Positions 1 to 51,279 of a DNA stretch of 51,279 nucleotides are shown here, in pieces. Made by a program: the position numbers and the translations under genes. Source of the stretch: Candidatus Magnetocorallium paracelense. GTDB taxonomy: Bacteria; Nitrospirota; Thermodesulfovibrionia; Thermodesulfovibrionales; Magnetobacteriaceae. The notes under the pieces are model-generated. The model did no database searches. It saw only the letters and a list, made by a program, of their open reading frames with translations, and had not been told where the DNA came from. The DNA lies in assembly GCA_029001845.1 (NCBI GenBank), contig JAREWP010000001.1, positions 1 through 51,279 on the forward strand, in the 5' to 3' direction. The stretch's first letter is position 1. Every line of letters begins with the position of its first letter.

Positions 1-156
1 GCCACCACAACTTTGTGCTCCTGCATTCAGGGCATTCTGCAGGCTTCGGCCAGGGATAATCTTTGCCGGATTCCTGTAATTTAACCAGACAGACTTCTGT
101 ATAGACTACGACTTTTTCTTCCTGTTGACAGCTTTTTTGGGGAGGGATTTACCGGA

Positions 157-252
157 ATGATTCAGGTTACTTTTTTATGGAAGATTTTACTATTTGGCTT
201 GTTTATTTCGCTACTTTCTTACTCTCTCTATTTGATTTTTCATGGAAAATAA
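157..252 (+). CDS. possible 31-residue single-TM peptide
   Basis: A short frame begins with ATG after a purine-rich GGGGAGGGA ribosome-binding stretch about ten bases upstream. It encodes one long hydrophobic helix with two basic residues near its start and a basic end. It stops with TAA at 250-252, in the same frame as the kinase remnant that follows directly. It may be a genuine small membrane peptide, a decayed membrane anchor of that kinase, or chance. No family is recognised. Confidence 0.25.
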   Translation: MIQVTFLWKILLFGLFISLLSYSLYLIFHGK

Positions 253-867
253 CAAATAGATGAAATAAAAACGAGGAAAGAGGATATAAAATACGATTAT
301 CTCAGGACAAGGATGAAAGAGATAATCGAGAGATCGGCGGAGGGAGTGAAGAGGGTGGTGAAAATTATCCAGGATATGAAGACATTCTCAAGAATTGACC
401 GTGTGGAACTCTCTGATGTCGATATAAACGAGGCAATAGAGATAATATTGGGATTGATGGTAAATGAGTACAAGTACGGTATTGAGATAAAAAAGGATTA
501 CGGGCAACTTCCTCTGGTCAGGTGCTTTGGAACAAAGCTGAGTCAGGTATTTATGAACCTCCTGATAAATGCCTGTCAGGCTGTTGAAGGCAAAGGCGCT
601 ATAGGGATAAAGACATATAAAGAAAAAGATATGGTTTATATTGAAATCAGCGATACGGGAAAAGGAATCCCTGAGGATATAAAAGACAGGATTTTCGATC
701 CCTTTTTTACAACCAAACCTGTTGGAAAAGGCACCGGTTTGGGATTATCCATCAGTCATGGAATTGTCACAGAGCACAAAGGTGAGATAATAGTAAAAAA
801 CACACCTGAAAGAGGAACCACATTCATCGTGAAAATTCCTGTCGATGTGGAGAAGTTCTCTGTTTAA
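253..867 (+). pseudogene. truncated sensor histidine kinase (C-terminal ATPase half)
   Basis: The frame is open from the TAA at 250-252; the first ATG is at 313. It encodes the end of the dimerisation region, ending in a VKIIQDMKTFSRID helix, followed by a complete HATPase domain. Visible boxes are an N box (FMNLLINACQ), a G1 box (DTGKGIP), an F box (DPFFTT) and a G2 box (GTGLGLSI). The phosphoacceptor H-box and any sensor domain are missing, so it could not autophosphorylate by itself. The family is the EINNPL type of soluble kinase, and a related broken copy lies at 50357-50764. It is most likely a remnant; expression from ATG 313 as an isolated ATPase domain is possible but less likely. 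Confidence 0.7.
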
Positions 868-954
868 ACAACAATAAATTGCAAATAAAAAAATCACAAA
901 CTGTCAACACAACTCCTGACTACCCCACATTAATTAAGCAACTTCCACAAATTT

Positions 955-1143
955 TCAAATTGTTGTCGGTTGTGGTATAGGTAAGCCGTCTTCTTGTAAA
1001 CCTTCTATATGGAATGAAATTGCTTCTTTCATGTTATTTTCAATTTCTTCGATTGATAAACCTGTAGAAACACATCCAGGCAGATCCGGTACATATGCAG
1101 AGTAATTATTATGGCCTTTTTCAATAACTATTGCATATTTCAT
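955..1143 (-). CDS. hicB: HicB-family antitoxin (short form)
   Basis: A 62-residue protein with the HicB fold signature: YAIVIEKGHNNYSAYVPDLPG, then GCVSTG, then an IEEIENNMKEAISFHIE helix. It is the short partial-RNase-H-like form without a C-terminal DNA-binding extension. It follows hicA by nine bases on the same strand, with AGAGGTG as ribosome-binding site. By family knowledge it binds and neutralises HicA. With no DNA-binding domain visible, autoregulation would need the complex or another factor. Confidence 0.9.
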   Translation of the reverse strand: MKYAIVIEKGHNNYSAYVPDLPGCVSTGLSIEEIENNMKEAISFHIEGLQEDGLPIPQPTTI

Positions 1144-1152
1144 AATTCACCT

Positions 1153-1338
1153 CTATTTTAAACGAGCTTGTTTTAGAATACTATTTAATGTCCCGGGCAT
1201 TAGATCATCTGATAGTTTGCCGGGAACAGTTACTCGTCCCTCTTTATGTGGATGTTTGTATTGCCTATGGCTACCTTTCATCGTAACATAATACCACCCA
1301 TCGTTTTCAATTAGTTTAATAATGTCCCTTACTTTCAT
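1153..1338 (-). CDS. hicA: HicA-family mRNA interferase toxin
   Basis: A 61-residue double-stranded-RNA-binding-fold toxin. It carries the typical N-terminal MKVRDIIKLIENDGW helix and a GSHRQYKHP motif containing the catalytic histidine (His24 from this start), followed by VTVPGK. Known HicA proteins cleave mRNA independently of ribosomes. ATG at 1338 is chosen over a TTG three codons upstream because MKVRDII is the usual start. No strong ribosome-binding site precedes it, though a TATAAT sits about 30 bases upstream. Toxin first, antitoxin second is the usual hicAB order. Confidence 0.9.
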   Translation of the reverse strand: MKVRDIIKLIENDGWYYVTMKGSHRQYKHPHKEGRVTVPGKLSDDLMPGTLNSILKQARLK

Positions 1339-1567
1339 TAATGTCAAGTATTATTCTACTTCATTATACATTTCTGCTTAAGTTTTTATTGACGCATTTG
1401 CTGGTCTTCATCATTTTAAATTATGCCCAAAACCTCCCCTGAGGGTCGAGCCTTTATAAGGAGGGAGTTTTAAGAATGAGACCGCCTGTGCTTTAAGAGT
1501 TCTTTCATTGTGACTTTTTCAAGATTATCTTGTCAAAGTGGTTGTAAAGGAATCAGCAATTCTCGGT

Positions 1568-1610
1568 GTTCGGAAAAAAGAAACCGTGTAATGAATAGTG
1601 TTTAAAAACG
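1568..1610. repeat. degenerate copy of the core of the 3356-3467 repeat element
   Basis: This stretch aligns with few mismatches to the core of the hairpin element at 3391-3432 (GTTCGG, AAGAAA, CGTGT, ATG, GTGTT, AA in the same order and spacing). It lacks the element's CGTCATTCCCGC ends, so it looks like an old eroded copy. The surrounding gene-free stretch from 1348 to 1668 shows nothing else I can name, apart from an imperfect AAAACCTCCC/GGGAGTTTT hairpin near 1430-1475. Confidence 0.5.
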
Positions 1611-1668
1611 GCGGCAGGAGAAAGATTATTTTTTTAATCTCACGATGATTAATTAAAAAAATGTGGTT

Positions 1669-1711
1669 TTGTAGGTCTTTTACCTACAAGAAAATCAGTG
1701 TTTTACCTACA
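1669..1711 (+). promoter_or_regulatory. palindromic operator upstream of the orphan response regulator
   Basis: The 8-base inverted repeat TTGTAGGT (1669-1676) and ACCTACAA (1682-1689) is followed by a third half-site, ACCTACA, at 1705-1711. The right arm and the third site are 23 bp apart. The same arrangement (6-base arms with a 7-base spacer, plus a third half-site 23 bp away on the gene side) occurs at 50846-50887 upstream of the right-end kinase. This is likely a binding site for one shared regulator. No factor can be named. Confidence 0.6.
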
Positions 1712-1869
1712 GACAAAAATATTAATTTCGTGTAATATAGTTTGATGATATTCATAACCTGGCAGGTTGATCTTATCTGTAGTACAATCATGTTATTTAA
1801 TAGTGTTTTGAAGTAATATTTTTTTGTTTCTTGGTTTTGATAAGATAGAAGCAAGGCGCAAGTAAAAAT

Positions 1870-1938
1870 TGATTAGATAAAAAGTGCTAACTTTTTATCT
1901 AATCATATACTTTTTATCTAATCATATACTTTTTATCT
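1870..1938 (+). repeat. 15-bp perfect stem-loop running into a 19-bp tandem repeat
   Basis: TGATTAGATAAAAAG at 1870-1884 pairs perfectly with its complement at 1891-1905 across a six-base loop. The right arm is also the start of a 19-bp unit repeated in tandem at 1891-1909 and 1910-1928, with a partial third copy from 1929. It lies about 100-170 bp before the response regulator start at 2040, in what is probably its leader or promoter. Iterated protein binding or a leader RNA switch with three competing right arms are both possible. Confidence 0.6.
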
Positions 1939-2039
1939 GTATCGTCTAAAAAAGTCTGGTAAGAGAGTGAATAAGTTCTTACCTACGATAACATGCTGTT
2001 TAATATAGAGCTTTGCAGCATCGCAGTCTGAGGGTTAAT

Positions 2040-2756
2040 ATGTGCGATAATAATGTTGAATATACAATTCAGCGTGATACCATTTTATGTGTAGACGATG
2101 AAAAGAATATCGTTGACAGTTTATATGATACATTTATGGATTATTATCATGTAAAAACAGCTACCGGTGGAAAGGAAGCATTACGCATATTTGAAAAGGA
2201 GAAAATATCGCTGGTTATAACAGACCAGAGAATGCCTGAGATGACAGGAACGGAATTGCTTATGCATATACATGAAATTAAACCTTCCTGTAAAAAGATT
2301 CTGTTAACAGGATATTCAGATATGTATGTAGCTATCGATGCAATAAACAAAGCTTTTGTAGATAAATACATAGTGAAGCCATGGGATGATGAGAAGCTGA
2401 TAAAAGAAGTCAAGGAACTGATTGACAGGTGCAGATTCGATGAGTTCATGATGGAGGCGAGAAAAAGCTTAAGCAAGAAAAAGAGCCGACAGTCCGTTGA
2501 AATAGAGAACAGAGATAAAAGAATTAAATCCATGGCATTGCAAATCGATAAATTAAGGAATGAAAACACTGCATTGAAGAAGGAAGTTTCCGAGCTTCTC
2601 AATAAATTGAATGATACTGTTTCTTGTACTGAAGACACACTGAAGGAACGCGACAAATTAAAAACCGATCTTGAACAAACCCGGAGAAGGCTCGAACAAA
2701 TTCAAAAACAATGGGAAAGATATAAAAATTATCAAATTTTAAATTCGACACATTAG
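2040..2756 (+). CDS. orphan response regulator: receiver plus long coiled coil
   Basis: The receiver domain (about residues 12-130) has the acidic pair in ILCVDDE, phosphoacceptor Asp62 in VITDQRMPEMTG, Thr90 in LLTGYSD and Lys113 in IVKPW, so it should be phosphorylatable. Residues 130-238 are highly charged heptad-like helix (repeated KLRNEN, KKEVSEL, KLKTDLEQ patterns) with no recognisable output domain. The start at ATG 2040 is preferred over TTG 2013 because GAGGG lies six bases upstream. Receivers of this TDQRMPEMTG/KPW type often pair with EINNPL kinases like the broken ones at both window ends, but no intact partner is adjacent. The role is unknown; a phosphorylation-controlled scaffold is an inference. 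Confidence 0.85.
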   Translation: MCDNNVEYTIQRDTILCVDDEKNIVDSLYDTFMDYYHVKTATGGKEALRIFEKEKISLVITDQRMPEMTGTELLMHIHEIKPSCKKILLTGYSDMYVAIDAINKAFVDKYIVKPWDDEKLIKEVKELIDRCRFDEFMMEARKSLSKKKSRQSVEIENRDKRIKSMALQIDKLRNENTALKKEVSELLNKLNDTVSCTEDTLKERDKLKTDLEQTRRRLEQIQKQWERYKNYQILNSTH

Positions 2757-2894
2757 TAATTCTGCGCCAGACACCGGGTAAGGTATATTAGGGAGGCGAA
2801 TCTTGGGTTTGAGAAAGTGTTGTTTTTACAAAACAGCCTGACTTAATACTGTAGCATTCGCTATTGCATAAAATACTAAAACGAGGCACTTATT

Positions 2895-3156
2895 ATGACA
2901 AAATTACTACCATTTTTCTTCATGGCAATTTTTCTGGGAACCCTACTACAGGAGATGAAAAACAGGGTCAGAGGAGGAAAGGGATTCAGTTTACTTGATA
3001 AACTTAAGAGGATAATCCTAAAAAAGAATACTACATCTTGCAAGAAATAATCGACAGTGTGGTTATAATTATGTAGAGGTTCAAAAATCTATCGAAACAA
3101 AAGATATAGATGATTCAGTATACAAAGAGATTGAGGATTCCGATGAAGGTATATAG
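2895..3156 (+). pseudogene. small signal-peptide-like ORF, possibly a decayed gene
   Basis: ATG at 2895 follows GAGG by eight bases. The frame encodes a hydrophobic leader (LLPFFFMAIFLGTLL) and a basic tail, stopping at 3050 after 51 residues. Protein-like sequence then continues in other frames: one ending near 3080, and one (VEVQKSIETKDIDDSVYKE) ending at 3156. This suggests one longer gene broken by frameshifts. No family is recognised. The rest of the gap from 2757 to 2894 and from 3157 to 3355 holds nothing I can support. Confidence 0.3.
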
Positions 3157-3355
3157 ATAATTACACACAAAGGTCAGGGATGAGAGATTGGTTTTCTTAA
3201 ACCGGATTTGTTCATCAGAAACTGACCATGGACCTCCGACCTCTGTAATTTAAATGCAAGGAATTTTCATTTTTTTAATGCGGATTTGCGAGGGATCGGA
3301 ATTTTAGACAAAGATTTATCTGCCTTAATAACGCTCGAATTCATACAAAACAAAG

Positions 3356-3467
3356 CGTCATTCCCGCAGTCCCTTAAGCGGGAATCCAGAGTTCGGGAAG
3401 AAGAAAACGTGTTATGGAAGGTGTTCAAGAACTCAGGTTTCCCGCTTAAGGGAGTGCGGGAATGACG
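3356..3467. repeat. 112-bp hairpin (MITE/REP-like) element
   Basis: Outer ends CGTCATTCCCGC (3356-3367) and GCGGGAATGACG (3456-3467) are perfect inverted repeats. The inverted similarity continues inward through TCCCTTAAGCGGGAA on each side, leaving a core of about 45 bases that is repeated in eroded form at 1568-1610. It has no coding capacity. Palindromes of this general kind are common intergenic repeats in environmental bacterial genomes. Confidence 0.8.
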
Positions 3468-3630
3468 GTGTCTCTATTTTAGACTCTATGTGTGGTTGTG
3501 ACTATTGAATCCTGAGTATGAACAGTCGTTTAGCCGAACCCGGGCGCAGGCTGAAGCCTTCGGCTACATTTATGAAGTCCGCCGAAGGCGTTATTTTAAC
3601 GTTAAGGAATTTCAAAATAACAACGAACCC

Positions 3631-3655
3631 TAGGACAGACGGGACGCCTGTCCTA
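3631..3655. repeat. short hairpin repeat
   Basis: TAGGACAG at 3631-3638 and its complement CTGTCCTA at 3648-3655 form an 8-bp stem. Nearby (3550-3590 and 3690-3710) are further small GC-rich palindromes around GCCTTCGGC and GTCCGAAGGAC. These look like fragments of intergenic repeats in the gene-free interval 3157-3913. Confidence 0.5.
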
Positions 3656-3751
3656 CGTGCCAAAATTTCTCTATGGTAGTTCTAAACAAAAAGTCCGTCC
3701 GAAGGACGTTAACTTGATGTATAGGAACTCCAAAGAAATCCTTGTAAGTCT

Positions 3752-3870
3752 CCTCTCCCCTTGAGGGGAGAGGATTAAGGTGAGGGGTGACGGTGGAGAA
3801 GCGTTACCCTATCGAGTACTGCACCGCACCCCCTCACCCCAACCCTCTCCCCCTTCAAAGGGGGAGAGGG
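3752..3870. repeat. compound inverted repeat with two self-complementary ends
   Basis: The left end (3752-3773) is itself palindromic around CCTTGAGGGG. The right end (3843-3870) is palindromic around CCCTTCAAAGGG. The ends plus the adjoining GGTGAGGGG and CCCCTCACCCC also pair with each other across a central 50-base spacer, giving a cruciform-capable element. A truncated piece of the same repeat (CTCCCTCTCCCCTCAAGG) appears at 51009-51026. Confidence 0.7.
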
Positions 3871-3913
3871 AGTAAGAGAAAGTCGCTGCTTAAGCAGCTT
3901 AACTTGAAAGAGT

Positions 3914-5899
3914 TTATGACTTTGAAGAGATAAGAGAGTCGAGATTGTCTCTTATCTCCTCGAATTGATTTAATGTATCAGTGAGAATTTCTATGTCAAA
4001 CAACGATGCCTGAGTTTTTAATGCTTCTCCCCACAAGGCAAGAGGCCTGAAGTTGTGCTTTACACCCAGTTCTCTCATATGCTCTCCGAATGCTTCGATT
4101 TCATTAATGGAAAATGTGGAGTTAATTTCTTCCCACCTGCTCGTTACACTTTTTTGAAGAATATCCGACAGTTCCGAAAAGGTCGAGATGTTTTCGGGCG
4201 CCTTATCCATTGAGAGCCTCTGCTTTTCCACCACTGTATTAAAAGACGCTCTAAAAGAATTCTTGTTTAGTTCGCATGATTCGGGTTTGGTATATCTCAG
4301 GAATTTTGTGAGCTCTTCTATAAGAGTCTCTCTGTTAAGGGGCTTTCTTATAAAACCGTCACAAAGAGTCCTTAATTCATCTTCATCGGTTTTCATGGCA
4401 GAGGCTGTAACAGCAATGATTTTGGTCTTATGGAGTTCACCGTCGTTCTTAATTATTTCGGTCGCCCTGTGTCCATCCATAACAGGCATTTTAATATCCA
4501 TTAAAATAACGTCAGGCAGATATTTTTTTGCCAGCTTAATTGTTTCCAGGCCGTTTTCCGCCTCGATGATAAAAAGCCCGGAGTCGGACAAGTACTCTTT
4601 AATAATGTCTCTGTTAAGTTTTATATCGTCGGCTATAACTATTTTAGCCGCTTCGAATACCATCGTGTCAGGTTTTCGAGTCGGCGTATGTTTTGTTATT
4701 GTCTCTGCCTGATTTGCTTTTTTTACACCACGGATTTTTATCTTAAACTCGCTCCCCTTACCGACATGGCTGGTTAAAGAGATTTCTCCGTTCATTATTT
4801 CCGTGAGCCTTTTGGTGATGGCAAGTCCGAGCCCGGCGCCTCCATATTTGTTTTGATCCTGTCCTGTTTGCTGATAAAAGACGCTGAAGATAGCATCTCT
4901 TTGATCTTCTTTAATGCCGATGCCGGTATCCTTTACTGAAATCTCAAGTTCTATCTCGTTTTCTCCTTCCTCTTTACAAATGACCAATATCTTAACATAG
5001 CCGGTTTCGGTAAATTTGATTGCATTTCCTGTCAAATTCAGAAGTATCTGCCGTAAACGAGTGTTGTCAAGGATAAGGCGCGCAGGCAGTTTTGGATCGA
5101 TATAAAAACTGAAATCCAGCCCTTTGTCCGTTATTGACTTGGAAAAAATCCGTTCGATATCTTTAAGTACTCCATATATATCCACCGGTTTGTATTCCAG
5201 TTCAAGTTTGGATGCTTCTACTTTAGATAGGTCGAGAATATCGTTTATCAGGACCAGAAGCGATTTTCCGCCTGACATGATGGCGGAAAGATATTCTCTA
5301 TGCAGTTTATCGTTTATCTGACCACTCAGTATTTCGGCAAATCCGAGTATTGCATTCATTGGTGTTCGTATCTCATGACTCATGTTGGCAAGAAATTCAC
5401 TTTTCGCCCTGTTTGCCGACTCAGCAGTCTCCTTTGCCTGCTTTAACTGCTTTTCGGTCTCCTTTCTTATTTGAACCTCATCAAGGGCCTTGTCTCTCAT
5501 AATCCTGAATTCCTGAATTCTTTGAGTCAGCTCTGTAACATCGTTAACTGCAAAAAGTGCATGAATCTTTTTTTTATCCGTTGATTGTACAGGATTTACA
5601 ACGGTATGCAGAATACGTAGTTCTCCGTTCCACATGGGGGCCGGGATAATATGGCTGTGAAGCTGTGATGAAAATATTGCAGGAGGGCCGCCTTCAAATA
5701 TCAAATTAATCCTGTTTGCATATTTGGGGTCTTTGAAGTGTTGGAAGTGATTGCTGATATCCCTGCCAATGATATTTTCTCGTTGGAGTCCGGTCCACTC
5801 CTCTATGCAACTGTTCCAAAACAGAACCCTGTAATCGTTTTGCAGGATAAAAATTCCCATTGGTACAAAATCCAGTACTTTGTAATCAGCTTCATTCAT
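3914..5899 (-). CDS. hybrid sensor histidine kinase (PAS-HisKA-HATPase-receiver)
   Basis: A 661-residue soluble protein. The order is a PAS-like sensor (about 1-125), a coiled linker, HisKA with His175 in NMSHEIRTPMN, HATPase with N box (NLTGNAIKF), G1 (DTGIGI) and G2 (GAGLGLAI), then a receiver (about 415-535) with VIADD, LMDIKMPVMDG and FIRKP. A helical C-terminal region of about 120 residues resembles the tails of such hybrids but lacks a clear HPt histidine motif. No membrane segment is seen, so it should sense a cytoplasmic cue. It is the last gene of a minus-strand operon after a response regulator and a CheC phosphatase, 87 bases downstream of the latter. Confidence 0.92.
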   Translation of the reverse strand: MNEADYKVLDFVPMGIFILQNDYRVLFWNSCIEEWTGLQRENIIGRDISNHFQHFKDPKYANRINLIFEGGPPAIFSSQLHSHIIPAPMWNGELRILHTVVNPVQSTDKKKIHALFAVNDVTELTQRIQEFRIMRDKALDEVQIRKETEKQLKQAKETAESANRAKSEFLANMSHEIRTPMNAILGFAEILSGQINDKLHREYLSAIMSGGKSLLVLINDILDLSKVEASKLELEYKPVDIYGVLKDIERIFSKSITDKGLDFSFYIDPKLPARLILDNTRLRQILLNLTGNAIKFTETGYVKILVICKEEGENEIELEISVKDTGIGIKEDQRDAIFSVFYQQTGQDQNKYGGAGLGLAITKRLTEIMNGEISLTSHVGKGSEFKIKIRGVKKANQAETITKHTPTRKPDTMVFEAAKIVIADDIKLNRDIIKEYLSDSGLFIIEAENGLETIKLAKKYLPDVILMDIKMPVMDGHRATEIIKNDGELHKTKIIAVTASAMKTDEDELRTLCDGFIRKPLNRETLIEELTKFLRYTKPESCELNKNSFRASFNTVVEKQRLSMDKAPENISTFSELSDILQKSVTSRWEEINSTFSINEIEAFGEHMRELGVKHNFRPLALWGEALKTQASLFDIEILTDTLNQFEEIRDNLDSLISSKS

Positions 5900-5986
5900 G
5901 ATTGATTTAGAACGGAATTGCGATATTCCGTCGGCCTTCTTGTCATGGGTGCTATGCGTCGATTAATGAAGAAAGAAAATTCAAGT

Positions 5987-6598
5987 TTAGAAAGCCGAAC
6001 CTTCCGGAGCTGAAGAAATGGAGTCTGTTAGTGTGTCGAAGGAACTGTCTTCAAAAAAGAGTAAGATGTCTCCTTCTATCATATTTCGTTCAATAATAAG
6101 ATGGGTGTGAGCCAGCATGACCACCGAATCGGGTAAAGGATTATTCATAGACAGAAGTTTTAAAACAGTATCTTCTAAATACGAAGGCATTGAATAATTG
6201 AGTTGCTTTTCAATTATGTTGCCTATAGAGCCCATTACACCATTAAGTACAATATTTCCGACCTCACTTAAAGCGCCTGTCCTGATAGAGTCCATGTCGC
6301 TATCTTTCGCAGTCTCGCCTACAAGGAGGCAGACAAGGCCGGCAGCGCTGTTGCAGGGAAAAACCAGAGAGGCCGTTCCCGAGAAAGATCCCTGAAAAGG
6401 CATTCGCACAATTGAGAGGTTATCTGAAAGGATTTCGCTTAGCTCTATTTTAAAGTTTTTATATTCGAATATTTTAATTAAAGATACCTGTAATTGAACA
6501 TGAGCACCGAGCATTTCATTTAATAATCCTGCCGCGCGTCCTACGCCGATGTTTATAACCTCCTTTAACGCATTGTTCTTCTGTGGTGTAAGATTCAT
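5987..6598 (-). CDS. CheC-family phosphatase
   Basis: 203 residues with two CheC active-site helices. The first is near the N-terminus (ALKEVINIGVGRAAG) and the second near residue 110 (ALSEVGNIVLNGVMG); each carries the Glu-x-x-Asn pair that in CheC/CheX/FliY dephosphorylates CheY-P. It starts four bases after the upstream response regulator stop, so the two are translationally linked. No chemotaxis operon surrounds it. The likely substrate is the adjacent single-domain regulator, the receiver of the downstream hybrid kinase, or both. Assignment to CheC rather than CheX rests on the two sites. Confidence 0.88.
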   Translation of the reverse strand: MNLTPQKNNALKEVINIGVGRAAGLLNEMLGAHVQLQVSLIKIFEYKNFKIELSEILSDNLSIVRMPFQGSFSGTASLVFPCNSAAGLVCLLVGETAKDSDMDSIRTGALSEVGNIVLNGVMGSIGNIIEKQLNYSMPSYLEDTVLKLLSMNNPLPDSVVMLAHTHLIIERNMIEGDILLFFEDSSFDTLTDSISSAPEGSAF

Positions 6599-6602
6599 AA
6601 TC

Positions 6603-6971
6603 CTAGGCTTCCTCTGCCTTTAAATGCTTTTCAATAACTTCAAGAAGATATTCTTTTTTAGGTGGTTTGTTGATGATCTCGGAAGCACCCAGTTCCAGAC
6701 ATTGTTGACGGGTAGTTGACTGTATATCGGCAGTTACTACGATAACAGGCATTCCCTTTGTCTTATCTCCCAGTGTTTTCAGTACTTCGATACCGTCCAT
6801 TTCAGGCATCAGTAAATCCAGAATCACACAATCCGGCTTTCTTGAGTCGATCAGATTAATTCCTTCCTTGCCGTCAGGGGCTTCTATCGTTTCATATCCT
6901 CCTTCTTTTATTATATTGCCGATATTCATCCGCTGCAGCCATGAATCATCGATAATCAGTACCAGCGCCAT
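6603..6971 (-). CDS. single-domain (CheY-like) response regulator
   Basis: 122 residues, receiver domain only. It shows LIIDD, phosphoacceptor Asp52 in VILDLLMPEMDG, Thr80 in IVVTAD and Lys102 in INKPPK. AAGGAGGAG lies six bases before ATG 6971. As the first gene of an operon with a CheC phosphatase and a hybrid kinase, it probably acts as a diffusible phospho-acceptor or sink whose signal is terminated by CheC. A single TGTAGGT half-site lies about 60 bases upstream, which may be chance. Confidence 0.93.
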   Translation of the reverse strand: MALVLIIDDSWLQRMNIGNIIKEGGYETIEAPDGKEGINLIDSRKPDCVILDLLMPEMDGIEVLKTLGDKTKGMPVIVVTADIQSTTRQQCLELGASEIINKPPKKEYLLEVIEKHLKAEEA

Positions 6972-7166
6972 AGCTCCTCCTTATATAGTAATTAGAGTTC
7001 AGTTTACACTCTTTTTTGCTTGTGTCCCGTAAACCTACATAAAAAAATGAAAATTTCCATGCAATTAAATTATATCAATTGTCTGAACTTTTGGACAATG
7101 TTAAAGATGATGTGAAAAATCCATGACTTTCTGAAAGACAAGGATAAAATGCTTTTTACTGAATAT

Positions 7167-7186
7167 TTACCTTTTGTCAAAGGTAA
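7167..7186. promoter_or_regulatory. perfect palindrome in the divergent promoter region
   Basis: TTACCTTT (7167-7174), four bases, then AAAGGTAA (7179-7186) form a perfect inverted repeat just upstream of a TATAAT at 7190-7195. It lies about 200 bases from the response regulator start on the minus strand and 110 bases before the receiver-kinase start at 7296. It looks like an operator for one or both divergent transcripts, and its presence argues against translation starting at 7149. A second palindrome, ATTGTC/GACAAT, lies around 7078-7099. Confidence 0.45.
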
Positions 7187-7295
7187 TAGTATAATTTGTA
7201 GTATAACTTATTGGTATCACTTAGTACTTTCATGGCAGGGTAAAAGACAGGCGCTGTTTTTGCTCTCTGCTTATTTTCTTCCTGAATCCCCTATT

Positions 7296-8390
7296 ATGGA
7301 GAATAAACAAAAACACAGGATATTAATTGTAGACGACAGGCAGGACAATATAAAAGTTCTGGGCGCGCTGTTAGCCCAAGAGGAATATCTCATACATGCA
7401 GCGCAAAACGGAGTGCAGGCATCGGAGGTTATTAAACATATCACACCCGATTTAATCCTTCTGGATATAATGATGCCTGAAATGGATGGCTACGAACTGT
7501 GCAGGCGTTTAAAAAACGATTCGATGACAAGTGATATTCCTGTCATATTTATTTCTGCGAAAAGTGAAATCGAGGATGAAAAAAGAGGGCTGGAACTTGG
7601 AGCGGCCGACTATATAACAAAACCATTTAGCCATGCGATCGTAAAAGCAAGGGTGAAGACTCAACTTGCTCTTTACGAGCAAAACAGGAGGCTTGTCGAG
7701 CTTAATCGCCTGAAAGACAGATTTTTGGCAATGGCGGCTCATGATTTGAGAAATCCTCTGACTATAATAAAGAGCTTTAGCGAGCTCCTTCTTGGGAGTG
7801 AAGGAAATGCGGAGCTGAATCCCAAACATAAAGACTATATTTCAACAATCAATAATGCGAGTTCAGGATTAATAAGCCTTCTGAATAATCTGCTCGATAT
7901 TACTACAATAGAAAGCGGAAAATTTCATATGGATTTCAAAAAGGGAGACATTGAACCTTTCATTAGAGAAAGGATAGAGATCAACAGATTGAACGCCAAC
8001 AAAAAAAACATTGTAATAAATGAAGAACTCTTTAATGTGCCTGACTTGTTTTTTGACAGAGATAGAATTAATCAGGTTTTAGATAATCTTTTAAGTAATG
8101 CAATTAAATTTTCCCCAAAGGGATCGACTGTTCATGTCTTTTTATATAATAAAGGCAGGAAGGTATTTGTAAATGTTCGTGATGAAGGCCCGGGGATATC
8201 AGAGGAAAACCAACCAAAACTGTTCGGGGAATTCCAGAAGGTCGGCACAAAAACAACGGGCGGTGAAAAAAGCACCGGTCTTGGTTTATCGATAGTAAAA
8301 AAAATTATTGAAATGCACAAAGGGGAGATAAATGTAGTAAGCACTCCCGGAGCGGGGGCGGAATTCATCTTTTCCCTGCCATTGTCCTGA
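7296..8390 (+). CDS. receiver-histidine kinase fusion
   Basis: 364 residues from ATG 7296. An N-terminal receiver (about 8-125) has ILIVDD, Asp57 in LILLDIMMPEMDG, Ser in FISAKS and Lys109 in ITKPF. HisKA follows with His149 in AAHDLRNPL, then HATPase with N box (DNLLSNAIKF), G1 (DEGPGI) and G2 (STGLGLSI). It has no membrane segment, so its input is probably phosphorylation of the receiver by another kinase. The frame is open back to 7149, but those 49 residues do not look like part of the domain and overlap promoter-like DNA. It is divergent from the regulator-CheC-kinase operon, a plausible partner system. Confidence 0.9.
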   Translation: MENKQKHRILIVDDRQDNIKVLGALLAQEEYLIHAAQNGVQASEVIKHITPDLILLDIMMPEMDGYELCRRLKNDSMTSDIPVIFISAKSEIEDEKRGLELGAADYITKPFSHAIVKARVKTQLALYEQNRRLVELNRLKDRFLAMAAHDLRNPLTIIKSFSELLLGSEGNAELNPKHKDYISTINNASSGLISLLNNLLDITTIESGKFHMDFKKGDIEPFIRERIEINRLNANKKNIVINEELFNVPDLFFDRDRINQVLDNLLSNAIKFSPKGSTVHVFLYNKGRKVFVNVRDEGPGISEENQPKLFGEFQKVGTKTTGGEKSTGLGLSIVKKIIEMHKGEINVVSTPGAGAEFIFSLPLS

Positions 8391-8429
8391 CAGTATGCTT
8401 TATGAGAAAAGTCGCTGTATTGGCAGCTA

Positions 8430-8572
8430 CACATTAATGTCATTCACATAAGGAGCAAAGCACCTTCCACCTTAGCGGCTAAACTCGAAGGCTCCGCTTC
8501 GCTGCGCCTTCTCAAACATGACCCGCTTCCGTCGGAAGGTGCTTCACCCCTTAAGTGAATGTTATTGATCTA
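8430..8572. repeat. 45-bp palindromic repeat split by an inserted GC-rich segment
   Basis: The left half, ATGTCATTCACATAAGGAGC at about 8439, and the right half, CACCCCTTAAGTGAATGTTA at about 8544, match the two arms of the palindrome seen intact at 50249-50296 and 13737-13781. Between them are about 80 extra bases, themselves palindromic around CACCTT/AAGGTG, GAAGGC and GCGAAG sequences. This is probably an insertion into the loop, or a longer family member. Confidence 0.55.
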
Positions 8573-8591
8573 TACTTGAGAGGAGTTAAAT

Positions 8592-9221
8592 ATGGGGATT
8601 TATTGCGATGTCTTTTTCCCCTGGTTGATGGAAAAAGCAGGAAACGAGCCTGAGGAGATAATCGGTAAGCTACGCGCCGATACACTTAAAGGTTTATACG
8701 GGACGGTACTGGATGTAGGATTCGGAATCGGCTTTAATCTGCTCTACTATCCTGAAGAAGTAGTGAGCATCGTAGCTCTCGAGCCATCAAAGGGGATGTG
8801 TAAAAGGGCCGAAAGGTTTGTAGACCGTAATACCGGAACCGTTCAATTTGTAAAGGAGACGATTGAAAATTCTACATTAAAAGATAGTGAATTCGATTGT
8901 ATCGTTTCCACAACCACACTTTGTACCGTACAAAATCAATCTCTATCGTTAAAAGAAATCAAACGTCTTTTGAAGCCTGACGGGCGTTTCCATTTTCTTG
9001 AACATGTCTGTTCGCCTGACAAAAACGAACTTCGGCTACAAAACATCATTAACCCTCTGAATCGGTTGTTGTTGTGCGGCTGCAATATAAATCGCGATAC
9101 AGAAAAGTCTATAAATGAAGCAGGTTTTACTCTTGAGGAGATAGAACGTTTTCAACTCGACGTACCCGGCTGGCCCAAATTTATGGCTCACATGATACGC
9201 GGAGTCGGAAAGCGACGTTAA
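8592..9221 (+). CDS. class I SAM-dependent methyltransferase
   Basis: 209 residues with motif I VLDVGFGIGFNLLYY, an acidic motif II (VALEPS), and a FDCIVSTTTLCTV motif followed by EIKRLLKPDGRFHFLEH, typical of the small METTL7/UbiE-like methyltransferases. GAGGAG precedes the ATG by about seven bases. The substrate is unknown; related proteins methylate small thiols, quinones or arsenite, and this one lacks the cysteine pattern of ArsM. It stands alone between a kinase and a convergent membrane-protein gene. Confidence 0.85.
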   Translation: MGIYCDVFFPWLMEKAGNEPEEIIGKLRADTLKGLYGTVLDVGFGIGFNLLYYPEEVVSIVALEPSKGMCKRAERFVDRNTGTVQFVKETIENSTLKDSEFDCIVSTTTLCTVQNQSLSLKEIKRLLKPDGRFHFLEHVCSPDKNELRLQNIINPLNRLLLCGCNINRDTEKSINEAGFTLEEIERFQLDVPGWPKFMAHMIRGVGKRR

Positions 9222-9253
9222 GTAACATCGACCTTTATTGTTGTCCATAATTT

Positions 9254-9967
9254 TCATGTTTTGTGTTGACCTGAAGGATCAGACCCTTTGTCCGTTAAAG
9301 GCATATCACCTGTAAGGCAATAAAACCTGAAGAGCATTATAACCGGTAATGTCCAGAGCAGCGCCATGAATGTGGATTTGATGATGGCGCCTGTGAAGTT
9401 CGAGGTTATTAACTTATTCAGGAACCATTCGAATATCATGAGTACTATGGCGGTAATGGTGATTGTGCTTATTATCTCCCAGGTGTAACCTTTTGACAAA
9501 ACAAAGCTTCTCTTAAAAGCCGTCACAGGTCCGGCATTTTTATACATTATCAGGAATTGCGCAAAGCCGAATCTTGCAAAGAGAAATAATCCCGGCAGAA
9601 TGAATATTAAAACTCCGAAATAGAGTATGCCGTTAAAAAAAATAAGTTTAAAAATAACAGAAAAAGCAAAAAGCTCAGGCCATCTTTTCAATCCCATAAA
9701 AAGGCATTCCGACAATATGAATTTTTCATTGTATGATATTTTGAGAAAGAGCCAGTCTAAAGAACCTATATATATCGGCACTATTACCATTTCCAAAAAG
9801 ATTGGTATCAACCTGATTACAAGCTCGGTGTTGTCGGTAATTATATGAAATTCGAAATAGTGCTTTATTGCTATAAGCGGAAGTAGCAGAGATAGTATAA
9901 TTTGAGCTATTGACGGATAGTTTATCCTGAAGAAAAACAGTGAATCATAAACCTTTCTTGACGCCAT
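9254..9967 (-). CDS. multi-pass membrane protein of unknown function
   Basis: 237 residues from the ATG at 9967, preceded by AAGAGGT. This start is preferred over an upstream in-frame start at 10111, whose extra 48 residues look like leader DNA. About five hydrophobic segments are visible: two near residues 20-65, one near 110-125 (LIFFNGILYFGVLIFILPG), one near 170 and one near 205. The FVLSKGYTWEI and ILPGLFLFARF stretches resemble glycerophosphoryl-diester-phosphodiesterase-like membrane proteins (YciC/DUF975 type). That resemblance is weak and no function is assigned. Confidence 0.7.
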   Translation of the reverse strand: MASRKVYDSLFFFRINYPSIAQIILSLLLPLIAIKHYFEFHIITDNTELVIRLIPIFLEMVIVPIYIGSLDWLFLKISYNEKFILSECLFMGLKRWPELFAFSVIFKLIFFNGILYFGVLIFILPGLFLFARFGFAQFLIMYKNAGPVTAFKRSFVLSKGYTWEIISTITITAIVLMIFEWFLNKLITSNFTGAIIKSTFMALLWTLPVIMLFRFYCLTGDMPLTDKGSDPSGQHKT

Positions 9968-10175
9968 TTTTTTACCTCTTGTTTTTTTAATATTACATAC
10001 TCGTTTTCTGTCAGCCCGTGAATATGAAGAGTTGATTATATAGTTTACTCTATTTTTTGTTTGAAAATGTAGTAATAAATAAGTAATAATATGAAAATAC
10101 ATATAGTTCAACGAAGAAATACGTTTTACTGCTTATTTGTCAGAAAAAAATGAATACTTTCGAGAAAGGGAGCTT

Positions 10176-10907
10176 ATGGATGATTTTAGTGTGCTTATAA
10201 TCGACGATTCTTCAGAGATGAGAGATTTTTTAAAGGGAGGTCTCTACGACAGCTCCTCGAATATTGAAATCCATGAGGCGGCCAATACGGAGAATGCTCA
10301 TGAAAGAATAAACGAATTATTTTACGATCTCGTGATTTGCAGATGCGGCACCTGTGATATTGACAGCAACGATTTAATGAAGTTCATAAGAACTCATCCT
10401 ACAAAAAACGATACGCCTGTAATTTTAATCGGCAGCAGAGAAAATAGAAGCAGTATCAGGAAAGGGTTGCGTTACGGTGCTTTGGGATATTTAATTGAAC
10501 CGATAAGCATAGAAAGATTGATTCGAAAGATACTTGTTGTTACTGACAGGTTTAACAGGAGAATACATGAGCGAGTGGATGCCGGTAATCATATCGTATT
10601 ACATTACAACTCTCGGTCCGCTACAGGCGAGCTCATCGATATCAGTCTTGGAGGTCTGTCAGGTCTTATTGAGTGCGATAACGAGTATCCCGGTATTTTA
10701 GGTGAAGTCTCTGTCGATGTTGAAACAGAAGACAGTGGGGAGTGTATATCATTGGATGGTGTGATTTACAGACTCGAGGTTTCACGAAGGTTTAATAAAT
10801 CAAACTATCTGAAATTGTCGGTAAAATTCGATGAAATCGATTTTGAGAATGAAGAGGAACTGACAGAACTGATGTCCTTTTTAAAGAGTCAGCGTTTGGA
10901 TATATAG
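10176..10907 (+). CDS. degenerate receiver fused to a PilZ domain
   Basis: 243 residues. Residues 5-122 have a receiver fold pattern with LIIDDS, but the phosphoacceptor position in the DLVICRCG strand is Arg56, and the conserved Lys of the KP motif is Glu108. It is therefore probably not phosphorylated. Residues 128-240 are a PilZ domain with RRIHER and DISLGGLSG, matching the RxxxR and DxSxxG cyclic-di-GMP-binding motifs. The likely role is a c-di-GMP effector whose pseudo-receiver mediates docking. ATG 10176 with GGGAG upstream is chosen over TTG 10137. The target process cannot be inferred from neighbours. Confidence 0.85.
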   Translation: MDDFSVLIIDDSSEMRDFLKGGLYDSSSNIEIHEAANTENAHERINELFYDLVICRCGTCDIDSNDLMKFIRTHPTKNDTPVILIGSRENRSSIRKGLRYGALGYLIEPISIERLIRKILVVTDRFNRRIHERVDAGNHIVLHYNSRSATGELIDISLGGLSGLIECDNEYPGILGEVSVDVETEDSGECISLDGVIYRLEVSRRFNKSNYLKLSVKFDEIDFENEEELTELMSFLKSQRLDI

Positions 10908-11004
10908 GTTGGAGCCCGTCACCGGCAGTGTTTCCCCTGATTGATCCTTTTATGGTTGTATTTCTGTATGCTGAATTTTAGTCATGTAAAGAAAAGCTTT
11001 CCTC

Positions 11005-13677
11005 TTAATCTGTCCAGTTCTTTTGTACATAATTCAGCTCTTCTTCCTTATCTTTTAATCGGCCTCTCAATTTCTCTCTGAGCAGGTTATTAAATATTTT
11101 GGAATATCTGGGCCCCGGTTCGATACCAATCTCTATAAGATCCTTTCCCTTTATTTCAGGTTTTATATTTTTTAGCCTGATAAGATAATTGGATATCGCC
11201 TTTTGCTTCTTTTTATCCACATGCCTTGCCATAATAAACAGCATCGTTTCTACACTAACGCCCTTTAAAAGCTCGAAAATATTCACCGGATCATCGGGGG
11301 AGAGTGTCTTCGCCAAAAATTCAGCGTCCTTTAATCCGTTAATTATCTTTTCTTCAATCTTAACCGGAGTTGCGAGCCTCCTTAAAGCAACTTCTCTCTC
11401 TTCTTCGTTAAGATCGGATATTAGCACCATGAGGCAGAGTGAACCGGAATCTATGGTTTCTTCAAGAAAGAGCAAGTTGTACCATGAAATTGTATCGTGA
11501 ATTCTTTGTAAGAGAGATTCCAGATTACCGGTGAATAACAGAGAGGGGTGTAGTACCTTTAAAAGACCATACCGCGAAAGTCTTTTAAGGATTTTTGCAG
11601 GTTCTGTCTCTTTAAATGTTATTAACAGTTCGTCATAAAGCCTTGTACCGGATAACTTATCGAAGAGTTCGAATTTTAAAGCTGACCTGATAAGCTTTTC
11701 AGTGTGCTTGCTTATTTTAAAACCGAAACGTTCCGAAAATCTGACAGCTCTGATCGCTCTTGTGGGATCCTCTATAAAGCTGAGATTGTGGAGCACTCTT
11801 ATCATACCGTCCCTCAGATCCCGTCTGCCACCAAAAAAGTCGATAAGCGCTCCAAAATTTTTCATGTTAAGCTTGATTGCAAGGGTATTTATAGTAAAGT
11901 CCCGTCTGTAAAGGTCTTTCTTTATGGATGATACCTCCACTTTCGGCAGAGCGGCAGGTTCCTCATAATATTCGGTACGAGCCGTAGCTATGTCCAGATG
12001 TATTGCCGATTCCGGTTTGACTTCTTCAGTCCGATTGTCCTTTCCGGTTTTGTTATACATTTTTTTATATAAGGGAATATCCATAATTTTTGCTGTACCG
12101 AATCTTCTGTGGATCGTTATTCTTCCCCCCACTCTCTTTGCGAGCATACCGGCGAATTCTATGCCCTCTCCCTCTACGACGATATCGATATCCATATTTT
12201 TTTCGGCCCTTAGCAAATCTCTGACAAAACCTCCTACGACATAAGCGTTTATGCCTGCTTCGTCAGCAATTTCGCCGACTTTTTTCAGGAGATTCAGGAC
12301 ATTCACCGGCAGTCTGTCCCCAAGCAGGGAAGGAATACTTTTTGTTACAGGATTCTTCATAGTCTCAAGGGCTGTTTTTAAACGGCTTTTTTTGAGATAA
12401 TCTTCATAGAGAACTCTCAAAAGATCGGTTCTGGTAATGGCGCCTACGATGACTCCCTTTTTGATAACGGGCATAAATCGTTGGTTCTGCTCAATCATCA
12501 GCTCTTCTATATCCTTAACAGGAGTATCAACACCCGTTGTTTCTGCATCAGTAGTGGCGAATTCCATTGCTTTACTTCCTATGAAACCATGAAAAATCGC
12601 CTTTTCGACGACCTCTCTTGATACAAATCCTTTATAAACTCCGTTTTTTATAACAGGCAAAACATTGATGTTATACATCGTCATCAGTTTTTCGGCTTCT
12701 TTGAGAGAAGAATTCCACTGAATCGTGATAACAGGGCTTGTCATAATGTCTTTGACAAGTCTGGTGGTTCTGACAATCACCTTTAAACGCTCGATTATCT
12801 CTTCCTTCAGTATATCGGGCGGAACCTCCTCTATAACGGCAGAGGCAGCCGCCTGATGACCTCCGCCTCCATAATGGAGCATAAGATCCGCCATATTCAG
12901 CTCTGTCACCCTGCTTCTGCCGATAAGTACGATCTTCCCCTCCATATTTAAAATCAGCAACAGAGCATCGATATTCTCCATTTCCATAATATTATGGGCG
13001 ACATGAGCTGCATCGTCAAAGTAACTCTCTCTTACAGCGATTCCTATTTTAATTCTCACTCCGTGTATGACCACATCGACGAGGGTTGAAATTATTTCAT
13101 TCAAAAAAGCCAACGCTTCCCTGTCCATTCCGGGTTTGACAAAGGCGGATACGACTTTCAGATTGGCTCCTCTTTTAAGCAGAAAAGCGACTGCCAATAC
13201 ATCTCTTTCTGTTGTTGTGGTAAATCTGAGAGAGCCGGTTTCCTCGTATATTCCCAGACATAAAAGAGTCGCCTCCATAGGAGCAAAGGGTAATTTCTTT
13301 TTTTTGATAATTTCCGTTATTATTGTGGCCGTTGCTCCTACTTCGACAATGTTTTCTACTACGCCTTCGATATCGTTCTCTTTTGGAGGGTGGTGATCGA
13401 AAATAAAGATCAATGTTCCCTTTTTATCGACGATCTTCTTAAAATCTCCAATCCTTTCAGGGTCCTTTGTGTCTACGATTATAAGGCGCTTAACTGCTGA
13501 GAAATCAATATCCTTGATTTTTTCGATTTTCAGAGGATGGCTTTTCAGGAATTCTCTGACAGGGCTTTCGGCAGCCCCCGGGAAAACAAGTTTCCCTTCG
13601 GGAAAGAGCTTTTGTACACCGACCATGGAAGAGAGGCAGTCAAAATCGGCGTTTGTATGGCAGGTGATTATGTCCAT
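11005..13677 (-). CDS. cca: CCA-adding tRNA nucleotidyltransferase with DHH and CBS domains
   Basis: 890 residues in four parts. An N-terminal DHH phosphoesterase-like part (TCHTNADFDCLSS, DHHPP) is followed by DHHA1 with GGGGHQAAAS near 285. Two CBS domains (about 315-370 and 375-430) come next. The C-terminal half is a class II nucleotidyltransferase: head with VGGFVRDLL and DIDIVVEG, then RRDFTINTLA, DFFGGRRDL and EDPTRAIRAVRF. The last part adds or repairs the tRNA 3' CCA. This architecture is known in several Desulfobacterota and Aquificae. At least tRNA-Asp and tRNA-Val in this window encode CCA, so repair is a likely use. The CBS pair suggests adenylate sensing, an inference. Confidence 0.93.
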   Translation of the reverse strand: MDIITCHTNADFDCLSSMVGVQKLFPEGKLVFPGAAESPVREFLKSHPLKIEKIKDIDFSAVKRLIIVDTKDPERIGDFKKIVDKKGTLIFIFDHHPPKENDIEGVVENIVEVGATATIITEIIKKKKLPFAPMEATLLCLGIYEETGSLRFTTTTERDVLAVAFLLKRGANLKVVSAFVKPGMDREALAFLNEIISTLVDVVIHGVRIKIGIAVRESYFDDAAHVAHNIMEMENIDALLLILNMEGKIVLIGRSRVTELNMADLMLHYGGGGHQAAASAVIEEVPPDILKEEIIERLKVIVRTTRLVKDIMTSPVITIQWNSSLKEAEKLMTMYNINVLPVIKNGVYKGFVSREVVEKAIFHGFIGSKAMEFATTDAETTGVDTPVKDIEELMIEQNQRFMPVIKKGVIVGAITRTDLLRVLYEDYLKKSRLKTALETMKNPVTKSIPSLLGDRLPVNVLNLLKKVGEIADEAGINAYVVGGFVRDLLRAEKNMDIDIVVEGEGIEFAGMLAKRVGGRITIHRRFGTAKIMDIPLYKKMYNKTGKDNRTEEVKPESAIHLDIATARTEYYEEPAALPKVEVSSIKKDLYRRDFTINTLAIKLNMKNFGALIDFFGGRRDLRDGMIRVLHNLSFIEDPTRAIRAVRFSERFGFKISKHTEKLIRSALKFELFDKLSGTRLYDELLITFKETEPAKILKRLSRYGLLKVLHPSLLFTGNLESLLQRIHDTISWYNLLFLEETIDSGSLCLMVLISDLNEEEREVALRRLATPVKIEEKIINGLKDAEFLAKTLSPDDPVNIFELLKGVSVETMLFIMARHVDKKKQKAISNYLIRLKNIKPEIKGKDLIEIGIEPGPRYSKIFNNLLREKLRGRLKDKEEELNYVQKNWTD

Positions 13678-13736
13678 AATAAAATGGCGAAGGTAAATAT
13701 TCCTGAAAACAGACTGAAGAGTGTAAGCCGATGAAC

Positions 13737-13781
13737 AATGTCATTGACTTAAGGGGTGAAGCCCCTTAAGTTAATGGTTTC
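13737..13781. repeat. 45-bp palindromic repeat
   Basis: CAATGTCATTGACTTAAGGG runs into a short loop and back through CCCCTTAAGTTAATGG. It is the same family as 50249-50296 and the halves at 8439/8544 and 49661. It lies 60 bases upstream of the cca start. Confidence 0.65.
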
Positions 13782-13799
13782 GAGTCGATGAATGTAATT

Positions 13800-13872
13800 A
13801 TTCGCCGCAAAGACGTACAGAATGTAAGAAAGATTGTTTTGCTTGCAGTGTTTTATGTCTTTGCGGTGAATT
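13800..13872. repeat. hairpin repeat with CCGCAAAGAC ends
   Basis: ATTCGCCGCAAAGACGTA at about 13799-13816 is complementary to the stretch ATGTCTTTGCGGTGAAT at about 13856-13872, separated by roughly 40 bases. It is a non-coding palindromic element between cca and the 148-residue repeat protein. Confidence 0.6.
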
Positions 13873-13952
13873 AACAGTAGTTACGTTTTCAACGTGCTGA
13901 ATTGTTCGAGAAAAAATAAATTTCAACTTCAAGACTGTCTGGTTGAGATCGA

Positions 13953-14387
13953 TTATTTGCCTTTAACAGCATAGGGCATTAAATTATAAACCTCTTTTGA
14001 AGCTTCAAGAACGCCGCCCACATAGGATTGTGTTTCGTCTGTTAAAACAATGCCTTTTTTCCGTACGTCATCAAGGTACTTTTCCCATTGCGAGTGATCC
14101 CATACGCCTTTTGTGTCAGAAAAAAATTTCATTGTCAGGTTACTTATATCTGACAGGGCATTCTCCATGCCTTTTGTTTCCATAGATGTGTTATGTACTT
14201 TTTTCATGGACTCCAGTACGCCGCCTATGGACGCCTGCATTTCGTCCCTAAGTTCCACTCCTTTGCTTTGAGCTTCTGACAGGAAACCCTCCCAGGCAGC
14301 CTGATCCCAACCTCCCTTTTGTTGTTCTACAAATTTGCCGGCAAGGGCAATCAGATCGTTAAAGATTCCTGCCGCATCTTTTCCCAT
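13953..14387 (-). CDS. internally duplicated helical protein of unknown function
   Basis: 144 residues from ATG 14387, which follows TTTGGAGGTTAAT. It is built of two copies of a roughly 53-residue unit. Each copy contains a KGxWDxxxWExxLxxxxxKGxxLxDExQxxxGGVLExxKxVxN pattern, at about residues 14-66 and 88-140, joined by a short linker. It is predicted all-helical and soluble. No family is recognised; the amphipathic, phasin-like character recalls the 88-residue protein at 17461. It lies 156 bases downstream of the chemoreceptor gene on the same strand and may be co-transcribed with it. Confidence 0.75.
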   Translation of the reverse strand: MGKDAAGIFNDLIALAGKFVEQQKGGWDQAAWEGFLSEAQSKGVELRDEMQASIGGVLESMKKVHNTSMETKGMENALSDISNLTMKFFSDTKGVWDHSQWEKYLDDVRKKGIVLTDETQSYVGGVLEASKEVYNLMPYAVKGK

Positions 14388-14409
14388 ATTAACCTCCAAA
14401 TTTTAAATG

Positions 14410-14436
14410 TAAGAGTCTCAAATAAGAGACTTTTTT
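14410..14436 (+). terminator. hairpin with T-run between chemoreceptor and repeat-protein genes
   Basis: AGTCTC, six bases, GAGACT, then seven T residues on the plus strand. The T-run orientation would stop plus-strand transcription, for which no gene is visible. On the minus strand the hairpin lies between the chemoreceptor and the next gene but lacks a T-tract. Its role is uncertain. Confidence 0.3.
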
Positions 14437-14543
14437 TGTGTTTACAGTTATCGGTTGACAGTTTACGGTTATAACATAATTAAACCGTATCAGTTTAAAT
14501 TGTTATCCCCTTTGTTCAGTAATCCTATACGAACGAAAATATT

Positions 14544-16490
14544 TTAAGAGAGCGGTAAGAGGTTGTTGCTCTCTTCTGCGAATTCGCCTCGACATGCCTC
14601 GTCTTCACATTGAAACTGACCTAACATGCTACTGACATTGTGGGACATGTCGGAAAGATTCGAGGCGCTGGCGGAGAGTTGTTCCATCTCGGAGTAAGAC
14701 TCCCTCGACACTTCGGCCACATTGCTGATATCTTCGGATATTTGACCCGTCACGGTAGACATCTCTTCCGTAGAAGTTGCTATTTGTTGTATCAGCGCGT
14801 TTAGCTCGCCTATACTGTCTACTATTTTGGAGAGTGCATCGCCAGCCTGCGACGAAAGATCGACACCTGTTTCCACCCTGTCAGTGGCGTTGTTCATGGC
14901 TGCAACCGCTTTGTCGACTTCCCCCTGTATCGCCCTTATCATGTCGCTGATCTCCGATGTGGCGCCTGCCGTTCTTTCGGCGAGTTTTCTCACCTCATCC
15001 GCCACTACGGCGAATCCTCTTCCCTGTTCGCCGGCCCTTGCCGCCTCTATGGCAGCGTTGAGAGCCAGCAAATTGGTCTGATCGGCTATATCGTTAATAA
15101 CGTTAACGATCTCTCCTATTTGTTTCGATCTCTCGCCCAGACCGCTTATCAAGTCTGCCGAATCTCTTACTGTTGTAGCGATGGTCCGCACTTCTTCAAC
15201 AGACTGATTCACTATGCTCTGTCCTTCATTGGCGATATTGGTTGCGCCTTCCATTGTCGTGGATATGTCCGAGGCGTTTTTGGCTATATCGATAACTGTC
15301 TGGGAAAGCTCTTCCGACGAGGTGGCAACCTGCGAGGCTCTGTCTGCCTGTGAAGTCATACTTCCTGAAATTTGTCTTACTGAATTCAACATTCCTTCCG
15401 CCTCGAGCGCCGTCTTTTTAGCCACGCCCATGGTTTGCGATATGATGTTACCGATGATGTTTAAAAAGCTGTCGAAATAATATCCTGTCATGCCGATTTC
15501 ATCTCTGGTCTCTATTTCGAGCCTCTTTGAGAGATTGCTGTCCCCTTCGGCAAGATCTTTTGCAAGAGAGAGTATCTTGTGTAAGGAACCCAGTATCTGA
15601 CTGCTCAGAAGCAGTATAAAGGCTATAATTAAAAGAGAGAAGAAAATAAATACGCCAAGGGCTAACTTTTCCGCATTGCTGCTTTTCTTCTCAATGGCAT
15701 GATGAATATCCCCTTCTATCGATTTGAGCACATTTTCCAGGTTGTGCGCCGAATCTCTCATCTCTCCGTGTTTGCCCTCTTTAGGAGTGAGGCCTTTCTC
15801 TTTATATGTATTTACGAGGTTGATGAAATCTTTTTTGTAAGCCTCCATATATCCGGCGATCTCGCCTTTTTCAGACTCACCAATTTCGGCATGCATGAGG
15901 TGCTGTTTCATAATATCTAAATTTTTACCAAACTTGTCGAGATATTTCATGTTCAGCCTCTGCAAAAAGTCCTTTTCATTTCTCCTGAGCATGAGTATAT
16001 CACTGAGGAGCTTGTAATCTCCCAGGCTCTTTATTTGCTGCTCCGCCTGTTGCACCGAATCTCTCAGAGAGCCGTGAAGGCCGTCTTTTTCCGTGAGGCC
16101 GATCTTTTTTTGTATCGCGACAATATTGTTGAAGCTGTTTTTATACTTTTGCGCCGACTCCTGAAATCGTATCATGCCGGAAGTGTCGAGACCGTTTTTG
16201 TCGAGAGTTTCCCTGAGTTCATTGCTTTTTTCCACCATTAAATTGAAATTTTTATCGAGTTTCGTCTGATATTTCAGGTCTTTTCTGGCCATAAAATCCT
16301 TTTCGTTTCTTCTGAGCATAAGAATGTCAGTATACACTTCGGCGTTTAGCGTATCTGCATACTGTAACTGTTTAATTGTAGAAAGAGAATGAGTCTGTAC
16401 AAAGTAGCAAATTACAAAAATCAGACCGGATGTGACAGCAAGAAGCAGAAGTTTGGTTTTAATGTTTAATGCGGATTTTTTGGTAGCCAT
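14544..16490 (-). CDS. methyl-accepting chemotaxis protein with HBM sensor domain
   Basis: 648 residues from ATG 16490, preceded by GGGAGG. The N-terminal TM helix ([18 protein letters not shown]) is followed by a periplasmic helical bimodular region. That region contains the paired [11 protein letters not shown] motifs (near residues 50 and 165) typical of the HBM ligand-binding domain. A second TM helix ([20 protein letters not shown], about 280), HAMP, and a long signalling coil follow; the hairpin tip is [26 protein letters not shown]. Known HBM receptors bind organic acids or similar ligands. No che cluster is in the window. The upstream in-frame TTG at 16622 is rejected because it overlaps the preceding gene and lacks a ribosome-binding site. 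Confidence 0.95.
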
Positions 16491-16596
16491 GTCGATAACC
16501 TCCCGTACTTTTAAGTTGAAATTGATTTTATGGTTGTAGTTGTCTTTAAAAAACGTATTTATTCTAACATTTTTTTTGTGTAATACAACAGGGGTT

Positions 16597-17133
16597 TCAG
16601 GGTGGCAAGTGTTTTGAGGCAAGCCTGAAGAACGCCTCTATCAGCTCTCTCCTCCATTTTAGTATTTCGCTAAAGAGGCGCACAAAATTTCTGTATGGAA
16701 CGGCAGGTCCCCTTTCCATATGTTCGAGAAGGGGAGTGCAGAAATACCAGTTACATCTAAATGGTCTGAGCTCACGCCTTCTGCGGCACCCCGTTTCAGA
16801 CAAGAACCCGCAGGGATCTGTATCTTTAAGACCCTCCCGATAAAGAGGAGGTCTCTGACCGAGCGAGAATATGTAGATTAAATCTTCGTAATCGTAGTAA
16901 CCGTGTCGGTTTATGCAGCAGACCTTCATACAGAGAGGGCACACTTCTGACGTATTGTCCTGAATAAAACCGTCGATTTCTCCGGTTTTTTCATATACTT
17001 TTGCAGCCGGGTTTACGACAACGGACAAATCGACTTCGCTGTTACTGAAGAAGCTCTCCAGCATATTTATCGCCAGGTTCCATTGCTCTCGGTTATGCCG
17101 GGAGAGCGTATCATTCAAAACCGATAGAGGCAT
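16597..17133 (-). CDS. YkgJ-type Cys-rich metal-binding protein
   Basis: 178 residues. The central region has CPLCMKVCC, then [11 protein letters not shown], then [10 protein letters not shown], the spaced cysteine pattern of the YkgJ/UPF0153 putative zinc- or iron-chelating family. No catalytic domain accompanies it. It lies 106 bases upstream of the chemoreceptor gene on the same strand. The metal and function are unknown. Confidence 0.75.
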
Positions 17134-17148
17134 CGCTAAGTTCCTTTA

Positions 17149-17328
17149 GGGTCAGGTCAGAAATAAGTTGTGATTTAAAGGTTACACATTGACATCATCT
17201 TCGATCAAACCTCAATCGTAAAATCCTCAACGTAGCTCTGCTACGCCTGGGGTTTTGCTCACTCGGTTTAACCAAATCTAATGCTAATCTGTCACTTTAA
17301 ATTATACAACTTATTTCTGACCTGACCC
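17149..17328. repeat. 180-bp element with 23-bp perfect inverted ends
   Basis: GGGTCAGGTCAGAAATAAGT (then TGT) at 17149-17171 is the exact reverse complement of 17306-17328. The interior contains AAATCCTC, the small palindrome GTAGCTCTGCTAC and GGTTTTGCTCACTCGGTT. A diverged copy of equal length lies at 45923-46101. There is no coding capacity; it is MITE-like, and fills most of the gene-free interval 17134-17460. Confidence 0.85.
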
Positions 17329-17337
17329 TTATTTTTC

Positions 17338-17366
17338 TTGACATAAAAAGCGTTAAAAATTATATT
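17338..17366 (+). promoter_or_regulatory. sigma-70-type promoter for the phasin-like/trpB operon
   Basis: TTGACA at 17338-17343, a 17-base spacer, and TATATT at 17361-17366. It lies about 95 bases before the 17461 start codon and begins ten bases after the repeat element ends. The -35 is a perfect match and the -10 matches five of six. Confidence 0.75.
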
Positions 17367-17460
17367 ATATAAAACATTTTACTTTTGTGACCACTCGCCG
17401 GGCATTATTATTTTGTAATCGGCAAATCAATGTCATTAACTTATTAGTAAGGAGGATGTA

Positions 17461-17727
17461 ATGTCCGAAGATAACATGACAAAAGATGTTATTAATTTTC
17501 TTAATTTTATCAAATCTTCATTCTATGCAACTCTTGATAACATTTATGAGATACAGGAGTTGAGCGAAAAAGTGCTCACGGAAATGCTTAAAAAAGGTAA
17601 AGATGTCCACGACGATGCCGAAAAAACATTAAGCCAATTTCTCGATAACGCCAAAAAGGGTCGCGACGACTTTAAAAAAGTTATGGAAAAGGGGTTTGAA
17701 GATATAGAGGAAGTTTTTAAAAAATGA
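17461..17727 (+). CDS. phasin-like small helical protein
   Basis: 88 residues, all-helical and rich in Lys, Glu and Asp. A central [25 protein letters not shown] region resembles phasin/polyhydroxyalkanoate-granule-associated proteins (PhaF/PhaI-like), which are amphipathic and often hard to place by sequence. TAAGGAGG lies five bases before ATG. Its stop overlaps the trpB start (ATGA), so translation of the two is coupled. A granule role is an inference from composition. No PHA synthase is in the window, although an acetoacetyl-CoA synthetase occurs at 47569. Confidence 0.7.
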
Positions 17728-18920
17728 AAAGAGGCTATTTCGGAATATATGGAGGCAGATATGTGCCGGAGACGCTGATTCCCGCGCTCGATGAACTCGA
17801 TCGCGCCTATGAAAGCTCAAAAAGAGACAAAGCCTTTATGGAAGAACTAAAGTCTTTTCGCTCTACATACATAGGGAGACCGACGCCCCTCTATTTCGCC
17901 GGAAAACTGACCGCCAGACTGAAAGGCGCTAAAATATATCTGAAAAGGGAGGACCTTGCCCACACCGGGGCTCATAAAATAAATAATGCCGTAGGCCAGG
18001 CCCTTTTGGCTAAAAAGATGGGGAAAAAGAGACTAATAGCCGAGACGGGCGCCGGTCAACACGGCGTTGCTACAGCGACAGGTGCGGCACTTGCCGGCCT
18101 TAAATGCGAGATATACATGGGTTCCGAGGACATGGAGAGACAATCTCTGAACGTATTCAGAATGAAGCTGCTCGGTGCGAAGGTGACTGAAGTATCGATA
18201 GGTTCCAAAACACTTAAAGATGCAATAAATGAAGCTCTGAGAGACTGGACAACCAATGTGAGGACTACTCATTATGTATTGGGCACTGCTTTTGGTCCCC
18301 ATCCCTACCCATCCCTTGTAAAGAATTTTCAGTCAGTAATCGGTACCGAGGCCAAAAGACAGATTTTAAAGGCCGAGGGCAGACTCCCTGATTATTTAAT
18401 TGCCTGTGTAGGCGGAGGAAGCAATGCCATAGGGCTCTTTCACTCATTTTTGAATCATAAGCCCAAAGAAGAGGCGGAAAAAATAAAGATGATCGGAGTC
18501 GAAGGCGGAGGTCTGGGCCCTGAGACCGGAAAGCATGCTGCAAGGTTCGCAGGAGGATCGGTCGGGGTATTTCAGGGGTGCAAGAGCTATCTGCTGCAAG
18601 ATGACTCCGGCAATATACTGGGCACCCATTCCGTGTCCGCCGGTTTGGATTACGCTTCTGTCGGGCCTGAGCATGCCTTACTTCATGACATCGAACGGGT
18701 GGAATATACATATGCCAAAGATAACGATGTACTTGAGGCCTTTGAGCTTCTTTCAAAGACAGAGGGAATATTGCCTGCCTTGGAGTCGGCCCATGCAATC
18801 GCTTATGCGACAAAACTGGCGCCCCAACTGCCTGACGATAAAATAATGATAATAAATCTTTCCGGCAGGGGAGATAAAGATGTTCAGCATGTGGCTAAGA
18901 TAAAGGGCGTAAACCTGTAA
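17724..18920 (+). CDS. trpB: tryptophan synthase beta chain
   Basis: 398 residues, the usual length. It condenses indole with serine using PLP. Seen are [20 protein letters not shown] at the start, [16 protein letters not shown] with PLP-binding Lys85, [10 protein letters not shown], the phosphate-binding [10 protein letters not shown] loop and LSGRGDKD at the end, all hallmarks of the TrpB1 form. It overlaps the upstream phasin-like gene by four bases and is separated from trpA and other trp genes, none of which are in the window, so it would need an alpha subunit from elsewhere. Confidence 0.97.
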
Positions 18921-18941
18921 TGATTATCAACTATAAGTCTA

Positions 18942-19838
18942 ATGAGCTTTGAGAATTTCATACAGGAAAAGGGGAAAGGTTTTCCCGCCAAAACATATAT
19001 CTTTGGTTACACTGACGATCTCTTTTGCACAGAGGCTTTAAATCTATTAAAAAGCACACTGGATAAAGACAACATCGCCTTTAATTTCGACATTCACGAT
19101 GCAGACGACTCGGAAAGACCCTTTATTGTCGGTAACCTTATCGATACGCTTAATACACACTCTCTTTTTGCAGAAAAGAGGCTTCTTGTCGTTAAAAACG
19201 TTCAGAAGCTGAAAAAGAAAGACTCCGAGGTTCTTAAGAGATATATTAATTCTCCCTCGCCTGATTCAATCCTCCTGCTCTTTTTTAAAGGAGATTTAAA
19301 GAAGCAGAAAAAAAATGCCTTCGATGGTGTCGCATTCATTGACCTTGATCTAAAGAAAAGCGAGATTCAGGAGTGGATTAAAGAGAGAGCTCAAAAAAAG
19401 GGATTAGTGCTGCAACGGGAAGTTGTCGGCCTTTTGGCCGACTTTTTCGGTGAAGACCTCTCCACCCTTAATAATGAATTGGAAAAACTCTCGCTTTACG
19501 GCAAATCCGAAATAACAGCGGACGATATGAATGCAATTCCCTACGGCTCAAAAACGTACAGCCCCTTTCAGTTAACAAAAGCGATTGTAAGTTCCGATAA
19601 GACGAGAGCGTTGAAAATATACAATACAGTAAGGGAGTCCGGCGAAACGGTTATGCTCTTGGGAGCAGTAAACTGGCAATTGTCTCAAATGGGAGCGGGG
19701 GACAAAGAGAAAGCTCTTGCCTTGCATAAATGTTTTGAGATGCTTCTTGAGACGGATGTGGTTTTGAAAACATCAGGTTATGATCCGTCTCTGGACAGGT
19801 TGATTCTTATGCTGCAGCGGATTTTAAGAAGAGGGTAG
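18942..19838 (+). CDS. holA: DNA polymerase III delta subunit
   Basis: 298 residues in the HolA family: an N-terminal AAA-like wall with YIFGYTDDLF, FNFDIHDADD and LFAEKRLLVVKNVQKLKKKD, a middle domain with LSTLNNELEKLSLY, and a C-terminal collar helix region. It is the clamp-loader wrench that opens the beta clamp. The gene starts 21 bases after trpB and may be in the same transcript. Its 3' end overlaps the convergent rpsT by 32 bases. Confidence 0.93.
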   Translation: MSFENFIQEKGKGFPAKTYIFGYTDDLFCTEALNLLKSTLDKDNIAFNFDIHDADDSERPFIVGNLIDTLNTHSLFAEKRLLVVKNVQKLKKKDSEVLKRYINSPSPDSILLLFFKGDLKKQKKNAFDGVAFIDLDLKKSEIQEWIKERAQKKGLVLQREVVGLLADFFGEDLSTLNNELEKLSLYGKSEITADDMNAIPYGSKTYSPFQLTKAIVSSDKTRALKIYNTVRESGETVMLLGAVNWQLSQMGAGDKEKALALHKCFEMLLETDVVLKTSGYDPSLDRLILMLQRILRRG

Positions 19839-20109
19839 TTTTCTTTGAGAGTCTTGAAATCTGTCGTGAAGTTGTTTTTCTATGGAGGATCCCCTTAGAA
19901 GAGGCTTTATCGAGCTCTCTTGTTACATCACGCAGGTATTTTACAGCATCCTCAGGGCCGTCGTTTTTTGTCAAAGCCTCTTCAAGCTTTTTGGTGAGAG
20001 TACTTATTTTACTTTTAACGGCTCTGTTTCTCATCCGTCTTTTTTTGCTTTGCCTGACTCGTTTTAAAACGGATATTCCTTTTTTCCGCTGTCTTTCCTC
20101 GGCTGCCAT
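19807..20109 (-). CDS. rpsT: 30S ribosomal protein S20
   Basis: 100 residues, highly basic. It has the S20 pattern: KRVRQSKKRRMRNRAVKS, then STLTKKLEEAL, then RELDKASSKGILHRKTTSRQ with ISRLSKK. It binds 16S rRNA early in 30S assembly. AAAGGAG lies ten bases before ATG 20109. Its convergence with holA is a common bacterial arrangement. Confidence 0.97.
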   Translation of the reverse strand: MAAEERQRKKGISVLKRVRQSKKRRMRNRAVKSKISTLTKKLEEALTKNDGPEDAVKYLRDVTRELDKASSKGILHRKTTSRQISRLSKKTTLFLKSAAA

Positions 20110-20142
20110 TTAGTTATAACTCCTTTGTACGATTATAAAGTA

Positions 20143-20319
20143 TTAAACTCTGTCACAGGATCTGCTTGAGATTGAATTCCAGGTATCACCGTTAACTTCA
20201 TTTATATATTCCGAAAGGTTATAATATCTGCCGCAATCCATGCAGCGCAGTATTACTGACTTTCACCTGATGAGTAAGTCGACTTTACCTGAGCAAAGTT
20301 TGCATTTCAGATTTTCCAT
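20143..20319 (-). CDS. candidate small selenoprotein with two CxxC motifs (in-frame TGA)
   Basis: A 58-codon frame from ATG 20319 to TAA 20143 is interrupted only by TGA at 20263-20265 (codon 19). Before it is MENLKCKLCSGKVDLLIR and after it RCMDCGRYYNLSEYINEV, ending SCDRV. The CxxC pairs at residues 6-9 and 26-29 form a zinc-ribbon-like knuckle pair. Eleven bases after the TGA starts a hairpin with SECIS-like geometry. From memory, NCBI names a family 'dual CXXC motif small (seleno)protein' that this would fit; this is unverified. It lies between tRNA-Asp and rpsT on the same strand. No good ribosome-binding site is visible. Alternatives are a pseudogene with an opal mutation or a sequencing error. 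Confidence 0.55.
20228..20250 (-). promoter_or_regulatory. SECIS-like hairpin downstream of the in-frame TGA
   Basis: In RNA sense, counting U of UGA as 1: positions 16-19 pair with 35-38, C21 pairs with G34, U22 is bulged, 23-25 (GCA) pair with 31-33 (UGC), and the apical loop is UGGAU. E. coli fdhF likewise has a bulged U, a short upper stem ending in GCA and a loop beginning with GG. The whole arrangement is shifted by five bases here. The loop lacks the fdhF GU pair of bases. Confidence 0.45.
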
Positions 20320-20359
20320 TGTTTAGAATTTACAACCTTATATTTATTTTGTCAATTTA

Positions 20360-20437
20360 TGGCGGGGTGGACGGGACTCGAACCCGCGACCTCCGGCGTG
20401 ACAGGCCGGCGTTCTAACCAAACTGAACTACCACCCC
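20360..20437 (-). tRNA. tRNA-Asp (anticodon GTC)
   Basis: The cloverleaf reads acceptor GGGGTGG/CCACCCC, D-arm GTTC/GAAC, anticodon stem CCGGC/GCCGG around the loop CTGTCAC (anticodon GTC), and T-arm CGGGTTCGAGTCCCG. Discriminator is G, and the 3' CCA is encoded at 20362-20360. It lies ten bases downstream of tRNA-Val and is probably co-transcribed with it. Confidence 0.95.
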
Positions 20438-20447
20438 GATATTTGTA

Positions 20448-20523
20448 TGGTAGGCGGAACAGGGCTTGAACCTGTGACCCCAGCCTTGTAAGGGCTGTGC
20501 TCTCCCAACTGAGCTATCCGCCC
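20448..20523 (-). tRNA. tRNA-Val (anticodon TAC)
   Basis: It starts GGGCGGATAGCTCAGTTGG, has the anticodon loop CTTACAA (TAC), T-arm CAGGTTCAAGCCCTG, and ends with encoded CCA at 20450-20448. The acceptor closes with a G1-U72 wobble. Confidence 0.95.
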
Positions 20524-20641
20524 ATTTTATAAAATCGGACATTGTAACTGCACCGGATTTCCCGTTTACAGCGCAGTAGATATTAAACAATACTTTGATA
20601 TGTTTTGTCAATAATAAAAAATAAAAAACTCATGAAGTCGG

Positions 20642-22789
20642 TCATCTGCTTACATTTATTACACCATCTGAGGATAATATTTTATTACTTACATTTGTCA
20701 GTTGATATCTGTCCTTTACTTCAAGCATAAAAGTAAAGTGTGCATGTTTGTCTTTTGTCGTTCTGGCCTCAAGGTGGGACAGATTTATGTTATGAGAGGA
20801 GATAACACCGCTTAATGTCGCCAACATTCCCGGCTTGTCCAGAGTCTCGACGCACAGCCGCGCCGGAGACATTATCTCCTCCTCTGACTCCCAGGAGACT
20901 TCTACGATTCTGGAATCGTCTACGACTCTTTGGATATTGGGACAGCTTCGACGATGAATTGTCACTCCCTTGCCCCGTGTAATAAAACCTGAAAGGCTGT
21001 CGCCGGGAACGGGATGACAGCAGTTGGCTATATTGTACATGACGTTGTCCACGCCCTTAATTCTGACGCCCCTGTGAGTTTTAATGGATTTGATAATGGT
21101 TTTTGTTATCTTGGAGAAGACTGTATCCTCTCTCTCCCCACTCTTTTTCAGTTTATTCACGACTTGGGAAGGAGAGATTCGCCCGTAGCCGATATCTCCA
21201 ATAAGGTCGTCCAGAGTGGCGCAGTTAAACTCTTTCGCTATCTCCTCCATTCTGGGAGATTTAATAATTGACGAGACGAATCCGTTTTTTCTCAATTCGG
21301 AATTAAACAGTTTTGTTCCGAGATCGAGAGATTGCTTTCGTTCTTCTGTTTTAATCCAGTATTTTATCCTGTTTCTTGCTTTGTGTGTAATTACAAAGTT
21401 CAGCCAGTCCTTGCTGGGACGTGATGTCGTGGAGTTTATGATCTCCACCGTGTCGCCGCTTTGGAGTTTATACCTCAACGGAACTATCCTGCCCATCACT
21501 CTGGCGCCTACACACCTGTTTCCGACTTCGGTATGAATGGCGTATGCGAAGTCAACGGGAGTTGATCCCGTTGGCAGCTCCTTAATATCTCCTGCCGGGG
21601 TTAATACATAAACCGTATCGGGGAAGACCTCTCCTTTAACCATCTCCACGAACTCTTTCGGATCCTTCATCTCCTTCTGGGTATGTATCAGTTCTCTCAT
21701 CCATGTGATATACTGAGTATCTTTGTCATGTACCTGGCTCCTCTCTTTATAAAGCCAGTGTGAGGCTATTCCTTCTTCGGCGATGAGGTGCATTTCTTCG
21801 GTCCTTATCTGAAATTCGACTCTTTCTCCTTTAGGCCCCAGTACTGTTGTATGAAGGGACTGATACATATTAGACCGCGGCATTGCTATATAATCTTTAA
21901 AACGTCCCGGAATCGGTATCCATATGGAGTGTATTAGTCCCAAAATGATGTAGCAGTTGGCCTTTGTGTCGGTTATTACTCTGAGGCCGAATATGTCATG
22001 AACTTCTTCAAAACTGATCCTTCGCTGCTGCATTTTCTGATAAATACCATAATAGTGTTTTACCCTGCCGCTTACCTTTGCAGCCAGCCCTTCCTCTCTG
22101 AGTCTGAGTTCGACGCTCTTTGCAACTTCCTTTATATAACCCTCCTGATCCTTGCGTTTCTGAGAAACCTTTCTTTGCAGTTCCTCGAATAATTCCGAAT
22201 GGAGATACTTAAAGCTGATATCTTCAAACTCGACCCTTAGCCACCCGATCCCCATCCTGTTCGCCAGGGGGACGAATATTTCCAGAGTCTCCATGGCGAT
22301 CAGTTTTTGCTTATCCGGCGGGAGGTACTCCAGTGTCCTCATGTTATGAAGTCTGTCGGCGAATTTTATAAGAATAACTCTGATATCCTCTGACATGGCA
22401 AGAAACATTTTTCTGAAATTCTCGGCCTGGGCATCCTCTTTTGTTTTAAATTGTATTTTTTCAAGCTTTGTTAGGGCATTAACCATAAAGGCCACGTCAT
22501 CTCCGAAGATGTCCCTTATGTCGTCTACAGTGATGCCGGCGTCTTCTACTGTGTCATGGAGGAGGCCCGCCACCACAGCCTTGTAGTCCAGGTGCATGTC
22601 GGCAAGAATAGAAGCGACGGCCATCGGATGACCGATAAAGGGCGTCCCGGCCACCCTCTTTTGATTGCAATGAGCCTCGCGAGAAAAAACATAGGCCTGA
22701 CGTAAAAGTTCTATATCTGCATCAGGGGCGTACTCGATAATTTTGTTTTTCAAACCTTCAAAAGTAATAACATCATCTTCCATGCACAT
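20642..22789 (-). CDS. rel: bifunctional (p)ppGpp synthetase/hydrolase
   Basis: 715 residues, full-length long RSH. The HD hydrolase domain has HDTVED and FADRLHNMRTL, both metal-binding motifs intact. The synthetase has RVKHYYGIYQKM, DIFGLRVI, RFKDYIAMPRSNMYQSLHT and EFQIRT. A TGS domain (about 390-450), a CCHPVPGD zinc-finger/helical region and a C-terminal ACT domain follow. It should both make and degrade the stringent-response alarmone. Two methionines (codons 1 and 3) compete as start. It is the first gene of a minus-strand run into the two tRNAs. Confidence 0.97.
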   Translation of the reverse strand: MCMEDDVITFEGLKNKIIEYAPDADIELLRQAYVFSREAHCNQKRVAGTPFIGHPMAVASILADMHLDYKAVVAGLLHDTVEDAGITVDDIRDIFGDDVAFMVNALTKLEKIQFKTKEDAQAENFRKMFLAMSEDIRVILIKFADRLHNMRTLEYLPPDKQKLIAMETLEIFVPLANRMGIGWLRVEFEDISFKYLHSELFEELQRKVSQKRKDQEGYIKEVAKSVELRLREEGLAAKVSGRVKHYYGIYQKMQQRRISFEEVHDIFGLRVITDTKANCYIILGLIHSIWIPIPGRFKDYIAMPRSNMYQSLHTTVLGPKGERVEFQIRTEEMHLIAEEGIASHWLYKERSQVHDKDTQYITWMRELIHTQKEMKDPKEFVEMVKGEVFPDTVYVLTPAGDIKELPTGSTPVDFAYAIHTEVGNRCVGARVMGRIVPLRYKLQSGDTVEIINSTTSRPSKDWLNFVITHKARNRIKYWIKTEERKQSLDLGTKLFNSELRKNGFVSSIIKSPRMEEIAKEFNCATLDDLIGDIGYGRISPSQVVNKLKKSGEREDTVFSKITKTIIKSIKTHRGVRIKGVDNVMYNIANCCHPVPGDSLSGFITRGKGVTIHRRSCPNIQRVVDDSRIVEVSWESEEEIMSPARLCVETLDKPGMLATLSGVISSHNINLSHLEARTTKDKHAHFTFMLEVKDRYQLTNVSNKILSSDGVINVSR

Positions 22790-22883
22790 ATTATAAGAAT
22801 TTTTGCTTCACAATGAAAAGTGGTAACAGGAGATTTTTACAGTAAATAAGTTTCCGGTAGGAAAAGGGGGTGCGATTGGCGGG

Positions 22884-23450
22884 TCAGGACGATGAAGTTA
22901 TCTGCAAATTAACCAGCATGCGCTTTACTACGTTCCTGTAAGTGTCGGCGTGCGCCTGAACATACCCGGCTTCTTCTTTAAATCTTAACTGGTCGGTAAT
23001 GTTGAGCAATTCGCCAAGCACTTGTTTTTCAATGGGACCGATCACTCCTTCCTGTCCCAGACGATCTACAATTTCCTTTGAAGTAAGGGGATCATGAATA
23101 TTTATGGATTTTGCCAGCCCGTAAATGTATGCTTCGATGTCTATTAATGTCTCTATGATGGAAGATTGAGGTGAAAGTTTGGCGAGCATCTTATATCTGG
23201 CTTCCGGGAGTTTCTCTGCTTTATCGAAACCCTTTTCTTCATCGTCCCTCACATCGGGGATTTTAAACTGATTGACAAGGTCCTTTAATTTATCCAGTCT
23301 TTTGGGTATCTCCGTAGAGGTGTTTTCCCTGTCAAAATGTTCACCCAGTCTGTGAACAAGGGCCTTGATTTCTTTACTGAACATAAAAATCATGGTCAGA
23401 ATCACTACAGGAAATGTTATCAGTTTTCCAAATAAATCGGCGTAATCCAT
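22884..23450 (-). CDS. membrane-anchored protein of unknown function
   Basis: 188 residues. One N-terminal TM segment (LITFPVVILTMIFMFS, about 10-27) is followed by a charged cytoplasmic region and a helical C-terminal part of about 110 residues with IIETLIDIEAYIYGLA and GVIGPIEKQVLGELLNITDQL. No family is recognised. It is upstream of rel by about 95 bases on the same strand. Confidence 0.6.
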   Translation of the reverse strand: MDYADLFGKLITFPVVILTMIFMFSKEIKALVHRLGEHFDRENTSTEIPKRLDKLKDLVNQFKIPDVRDDEEKGFDKAEKLPEARYKMLAKLSPQSSIIETLIDIEAYIYGLAKSINIHDPLTSKEIVDRLGQEGVIGPIEKQVLGELLNITDQLRFKEEAGYVQAHADTYRNVVKRMLVNLQITSSS

Positions 23451-23632
23451 GTTGTTACCTTGATTCAGCTTGGCATCTGTTAAACAGGGCTTTAAGGTTC
23501 ATTTGGATGGTGTGGCAACAGGTAATAGTTGACGGTTTACAGTTTACGGTAATATCCTTTGCTGTAAACCGGTCGAACTTGCTTAAATAACCCACTAAAT
23601 CCTGTAAAGCCGGTTTTAAAAAAAAACGGTTA

Positions 23633-23824
23633 CTACTCCTTGATTATTATGGCCTCTTCCGGGCAATTCTCTTCTGCAGCTTCGCAACAGTCGGCAAAAT
23701 CACAGGCCCCGGCGTCTATGACATTTGACTTACCTGAGCTTTCGTCAACATGAAAGACCATTGGGCAAATTTCCTCGCAGGCTCCGCAACCTATACATTT
23801 ATCTTCATCTACACTTATTTCCAT
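23633..23824 (-). CDS. small [4Fe-4S] ferredoxin
   Basis: 63 residues, acidic. DKCIGCGACEEICPMVF gives the four cysteines C-x2-C-x2-C-x3-CP of a cluster. A second cysteine group (CDFADCCEAAEENCPEEAI) ends the protein. The spacing fits single-cluster ferredoxins with a C-terminal ligand, extra cysteines possibly forming a disulfide, rather than a classical 2[4Fe-4S] type. It is the electron carrier for an unknown partner. It follows the 140-residue gene by 16 bases and is likely co-transcribed with it. Confidence 0.9.
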   Translation of the reverse strand: MEISVDEDKCIGCGACEEICPMVFHVDESSGKSNVIDAGACDFADCCEAAEENCPEEAIIIKE

Positions 23825-23840
23825 AATAACATTCCTTTAC

Positions 23841-24263
23841 TCAAATATACTTCTCACAAGAGGCCTTTACCAGCTCTCTCATCCAGTCATAGAGGGCATA
23901 TGATTTTTCTTCAAACCTTTTCATTGGCGGCAACTCTTTTACCGTTTTAACAGATCCGTCCTTATATAATCCTATATAGCCCCTGAGCTCCTTTTCATAC
24001 AATATAGAATAAAGACAGTAAGAGGTATCGGAGAGCAAAGAATTCTTTCTGGCCAGTACGAACCCCACTCTCAGGGATAACTCTCCGGAACCGTCTATTT
24101 CATTCGGTGGCGATGCAATACTGTGGATATTAAAACCAAAGGTATCGTTAAACTTTTGCACTTCTTTGACTACGTTTCCGAGAAATTTTATCAGTCCGCT
24201 TTTTTCCTCCCATGTCGTGTAGGTCATCAGGTCTTGCTTATTATATATATCGGTATCACTCAT
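23841..24263 (-). CDS. hypothetical protein, ferredoxin neighbour
   Basis: 140 residues, soluble and mixed alpha/beta in appearance, with no recognised motif. Readable patterns are LSLRVGFVLARKNSLL, YSILYEKELRGYIGLYKDG and a helical end (YALYDWMRELVKASCEKYI). It lies 16 bases upstream of the ferredoxin gene, suggesting a shared transcript, but no function follows from that. Confidence 0.6.
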   Translation of the reverse strand: MSDTDIYNKQDLMTYTTWEEKSGLIKFLGNVVKEVQKFNDTFGFNIHSIASPPNEIDGSGELSLRVGFVLARKNSLLSDTSYCLYSILYEKELRGYIGLYKDGSVKTVKELPPMKRFEEKSYALYDWMRELVKASCEKYI

Positions 24264-24367
24264 AATAACTCCTTTTGTTCAAAGTAAAAACTCAGGTTAA
24301 GACACATCGTCACAACGATATGGTTGTACGACTTTTCTAAGCAATTTATTGATTCGTACAGGTTACT

Positions 24368-25114
24368 CTATTGATTATGATTAGCAGAGATGCTCATGTC
24401 TCCGTATAGAAACTGCACCAACGTGACAGCTGAAAGGGAAGTCGTTTCAGCCCTTAATATCCTTTTTCCCATATTTACGATATCCATGCCTTTACTTTCC
24501 GCCATATAGGCTTCATCGTCGCTGAAACCTCCCTCAGGCCCGATAAAGATAAAAACATCGGTACTTGGTGATATTTCACCAATCTCCTTTATATTTTTAC
24601 CATATTTCTCATAAAAAAACAAACACCTGATGTTGGAGTTTGTAATTCGGCCCATAAGGTCGTTAAATGGAGTCTCTTCTTCAATTCCCGTAACCTGTAA
24701 TCTCCTGCATTGCCTGGCGGACTCTTCGGCAATTTTCTTCCATCTTTCTATCTTCCTGGTTTTACGGACCTGGCATCTGTCGGAAATCAGTGGGATAATA
24801 TTTTTAACTCCCAGTTCCGTCGATTTTTGTACTACCATATCCATTTTATATCCCTTTAGAATTCCCTGACACAGAGTAATATGTAAAGAAGATTCGCTGT
24901 CCGGAGGTGTCAGCGGCGTGACATGGAGATGAACATTTTTTTTTGTCGCCCTCACAATCCGGGCCTCAAAATATCCGCCCCGGTTGTCGAAAATCGTTAT
25001 TATATCTCCTTCACTGCATCTTAAAACATTTGTTACATAGTGAGATTGGTTGGAATCCAGAAGCAGAGTGCAGTCATCTGTAAGTGATAGGGACTCAACA
25101 TATATGTAAGGCAA
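24368..25114 (-). CDS. rsmE: 16S rRNA m3U1498 methyltransferase
   Basis: 248 residues. An N-terminal PUA-like part contains HYVTNVLRCSEGD. The SPOUT methyltransferase part has MVVQKSTELGVKNIIPL, RWKKIAEESARQCRR, IGPEGGFSDDE and LGKRILRAET-type motif (here MGKRILRAETTSLSAV). It methylates U1498 of 16S rRNA. Downstream location of rsmE from dnaJ is frequent in bacteria, although here a repeat element separates the two. Confidence 0.95.
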   Translation of the reverse strand: MPYIYVESLSLTDDCTLLLDSNQSHYVTNVLRCSEGDIITIFDNRGGYFEARIVRATKKNVHLHVTPLTPPDSESSLHITLCQGILKGYKMDMVVQKSTELGVKNIIPLISDRCQVRKTRKIERWKKIAEESARQCRRLQVTGIEEETPFNDLMGRITNSNIRCLFFYEKYGKNIKEIGEISPSTDVFIFIGPEGGFSDDEAYMAESKGMDIVNMGKRILRAETTSLSAVTLVQFLYGDMSISANHNQ

Positions 25115-25146
25115 AGGGGAGTATTCTCCGGAAACAGTATTTCTTA

Positions 25147-25305
25147 AGCAGCCTTTAGGTGTCAGCCATCAGCTCTTTAATCGCAACACTTTCATGGTTC
25201 AAAACAGCTTCACCCCTAAGGTGAAGCTTATTATTGGCATAACATCAATTCTTTAATTCTTTCCTTAGCTGAAGGCTGACCGCTGATAGCTGACTGCTGT
25301 TTTAG
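25147..25305. repeat. copy of the 151-bp palindromic element
   Basis: In reverse orientation this matches 38674-38824 and 43455-43618: GTCAGCCATCAGCTCTTTAA, then CAACACTTTCATGGTTCAAA, then the TTCACC/GGTGAAGCTTATTATTGGCAT centre, then TAGCTGACTGCTGTTTTAGG. The left inverted end is eroded. It separates dnaJ from rsmE. Confidence 0.75.
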
Positions 25306-25379
25306 GATAAAAGAAAGCAACATTGAAGGCGTTCATTACTGAAGGAGAGTGTATTTTAAGTTTCTACGGCTGCGAATCC

Positions 25380-26483
25380 TTACTCTCCCGAAAAAATTCC
25401 CTTTAATCTGTCGGCGAAGCTTTTTGTTACATCGTCGCCACTGATTTCTGCGAACTCTTCCAGTAGCTCTTTCTGTCTCTGATTCAGCTTCTTGGGGACA
25501 TCTATGTAAATCTTTACGATCAGGTCTCCTCTTGAGTAACCTCCGAGCTTTTGAATACCTTCTCCTTTAAGACGAAACATCCTTCCCGATGGAGTTCCGG
25601 GAGGTATCTTCAGACGTTCCGTATTCATCAACTTAGGTACTTCTATCTCTCCGCCTAATGCAGCGATAGTAAAAGTGACCGGTACTTCACAGATTATATG
25701 CTCCCCTTCGCGAATGAATATCGGATGTTTTTCAACTGAAATAAAAATATAAAGATCACCGGGAGGCCCTCCGTTTAAACCGAGTTCTCCTTCCCCTGTC
25801 ATTTTCAGGCGAGTGTTTGTGTCAACTCCGGGCGGAACTTTTACGGAGATATTTCTGGTTTTTTTCACTTTACCCGTTCCCTTGCAACTCCTGCATGGAT
25901 CGTCTATTATACTGCCGGTCCCGTTACACCTGCTACAGGTTTTGCTTACAGAAAAAAAACCCTGTTGAAATCTGACCTGGCCTGTTCCCTGGCATGTCTG
26001 GCAGCTTGTCGGAGACTTGCCGTCAGCTGCACCGGAACCATAACAGGTATCGCAGTTTTGCCATCTAGGCACGGAAATTTCCTTTTCGGCTCCAAAGGCC
26101 GCTTCCTCGAGATTTATAGAGAGATCATACCTAAGATCATTTCCTTTTTGAGGACGGGTCCTTCTACTGCCTCCAAAGGAGGAGCCGCCAAAGAAATCGC
26201 CGAATACATCTTCGAAAATATCGGTAAAGCTCGATGAGAAGGAACTGAAGTCAGCACCGGAGCCCATCCCGTCCAGCGTGCCGTATCTGTCATAATGGGC
26301 CCTCTTTTGCTGATCGCTGAGGCATGAGTATGCCTCATTTATTTCCTTAAACTTATCTTCCGCATCTTTTTGTCCCTGGTTTCTGTCAGGGTGATACTTA
26401 AGAGCCAGTTTTCTGTACGCCTTTTTTAATTCCTCGTCAGTGGCGTTTCTTTCCACGCCGAGGACGGAATAATAGTCTTTCAT
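25380..26483 (-). CDS. dnaJ: Hsp40 co-chaperone DnaJ
   Basis: 367 residues, type I. The J domain has KYHPDRNQG with the HPD motif that stimulates DnaK ATPase, then a G/F-rich linker (SFGGSRR). Four CxxCxGxG zinc repeats ([32 protein letters not shown]) precede a C-terminal substrate-binding region. It starts five bases after the dnaK stop in the hrcA-grpE-dnaK-dnaJ operon. Confidence 0.98.
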
Positions 26484-26488
26484 GCTAA

Positions 26489-28414
26489 TCAGTCTTTCTT
26501 CTCTTTATCGACATCTTCAAATTCCGCCTCTACAACATCTTCATCATCCGCTGTTTCTGTCTCTGCACTCTGTCCGGCGTCCGCTTCAGGAGAAGCAGAA
26601 CCTTGAGCAGCATCTTTGTAAATGTGCTCGGCGAATTTATGAGAAGCCGTTGTAAGAGCTTCTACTGCTGACCTGATCTCATCTGCGCTGCTTGAGGAGT
26701 CCTTTACGTCTTTACATCTCTTTAAGCTGTCTTCAATATCCTTTTTCTCTGTCTCAGAGAGTTTGTCCCCATGCTCTTTCAAGGATTTTTCCACTGTATA
26801 CACCAAGGAATCAGCTTCGTTTCTGGCCTCGGCGAGCTGCTTGATTTGTTTATCCTCCTCGCTGTGAGATTCGGCGTCTTTAATCATCCTTTCGATCTCT
26901 TCTTCGTTCAATCCGCTGGAGGCGGTTATTTTAATCGATTGCTCCTTGCCGGTGCCAAGGTCTTTTGCGGAAACGTGCATGATTCCGTTTGCATCGATAT
27001 CAAAGGTTACCTCTATTTGAGGGACTCCTCTTGGCGCCGGAGGTATTCCCACGAGTTCAAAGTTACCGAGAAGCTTATTATGAGCAGCCATTTCCCTTTC
27101 ACCCTGACAGACTTTAATTGTAACGGCAGGCTGGCTGTCGGCGGCAGTCGAGAATATTTGGCTCTTTTTGGCGGGAATTGTTGTATTCCTCTCAATAAGT
27201 TTGGTAAACACGCCTCCAAGGGTCTCTATTCCAAGAGAAAGAGGGGTTACATCAAGCAAAAGAACCTCTTTTACATCTCCTTTCAGTACAGCCCCCTGAA
27301 TAGCTGCGCCCGACGCCACAACTTCATCGGGATTAACGCTTTTATTTGGTTCTTTATTGAAAAAATCCTGTACTGTCTGATGTACCTTAGGTGTTCTTAT
27401 GGAACCGCCGACCATGAGTACTTCATTTACATCGGAAGAAGAGAGGTTCGCATCTTTCAGCGCCTTTCTGCATGGTTCAACGGATCTTGCTATCAGATCG
27501 TCGACCAATTGTTCAAATTTAGCCCTGGAAAGCTTTAGCAGTAAATGTTTAGGACCTGAAGCGTCTGCTGTAATAAAGGGGAGGTTAATTTCGGTTTCCG
27601 TGGCTGTGGATAATTCGATTTTAGCTCTTTCCGCCGCTTCTTTCAATCTTTGGAGAGACATTCTGTCGCTTTTAAGGTCTATGCCCTGTTCTTTTTTGAA
27701 TTCCTCTACGATCCAGTCCATTATCCTCAAATCCAGGTCATCGCCGCCCAGGTATGTATCACCATTTGTCGATTTAACTTCAATAACTCCTTCTCCTATT
27801 TCGAGGATTGATATATCGAAAGTACCTCCTCCAAGATCGTATACAGCTACTTTTTCTTCTTTCTTTTTATCTATACCGTATGCAAGGGATGCGGCTGTAG
27901 GCTCATTGATTATTCGTAATACATTAAGCCCCGCTATCTTACCTGCGTCTTTTGTTGCCTGCCTTTGACTGTCATCGAAATATGCAGGTACGGTGACAAC
28001 GGCGTCATTTACAGTCTCCCCGAGATAATCTTCGGCCGCCTGTTTAAGTTTTTGTAAAATCATTGCAGAAATCTCGGGCGGAGAATAGGTCTTTCCTCTG
28101 CACTCCACATGTGCGTCTCCATTAGGCGCCTCAACGATTTTATAAGGCAGCTTACTTTTTGCGTCCTGAACTTCACCTGATGAATATTTTCTGCCCATCA
28201 GCCTTTTTATGGAAAAAACAGTGTTTTCCGGGTTGGTGATAGCCTGCCTCTTGGCGATTTGCCCAACAAGTCTCTCATCTTTGTCTGTAAACGCCACAAC
28301 TGACGGCGTCGTCCTGCTTCCTTCCTGATTTGGAATGACAACCTGCTCACCGCCCTGTACAACGGCTACAACGGAGTTTGTTGTTCCAAGGTCTATACCT
28401 ATTGCCTTACCCAT
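26489..28414 (-). CDS. dnaK: Hsp70 chaperone DnaK
   Basis: 641 residues. The ATPase domain has [42 protein letters not shown] and [13 protein letters not shown]. The [11 protein letters not shown] linker leads to the substrate-binding domain and an acidic C-terminus. GGAGG precedes the ATG. A 162-base gap from grpE may hold an extra promoter (TTGTCG, 18 bases, TATATA), at low confidence. Confidence 0.99.
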
Positions 28415-28576
28415 TAATTTCCTCCTGTTTATATCTTATACTTTTACAGTCTCATGATCGACAATTACAAGTCGAACTTTAGAATTAGGTCGTATGCACT
28501 GCTTTGTTTGTAAAGCACACAGAAAAGACAAAAGTACTTTGCCGTACTTAAAAAGCGGTTATCGATCAAACTGTGG

Positions 28577-29218
28577 TTATACCATTTTATCGACGGATTT
28601 CTCTTTTTGTTCCGGTTTTTTAGACACCGAGACCATTGCCGGTCTTATCAATCTGTCCCTTAACATATATCCTTTTCTAAACTCTTCCACAACGGTTTTA
28701 TCTTCCAGATCATCTCTTTCCACTTCCGACATTGCGTGATGGAATGCAGGGTCAAATGGTTTTCCTCCTGTATCCAAAACGGAAAGTCCGAAACCTTCAA
28801 GTGATTTCTTCATTTCCTTTAAAGTCATCTCGACACCCTGAGCCAGAGAGTCTTTTGCATCGGTATCTGCATGAGAAAGCGCCAGTTCAAGATTATCTAT
28901 TACCGGTAAAAGCTCTGTCATGACGCCTTCATGGCCGTACTTATGTATCTTTTCCTTTTCTTTGGAAACTCTTTTTTTGTAATTTTCGAATTCGGCGTAT
29001 AACCTCAAATATTTATTGTTTAACTCGTTGAAGTCACTCTTGAGTGTTTCGTAATCCCCGTTTCCCTTTTTCGACTTCTCTTCGACATCGTCGGCCTTGT
29101 CCGAATCAGTCATGTCACTGCCGGAGGATACGCCTTCAACGTTTTTTTCGAGTTCATCGGATTCGCCGGATGTCTCTTTACTTTCCTTATTTGTTATTTC
29201 ATCCCTGTCTTCACTCAC
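28577..29218 (-). CDS. grpE: nucleotide exchange factor GrpE
   Basis: 213 residues. The acidic N-terminal tail is followed by a long helix (YAEFENYKKRVSKEKEK), then a beta domain with LPVIDNLELAL, GVEMTLKEM, GKPFDPAFHHAM and GYMLRDRLIRPAMVSVSK, the standard GrpE signatures. It releases ADP from DnaK. It lies 12 bases after hrcA. Confidence 0.97.
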   Translation of the reverse strand: MSEDRDEITNKESKETSGESDELEKNVEGVSSGSDMTDSDKADDVEEKSKKGNGDYETLKSDFNELNNKYLRLYAEFENYKKRVSKEKEKIHKYGHEGVMTELLPVIDNLELALSHADTDAKDSLAQGVEMTLKEMKKSLEGFGLSVLDTGGKPFDPAFHHAMSEVERDDLEDKTVVEEFRKGYMLRDRLIRPAMVSVSKKPEQKEKSVDKMV

Positions 29219-29230
29219 AGGTCTTGCCTC

Positions 29231-30259
29231 CTATTCCTTCTCAAATTGTTTCGACAAAAAATTAGCCGTTGTCGATACCATGGAGATTGCGCTCATATAG
29301 TCCATCCTTTTAGGGCCGATTAAACCTAAAATCCCAAAGGGCCTGCCTCTTTCATAGAATCTCGATGCAACTATGCTGAATTCGTTTGAACGCAGCAAGG
29401 GTTCGGTGTCCAGGCATACATGTACGCCGTCACTGTCAATGATTTTATCCAGGAGTTTTACTATTGTTTGCTTATCCTCCATGGTTTTCGACATCTCCCT
29501 GATTTTCCGGATATCCGAAAAATCGGGAAGCTCAAGCATATCGCTCATCCCCGTGAAACAGACATCCATATATAAAGTGTCTCCGAAATTAATGGCGTCC
29601 ATACACAAATTAAAAGCCTTTGAAATAAGATTATCCCTTTGGTGTTTGTTATTATTTAAATCTTCAAGGAGTATTTTCCGTACTTCAGTCAAAGAGTGTC
29701 CTGAAAACTCGGCGTTCAAATACGATGCGATTCGATTAAGGTCCTTTGGGGAAGTGGACTGTTCGGAGTCGATAACCTTATGTTTTATAGCGCCTTCTTC
29801 CGTCAGTATGACAACGGCCAGTTTATTGTTTTTGTACGGGAAAAACTCGATCTTTTTTAAAATGCTTTTTTCCGCGGAAGACGACATTGTCACACCGATA
29901 TATTTTGAACGACAGGCAAGCATTTCGGTTACCTTGATTAAAAAAGAACCGAGATCACATTTTTCCTCCATAAGATTTTCATAAAGATCGTCCAGTAATT
30001 CACTGTCGGAATCAACGCTTTTATCGAGTATCTCGTCTACATAAAATTTGTACCCCATATTGGTCGGTACCCTGCCGGCCGATGTATGAGGCTGACTCAG
30101 GTACCCCAAATCCTCGAGATCAGCCATTGTATTTCTTATGGTGGCCGAAGATATTCCTAAAGGATATTTTTTAAAAATATATCTGGACCCGACCGGCGTG
30201 GAGTTGTTAATATAGCTTTGAATTACTGCGAAGAGTATGTCTTTGCTTCTGTCATCCAT
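29231..30259 (-). CDS. hrcA: heat-shock repressor HrcA
   Basis: 342 residues. The N-terminal winged helix has GISSATIRNTMADLEDLGYL and QPHTSAGRVPTNMGYKFYVD. The C-terminal GAF-like region ends in PFGILGLIGPKRMDY. It represses by binding CIRCE sites, and its folding depends on GroEL. A perfect CIRCE exists before groES at 32457-32483, but none is seen before hrcA itself. Confidence 0.97.
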   Translation of the reverse strand: MDDRSKDILFAVIQSYINNSTPVGSRYIFKKYPLGISSATIRNTMADLEDLGYLSQPHTSAGRVPTNMGYKFYVDEILDKSVDSDSELLDDLYENLMEEKCDLGSFLIKVTEMLACRSKYIGVTMSSSAEKSILKKIEFFPYKNNKLAVVILTEEGAIKHKVIDSEQSTSPKDLNRIASYLNAEFSGHSLTEVRKILLEDLNNNKHQRDNLISKAFNLCMDAINFGDTLYMDVCFTGMSDMLELPDFSDIRKIREMSKTMEDKQTIVKLLDKIIDSDGVHVCLDTEPLLRSNEFSIVASRFYERGRPFGILGLIGPKRMDYMSAISMVSTTANFLSKQFEKE

Positions 30260-30295
30260 TCGTTTATTGCTTACCTGGTGTAAGTGGCGAAAAAT

Positions 30296-30350
30296 TTAGA
30301 GTTTTTAATAATTAATGTTACTTTCAGTAAATTATTATTAAAAACTCTAA
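30296..30350 (-). terminator. 17-bp-stem hairpin between groEL and hrcA
   Basis: TTAGAGTTTTTAATAAT (30296-30312) is perfectly complementary to 30334-30350 around a 21-base loop. On the minus strand it is followed by ATTTTTCG. It lies after the groEL stop and about 40 bases before hrcA, so it may terminate groESL. It is also placed to act as an operator for hrcA. Its sequence is not CIRCE. Confidence 0.6.
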
Positions 30351-30478
30351 CAATTATATAAATACCTTGTCAAGAGTGTATGAAGAGATTACATGAGTTG
30401 CTTCAAAGGGGACATGTTGTCCCCTTTGGATGGTTTTCGAATAAAATAAACCTCTATTGCGTGAAAGTCGGTAACGGG

Positions 30479-32152
<1,674 letters not shown>

Positions 32153-32156
32153 TTAA

Positions 32157-32417
32157 TTATTCGATTATTCCCAGAATATCTTCTTCTTTAATTATTAAAT
32201 ATTCGACATTGTCAATAGACAGCTTCGAACCTGAATACTTATCGAAAAATACCTCGTTACCGATCTTAACGTCTTTAACTTCGGACCCGACTGCTTCTAC
32301 CTTGCCTCTTTGCGGCTTTTCTTTTGCCGTGTCAGGCACATAGATACCGCCGGCGGTCTTTTCCAGCTCCTCTGTGTAACTAACGAGAACACGCTCTTTT
32401 AATGGTTTGAAATTCAT
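32157..32417 (-). CDS. groS: co-chaperonin GroES
   Basis: 86 residues. It has FKPLKERVLV, the mobile loop KTAGGIYVPDTAKEKPQRG, and the EVFFDKYSG and EEDILGIIE strands. It caps GroEL. AGGAGGG lies ten bases before ATG, and expression is controlled by the CIRCE and promoter just upstream. Confidence 0.98.
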   Translation of the reverse strand: MNFKPLKERVLVSYTEELEKTAGGIYVPDTAKEKPQRGKVEAVGSEVKDVKIGNEVFFDKYSGSKLSIDNVEYLIIKEEDILGIIE

Positions 32418-32456
32418 TAGAGATTATCCCTCCTTAAAATTATATTAGATTTTATG

Positions 32457-32483
32457 TTAGCACTCAATCCCAATGAGTGCTAA
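32457..32483 (-). promoter_or_regulatory. CIRCE operator (HrcA binding site)
   Basis: TTAGCACTC, nine bases, GAGTGCTAA: a perfect match to the CIRCE consensus. It lies about 40 bases before the groES start and just downstream of the promoter -10, so HrcA bound here would block transcription. Confidence 0.97.
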
Positions 32484-32506
32484 TAATTTATGTTGAAACG
32501 GCAAAA

Positions 32507-32535
32507 AGTATAGCACAGTTTTTTCATCATGTCAA
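32507..32535 (-). promoter_or_regulatory. groESL sigma-70-type promoter
   Basis: On the minus strand TTGACA (32535-32530), a 17-base spacer and TATACT (32512-32507). The -10 ends 24 bases before the CIRCE. This is the standard vegetative promoter plus CIRCE arrangement. Confidence 0.85.
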
Positions 32536-32630
32536 GAAAAAAATGATATTCCCGAATTTTTTATTTTACAGTTTACGCGCAATTTAACTTATAAGAGATT
32601 AATATTGTATTATATACCGAGGTTAAATCG

Positions 32631-33893
32631 ATGAAGAAATTCTTTTTATTTATGACCCTTGTACACTTTTTTTTTACAATTGGCAATGCGCCCGTTTATT
32701 CGAAGATTTATATAGACGTCACCTCTCCGGGACTCAGGAAACTGCCTGTTGCAGTGCAGGCCCTGGCAGGTCACCCGATAGGTAATGATTTGGCTGAAAT
32801 TGTAAAAGCCGATCTCCAATATACAGGCCTTTTTACCTTTATCGACGAATCCGCTTTTGTGGAAACTCCGAATCAGGGGTTTAATCCTGCAAACTGGAAA
32901 CCCTTGGGTGTAGAGGTAGTCGTAAAGGGGACTTTGGTGATCAGTGACGAGATAGAGGTCAATATTTCGGCCTATGATGTTGTAGAGGTTAAGAACATCC
33001 TTAAAAAGAGGTACTCCGCCGAAAAGAGGCTTCTCAGGCTGGTAGCTCATAAAATATCCAACGATATATACGAGAGGATTACCGGTCAGAAAGGCATCTT
33101 CGATAAAAAGATCGCCTTTGTAGGCGAGAAAGGGAGGGGAAAGAGTATTTATATAATGGACTGGGACGGACAGAGACCTCGACGCCTGATAAGCAGGGGA
33201 GAGATTCTCATGCCTCCCAGGTGGTCTCCGGAAGGAAAAAGAATCGCATACTCTTCTCAAAGAAACAGGATATGGGGTGTTTACTATCTGGATTTGGAGC
33301 GGATGAAGGAACAGTTGATCTATAAATCCAAAGGAACAAGCCTGGTGGGAGGTTTTATGCCCGATGGAGAGAGTATCCTCCTCTCTTCCTCTCATAAGGG
33401 GTCTCCCGATATTTTTCTCCTCCATATAAAGACGAATCTCCTGAGCAGACTAACCTATTCAAACAGCATAGAAGTGTCTCCGGCGATATCTCCTGACGGC
33501 GAGACGATTGCCTATGTATCGAACACGACATATACGCCTCAGATATATATAATGGATACAATGGGGAACAATTCTAAACGAGTAACTTTTACAGGCGCTT
33601 ATAATACATCGCCAAATTGGGCGAAAGGCGGCGATATGTTGGCCTTTTCAGGTATAATAGACGGGAAATTACAGATATTCACGATAAGACCCGACGGAAC
33701 GGGGCTCATGCTTCTCACTGAATCGGGCAATAACGAGGACCCCGTTTTTTCGCCGGACGGACGTTTCATCGCCTTTAGCTCTGACAGGGAAGGGTATAAA
33801 GCGGTATATATCATGCGATCCAACGGCGAAGGACAAAAAAGGATTTCTCCGGGACAATTAAGGGCCTTCGGCCCTTCATGGTCACCTGATTAA
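32631..33893 (+). CDS. tolB: Tol-Pal system beta-propeller TolB
   Basis: 420 residues. The signal peptide (KKFFLFMTLVHFFFTIGNAP) leads to an N-terminal alpha/beta domain with DLQYTGLFTFID and VVVKGTL. A six-bladed propeller follows with repeated PRWSPEGKRIAYSS, PAISPDGETIAYVS, PNWAKGGDMLAFSG and PVFSPDGRFIAFSS. It is periplasmic and partners Pal and TolA in outer-membrane constriction. tolQRA are not in the window. Confidence 0.96.
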   Translation: MKKFFLFMTLVHFFFTIGNAPVYSKIYIDVTSPGLRKLPVAVQALAGHPIGNDLAEIVKADLQYTGLFTFIDESAFVETPNQGFNPANWKPLGVEVVVKGTLVISDEIEVNISAYDVVEVKNILKKRYSAEKRLLRLVAHKISNDIYERITGQKGIFDKKIAFVGEKGRGKSIYIMDWDGQRPRRLISRGEILMPPRWSPEGKRIAYSSQRNRIWGVYYLDLERMKEQLIYKSKGTSLVGGFMPDGESILLSSSHKGSPDIFLLHIKTNLLSRLTYSNSIEVSPAISPDGETIAYVSNTTYTPQIYIMDTMGNNSKRVTFTGAYNTSPNWAKGGDMLAFSGIIDGKLQIFTIRPDGTGLMLLTESGNNEDPVFSPDGRFIAFSSDREGYKAVYIMRSNGEGQKRISPGQLRAFGPSWSPD

Positions 33894-33916
33894 AGGGTTT
33901 ATAATATAAGGGAGGT

Positions 33917-34495
33917 ATGATAATGAAGCATCTTGTATTTTTATTGTTGGTTTTAACTCTATCCATTGGCTGTGCTCAAAGACAGGTCACACTGCCTGAG
34001 GAAAGCGCAGGTCAGTCAACCGGCGCGGAAGGGAACGTGGGAGAAAGAGGAGAAAAGGTCGAGGAAGGGATAGGCAGCTACGGAGCTGAAAAAGTCAAAG
34101 GCGAAGAAATAACGGGAGATAATACAGGAACCCCCGATTCAACCGGCGAAGGAGTATTTCCGGACATCTATTTCGATTATGACAGTTATGAGATTATGGA
34201 GGATTTCAAGCCTGTTCTGAGAAAAATCGCAGATTGGTCACTCACTAACGGTAATTCCCGGATACTTGTTGAGGGGCATTGTGATGACAGAGGCACGAAT
34301 GAGTATAATCTCGCTCTTGGAGATCAAAGGGCCCAGGCAGTGAGGGACTACCTGCTCTCTCTGGGGCTGGATTACAATAAAATAGAGATAATCAGTTACG
34401 GCGAGGAGAGACCTCAGTGTTTCGAGCTAAGCGAATCCTGCCGGGCTAAAAACAGGAGAGCTCATTTCATAGAATATAAAGAAGGAGGGCAATAG
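33917..34495 (+). CDS. pal: peptidoglycan-associated lipoprotein Pal
   Basis: 192 residues. A lipoprotein signal peptide has lipobox LSIGC (Cys21), then a low-complexity Gly/Glu-rich linker of about 60 residues. The OmpA-like domain has IYFDYDSYEI, ILVEGHCDDRGTNEYN, LGDQRAQAVRDYL and SYGEERP. The lipid anchor holds it in the outer membrane and the OmpA domain binds peptidoglycan. A start two codons downstream (the second Met) is equally possible. Confidence 0.96.
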   Translation: MIMKHLVFLLLVLTLSIGCAQRQVTLPEESAGQSTGAEGNVGERGEKVEEGIGSYGAEKVKGEEITGDNTGTPDSTGEGVFPDIYFDYDSYEIMEDFKPVLRKIADWSLTNGNSRILVEGHCDDRGTNEYNLALGDQRAQAVRDYLLSLGLDYNKIEIISYGEERPQCFELSESCRAKNRRAHFIEYKEGGQ

Positions 34496-34497
34496 AG

Positions 34498-35403
34498 GTG
34501 ACGTCCAGGGTATATTTCTTTTTAATCTCTTTAACGGCCTTTTTGCTGACTTCCTGTGTGGCGGCAACGGACTACAGTGTGTTAAGAAACGATCTAAATA
34601 ATCTTCAAAGCGAATCTTTTCAGCAAAAAAACCTGTTAAACGACATTCAAAACCGCCTTGCGGCAATCGAGGTGCAAAATAAAGGCGCTTCAGCAGGAGC
34701 GCTCAGGCAAAGTCAGGAGAGGTTGAACTCACAGGTTTCTCAACTTATTAAGGAGGTTCAGATAATCAGAGGTGCATTGGATGAAGGCAATTACGGTTTT
34801 GAGAGAAGACTTGAAGAGGCCCGTACTGACAGAGATATTCTTAGAGCCCAGGCGGACTCTATGGATAACCAGTTGAAAGACTTTGGCATGAGGCTTCTCA
34901 GAATAGAATCAGCACTGATAAGCAAGGGTGTTATTACGGCACAGGCGCCTCCGGAACTACCGATGGAAAGTGTAAAAAAGGAACTGCCCGAGGTCTCGGA
35001 ATCAAAGGAAAGTATGGACGCTCTGTATAAAGAGGCCTATGAGCTTTTTAAATCTGGAGAATATAAAGATTCTCGCAATAAATTTAAAGCGATTATCGGT
35101 AAATTTCGAGAAGGCGAACTTCTGGACAACTCATATTTCTGGCTTGCAGAGACCTATTATAAAGAAGGACTTTTTGAGGATGCAATTATTTCATACGAAA
35201 CTCTGGTAAAGAATTTTCCTAAAAGCGATAAAGTGCCGGGAGCTTTGTTGAAGCAGGCATATTCTTTCTTGGAGCTTCCTGACAGGAGAACGGCAGAGGC
35301 CATATTGGAGCAACTGGTTGAGAGGTTTCCCGACTCAAAGGAGGCTGAGCTTGCCAAAAAGAAGCTTGAATTATTAAAAAGCGAGGCAAATAGGAGAGTG
35401 TGA
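34498..35403 (+). CDS. cpoB: cell division coordinator CpoB (YbgF)
   Basis: 301 residues from GTG 34498. It has a lipoprotein-like signal with LLTSC, then a coiled coil (about 25-130, NLQSESFQQKNLLNDIQNRL). Three TPRs follow with LYKEAYELFKSGEYKDSRNK, DNSYFWLAETYYKEGLFEDA and KVPGALLKQAYSFLELPDRR. It links Tol-Pal to peptidoglycan synthesis. The possible lipoprotein cysteine is less usual, as many CpoB proteins are soluble periplasmic. It starts two bases after pal and overlaps polA by four. Confidence 0.92.
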   Translation: MTSRVYFFLISLTAFLLTSCVAATDYSVLRNDLNNLQSESFQQKNLLNDIQNRLAAIEVQNKGASAGALRQSQERLNSQVSQLIKEVQIIRGALDEGNYGFERRLEEARTDRDILRAQADSMDNQLKDFGMRLLRIESALISKGVITAQAPPELPMESVKKELPEVSESKESMDALYKEAYELFKSGEYKDSRNKFKAIIGKFREGELLDNSYFWLAETYYKEGLFEDAIISYETLVKNFPKSDKVPGALLKQAYSFLELPDRRTAEAILEQLVERFPDSKEAELAKKKLELLKSEANRRV

Positions 35404-38006
35404 AATTCTATCTTATAGACGGAACAGCATATATTTACAGAGCATATCACGCCATCAGTGATCTTCGCAATACAGAGGGCTTTCCCACGAATGCGGTCTT
35501 TGGTTTTACTTCTATGCTCTTTAAAATAATGAGAGAGATGGCGCATGACGGTATTGCCGTTGTATTCGACTCTCCGGCGCCAACTTTCAGGCATAAACTC
35601 TATCGCGACTATAAAGCCAACAGACCGCCGCCCCCGGACGATCTGATAATACAGATCGAACCGATCAAAGAGATTATCAAAGCCTTAAACATTCCCCTTT
35701 TCGCACTGCCCGGTTATGAAGCCGACGATATCATGGCTACCCTTGCGATCGGGCTGTACGAAAAAGGCGGGGAAGTATTTATCGTCTCAAGCGATAAGGA
35801 TATGTTGCAGATCGTAAACGAGAGTATTAAAATCTACGATCCTTTTAAGAACAGAGAGATCGACAGCGCCTATGTTAAGGAACGGTACGGCGTTTTCCCT
35901 GACAGAATAGCCGATCTGCTGGCCCTTACAGGCGACTCTTCCGACAACGTTCCCGGCGTAAAGGGCGTCGGAGCAAAGACGGCAGCTTCGCTTATCGGGG
36001 AGTTTTCCTCTCTCGACGAATTGATCGACAATATCGATAAGATTTCCAAACCGAAACTGCGCAGTCTGATAAGCGACAATCTGGAAAATCTTGAACTAAG
36101 TAAACGTCTTGTCATACTCGATAAGGAGACGCCCATTAAATTTCATATCGATGAATTCGCAGTCAGGGCGCCTGAATGGAAACGCCTTAAAGAGCTGTTT
36201 TTAAAATTCGAGTTTTCTTCTTTTCTCGGAATGATTCCTTCAGAAAAAGGGACGTCTTACAGAAGTGAGGTTGTCAGTACAAAGGAACAGCTTTCCAATA
36301 TTCTTTCCTCCGGCAGTTTTAATGAACTCTCCCTTTGCATTTATGGAGATGTGTTTCGGATTTACGGTGCTTTTCCTAAAGGCGTTGCATTCGCCGTAAA
36401 TGAAGAAACCTGTTACTATATCCCTGTTGCGAACAATGAACCTCAGAGCCTTACGGCAGACGAAGTAACGGGAATTTTCAGGAATTTCCTGTCAGACAAT
36501 GAAATGACACTTATATGCCATGATCTTAAAAACTTTTTGAGGTATATGGAGATGGAAAGGGCCGATATAAAGGGTGGCGTATTTGACACAATGCTTGCCT
36601 CTTATCTTCTAAATCCTAATGCAGGCGAACACTTTTTCGATTCTCTATCCCTTAATTTTCTCGCCCTTAAAAGGGATAAACCGGATAAGAAGGGGGAGGA
36701 AGCTTTTGCAGAGTACGTGACAGAGTCGGCAGTCCTTTTGATAAGATTAAAGATTCTTCTCGAAAAAGCGCTCGACAGAGAGGGACTGACCGCTCTTTAT
36801 AATGACATTGAAATGCCCCTTGTCAATATCTTATACGATATGGAGCGCGCCGGTATAAAAATAGATGGAGAAGCCTTTAAAAAGATGTCCGAAGATTTAC
36901 ATGTTTTGATCGAAAGCATGAAAAACAGGATATACTTTGCAGCAGGGGGAGAGTTTAATATAAACTCACCAAAGCAGTTGGCTGAAATACTCTTTGACCG
37001 ATTGGGACTGACGCCGATAAAAAAAACAAAGACCGGTTTTTCTACCGATACATCGGTTCTTGAGTCTCTTGCAGATAAGCACTCCCTGCCCGGAGAGGTA
37101 CTCCATTTCAGGACCATGACCAAATTGAAGAATACCTATATCGACGCTCTGCCTTTGCTCATATCGTCGGATACGGGAAGGCTCCACACTCTCTTTAATC
37201 AGGAGGCCACAGCAACCGGCAGGTTGAGCAGCAGTTCTCCTAATCTACAAAACATACCGGTAAAAGGAGAGTGGGGAGAGCGGATAAGGAGAGCCTTTGT
37301 CGCGGAGGGGGGAAATTTTCTTGTTTCAGCCGATTATTCACAAATCGAATTACGCATTCTCGCCCATTTGAGTGAAGACAAGAGGCTTATGGAGGCTTTT
37401 AAGAGAGACGAAGATATACATAGGCTTACTGCCGCTGAAATATTCGAAACCACAGCCGACAAGGTGACGCCCGATATGCGACGAGTCGCCAAGAGTGTTA
37501 ACTTCGGCATAGTATACGGAATTTCTCCATTCGGTTTGGCTGAGGCTTTGAAGATAAAGCAGTCCGACGCCAAGAGGTATATCGATATCTATTTTCAAAA
37601 ATACGAGGGCATAAAGGCTTTTATGAAAGGTGTTGTTAAAGAAACCGAGAAACTCGGTTATTCGATTACAATAACGGGAAGAAAGAGAGCCATCCCCGGG
37701 ATTAAGAGTAAAAACAAAAATCAAAGAAGCATGGCCGAGAGGCTTGCAATCAACTCGCCGATCCAGGGTTCGGCAGCGGATATTATCAAAAAGGCAATGA
37801 TACAAATCAGCAATATATTAAAAAAAGAAAGGCTGCGGACCATGATGTTGCTTCAGATTCATGATGAACTGATATTTGAAACACCGGAAGAGGAGTTGCA
37901 AAATGTCATGGATATGGTAAAAAAGCAGATGGAAGACGCAGTCGAACTCTTGGTTCCGCTAAAAGCGGATATCGGTTTCGGCAAGAGTTGGGCGGAAGCG
38001 CATTGA
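35400..38006 (+). CDS. polA: DNA polymerase I with an inactivated proofreading domain
   Basis: 868 residues from GTG 35400. The 5'-3' exonuclease has YRAYHA, YKANRPPPPDDL, EADDIMATLA and SSDKDMLQIV plus a DSSDNVPGVKGVGAKTA helix-hairpin-helix. The middle domain (about 290-470) lacks the DxE and later Asp ligands of an active 3'-5' exonuclease. The polymerase domain has motif A VSADYSQIELRILAHLS, motif B RRVAKSVNFGIVYG and motif C QIHDELIFE. Its role is repair and primer removal without proofreading. It is coupled to cpoB by a GTGTGA overlap, an unusual partner. Confidence 0.97.
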   Translation: MKFYLIDGTAYIYRAYHAISDLRNTEGFPTNAVFGFTSMLFKIMREMAHDGIAVVFDSPAPTFRHKLYRDYKANRPPPPDDLIIQIEPIKEIIKALNIPLFALPGYEADDIMATLAIGLYEKGGEVFIVSSDKDMLQIVNESIKIYDPFKNREIDSAYVKERYGVFPDRIADLLALTGDSSDNVPGVKGVGAKTAASLIGEFSSLDELIDNIDKISKPKLRSLISDNLENLELSKRLVILDKETPIKFHIDEFAVRAPEWKRLKELFLKFEFSSFLGMIPSEKGTSYRSEVVSTKEQLSNILSSGSFNELSLCIYGDVFRIYGAFPKGVAFAVNEETCYYIPVANNEPQSLTADEVTGIFRNFLSDNEMTLICHDLKNFLRYMEMERADIKGGVFDTMLASYLLNPNAGEHFFDSLSLNFLALKRDKPDKKGEEAFAEYVTESAVLLIRLKILLEKALDREGLTALYNDIEMPLVNILYDMERAGIKIDGEAFKKMSEDLHVLIESMKNRIYFAAGGEFNINSPKQLAEILFDRLGLTPIKKTKTGFSTDTSVLESLADKHSLPGEVLHFRTMTKLKNTYIDALPLLISSDTGRLHTLFNQEATATGRLSSSSPNLQNIPVKGEWGERIRRAFVAEGGNFLVSADYSQIELRILAHLSEDKRLMEAFKRDEDIHRLTAAEIFETTADKVTPDMRRVAKSVNFGIVYGISPFGLAEALKIKQSDAKRYIDIYFQKYEGIKAFMKGVVKETEKLGYSITITGRKRAIPGIKSKNKNQRSMAERLAINSPIQGSAADIIKKAMIQISNILKKERLRTMMLLQIHDELIFETPEEELQNVMDMVKKQMEDAVELLVPLKADIGFGKSWAEAH

Positions 38007-38107
38007 CGGGATTGCTCGGATTAATGAATAGTTGCAATATTTAAAAAAACGATTTGGGAATTCAGAACAGAAGAGTATGAAAATTTTCGGACCTGTTAGG
38101 AACACTT

Positions 38108-38524
38108 ATGAAACCTTGTAGAGAGTGTCAACAAATAATATCGGAGCAGGCTGTCATGTGTCCCAAGTGCGGAGTCCCTTATCCGGCCAAAGAAAAATGG
38201 GATGGTTGGGGCTTTGAATACAAGTCAAGAGCCATGCTTTTCGGTCTCCCTCTGGTTCACATATCCTTTAAATTTCGTCCCAATCGCATGCCCGTACCGG
38301 CCAGAGGGATTATTGCCATAGGCCAGTTTGCCTGCGGTGTTTTTGTCCTTTCCCAGTTTGGAATTGGATTTATCAGTGTCAGTCAATTTACAATTGCCGG
38401 GTTCGCCCTGGCCCAGTTTGCAGTGGCATATGCGCTTATTGCCCAAATCGGATTGTATATCCATGAAGGGCGTGGCCAATTAGTGATAAACCTGATGGAA
38501 TTTATTCAAAGGTTCTTGCTGTGA
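38108..38524 (+). CDS. zinc ribbon plus short hydrophobic repeats
   Basis: 138 residues. An N-terminal zinc ribbon has CRECQQ and CPKCGVPYP. After a linker there is a run of about 55 residues made of 10-11-residue hydrophobic units ending in QF or Q (IGQFACG, LSQFGIG, VSQFTIAG, LAQFAVA, IAQIG). The units could form two or three membrane segments or a small beta-solenoid-like stack. The family is not recognised with confidence. It starts about 100 bases after polA, possibly its own unit. Confidence 0.7.
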   Translation: MKPCRECQQIISEQAVMCPKCGVPYPAKEKWDGWGFEYKSRAMLFGLPLVHISFKFRPNRMPVPARGIIAIGQFACGVFVLSQFGIGFISVSQFTIAGFALAQFAVAYALIAQIGLYIHEGRGQLVINLMEFIQRFLL

Positions 38525-38673
38525 CAGCCCGGAGTGCGCCTCCCTCTCAGGTTCTATCACTCTCAGCACAAGCACCTGTTTTGGTTCCCCTAATCCTCTC
38601 TAACCTCATGAAAAAATCATAAAAAACGCAGAGCAAGCAAACACTGCCGCTATTTCTTTACATAATGTCTGAA

Positions 38674-38824
38674 CCTAAAAACAGCAGTCAGCAGTCAGCT
38701 TTCAGCTAAGGAAAGAATTGATGTTATGCCAATAATAAGCTTCACCTTATGGGTGAAAGTGTTTTGAACCATAAAGTGTTGCAATGAAAGAGCTGACAGC
38801 TGATGGCTGACTGCTGTTTTTAGG
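38674..38824. repeat. 151-bp palindromic element with 19-bp perfect ends (best copy)
   Basis: CCTAAAAACAGCAGTCAGC (38674-38692) is the exact complement of 38806-38824. The centre is a smaller palindrome, TTCACC/GGGTGAA, flanked by AATTGATGTTATGCC and TTTTGAACCATAAAGTG. Other copies are at 25147-25305, 43455-43618 and 49563-49722; partial ones are at 42496-42512 and 50296-50350. It has no open frame. Confidence 0.85.
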
Positions 38825-38848
38825 CTGAATTACAGGGGTAAGTTTATA

Positions 38849-38882
38849 GATATTGACAATCATTATCATCTATGTTGTAATC
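38849..38882 (+). promoter_or_regulatory. Fur-box-like site overlapping a promoter
   Basis: 38849-38867 matches the 19-base Fur consensus at 17 positions (GATATTGACAATCATTATC). It contains a TTGACA -35 (38853-38858), followed 18 bases later by TGTAAT (38877-38882) as a possible -10. It lies about 75 bases before the small TPR frame at 38942. Iron-dependent repression is expected from this layout; which Fur-family metal regulator binds is not decidable. Confidence 0.7.
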
Positions 38883-38941
38883 ATCTTACTTGAAGCTGTC
38901 TCGGCTGTTCTTAATAACACTCTAAAAAGGAGGGCCAAATA

Positions 38942-39164
38942 ATGACAACAAAAGAGTTATTCAATGAAGGACAACATCTTTTAATTGAAGGCAAATATGA
39001 AAACAGTATAGATGCTTTTTCCGGAGCCATAGGAGGCCTGGAAAATAGCGGGCCTTCCAAAGCCGAATGAGGAGGTAATATCCTATTTAAGCAGTTTTAA
39101 CGATCAGGCTCTTCATTTTAAGAGCAGTATTGGAAGTGACGGCGCAGTCCAGGTACATTGTTAG
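38942..39164 (+). pseudogene. frameshifted tetratricopeptide-type small gene
   Basis: ATG 38942 follows a strong AGGAGGG. The frame encodes a TPR-like helix pair (LFNEGQHLLIEGKYENSIDA) and stops at 39070. Protein-like sequence continues in the next frame (EEVISYLSSFNDQALHFKSS) to 39164, so a single frameshift probably broke a gene of about 70 or more codons. It is preceded by a Fur-box-like promoter. The remaining bases to 39327 show nothing recognisable. Confidence 0.5.
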
Positions 39165-39327
39165 AAATCGAAACAGACGGAACAGGGAGGCGTGAAACTA
39201 CCGGCAAGACAACAATAATTTTTTCGTCTCCCATCCGAAGGGGCGTGGAAAGTATAATGCCGGTTTTGTTTTTATGGTATGAATTTTCTTAATTTCCCCT
39301 GGTCCGTTTTTTTGGATGTAAAAAATA

Positions 39328-41385
39328 TTATTGACGCCTGCTTTTAAGCATACCCATATTGATTTTGATGGCTTTATAATCCGGGGCTTTTTCCAGCCCC
39401 TTTAACCATGTTTTTCTTGCAGCCGACATATCCCCTAAATGGTAGTAACAGGCGCCCAGTCTATTGTATGTTTCAGGTGATGACTCTTCTCCCTGATGAT
39501 ACTCTAATGCCAAAATTAATTGCATTTTCGCTTTCTCCCACATCCTGTACTTATCCATATATAACTTTGCCAAACTCACATTTATCGCAGGATGGGGCGA
39601 CGGGCAGTAATCTTTGTAGGATTCAATAGTAGATACGGCTTTTTTCAGGTCCCCCTTACCAATATAACAATCTGCGGCATTCATATATATTTCCGGAAAA
39701 CAGGGAGCAATTTCTCTGGCCTTATCCAAATATTGAAGCGCTTTATCGAAGTGGCCTCTCATTTTATGTTCGAAACCCAAACTTTTAGCAGCCCTATAGT
39801 CTCTCGGGTTCAATTCGATTGCTTTTCCAAAATATTCCATTGCTCTCTCTTTGTCGCCTGTTTCTGCATGAAAGTGTCCTAATGAACGATAAATCTGATA
39901 AGTAGAATCGTCTATAGGCATGTTCTCTCCCTTACGGAAAAACCTGAGGGCCTGATCATATTTTTTATTCGATAGAAGCGTCTTGCCTGTTAAAGTATAT
40001 GAATAGGAAGGGTTAATTTTATAAGGATAAGAAGAGGAAAAATAATTAATATTCAAAGCAACCGTTAAAATCGGAAGAAGTGCTGTCATGATTGCAATAA
40101 TTTTTATGTTCCTCTCTTTAATGCTGCAATAGAAGCTGTAAATAAAGAAAGAAGAGAACATAATCAAAAATGGTATGACCGGTAATCTGTATCGTCCTGA
40201 TACGAAAAAGAGAATGATCGTACAGGAATAAATGAAAAAAACAGAAACAGGAAGATAAACCGACTCATTTACATTGTTTCTGAATTTTGGGAAAGCAAGA
40301 ATTATTAAGCCTCCAATTCCGAGAGGCATAACGAGATTGAGTTTCATGAAGGGCAATTTTGCTATGAATGAATACTCCTCAAAGGTTTTATAACTGAAAT
40401 TTCGAGGGAATTCATAGGAATTGAAAAAAAGTATGCCTTTTTTTACCATGTCCTTTATCCATTTCAGAGGGTTTGATAAAATATAGCTGAAAACTTCCTT
40501 TATCCAGAAGCGTGATTGATCCTCAAAAGTCTCTATTCTTTCCTGAGTATAGGGATACATGAGAAGTTCCTCCCACTCAATCCCCGGTCTGAGCGATACG
40601 GTTTTATTGATATCCGGATTGTTCCCGATATAGAGATTAATGCCCCCATTGTGAGATAAAAGTACTTTTTCGCCGGCGTATAAATAATTCCTTGCTGCTA
40701 CGGCCATCACAGGTATCATGACAAAGAGTGTGAATGCCGTTATCACAGTATATCTTTTTGCAGGAGATATCTCTTTAACAAAAAACACCAACCATAACAA
40801 AATAAAAGGTAAGCACGGTAAAAAATTGGGAAGCGTTATAATCAGTAATCCGAAAAGAAACCCAGAGAGTATGCTCATCGCAATATACCGACCATTCTTC
40901 CTCTGTTTCGATTCACAGGCCCTGATAAACAGTAGAGTACTTGACAGCAAAAGGAAAATGATTAAAACAGGCGGCAAAATTTCCACATTAAATTGAATTA
41001 TCGGAATGTATAATGCATAAATGGAGGAACTCAATAAAGCCGTAGCACGATTAAATATTTTTCCGGCTAAAAGGTAAAGAAGCAGGAGGTTCAGCAAGTC
41101 CAGAGCTACTTGAACCATTTTAACAATATCTGTGGAAAATCCGAAGAGTTTAAAAATGAGCGCTACAAAGTATGAATAAAAGGGTGGGTGAAAGAATGAT
41201 CCCGGAGGTCCCAAGAAGTTTTTTTCAAGGTAATATTGTGCGTTATCTACATACTCTTTAGAATCTACAATAGGATAGTCGAATATCGGGTTATTCGCTT
41301 TCATTTGAAAGAAGTGAGTCATGCGCAAAGAGAAAGCAAGGAGCAGGATTAAAAGTAATATGATTACAGGTGATTTCTTTTTCAA
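39328..41385 (-). CDS. GT-C glycosyltransferase with C-terminal TPRs
   Basis: 685 residues. About ten TM helices span residues 1-440. The first periplasmic loop has the acidic motif DYPIVDSKEYV and then PGSFFHPPFYSYF, as in the ArnT/PMT (GT39, GT83-like) families that use polyprenyl-phosphate sugars. Residues 465-680 are five or so TPRs (YRSLGHFHAETGDKERAMEYF, IYMNAADCYIGKGDLKKAV). The acceptor is unknown. TPR fusions recall protein O-mannosyltransferase-like enzymes. The gene stands alone. Confidence 0.85.
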   Translation of the reverse strand: MKKKSPVIILLLILLLAFSLRMTHFFQMKANNPIFDYPIVDSKEYVDNAQYYLEKNFLGPPGSFFHPPFYSYFVALIFKLFGFSTDIVKMVQVALDLLNLLLLYLLAGKIFNRATALLSSSIYALYIPIIQFNVEILPPVLIIFLLLSSTLLFIRACESKQRKNGRYIAMSILSGFLFGLLIITLPNFLPCLPFILLWLVFFVKEISPAKRYTVITAFTLFVMIPVMAVAARNYLYAGEKVLLSHNGGINLYIGNNPDINKTVSLRPGIEWEELLMYPYTQERIETFEDQSRFWIKEVFSYILSNPLKWIKDMVKKGILFFNSYEFPRNFSYKTFEEYSFIAKLPFMKLNLVMPLGIGGLIILAFPKFRNNVNESVYLPVSVFFIYSCTIILFFVSGRYRLPVIPFLIMFSSFFIYSFYCSIKERNIKIIAIMTALLPILTVALNINYFSSSYPYKINPSYSYTLTGKTLLSNKKYDQALRFFRKGENMPIDDSTYQIYRSLGHFHAETGDKERAMEYFGKAIELNPRDYRAAKSLGFEHKMRGHFDKALQYLDKAREIAPCFPEIYMNAADCYIGKGDLKKAVSTIESYKDYCPSPHPAINVSLAKLYMDKYRMWEKAKMQLILALEYHQGEESSPETYNRLGACYYHLGDMSAARKTWLKGLEKAPDYKAIKINMGMLKSRRQ

Positions 41386-41494
41386 TATCTTTACATACTA
41401 TTTGTAGGCTTCCTGTTCGTGGCGCCCCTTTCCCAAAAGGGCTTTTCGGTTCTAATTTTACATGGATATGTTAGAAAGTTTCAATACAAAAGGA

Positions 41495-41793
41495 GATAGG
41501 GGATTGGTAATAACGGCCGGGTCGGATTCCGGCTATGCAGGTTTAGGCATTTACCAGGGTATTGAGGATTTTTTTTAAAATTAGTTCTTCATCAAAAATA
41601 CCTGTAATGTCCAGCCGGTGCAGATCCTTTTCTCTTCTGAACCATATAAACTGCCTTTTTGCAAAACGTCTGGTTGCTTTTTTTATGTTTTCCACCGCTT
41701 CGTCAAGAGTTATTTCTCCATCCAGATGGCTTTTCATCTCCTTGTAACCGATTGCCTGCATTGGCGTCTGAGAAGGATTTAACTCCATCAGCC
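41495..41793. repeat. source copy of a ~300-bp direct duplication (3' end of miaA plus flank)
   Basis: This stretch, from the sequence GGGGATTGGTAATAACGGCC downstream of miaA to CTCCATCAGCC inside it, recurs in the same orientation at 43117-43422. Identity is high and there are a few small indels. The intact miaA continues upstream here, marking this as the original copy. Confidence 0.85.
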
Positions 41794-42469
41794 GGATCAC
41801 CTCCTCTTTAAGACCTGAGGCTATCATGATATCTACTCTTTTTTCTATCATTGCATAGAGTTCCTCTCGTTCTCTGACAAGGCATATTTTTATAAATTCA
41901 TAGGGTAACGGTTTTGTAAGCTTCGATCTTAGTTTAGAAACAGGCGCGCCGCTGCTTATATAGACCTCAAGGGCGCGAATTATTCTTCTTAAATCTCGGG
42001 GCGTTACTTTTTGCGCTGTATCGGGATCGACATGCTTCAGCCTTTCATATAAAGAGCCGGGCGTCGACTTCTCGTCGGAGATAAGCCGGTCTCTGATAGC
42101 CCAGTCAGTGTCAGGGGCTGAAAAGAGCCCCTCTGTCATGGCTCTTATATAGAGCCCTGTTCCGCCTACGAGTAATGGCGTCTTACCTTTGTTTACGATA
42201 GAATCGATTACAGGTCCGACATCTTCGATATATCTCCCGGTGCTGTATGACTCATGGGGTTCGACAATATCAATCATATGGTGCTTCACACCCCTTCTTT
42301 CCTCGATTCCCGGTTTTGCCGTGCCGATATCCATGTGTCTGTAAATCTGCATGGAATCGGTGCTGATAATCTCGGTGTCGAAATATTTGGCAAGCATAAC
42401 GGAAGCAGATGTTTTTCCTACACAGGTAGGCCCGAGGAGGATAACGGGTTTATCGGGTAATATACTCAT
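41543..42469 (-). CDS. miaA: tRNA dimethylallyltransferase
   Basis: 308 residues from ATG 42469; a TTG seven codons upstream is less likely. The P-loop is LLGPTCVGKTSASV, then STDSMQIYRHMDIGTAKP, VGGTGLYIRAM, RDLRRIIRALEV, and QAIGYKEMKSHLDGE near the end with RQFIWFRRE. It adds a dimethylallyl group to A37 of tRNAs reading UNN codons. Its 3' end is duplicated at 43117-43422. Confidence 0.96.
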   Translation of the reverse strand: MSILPDKPVILLGPTCVGKTSASVMLAKYFDTEIISTDSMQIYRHMDIGTAKPGIEERRGVKHHMIDIVEPHESYSTGRYIEDVGPVIDSIVNKGKTPLLVGGTGLYIRAMTEGLFSAPDTDWAIRDRLISDEKSTPGSLYERLKHVDPDTAQKVTPRDLRRIIRALEVYISSGAPVSKLRSKLTKPLPYEFIKICLVREREELYAMIEKRVDIMIASGLKEEVIRLMELNPSQTPMQAIGYKEMKSHLDGEITLDEAVENIKKATRRFAKRQFIWFRREKDLHRLDITGIFDEELILKKILNTLVNA

Positions 42470-42806
42470 ATTGCAGAATTCTAATGGCAATTAACCTGAA
42501 AACAGCAGTCATCACAATATATTCCCATTCCTCCTCGGCCTGTTAATGTGTCAGTTGTTACTTCTGTCCTGCTTGTTTTTCTCTTGATTTTTGTATCTTT
42601 TTGTTCCATAATTACTTTACTTACCGGGTGATAGTTTCTGTCCCTTGGCAGCAATATTATAACATCATTCTATTGCCCTTTAAGTGCTTTTTTACACGTT
42701 CTTTTTTTAAATCGCTCAACATAGATAACAGACAATTTGAGACATAGGTCTTGAAGCTCTGATACTTATAAAGAAGTACTTTTCAATTTAAGATGCGGTT
42801 ATATCA

Positions 42807-43115
42807 ATGCCTGAAATATCAAGATTTTTTGGAATCATAATCAGGATGTTTTATGATGAGCATAATCCACCATATTTTCATGCTGAATACTCTGGTAATA
42901 AAGCTGTATTTGATTTTGATGGAAATATCATAAAAGGAAGCCTTGTCTCAAGGACAGCAACCAAACTTGTTCGTGAATGGATTGATCTCCATGTACCCGA
43001 ACTGGAAGAAGCCTGGAAACTGGCAAGAGAAAATAAGGAGATAAATAAAATCGAACCATTTTTTGAATATCAATCTCGACAATTTTTTGTCGATCCGGAT
43101 GCCCTAAGGGCCTAA
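42807..43115 (+). CDS. DUF4160 family protein
   Basis: 102 residues. The start, PEISRFFGIIIRMFYDEHNP, followed by PYFHAEYSG and LVREWIDLHVPELEEAWKLAR are the DUF4160 signatures. These proteins usually sit next to a DUF2442 gene and behave like a toxin-antitoxin-type pair of unknown activity. Here no DUF2442 frame follows; instead a truncated miaA copy starts two bases after the stop. The last 15 residues differ from the usual short tail. The 316-base gap upstream (42491-42806) holds only a truncated repeat end (AACAGCAGTCAT near 42500) and no clear promoter. Confidence 0.8.
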   Translation: MPEISRFFGIIIRMFYDEHNPPYFHAEYSGNKAVFDFDGNIIKGSLVSRTATKLVREWIDLHVPELEEAWKLARENKEINKIEPFFEYQSRQFFVDPDALRA

Positions 43116-43116
43116 G

Positions 43117-43422
43117 GGGAGGGGGATTGATAATGGCGGCCTGGTCGGATTCCGGTTATGACGGTTTAGGTATATACCAGGGTCAGGGTATTGAGGATTC
43201 TTTTTTAAAATAGTTCTTCATCAAAAATACATGTAATATCCGGCAAGTGTATATCCTTTTCTCTTCTGAACCATATAAACTGCCTTTTTGCAAAACGCCT
43301 GGGTGATTTTTTTATGTTTTCCACCGCTTCGTCGAGAGTCATTTCTCCATCCAAATGGCTTTTCATCTCTTTGTAACCGATTGCCTGCATTGGCGTCTGA
43401 GAAGGATTTAACTCCATCAGCC
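43117..43422 (-). pseudogene. truncated duplicate of miaA (C-terminal part)
   Basis: The minus-strand frame 43205-43417 encodes about 70 residues nearly identical to the MiaA C-terminal region (QAIGYKEMKSHLDGEMTLDE, RRFAKRQFIWFRREKD). It ends early at LF because of a base change. There is no N-terminal P-loop, so no activity is expected. It forms a direct duplication with 41495-41793, with the DUF4160 gene between them. Confidence 0.9.
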
Positions 43423-43454
43423 TGTATGGTTAAGCCGTTATAAATAACTATTAT

Positions 43455-43618
43455 CTAAAAAACAGCAGTCAGCTATCAGCGGTCAGCCATCAGCTAAGGA
43501 AAGAATTGATGTTATGCCAATAATAAGCTTCACCTTACGGGTGAATCTGTTTTGAACCATAAAGTGTTGAAGTTAAAGAGCTGACAGTTGTTGGCTGACA
43601 GCTAAATGCTGTTTTTAG
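43455..43618. repeat. copy of the 151-bp palindromic element
   Basis: The ends CTAAAAAACAGCAGTCAGCT and GCTGTTTTTAG flank the same centre as 38674-38824, including GATGTTATGCCAATAATAAG and TTTTGAACCATAAAGTGTTG. The left arm carries an extra 12-base CAGCGGTCAGCC duplication. It starts 33 bases after the miaA fragment ends. Confidence 0.85.
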
Positions 43619-43668
43619 AATTATAATATACAGAGTGATGGAAGAAGGAAATTTACTCTTTTTTTTCA

Positions 43669-43700
43669 TTGACGCTATAGGATTATTGTATTATTATAAT
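43669..43700 (+). promoter_or_regulatory. possible promoter for the OsmC-like gene
   Basis: TTGACG at 43669-43674, 17 bases, TATTAT at 43692-43697, overlapping TATAAT at 43695-43700. It lies about 140 bases before ATG 43843. The leader contains a 6-bp hairpin ACCGGA/TCCGGT near 43771-43791. Confidence 0.45.
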
Positions 43701-43842
43701 ACCGTTGCAGCCGCATCGGTTCATGTTTTAGGGGGACCGGCCTAAATTTCGTGAATTGTCACACCGGACATCGGTTTTCCGGTAACAAGTAATTCGTCAA
43801 CAGTCTGCAATGCTATATACCTTATCGAGAAAGGAGAATAAA

Positions 43843-44355
43843 ATGGCTGAAGAACAGGACATAAAGTCACTTGAGAGCAATATTAAAAGTTATAAGGCAA
43901 ATGTGGCTACTGTATTTAAAGGTTCTCTTATATGGGACAGCGATTTGATATTTAAAGGGAGAACTCAAAAAGGCGAGGAGATCGATTACGATGCGAATGT
44001 GGAGTGGGGCTGTCAGCCTTCAGAGCCTGTCATGATGAGCCTTGGTGCGTGTGTGGCTACGGATTGTGTTATATTTTTACAGAAGATGAGGGTTGTGTTA
44101 AACAGTTTTAAAGTGGATATCACCGGGTACAAAGAGAGAACCGAGCCTCCTCAGTATTTTTCGGGATTTAAAATTATTCTCAATATTGAAGGTGAAAACA
44201 TTAATGAAAACAAAATGAAAAAGGCGGTTACTCTTTCAATAGAGAAATATTGCGGTATTTACCACTCCCTGAGAAGTGATATAAAGCTTGAAATCGAATA
44301 TAATGTAAATAATGAAATAAATAACACTCTCACTTTTGAAGGGAGAGAAGGATAA
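43843..44355 (+). CDS. OsmC/Ohr-family protein
   Basis: 170 residues from ATG 43843, preceded by AAGGAG. It has Cys70 in MSLGACVATDC and Cys137 in EKYCGIYHSL, the two redox cysteines of OsmC proteins, which reduce organic hydroperoxides with thiols. The YhfA-like subgroup fits the spacing and the helix after the first cysteine (FLQKMRVVLNSFKVDITG). The upstream in-frame start at 43810 lacks a ribosome-binding site. Confidence 0.88.
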   Translation: MAEEQDIKSLESNIKSYKANVATVFKGSLIWDSDLIFKGRTQKGEEIDYDANVEWGCQPSEPVMMSLGACVATDCVIFLQKMRVVLNSFKVDITGYKERTEPPQYFSGFKIILNIEGENINENKMKKAVTLSIEKYCGIYHSLRSDIKLEIEYNVNNEINNTLTFEGREG

Positions 44356-44490
44356 TTTTGTAGTACAAAACTGTCGTATGCGACAACATTGTAGTGAGCT
44401 CTATGAAAAACTTCCTTATTTCAGATAAGATACTTTAAGGAACGGTTTTTGAATAAAAGGGGAATCCGGCTGTAACGTGCTGAAGATCGA

Positions 44491-44519
44491 TTCTGTAAAC
44501 AGTTGAACTGTTTACAGAA
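44491..44519 (+). promoter_or_regulatory. 12-bp perfect stem-loop before the aminomutase-like gene
   Basis: TTCTGTAAACAG (44491-44502), a five-base loop, and its exact complement (44508-44519). A short T-run (AGCTGTTTTTGG) follows. It may terminate the OsmC-like transcript or act as an operator for the gene starting at 44591. Confidence 0.5.
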
Positions 44520-44590
44520 AGCTGTTTTTGGCGGCGTTCTCTTGTTGATATTTATAAGCGCTCCGGATTTGCAGGTAAGGAGGTACGTTT

Positions 44591-45880
44591 ATGACAGTAA
44601 TAAAATTTAAACCATATACTTTATCCAACTATAAAAAACTTCCGCAAATTGCAAGGCTTTCCAAGGAGCAAAGGTTTACCATTGAGGTGGTCGGGCATGT
44701 ATTTCCTTTTAAAACCAATAATTACGTTGTTGAAAATCTGATAGATTGGGATCGGGCTCCTGACGATCCGATGTATCGTCTCACTTTTCCTCAAAAAGGA
44801 ATGCTTCTTACCAATCATTTCGATGAAATGGCGGAAGTTTTAACGAATTCTTCACCAAGAGAATCAATAGCAGAAACAGCCAATAAAATAAGGTGGCAGT
44901 TGAATCCCCATCCTGCCGGTCAATTGGAGTATAACCAACCCAAATTTGAAGATTATCATTTGCAGGGGGTACAGCACAAATATAAGGAAACAGTACTTTT
45001 TTTTCCTTCACAGGGCCAGCTTTGTCATGCTTTTTGCTCTTTTTGTTTCCGGTGGCCTCAGTTTGTGGGAATCGAAAAGCTAAAGATATCTGCAGGTGAA
45101 GTGGAACCCCTTATCGATTATGTCAGGGCGAATAAAGAGATCACCGATATCCTGATTACCGGAGGCGATCCTCTTGTAATGAGCGCCGGACGCCTCAGGC
45201 AACACATAGAGCCTGTCCTGAATGCGAATATCCCCCATCTTGCAACCATTCGAATAGGAACGAAGTCTCTTTCATACTGGCCTTACAGATTTGTAAACGA
45301 TCATGACACTGACAGCCTGCTTCGGCTTTTTGAAGAAGTACCTAAAAGAGGGAAGCAACTGGCGATAATGGCGCACTTTAACCATCCCAAAGAGCTTAGC
45401 ACAGATATTGTAAAAGACGCCATAAAAAGAATCAGAGAATCGGGGGCCCAAATAAGAACCCAGGCTCCCATGTTAAAGCACATCAATGACGATTCCGACA
45501 CTTGGGTGGCAATGCTTCGTGAGCAGGTGCGTCTTAACATGATACCTTACTATATGTTTATTGTTCGAGACACCGGTGCGCAGCACCATTTCGGTGTTCC
45601 CCTGGTTAAAGCTATGGAGATATACAAAGATGTATTCAGGAGATTGCCGGGATTGGCCCGCACGATCAGGGGGCCAAGTATGTCGTTTACTCACGGCAAA
45701 GCGCAAGTGATGGATATCATGGAGAGAGGGGGGAAAAAGGTCATCATGTTACAGCTACTGCAAGGACGCAATCCCGATTGGGCTTTGAGACCTTTTTTTG
45801 CCGAATATGATGAAGAGGCCATTTGGATCGACCAGCTCAAACCGGTGGATGGAAAGGAGAAATTCTTTTTTGAAGAGTAA
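44591..45880 (+). CDS. divergent KamA-family radical SAM aminomutase-like protein
   Basis: 429 residues. The radical SAM cluster motif Cys145-x3-Cys149-x2-Cys152 lies in LCHAFCSFCFRWPQF, followed by TDILITGGDPLVMS and TIRIGTKSLSYWPYRF. A likely PLP-binding Lys is in GPSMSFTHGKAQ, replacing the PGGGGK motif of lysine 2,3-aminomutase. One of the two Asp residues that in clostridial lysine 2,3-aminomutase hold the substrate epsilon-amine (Asp330, next to the PLP Lys) has no counterpart, so lysine is not the expected substrate. It could make a beta-amino acid. AAGGAGG lies six bases before ATG. It is followed after a repeat element by an aminotransferase and an acetoacetyl-CoA synthetase. Confidence 0.85.
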   Translation: MTVIKFKPYTLSNYKKLPQIARLSKEQRFTIEVVGHVFPFKTNNYVVENLIDWDRAPDDPMYRLTFPQKGMLLTNHFDEMAEVLTNSSPRESIAETANKIRWQLNPHPAGQLEYNQPKFEDYHLQGVQHKYKETVLFFPSQGQLCHAFCSFCFRWPQFVGIEKLKISAGEVEPLIDYVRANKEITDILITGGDPLVMSAGRLRQHIEPVLNANIPHLATIRIGTKSLSYWPYRFVNDHDTDSLLRLFEEVPKRGKQLAIMAHFNHPKELSTDIVKDAIKRIRESGAQIRTQAPMLKHINDDSDTWVAMLREQVRLNMIPYYMFIVRDTGAQHHFGVPLVKAMEIYKDVFRRLPGLARTIRGPSMSFTHGKAQVMDIMERGGKKVIMLQLLQGRNPDWALRPFFAEYDEEAIWIDQLKPVDGKEKFFFEE

Positions 45881-45922
45881 GCAGAGTCTTTTCCAAACTA
45901 TTGAATACCAGGTGTTGTCTTA

Positions 45923-46101
45923 GGGGCGAGTCAAAAATAGCTTAGTATTAAAAGGTGACACCTTAACACCATCTTTGATTGCACTTCAATCGCAAAATCC
46001 TCGAAATAGCCCTGCTATGACTGTGGTTTTGCTCAATCAGTGCAACCAAATCCAATGTCAATCCGTCACTTTTAATTACGAACTTATTTGTGACTCAACC
46101 C
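45923..46101. repeat. diverged copy of the 180-bp inverted-end element
   Basis: Length 179 against 180 for 17149-17328. The same internal order is seen: CATCTTTGATTGCACTTCAA, AAAATCCTC, GTAGC/CTGCTA-like palindrome, GGTTTTGCTC, AACCAAATC, CCGTCACTTT. The ends are imperfect (GGGGCGAGTCA against TGACTCAACCC). It occupies most of the gap 45881-46247; an apparent short frame inside is not a gene. Confidence 0.8.
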
Positions 46102-46247
46102 TTAAAACTCTTAAAAACTCAAATACAGTAGTGAATGTTCATGGTGATTTGTGGTCAGTGGTCATTTAAAGATAAAATGAAAGTCTTTTTACAGATCACC
46201 GATCCCTGATCCCTGTGAACGGTTACTACAAATGAAAAGGATTTATA

Positions 46248-47546
46248 ATGGAAAATACAACCTATCACAACCCTGATGTAAGTCTGAACCTGAATGTCAG
46301 AGGCCTGAAACAGTCCGCTACGATAGCGATTAACGATTTATCGAACAAGCTCATTAAAGAGGGGAAGCAGGTTTTTAAGCTGGGACTTGGACAATCGCCC
46401 TTTCCGGTTCCTCATCCCGTTGTCGATGAACTGAAGTCAAACTCTCATCAAAAGGATTATCTCCCTGTTAAAGGGCTTTTGGAATTGAAATCTGCTGTGG
46501 CGGATTATTATCGAAGAAGACACAGTATCGAGAGGACTTCAGACGATGTTATCATAGGGCCGGGGTCCAAGGAACTGATGTTTCTTTTACAGCTTGTGTA
46601 CTATGGCGATCTTTTGATTCCCACTCCCAGTTGGGTGTCCTATGCGCCACAGGCGCAAATAATCGGACGACATATAAAATGGCTTCCCACCTATTTTAAA
46701 GATGACTGGTGCCTGGACCCCGATGTAGTGGAATCGTTTTGTAAGAACGATCCATACCGACCCAGGATCATCATCCTGAACTATCCCAATAATCCTACAG
46801 GTATGACCTTTAATGAACAAAAGCTTCAAGCTCTGGCTGAAGTCGCCAGGAAATACAGAGTGATTCTTCTGGCTGACGAAATATACGGTGAATTGCACCA
46901 TGAGGGGAAACACATTTCAATTTCCAGGTTCTATCCCGAAGGAACCATTATAAGCAGCGGTTTAAGCAAGTGGTGCGGCGCCGGGGGGTGGCGATTGGGA
47001 ACTTTTACATTCCCTGCTTCTTTACATTGGCTGCTGGACGCTATGGCCGCAGTCGCCAGCGAGACATACACCTCCACGAGTGCTCCTATTCAGTATGCAG
47101 CCGTACGAGCCTTTAAGGGAACTTTGAAAATGGAGGAGTATCTCAATAAATCGCGGAGGATTTTGAAGAGCCTCGGTCTTTTCAGCGCAAAGAAATTAAG
47201 GGAGGCAGGCGCATTGCAACAAGATCCTGCCGGAGGTTTTTATCTTTTCCCGGATTTTAGTCCACTGAAGGATAAGTTAAACAAACAAGGTATTTATTCG
47301 AGCGAGGAGTTATGTCAACGCCTTATTTCCGATGCCAGTGTGGCGACTTTGCCCGGTTCTTCGTTCGGACGACAGAGTGATGAATTGACTTTACGATTGG
47401 CTTATGTAGATTTTGACGGTTCAAGAGCCCTGGCTGCTGCTGATCAGATACCTCCTTACATGGATATTGATGAAGATTTTATCAGAACCTATTGTGGAAA
47501 TACAGTAAGTGCAATTGAAAACATGTGTGACTGGCTAAAAAGTTAG
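46248..47546 (+). CDS. class I/II PLP aminotransferase
   Basis: 432 residues, fold type I. It has NYPNNPTG (Asn182), VILLADEIYGEL with Asp210, PLP-binding Lys241 in SSGLSKWCGAGGWRLG and the C-terminal Arg in TLRLAYVDFDG. The active-site context SKWCGAGGWR differs from aspartate aminotransferases (SKAFAMTGWR), so the substrate is not predictable. It lies 13-22 bases upstream of the acetoacetyl-CoA synthetase and is certainly co-transcribed with it. A role in converting a beta- or alpha-amino acid to the keto acid activated by the next enzyme is inferred. Confidence 0.9.
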   Translation: MENTTYHNPDVSLNLNVRGLKQSATIAINDLSNKLIKEGKQVFKLGLGQSPFPVPHPVVDELKSNSHQKDYLPVKGLLELKSAVADYYRRRHSIERTSDDVIIGPGSKELMFLLQLVYYGDLLIPTPSWVSYAPQAQIIGRHIKWLPTYFKDDWCLDPDVVESFCKNDPYRPRIIILNYPNNPTGMTFNEQKLQALAEVARKYRVILLADEIYGELHHEGKHISISRFYPEGTIISSGLSKWCGAGGWRLGTFTFPASLHWLLDAMAAVASETYTSTSAPIQYAAVRAFKGTLKMEEYLNKSRRILKSLGLFSAKKLREAGALQQDPAGGFYLFPDFSPLKDKLNKQGIYSSEELCQRLISDASVATLPGSSFGRQSDELTLRLAYVDFDGSRALAAADQIPPYMDIDEDFIRTYCGNTVSAIENMCDWLKS

Positions 47547-47568
47547 TCCAAAATATTGTGTGGTAATT

Positions 47569-49578
47569 ATGAGTGAAATGTTGTGGAAACCATCTGCTGA
47601 CCAAATTGCAAAAACAAATATGTCCGCTTTTATGCAATTTGTAAAAGAGAAACATGGAAAAACCTTTCAAGGTTACGATGACTTTCATTTATGGAGTATA
47701 GAAAATATTGAATCCTTTTGGGATTCTTTTTTGGAATTTACCGATATAGTCCATGACGGTTCCTCCTATCATGTACTCGATACTCACAAGATGCCCGGGT
47801 TTCATTGGTTTTCCGGTTTGAAATTGAATTATGCAGAGAATATACTGAACAGGGAGCATAAGGGAACGGCAATCGTTTCTATTATCGAGCACGATCCGGA
47901 TAAGGAGAATTTTGAAAATTTCAAAGCGGAATATAGTTTCATGGAATTATATGACCTTGTTTTTAAATGCATTGAAGGCCTGAAAAGAGAGGGTGTGCAA
48001 AAAAATGATTTTATTTCGGGCTACCTGGCGAATATCCCTGAAGCGATCGTTTTAAGCCTGGCCTGCTCTGCTATCGGCGCTGTTTGGACCAGTGCTTCTC
48101 CCGATTTCGGCCTGGACGCTCTATATGATCGTTTTAGTCAAATCAAACCTAAGCTTATGTTTGCTTCCACTCACTACCGTTACAACCAAAAAACACATTA
48201 TACAACAGAGGTAGTCAATGAACTGGCTAAAAGGATTCCTTCCATTGAGAAAGTTATTGCCATTCCCTATCCTGTCGGAGAGGCGCCACATACAGGTAAC
48301 ATGGAGTGGGCCGAGTTTTTGAAAGACAATGGTAACGATATTTCGGGCGGAGACGGAGTTTTTACCATGCTTCCATTCGATCACCCGCTGTATATCCTTT
48401 TTTCTTCCGGCACTACCGGTGCGCCGAAATGCATTGTTCACGGCGCCGGAGGAACGCTCTTACAGCACAGAAAGGAGCTTCAACTGCACTGTGATTTGAA
48501 AGAGAACGACAGATTGCTCTTTTTTACGACAACAGGCTGGATGATGTGGAACTGGCAGCTCTCAGCTCTCTCTCTCGGCGCCACGATATGTCTTTTTGAC
48601 GGTAACCCCGGTTTTCCCTCTCTGACTTCGATTTGGAAAATTGTCAATAAGCTTTCTGTGACTCATTTCGGGACAAGCGGTCGCTTTTTAGAGAGTTGCA
48701 TGAAAGCGGAATATCAGGATGCCTTTAAGCAAATCGGTCCTTTACCTGCTTTATCGTCCGTTCTCTATACAGGCTCTCCCCTTTCTCCAACAGGTTTTTA
48801 TTGGCTCTACAACACGATTAAAAAGGATCTTCAACTTTCAGGCATTTCAGGCGGCACGGACATTATCTCATGTTTTATCTTGGGAAATCCGAATTTACCT
48901 GTTTTTGCAGGTGAGATTCAATGCAAAGGTTTGGGGGTGGATATAAGAGCTTTTAATGAAGAGGGGCAATCGGTTGTCAACTCTCCGGGAGAGCTTGTAT
49001 GTCTGAAACCGATTCCTTCCATGCCTGTCGGTTTTTTGAATGATCAGGACAACAAAAAATATTATAATGCCTATTTCAGTGACTATCCGGGAGTGTGGAC
49101 ACATGGCGATTACATAGAGTTTACGGAAAATAACGGAATTATTGTGTACGGACGAAGCGATGCAACTCTGAATCCCGGAGGCGTTCGTTTAGGAAGCGGT
49201 GAGATATATTCGGCTTTGGATCATTTGGAATTTGTAACAGGCGCCGTGGCTGTCGGATGGGCGCCGCCGGGCAGATCGGATGAGGTTATCGTCTTGTTGC
49301 TTACGATTCGAGGCATGTCCGAGCCGGACTCTGAGTGCCTTAATACGATAAAAAGGACAATTAAAGAGAAGCGTTCCCCCAGGCACGTTCCTCAGCATAT
49401 ATTTAAGATTTCCGAAATTCCTGTCACCAGAAGCGGTAAAACCGTAGAGTTGACTGTAAAAGCGATTTTCGCCGGTAAGCCCGTAAAAAACAAACATGCT
49501 TTGGCGAATCCATATGTTTTAGAGGAGCTGGAACGAATCAGAGACAGACTGTTAAAGAGCTATAAAAACAGCATTTAG
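47569..49578 (+). CDS. aacS: acetoacetyl-CoA synthetase
   Basis: 669 residues from ATG 47569. The start MSEMLWKPS and FHLWSIENIESFWD are typical. Acyl-adenylate motifs are ILFSSGTTGAPKCIVHG, TTGWMMWNW, SGGTDIISCF, YGRSDATLNPGGVRLG and the catalytic Lys in TRSGKTVELTVKAIFAGK, matching AacS rather than acetyl-CoA synthetase. It ligates acetoacetate (or a related beta-keto acid) to CoA with ATP to AMP. The last residues and the stop come from a palindromic repeat at 49563, so the native C-terminus was probably replaced. A GTG three codons upstream is an alternative start. Confidence 0.95.
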   Translation: MSEMLWKPSADQIAKTNMSAFMQFVKEKHGKTFQGYDDFHLWSIENIESFWDSFLEFTDIVHDGSSYHVLDTHKMPGFHWFSGLKLNYAENILNREHKGTAIVSIIEHDPDKENFENFKAEYSFMELYDLVFKCIEGLKREGVQKNDFISGYLANIPEAIVLSLACSAIGAVWTSASPDFGLDALYDRFSQIKPKLMFASTHYRYNQKTHYTTEVVNELAKRIPSIEKVIAIPYPVGEAPHTGNMEWAEFLKDNGNDISGGDGVFTMLPFDHPLYILFSSGTTGAPKCIVHGAGGTLLQHRKELQLHCDLKENDRLLFFTTTGWMMWNWQLSALSLGATICLFDGNPGFPSLTSIWKIVNKLSVTHFGTSGRFLESCMKAEYQDAFKQIGPLPALSSVLYTGSPLSPTGFYWLYNTIKKDLQLSGISGGTDIISCFILGNPNLPVFAGEIQCKGLGVDIRAFNEEGQSVVNSPGELVCLKPIPSMPVGFLNDQDNKKYYNAYFSDYPGVWTHGDYIEFTENNGIIVYGRSDATLNPGGVRLGSGEIYSALDHLEFVTGAVAVGWAPPGRSDEVIVLLLTIRGMSEPDSECLNTIKRTIKEKRSPRHVPQHIFKISEIPVTRSGKTVELTVKAIFAGKPVKNKHALANPYVLEELERIRDRLLKSYKNSI

Positions 49579-49722
49579 CTGTCAGCTCTTAAATTGCAAC
49601 ACTTTATGGTTTAAAACAGATTCACCCGTAAGTTGAAGCTTATTATTATTGGCATACCAATGTCATTAACTTAAGGAGCAAAGCACCTTAGCTGAAAGCT
49701 GACAGATGACTGCTGTTTTCAG
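49563..49722. repeat. 151-bp-family element with a nested 45-bp-family half, fused to the aacS end
   Basis: It starts TAAAAACAGCATTTAGCTGT inside the last codons of aacS and ends GACTGCTGTTTTCAG. The middle GGCATACCAATGTCATTAAC TTAAGGAGC shows a partial copy of the 45-bp palindrome (13737, 50249) inserted in place of part of the right arm. Confidence 0.75.
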
Positions 49723-49786
49723 GATAATATTTACCCCCCGTAAGTAACAACCTTGAACCGGCTTAAAGCTTGCTGCTGTTTTGCAC
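49707..49786. repeat. 80-bp perfect direct repeat, copy 1
   Basis: Identical base for base to 50333-50412. It contains the end of a palindromic element plus the last 15 or so codons of the right-end histidine kinase (minus strand). With copy 2 it brackets the aspartic-protease gene. Confidence 0.95.
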
Positions 49787-49792
49787 GATAGT

Positions 49793-50155
49793 CTATTTCA
49801 ATTTCACTGCCGGCAAGCGCTTTAGTTTCTGAGTTCTGGGATCTATTTCTATTCCAACGGATTCAAGGGCTGTCACACCCAATATCGGTTCTGCATCGTC
49901 CGGCCCGAATATGACGGTTCCAAAAGTAAAATCTCCCATAAATTCGATCTCTGCGCCTCCAACCTTGTATGACACGCGAGAACCATCAGCCAGCTCGAAC
50001 TCTCTGATTCCTCTGGATTCTATTCCTATTTCCTTTAAATACTTTCCCGGTACTAATGTGTCATAAGCGCCGGTATCAACAAGAAATAATCCTTCCCAAT
50101 ATTTATTTATATCGGAAGGATTCTTTATACTCACGGTAACATGAATCATTCCCAT
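49793..50155 (-). CDS. retropepsin-like (clan AA) aspartic protease
   Basis: 120 residues, soluble. The catalytic triad-like LVDTGAYDTLVP (Asp27) is followed by FGPDDAEPILGVTALESVGIEIDP, the flap/second half typical of the short bacterial clan AA family. It would be active as a dimer. AGGAGAAT precedes ATG 50155. The substrate is unknown. It lies between two perfect 80-bp direct repeats, suggesting a recent local rearrangement. Confidence 0.85.
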   Translation of the reverse strand: MGMIHVTVSIKNPSDINKYWEGLFLVDTGAYDTLVPGKYLKEIGIESRGIREFELADGSRVSYKVGGAEIEFMGDFTFGTVIFGPDDAEPILGVTALESVGIEIDPRTQKLKRLPAVKLK

Positions 50156-50248
50156 ATGAATTCTCCTTTTGTTTTTTTCAACGAGCTCCTTAGGCGTTCT
50201 GTATATTCATTATTTTTGAATAATTCCCTTGAAGATGTCAATTTCAGT

Positions 50249-50350
50249 TCAATGTCATTAACTTAAGGAGCAAAGCCCCTTAAATTAATGACATTGATTG
50301 GCATAATATCAGTTCTTTCCTAAGCTGAAGGCTGACTGCTGTTTTCAGGA
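50249..50350. repeat. 45-bp palindrome (intact) joined to a half of the 151-bp element
   Basis: CAATGTCATTAACTTAAGGA (50249) and its complement ending CATTG (50296) form the intact 45-48-bp palindrome. Directly after it comes GGCATAATATCAGTTCTTTC and GGCTGACTGCTGTTTTCAG, the right half of the larger element. The small palindrome has replaced the left half. Confidence 0.75.
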
Positions 50351-50412
50351 TAATATTTACCCCCCGTAAGTAACAACCTTGAACCGGCTTAAAGCTTGCT
50401 GCTGTTTTGCAC
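50333..50412. repeat. 80-bp perfect direct repeat, copy 2
   Basis: Identical to 49707-49786. Here the repeat runs into the coding 3' end of the kinase remnant, so this is probably the original position. Confidence 0.95.
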
Positions 50413-50764
50413 TATTATTTAGTTGAGGGTTGACAGGCAGGGTTAGTCTAAAAGTCGATCCTTTTCCCGGAGAGCTCTCGACTTTTAGCTTCTCTTTTGT
50501 TTCTTCTGAGAGCTCCAACCTGTCAAAACTCTCTATTAACTTAAAAAGTTTTGTGTAAAATTTTTTTATATTTCCAATGTTGGATTTTACAAAACCGAGA
50601 GGATTGTTTATCTCATGGGCTATGCCGGCCACCAACTGATCGAGGGAAGCCATCTTTTCGGACTGTATCAATTGCTGCTGACTCTCTTTAAGCTCTCTAT
50701 TGCTGCTTTCCAGTTGCAAGATCAGTTTTTCCCGTTTGCTTTCTACTGAACACTGTTGCCGTAA
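50357..50764 (-). pseudogene. sensor histidine kinase with large internal deletion
   Basis: The frame is open from 50764 (TAA at 50765-50767); it can start only at TTG 50719. It encodes a coiled linker ([16 protein letters not shown]), the H-box [20 protein letters not shown], and [15 protein letters not shown]. It then jumps at [18 protein letters not shown] directly to the last strand of the HATPase domain, missing N, G1 and F boxes. ATP binding is impossible. The N-terminal sensor is also missing. It is the same kinase family as the remnant at 253-867, which holds the complementary half but has a different C-terminal sequence. Confidence 0.85.
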
Positions 50765-50845
50765 TTAATAGTTTAGACACAGCCCCCTCCAATGTTTCGT
50801 TCGATTTGTTTTATTATCATTGTAACAGAAATATCCAAAAAAGTA

Positions 50846-50887
50846 TGTAGGTAAAACACTGATTTTTCTGTAGGAATAATACCTACA
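50846..50887 (-). promoter_or_regulatory. palindromic operator upstream of the kinase remnant
   Basis: TGTAGGT (50846-50852), then TGTAGG (50869-50874), exactly 23 bp apart, then CCTACA (50882-50887) forming an inverted pair with a 7-base spacer. Relative to the downstream gene, order and orientation equal those at 1669-1711. Between 50888 and 51044 I see nothing else except a repeat fragment at 51009-51026. Confidence 0.6.
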
Positions 50888-51044
50888 AAATTAGATGAAG
50901 AGAGATTTTTTTATTGTCACTTTTTAGCCTTATTTATAAGGATTTTGAGCATTTAGAAATGTGCTCCGACTTTTCAGTTTAAACTGTTAGAGCAGCGACA
51001 ATTCTCCAGCTCCCTCTCCCCTCAAGGATGAACATAATACACAC

Positions 51045-51073
51045 TTGACTCCGCGATCGATAATCAGTATACT
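51045..51073 (+). promoter_or_regulatory. sigma-70-type promoter of the DruA-like gene
   Basis: TTGACT at 51045-51050, 17 bases, TATACT at 51068-51073. The start codon at 51080 is six bases after the -10, so the transcript would be leaderless or nearly so. A truncated piece of the 3752-3870 repeat ends just upstream. Confidence 0.65.
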
Positions 51074-51079
51074 AAAGAG

Positions 51080-51279
51080 ATGCGAGTATGCGGTCAAGAA
51101 TTTACGAATAATATAATAGAGCAAATAAACAATAAAATAATAGAAAAACCGGATATATCGAGACGAGCGTTGTCGAGAGAAGTCTGTAAATGGCTTGATT
51201 GGCGAACAAGCAAAGGAGGTTTTCAGGAAGGCAGTTGCCGAAAAGCATTGGCTGAATTGAATCGGAGAGGAGTGTTGAG
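51080..51279 (+). CDS. DUF4338/DruA-like protein, N-terminal part (runs off the window)
   Basis: 66 codons are visible. An Asn/Ile-rich helix is followed by SRRALSREVCKWLDW and GSCRKALAELNRRGVL. This matches the N-terminal pattern of DUF4338 proteins (LSR-x-VC-x2-LGW, then CR-x-AL-x2-L-x-RRG). The family includes the Druantia defence protein DruA and domains attached to some transposases. Which one this is cannot be said without the rest. A near-leaderless promoter and the neighbouring repeat scar fit a mobile unit. Confidence 0.6.
   Translation, partial: MRVCGQEFTNNIIEQINNKIIEKPDISRRALSREVCKWLDWRTSKGGFQEGSCRKALAELNRRGVL

Follow-up and report, generated by a model that had tools for sequence, protein, structure and literature searches.

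Two sets of three half-sites lie 49 kb apart in the window (the whole 51,279-nucleotide stretch of Candidatus Magnetocorallium paracelense that was analysed), one upstream of a receiver gene (site wA) and one upstream of a kinase remnant (site wB). Do they belong to a common regulon, and if so, what might act on them? The window is the entire contig C23, one of the 103 contigs that make up the 6.0 Mb genome. Judged from sequence, the operator is a real regulatory module and belongs with no fewer than 16 other promoters to one regulon. The reading that we favor, with a probability of about two-thirds, is that these are sigma-70-type promoters of a 17-member regulon served by a LuxR-HTH activator, for which a GacA-like regulator encoded on contig C1 would be the likeliest binder.

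Both window sites match TGTAGG-N17-TGTAGG-N7-CCTACA with 0 mismatches, wA at 1670-1711 on the minus strand and wB at 50846-50887 on the plus strand, and in both the half-site is on the gene side and the palindrome on the far side. At wA, the half-site is 23 bp from the right arm of the palindrome. Two composites in the window compare with 0.00 expected, and 0 of 100 shuffles reached 2. The palindrome alone, with up to 2 mismatches, occurs at 3 places in the window (0.92 expected) and is perfect only at wA and wB. Thus, the shared geometry and orientation reported in a preliminary description hold, as do its gene assignments (Table 1). The first site was correctly located except for its start, which is 1670 rather than 1669. 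The operators, described as identical, are alike, but they differ in their palindrome centers (CTTTT versus ATTAT) and in that wB reads TCCTACA where ACCTACA otherwise stands.

In NCBIfam, the wA gene product is matched best by the NosR-family c-di-GMP phosphodiesterase response regulator, below the cut-off of that family (residues 15-208 on positions 1-192 of a 422-position profile). A unit resembling CTTTTTATCTAATCATATA occurs in tandem copies at 1889-1938, in the leader of this gene. In the wB gene, HisKA runs straight into a short kinase tail and no ATPase domain was detected; it looks like the remnant of an internal deletion that retained a full promoter module.

Table 1. Features of the two window sites, and genes that follow modules on other contigs
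Feature	Position	Strand	Basis or remark
wA palindrome TGTAGGTCTTTTACCTACA, upstream, presumed high-affinity dimer site	1670..1688	+	pattern scan
wA promoter-proximal site AGAAAATCAGTGTTTTACCTACA	1689..1711	+	one good half-site, CCTACA 1706-1711
wA putative -10 box TATAGT	1736..1741	+	24 bp past half-site (22 in 13/17 modules)
wA gene: receiver domain and coiled coil, 238 aa, ATG 2040	2040..2756	+	domain search
wB palindrome TGTAGGTATTATTCCTACA (minus-strand reading)	50869..50887	-	pattern scan
wB promoter-proximal site	50846..50868	-	half-site CCTACA at 50851-50846
wB putative -10 box TACAAT	50819..50824	-	21 bp past half-site
wB gene: kinase remnant, HisKA (AHEINNPL), 120 aa	50357..50719	-	domain search
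KaiB then KaiC	C16		Pfam
Two rhodanese proteins	C28		Pfam
GAF-GGDEF-EAL	C34		Pfam
PilZ-GAF-kinase then hybrid kinase	C58		Pfam
GAF-GGDEF then EAL; divergent: TonB plug protein	C63		Pfam
GAF-MshEN-pilus-type ATPase	C64		Pfam
153-aa protein without match; PAS hybrid kinase	C66		Pfam
Epimerase then PKS	C100		Pfam
Glycosyltransferase	C101		Pfam
DnaJ-domain protein	C2		Pfam

The palindrome TGTAGGTNNNNNACCTACA is present 20 times in the genome, and its reversed pattern 0 times. With the search relaxed, 22 places matched exactly and 5 with one mismatch, against 10 in all for the reversed pattern. Every genome this large has many single half-sites, but recurrence of a heptamer by chance is refuted by the window expectation of 0.00 and by the 20 palindromes set against none reversed; its probability is next to nil. 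All 22 exact places were read. They comprise 17 promoter modules, distributed over 13 contigs, a lone palindrome (C75:92136), a probable chance site (C32:8405) and 3 extra units that belong to arrays at C55 and C101. The C32 site, which lacks T/A flanks and a third half-site, and the C75 palindrome, which lacks a third half-site, were dropped before counts were made, the latter being kept solely in the intergenic count given below. The full composite was found on 9 contigs and its reversed pattern on none. Because the third half-site varies (CCTACA in 9 modules, CCGACA in 7 and CCACA in 1), the pattern as originally proposed misses some of the modules. A profile made from sequence alone picks up all 17 modules at E values of 1.7e-19 to 1.3e-12; what matches less well is fragments of those sites, and the next other match is at E 0.1. 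As the profile was built from these same 17 sites, it shows the gap below them rather than an independent discovery. A search of PMC returned no relevant literature on the motif or the regulon.

All 17 modules contain TGTAGGTnnnnnACCTACA, with one letter off in wB. Reading toward the gene, modules of the main class consist of TGTAGGTnnnnnACCTACA, AAAAAATCAGCATTTTACC[T/G]ACA, TAYTTTTT, a variable stretch and TATAAT. The step from the right arm of the palindrome to the last half-site is 22-25 bp overall and 23 bp in the main class; it is 23-25 bp in 15/17 modules and 22 bp at C64 and C100 (loci L035 and L038). The second unit, too, is a palindrome at C13, C55 and C101, where it lies 24-25 bp on, and longer arrays were identified at C34 (3 units) and C101 (4 units). 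Also conserved, at 1693-1699 in the window and at the same place throughout the main class, is the non-consensus sequence AATCAGC/T, which forms the left half of the proximal site and where another protein or the polymerase alpha subunit may make contact.

A -10 box (at least 5/6 match) is located exactly 22 bp past the last half-site in 13/17 modules, compared with a shuffled mean of 0.54 (0/5000 shuffles), and within 21-23 bp in 15/17. The distance deviates from 22 bp at kaiBC (16 bp), wA and wB. A -35 box is lacking: the best match averages 1.94/6 versus 3.04 in shuffled sequence, and 0/2000 shuffles were as low. An extended -10 TG was read by eye from the promoter table in 7/17. With the -10 box placed at -12 to -7, spacing arithmetic puts the last half-site at approximately -40 to -35.

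All 18 palindromes considered (those of the 17 modules and that of C75) fall outside ORFs of at least 100 aa, although such ORFs cover 73.5% of the loci. The modules are therefore not repeats scattered without regard to gene starts, and the proposal of a shared regulon is well supported, with all 17 modules intergenic and most at a fixed distance from a -10 box. In 14/17 cases the next same-strand ORF (at least 60 aa) starts 94-409 bp past the module; it starts at 509 bp at C2:65851 and 779 bp at C55, and there is none at C2:78146. The leaders are long. Scanning 11 of the 15 loci around the sites at the Rfam gathering score, we found no known RNA family or riboswitch in the leaders apart from a tmRNA end.

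The palindrome is absent from 18/18 other family members and from 393/394 other genomes sampled from the phylum. The sole match in the phylum sample, in G259, was rejected as unrelated; it is the center of a longer inverted repeat. A looser pattern, TGTARGN{5,8}CYTACA, is about as frequent in family relatives as its reversed control. Among the genomes compared, the module is restricted to this one; as no other member of the genus is included, it may be genus-wide or species-wide. KaiB homologues occur in 7/18 relatives at 51% identity or less, and were not used for a phylogenetic footprint because of this low identity. In a contig collection of other genomes, there were 3 matches. L046, from a gut gammaproteobacterial MAG, has a series of inverted repeats similar to TGTAGGTG..CACCTACA at 4975-5146. 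A single look-alike in a Dehalococcoidia MAG (L048, 5735-5776; TCAG spacer, profile E 2.8e-7) has no evident -10 box at 22 bp. In L047, a Desulfobacteraceae MAG, a gene for a LuxR-HTH response regulator ends 5 bp before the match begins, and the recognition helix of its product is similar to that of the C1 regulator (KTIGTYR versus KTISTYR), in line with a LuxR-HTH binder. No -10 box was evident by eye at 22 bp, and the L047 match may be due to chance. Ten further profile matches in the L047 genome (E 0.001-0.66) were taken as noise after one was read.

The presence of the module in one genome only raises the question of whether it is a small mobile or repeat element (a promoter cassette, or REP/MITE-like) spread by copying and without function as a regulon. 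Sites with no need of a common spacer have TCAGCATTTTACC in almost the same form, and C13 and C55 are alike over 177 bp at 93%, as copying would predict. In most module pairs, however, likeness ends at the promoter core, and both the palindrome centers and the stretch that precedes the -10 box vary. In addition, all modules are in promoter position, and neither a pattern search of viral contigs nor a distant blastn of one module against plasmids and phages gave a match. We regard such an element as quite improbable.

The first same-strand gene is signaling-related for 7/17 modules (C34, C58, C63 leftward, C64, C66 leftward, wA and wB). As background we sampled the initial 10 kb of each of 16 contigs, which gave 113 ORFs, 4 of them with a receiver domain. 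Because only 25 families were listed, an upper estimate of 8/113 signaling genes was adopted, giving P ~ 9e-5. Relative to the window's own ORFs (7/30 scanned), the enrichment is not significant, and two targets are paralogues. Enrichment of signaling functions among first genes is likely, not proven. Besides the KaiB gene under a module, four further KaiB-like matches lie on one contig (G000:C74:119048-152347).

The link drawn previously between EINNPL kinases and the coiled-coil receiver was not sustained. EINNPL occurs in the wB remnant alone among 10 proteins checked; it is missing from 5 other regulon kinases or neighbors, two of which have HDFNN. Within the window, the composite is absent at the other kinase and receiver genes (313-867, 3914-5899, 6603-6971, 7149-8390 and 10137-10907). 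The regulon is wider than kinases and a receiver, extending to kaiBC, GGDEF/EAL, PilZ-kinase, pilus-type ATPase, rhodanese and further genes.

From the fixed -10 distance, the missing -35 box, the ladder of dimer sites reaching -35 (the geometry of BvgA at Pfha) and the half-site resembling that of the GacA box, we infer an activator of the NarL/FixJ class. A dimer of this LuxR-HTH response regulator would occupy the perfect palindrome, and a second dimer would adjoin it on a degenerate site with one good half-site, mostly 23-25 bp downstream. Abutting the missing -35 region, the second dimer would aid RNA polymerase in opening the -10 box about 22 bp on, making the sigma-70-type promoter dependent on the activator. 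The 17 promoters would then form one regulon of cyclic-di-GMP and two-component signaling, kaiBC, pilus-type ATPase and polysaccharide genes. Probably, one activator turns on signaling, clock, attachment and polysaccharide genes together. The model has weak points: wA, wB and kaiBC depart from the 22-bp rule, and it does not predict AATCAGC in the main class.

The same module could instead bind a repressor (TetR, MarR, Rrf2 or similar) that keeps RNA polymerase off the -35 region. The proximal half-site does overlap the place of a -35 box, and a palindrome without mismatches is the kind of site that many dimeric repressors could use. Yet a -35 match worse than in shuffled sequence leaves little to hold back, even though 7/17 promoters have the extended -10 TG, and tandem dimers at a regular step toward -35 resemble activator arrays. 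Repression is thus unlikely.

Returning to the activator, five proteins with a GerE domain are encoded in the genome. The likeliest candidate for the binder is the GacA-like response regulator G000:C1:66130-66786. A HisKA_3 kinase gene is located just upstream. The best NCBIfam match of the regulator is UvrY/SirA/GacA, at 180.9 bits (below the cut-off of 280), and the closest solved structures are VraR and NarL. No module was found near its own gene. Family members have homologues with up to 53% identity and lack the motif; the homologue in G002 (L120) even has the same KTISTYR helix. Because these relatives have the homologue without the motif, either they recognize DNA differently or some other protein binds the module.

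The module at C2:78146 has no gene downstream. Its predicted transcript (region G000:C2:77490-78088; L026 ~5490-6088, minus strand) contains 7 ANGGA in 350 nt, compared with 1.37 in shuffled sequence, and long hairpins; it has no Rfam match at the gathering score. This region ranks first for ANGGA among 1040 intergenic 200-nt windows; neighboring windows on the other strand match its score, and several of the GGA lie in stems. One CsrA gene was identified in the genome (C50:37877). As a lead only, the transcript is possibly a CsrA-binding RNA. A more specific scenario is a master regulon assembled within one genus: a uniform 75-bp operator-promoter module that other family members lack would have come to stand before no fewer than 17 loci, bringing kaiBC, cyclic-di-GMP enzymes, a pilus-type ATPase, kinases and polysaccharide genes under the GacA-like regulator, with the GGA-rich C2 RNA serving as a CsrA sponge. 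We consider this improbable. If true, it would be a Gac/Rsm-type switch that has direct protein-coding targets too.

With these results, a hunch about two sites becomes a defined regulon, whose promoter grammar can be tested and for which a few candidate binders are named. Under the activator model, one switch would govern attachment genes and cyclic-di-GMP turnover together with a kaiBC pair. As the regulon occurs in one genome and in none of the 18 other family members, its origin is open to study.

Several known systems offer comparisons. The EvgA box has the half-site CYTACA, like the half-site here, but its half-sites face inward, unlike those here. A second comparison is with GacA/UvrY, for which the box is TGTAAGN6CTTACA (PMC3171408). 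Shared features are the outward-facing TGTARG...CYTACA palindrome, with half-sites one base apart (TGTAAG versus TGTAGG), the GacA-like candidate and the presence of a CsrA gene. Differences from that box are the length of 19 bp, the TGTAGG/CCTACA arms and the N7 spacer; the second site, the placement against the promoter and the mostly protein-coding targets also set the present system apart (PMC3171408). Compared with a GacA/UvrY regulon proper, the box is not matched and the C1 regulator falls short of the GacA cut-off (180.9 bits versus 280).

The third comparison is with BvgA at Pfha, where a strong inverted site lies upstream and dimers follow at 22-bp intervals down to one that abuts -35 (PMC7250471). 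The likeness is in the upstream inverted-repeat site and in the regular ladder of further dimer sites to -35 (PMC7250471). BvgA-like traits found here are the upstream inverted repeat, the regular step and a -10 box at fixed distance without a -35 box. Relative to Pfha, the step here is mostly 23-25 bp rather than 22, the half-site is TGTAGGT, a conserved AATCAGC replaces the second half-site, and the arrangement is repeated in 17 near-uniform modules (PMC7250471).

Follow-up and report, generated by a model that had tools for sequence, protein, structure and literature searches.

The minus-strand gene described here very probably encodes a functional selenoprotein of the NCBIfam family NF041197, as judged from its sequence and from that of its relatives. 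It lies in a stretch of 51,279 nucleotides from Candidatus Magnetocorallium paracelense (hereafter the window), and the protein is a further member of a family that is catalogued and predicted. NF041197 is the model CxxC_Se_CxxC, or "dual CXXC motif small (seleno)protein", and corresponds to OS_HP3. The 58-residue protein of the window scores 49.2 bits against it (E 4.4e-13), which exceeds the curated cut-off of 40, so that the family has to be regarded as already predicted; the model is also matched by all 61 family members scanned. The pattern of the model, two CxxC motifs with selenocysteine (Sec) or Cys between them, is present in the window's protein, and the comparison with NF041197, OS_HP3 or "hypothetical protein DW" reveals a like size, two CxxC knuckles and Sec or Cys in the corresponding position, with no essential difference, the window's member coming from the Nitrospirota family of Ca. 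Magnetominusculus. A review from 2026 lists the family as the predicted selenoprotein OS_HP3, also named hypothetical protein DW (PMC13188914), and the deep-Sep method missed OS_HP3 in Desulfosarcina widdelii, according to the paper on that method (PMC12013277). Two features are added to the catalogued family by the present analysis: roughly one member in three has an expression signal of the leaderless type, and the residue has changed repeatedly between Sec and Cys; in the literature searched, no description of leaderless-type promoters or of Sec/Cys changes was found for NF041197.

The preliminary description gave no strand and reported a candidate selenoprotein, whose otherwise open frame is interrupted once, by TGA at codon 19, with one CxxC knuckle on each side of it. 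These features are all found on the minus strand, where 20319..20143 is translated as MENLKCKLCSGKVDLLIR[TGA]KSVILRCMDCGRYYNLSEYINEVNGDTWNSISSRSCDRV* with one in-frame TGA and with the knuckles at codons 6-9 and 26-29, while the plus-strand frame over 20143..20319 contains several stops. The start codon is fixed by an in-frame TAA located one codon 5' of the ATG. The selenoprotein reading is now supported by homologues, by the Sec machinery of the genome and by a hairpin that matches the published constraints on bacterial SECIS elements (bSECIS), and the features concerned are collected in Table 1.

Table 1. Position of the selenoprotein gene, of its predicted elements and of the adjacent genes in the window
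Feature	Position	Strand	Basis or remark
Predicted selenoprotein ORF, 58 aa, ATG to TAA, NF041197 family	20143..20319	(-)	
TGA predicted to be read as selenocysteine, codon 19	20263..20265	(-)	TGA or Cys codon in 69/69 loci read
First CxxC knuckle, codons 6-9	20293..20304	(-)	Both Cys columns invariant in two alignments
Second CxxC knuckle, codons 26-29	20233..20244	(-)	Overlaps SECIS upper stem and loop
Predicted SECIS hairpin including the lower stem, from folding of the window's sequence	20221..20256	(-)	RNAfold
Conserved predicted SECIS core, 6-bp stem GCUGCA/UGCGGC, loop UGGAU	20230..20246	(-)	Pairing and codon-choice bias
Promoter-like TTGACA - 17 nt - TAAATT	20327..20355	(-)	-10 ends 7 nt before ATG, leaderless-type placement
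tRNA-Asp (GTC)	20360..20437	(-)	Directly upstream of selenoprotein gene
tRNA-Val (TAC)	20448..20523	(-)	Upstream of tRNA-Asp
rpsT, ribosomal protein S20	19807..20109	(-)	33 nt downstream; PF01649, E 8.8e-22

An open frame containing a TGA of this kind goes beyond chance, because a homologue was found in 52 of 60 relatives and 47 of these have the TGA in frame. Within the phylum, homologues occur in 152 of 396 genomes (E at most 0.001), and among the matches listed, which come from 149 genomes, 143 contain one TGA and 6 no in-frame stop. The named relatives are all Nitrospirota, Ca. Magnetominusculus xianensis among them, and the viral contigs searched contained no relative of the selenoprotein. 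The homologues had been proposed as a check on codon 19, and a reading of 69 loci at the nucleotide level gave TGA at this position in 62 and Cys in 7, with nothing else. Furthermore, Cys 6, 9, 26 and 29 are invariant in the family alignments, and Tyr38, Glu41, Asp43, Trp47 and Arg53 are nearly so.

These data bear on an alternative that the preliminary description took seriously, an opal-mutated pseudogene, in which the TGA would have arisen recently by nonsense mutation in a dead gene, and on that of a sequencing error. Such a reading agrees with the lack of a Shine-Dalgarno sequence and with the six-frame profile scan of the genome, in which the window's copy reaches 39.1 bits, just under the cut-off of 40 and below most relatives. 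However, more than 140 genomes from across the phylum have TGA at the same codon, together with a conserved downstream protein in which Cys26, Cys29, Tyr38, Glu41, Trp47 and Arg53 vary little or not at all, and synonymous codon choice is constrained in the hairpin; this excludes a pseudogene for practical purposes, and both versions of the idea were rejected on the homologues. An equally improbable reading is that the TGA is translated as Trp, Arg or Gly, by way of a variant code or of near-cognate suppression, which would leave the frame open past the TGA just as observed. The position alternates only with Cys among the relatives, though, and the TGA is followed by a SECIS in a genome that has the complete Sec machinery, with selA and selB intact under the standard code, so that an alternative genetic code was rejected as well.

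The machinery had been named as a further check, and all four components, selA, selB, selD and tRNA-Sec, were found in the genome of the window with scores over the respective cut-offs (tRNA-Sec 74.6 bits, SelB 363 bits, SelA 613 bits, SelD 338 bits). The SelD gene of this genome (L048, G000:C50:17721-18650) contains one in-frame TGA, so that SelD is probably a selenoprotein itself. Among the 142 relatives whose TGA form is listed, tRNA-Sec was detected in 123 and SelA in 16 more, giving 139. The TGA-form genomes without a tRNA-Sec match number 19, and 3 of these, the draft assemblies G226, G334 and G357, have no SelA match either; since the search scores a limited number of tRNA-Sec candidates per genome, the 19 misses may be search losses. 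Two single-contig genomes (G283 and G322) possess SelA and a TGA-form copy and yield no tRNA-Sec over the threshold, owing either to a search loss or to a divergent tRNA-Sec. Neither tRNA-Sec nor SelA was matched in two Cys-form genomes (G007 and G206), which is what one would predict if Cys forms can dispense with the machinery.

The distribution of the two forms points to repeated replacement. The tree of 69 members, which is built on few columns and leaves its deep forks unresolved, needs four Sec/Cys changes, of which at least three are forced by well supported branches, and one Sec/Cys pair falls within a single genus (G200 with Sec, G057 with Cys). The likeliest direction of change would be from Sec to Cys, because the Sec forms are vastly commoner, exceeding the Cys forms in the phylum by about 24 to 1, with some four lineages changed to Cys. 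Changes from Sec to Cys in prokaryotes have been termed rare (PMC13188914).

The hairpin that follows the TGA agrees closely with its first description, which had it begin 12 nt after the TGA, with a bulge, a GCA/UGC upper stem and a loop having GG and lacking GU. A CTGC/GCAG stem does start at this distance, and folding of 48 nt with RNAfold gave -11.6 kcal/mol (z = -2.0, a modest score) for a structure with bulges, a GCA/UGC top and the loop UGGAU, which has GG in place of GU. The E. coli fdhF SECIS, which had served for comparison, shares with the window's element a hairpin soon after the UGA, the GCA/UGC upper stem and a GG loop, but its loop reads GGU instead of GGA and the proteins differ. 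The bSECIS model specifies a loop of 3-9 nt, an upper stem of 4-16 bp, a G among the first two loop positions, a distance of 16-37 nt from the UGA and a minimum free energy of at most -7.5 (PMC13188914). The window's hairpin, for which a comparison with such a model had been recommended, stays inside these published constraints, with a loop of 5 nt, a stem of 6 bp, a spacing of 22 nt between the UGA and the start of the loop and -9.4 to -11.6 kcal/mol. The G called for by the model is the second loop position, followed by another G, and any doubt over the GG loop is answered because the model allows GG. A search of the window with Rfam returned two tRNAs only and no SECIS family at a useful score.

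The structure is also shared by the relatives. For 56 TGA members, RNAalifold produced a common 6-bp stem GCUGCA/UGCGGC around UGGAU, and pairing in this stem holds in 98.2% of cells over the 56 sequences, compared with no more than 54% when the stem is slid along. Strict covariation is limited, most stem pairs varying on one side only. The strongest evidence for a SECIS comes from synonymous codon choice, which suggests that the bases of the hairpin are conserved beyond the needs of the protein. Thus, Arg25 is encoded by CGC in 43/43 TGA members, compared with 9/55 for Arg53 (p = 4e-19), Cys26 and Cys29 by TGC in 105/112 cases, compared with 93/159 for the remaining cysteines (p = 1e-11), and Gly30 by GGC in 40/47, compared with 34/74 (p = 2e-5), these p-values being only indicative because the sequences are related and not independent. 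In the few Cys forms compared, TGT occurs in 3/5 at both Cys codons (Cys26 and Cys29) and Arg25 is replaced in 5/5, and the codon constraint looks relaxed.

The preliminary description had remarked on the want of a good ribosome-binding site, and indeed no Shine-Dalgarno sequence is present at a usable distance. The promoter-like sequence that precedes the ATG has a perfect -35 hexamer (TTGACA) and a -10 hexamer (TAAATT) with 4/6 matches, and taken in the window alone it is not above shuffled expectation, about one such match being expected by chance in the stretch scanned. Across the family, 22/61 members have a -10 box with at least 5 of 6 matches whose end lies 5-9 nt 5' of the start codon, compared with 11/207 control genes, which were first-in-unit neighbouring genes (p = 7e-9); the control count becomes 13/207 if every in-frame ATG up to codon 30 is accepted as a start (p = 4e-8). 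Because a script chose the start codons, in members and controls alike, single cases may be wrong. The window's gene is left out of the 22 because its -10 hexamer matches at only 4 of 6 positions, although its arrangement agrees with that seen in the family. A Shine-Dalgarno-like sequence accompanies 1/22 of the -10-box members versus 24/39 of the others (p = 8e-6), and hexamers resembling -35 (at least 4 matches) occur upstream of the -10 boxes in 52%, a figure that includes the window, versus 23% after shuffling.

A -10 box ending 5-9 nt before the start codon places the start of transcription at this codon or a few bases from it. Leaderless mRNAs are suggested because the placement is enriched and is almost never combined with a Shine-Dalgarno sequence, and many family members, the window's one included, probably have such mRNAs. 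The missing ribosome-binding site would then be no defect and is probably better explained by a leaderless-type promoter. The fuller claim, that in many Nitrospirota a ribosome working without Shine-Dalgarno sequence on a leaderless mRNA meets the SECIS and the Sec UGA as early as codon 19, stands at even chances. It has a possible, if less favored, competitor in an mRNA co-transcribed with the upstream tRNAs and translated from AAGG, a ribosome-binding site that lies 16 nt upstream and would be weak or remote. The gene is immediately preceded on its strand by tRNA-Val and tRNA-Asp, no terminator-like site intervenes (none was found in the region searched, 20080-20560), and Shine-Dalgarno-like sequences are present in 25/61 relatives; the perfect TTGACA, the 17-nt spacer and the -10 ending 7 nt before the ATG argue the other way, as does the like -10 placement in 22 relatives, which is mutually exclusive with a Shine-Dalgarno sequence at the p = 8e-6 given above. 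In the literature searched, leaderless mRNA and selenocysteine were co-mentioned only incidentally, and no description of leaderless initiation combined with SECIS recoding was found.

tRNA-Val, tRNA-Asp, the selenoprotein gene and rpsT are closely spaced on a single strand (selenoprotein to tRNA-Val, 20143..20523 (-)), and a tRNA-mRNA co-transcript is possible at this locus. In the 60 neighbourhoods compared, rpsT is next downstream in 10, all in the taxonomic family of the window; others have a small Cys-rich protein, which we take to be YkgJ-like, and an NYN-domain-like gene downstream, and a downstream PurH-like gene and rplM-rpsI each occur in 5-6 loci. A conserved operon partner was thus rejected as a functional clue, the partners being lineage-specific, and no function was deduced from the context because no partner holds across the family. 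Elsewhere in the window, a Cys-rich protein of 178 aa (CPLCMKVCC ...; 16597..17133 (-)), with no Pfam match at E 0.01, resembles proteins encoded near the selenoprotein gene in several relatives. An ORF of 88 aa (17461..17727 (+)), with no convincing family match, lies immediately 5' of a PALP-family gene (17724..18920) that is probably trpB.

As for the protein, the four invariant Cys (6, 9, 26 and 29) have the layout of a zinc ribbon, with the two knuckles on a modelled beta-hairpin. The AlphaFold2 model, obtained with an alignment of 23 rows (mean pLDDT 76.7, pTM 0.56), consists of strands 12-17 and 22-26 and of a helix at 44-51, and residue 19 is assigned to the turn between the strands because these flank it. 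Matches to PDB structures are weak and ribbon-like (best Foldseek E 0.08, with none <0.001; best VIA Z 4.1); the best of them, non-significant all the same, are the N-terminal ribbon of RPB9/RPC11 and ZifS (TTHA0897), which likewise have two knuckles with a beta-hairpin between and which, to our knowledge, have no Sec at the hairpin tip. Profile similarity to the carrier protein LysW and to the zinc domain of HypA is confined to the knuckle region and is weak, well under the curated cut-offs. LysW has an acidic tail, which is absent here, the tail of the present family being of the type Cys-[Asp/Asn]-Arg-[Ala/Val]. The 61/61 members (L071-L130) end exactly three residues past position 55, and such an exact C-terminus suggests that the tail is functional.

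In the proposed mechanism, the ribosome would probably start at the ATG of an mRNA beginning at this codon or within a few bases of it, SelB with Sec-tRNA(Sec) would bind the hairpin just after the UGA, leading to selenocysteine at position 19, and readthrough, a step well supported by the sequence, would yield the full-length protein of 58 residues. In a ribbon-like fold, the four invariant Cys would most likely hold a single metal ion, probably zinc, and the model places Sec19 with moderate confidence at the tip of the beta-hairpin. Cys55 of the flexible tail may act as the resolving partner of the selenol in most members, but this role cannot be general, because Cys55 is present in 48/56 Sec members and replaced by Ser or Ala in 8/56. 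On this basis, we infer both the zinc binding and a redox role, and tentatively assign the reactivity to the exposed selenol, a small redox or thiol-exchange protein being the likeliest guess as to function.

The main rival is a carrier of metal or selenium, or a regulator of selenium metabolism, in which Sec would be a metal or selenium ligand and the protein no redox enzyme; we consider it rather unlikely. The family tracks the Sec trait, being present in 129/159 tRNA-Sec genomes of the phylum (about 80%), but this linkage is mostly automatic, since the gene needs Sec. Four invariant Cys together with Sec resemble a metal site, whereas the model has residue 19 at the hairpin turn between strands and Cys replaces Sec in about four lineages. 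The weak profile similarity to zinc ribbons, among them HypA and the carrier LysW, and the constrained tail, with all members ending three residues after position 55, are consistent with a carrier or regulator, but no neighbouring selenium genes were recognised in the 60 neighbourhoods.

Ordinary gene callers cut genes of this kind at the UGA, and such genes are missed. If the leaderless reading is true, SECIS recoding would be shown to take place soon after leaderless initiation. Among the homologues of selenoenzymes, Cys forms usually far outnumber Sec forms (PMC13188914); the present family, by contrast, is ~96% Sec in this phylum, which makes it well suited to the question of what selenium offers beyond sulfur, and the Sec and Cys forms found within one genus make this question directly testable.
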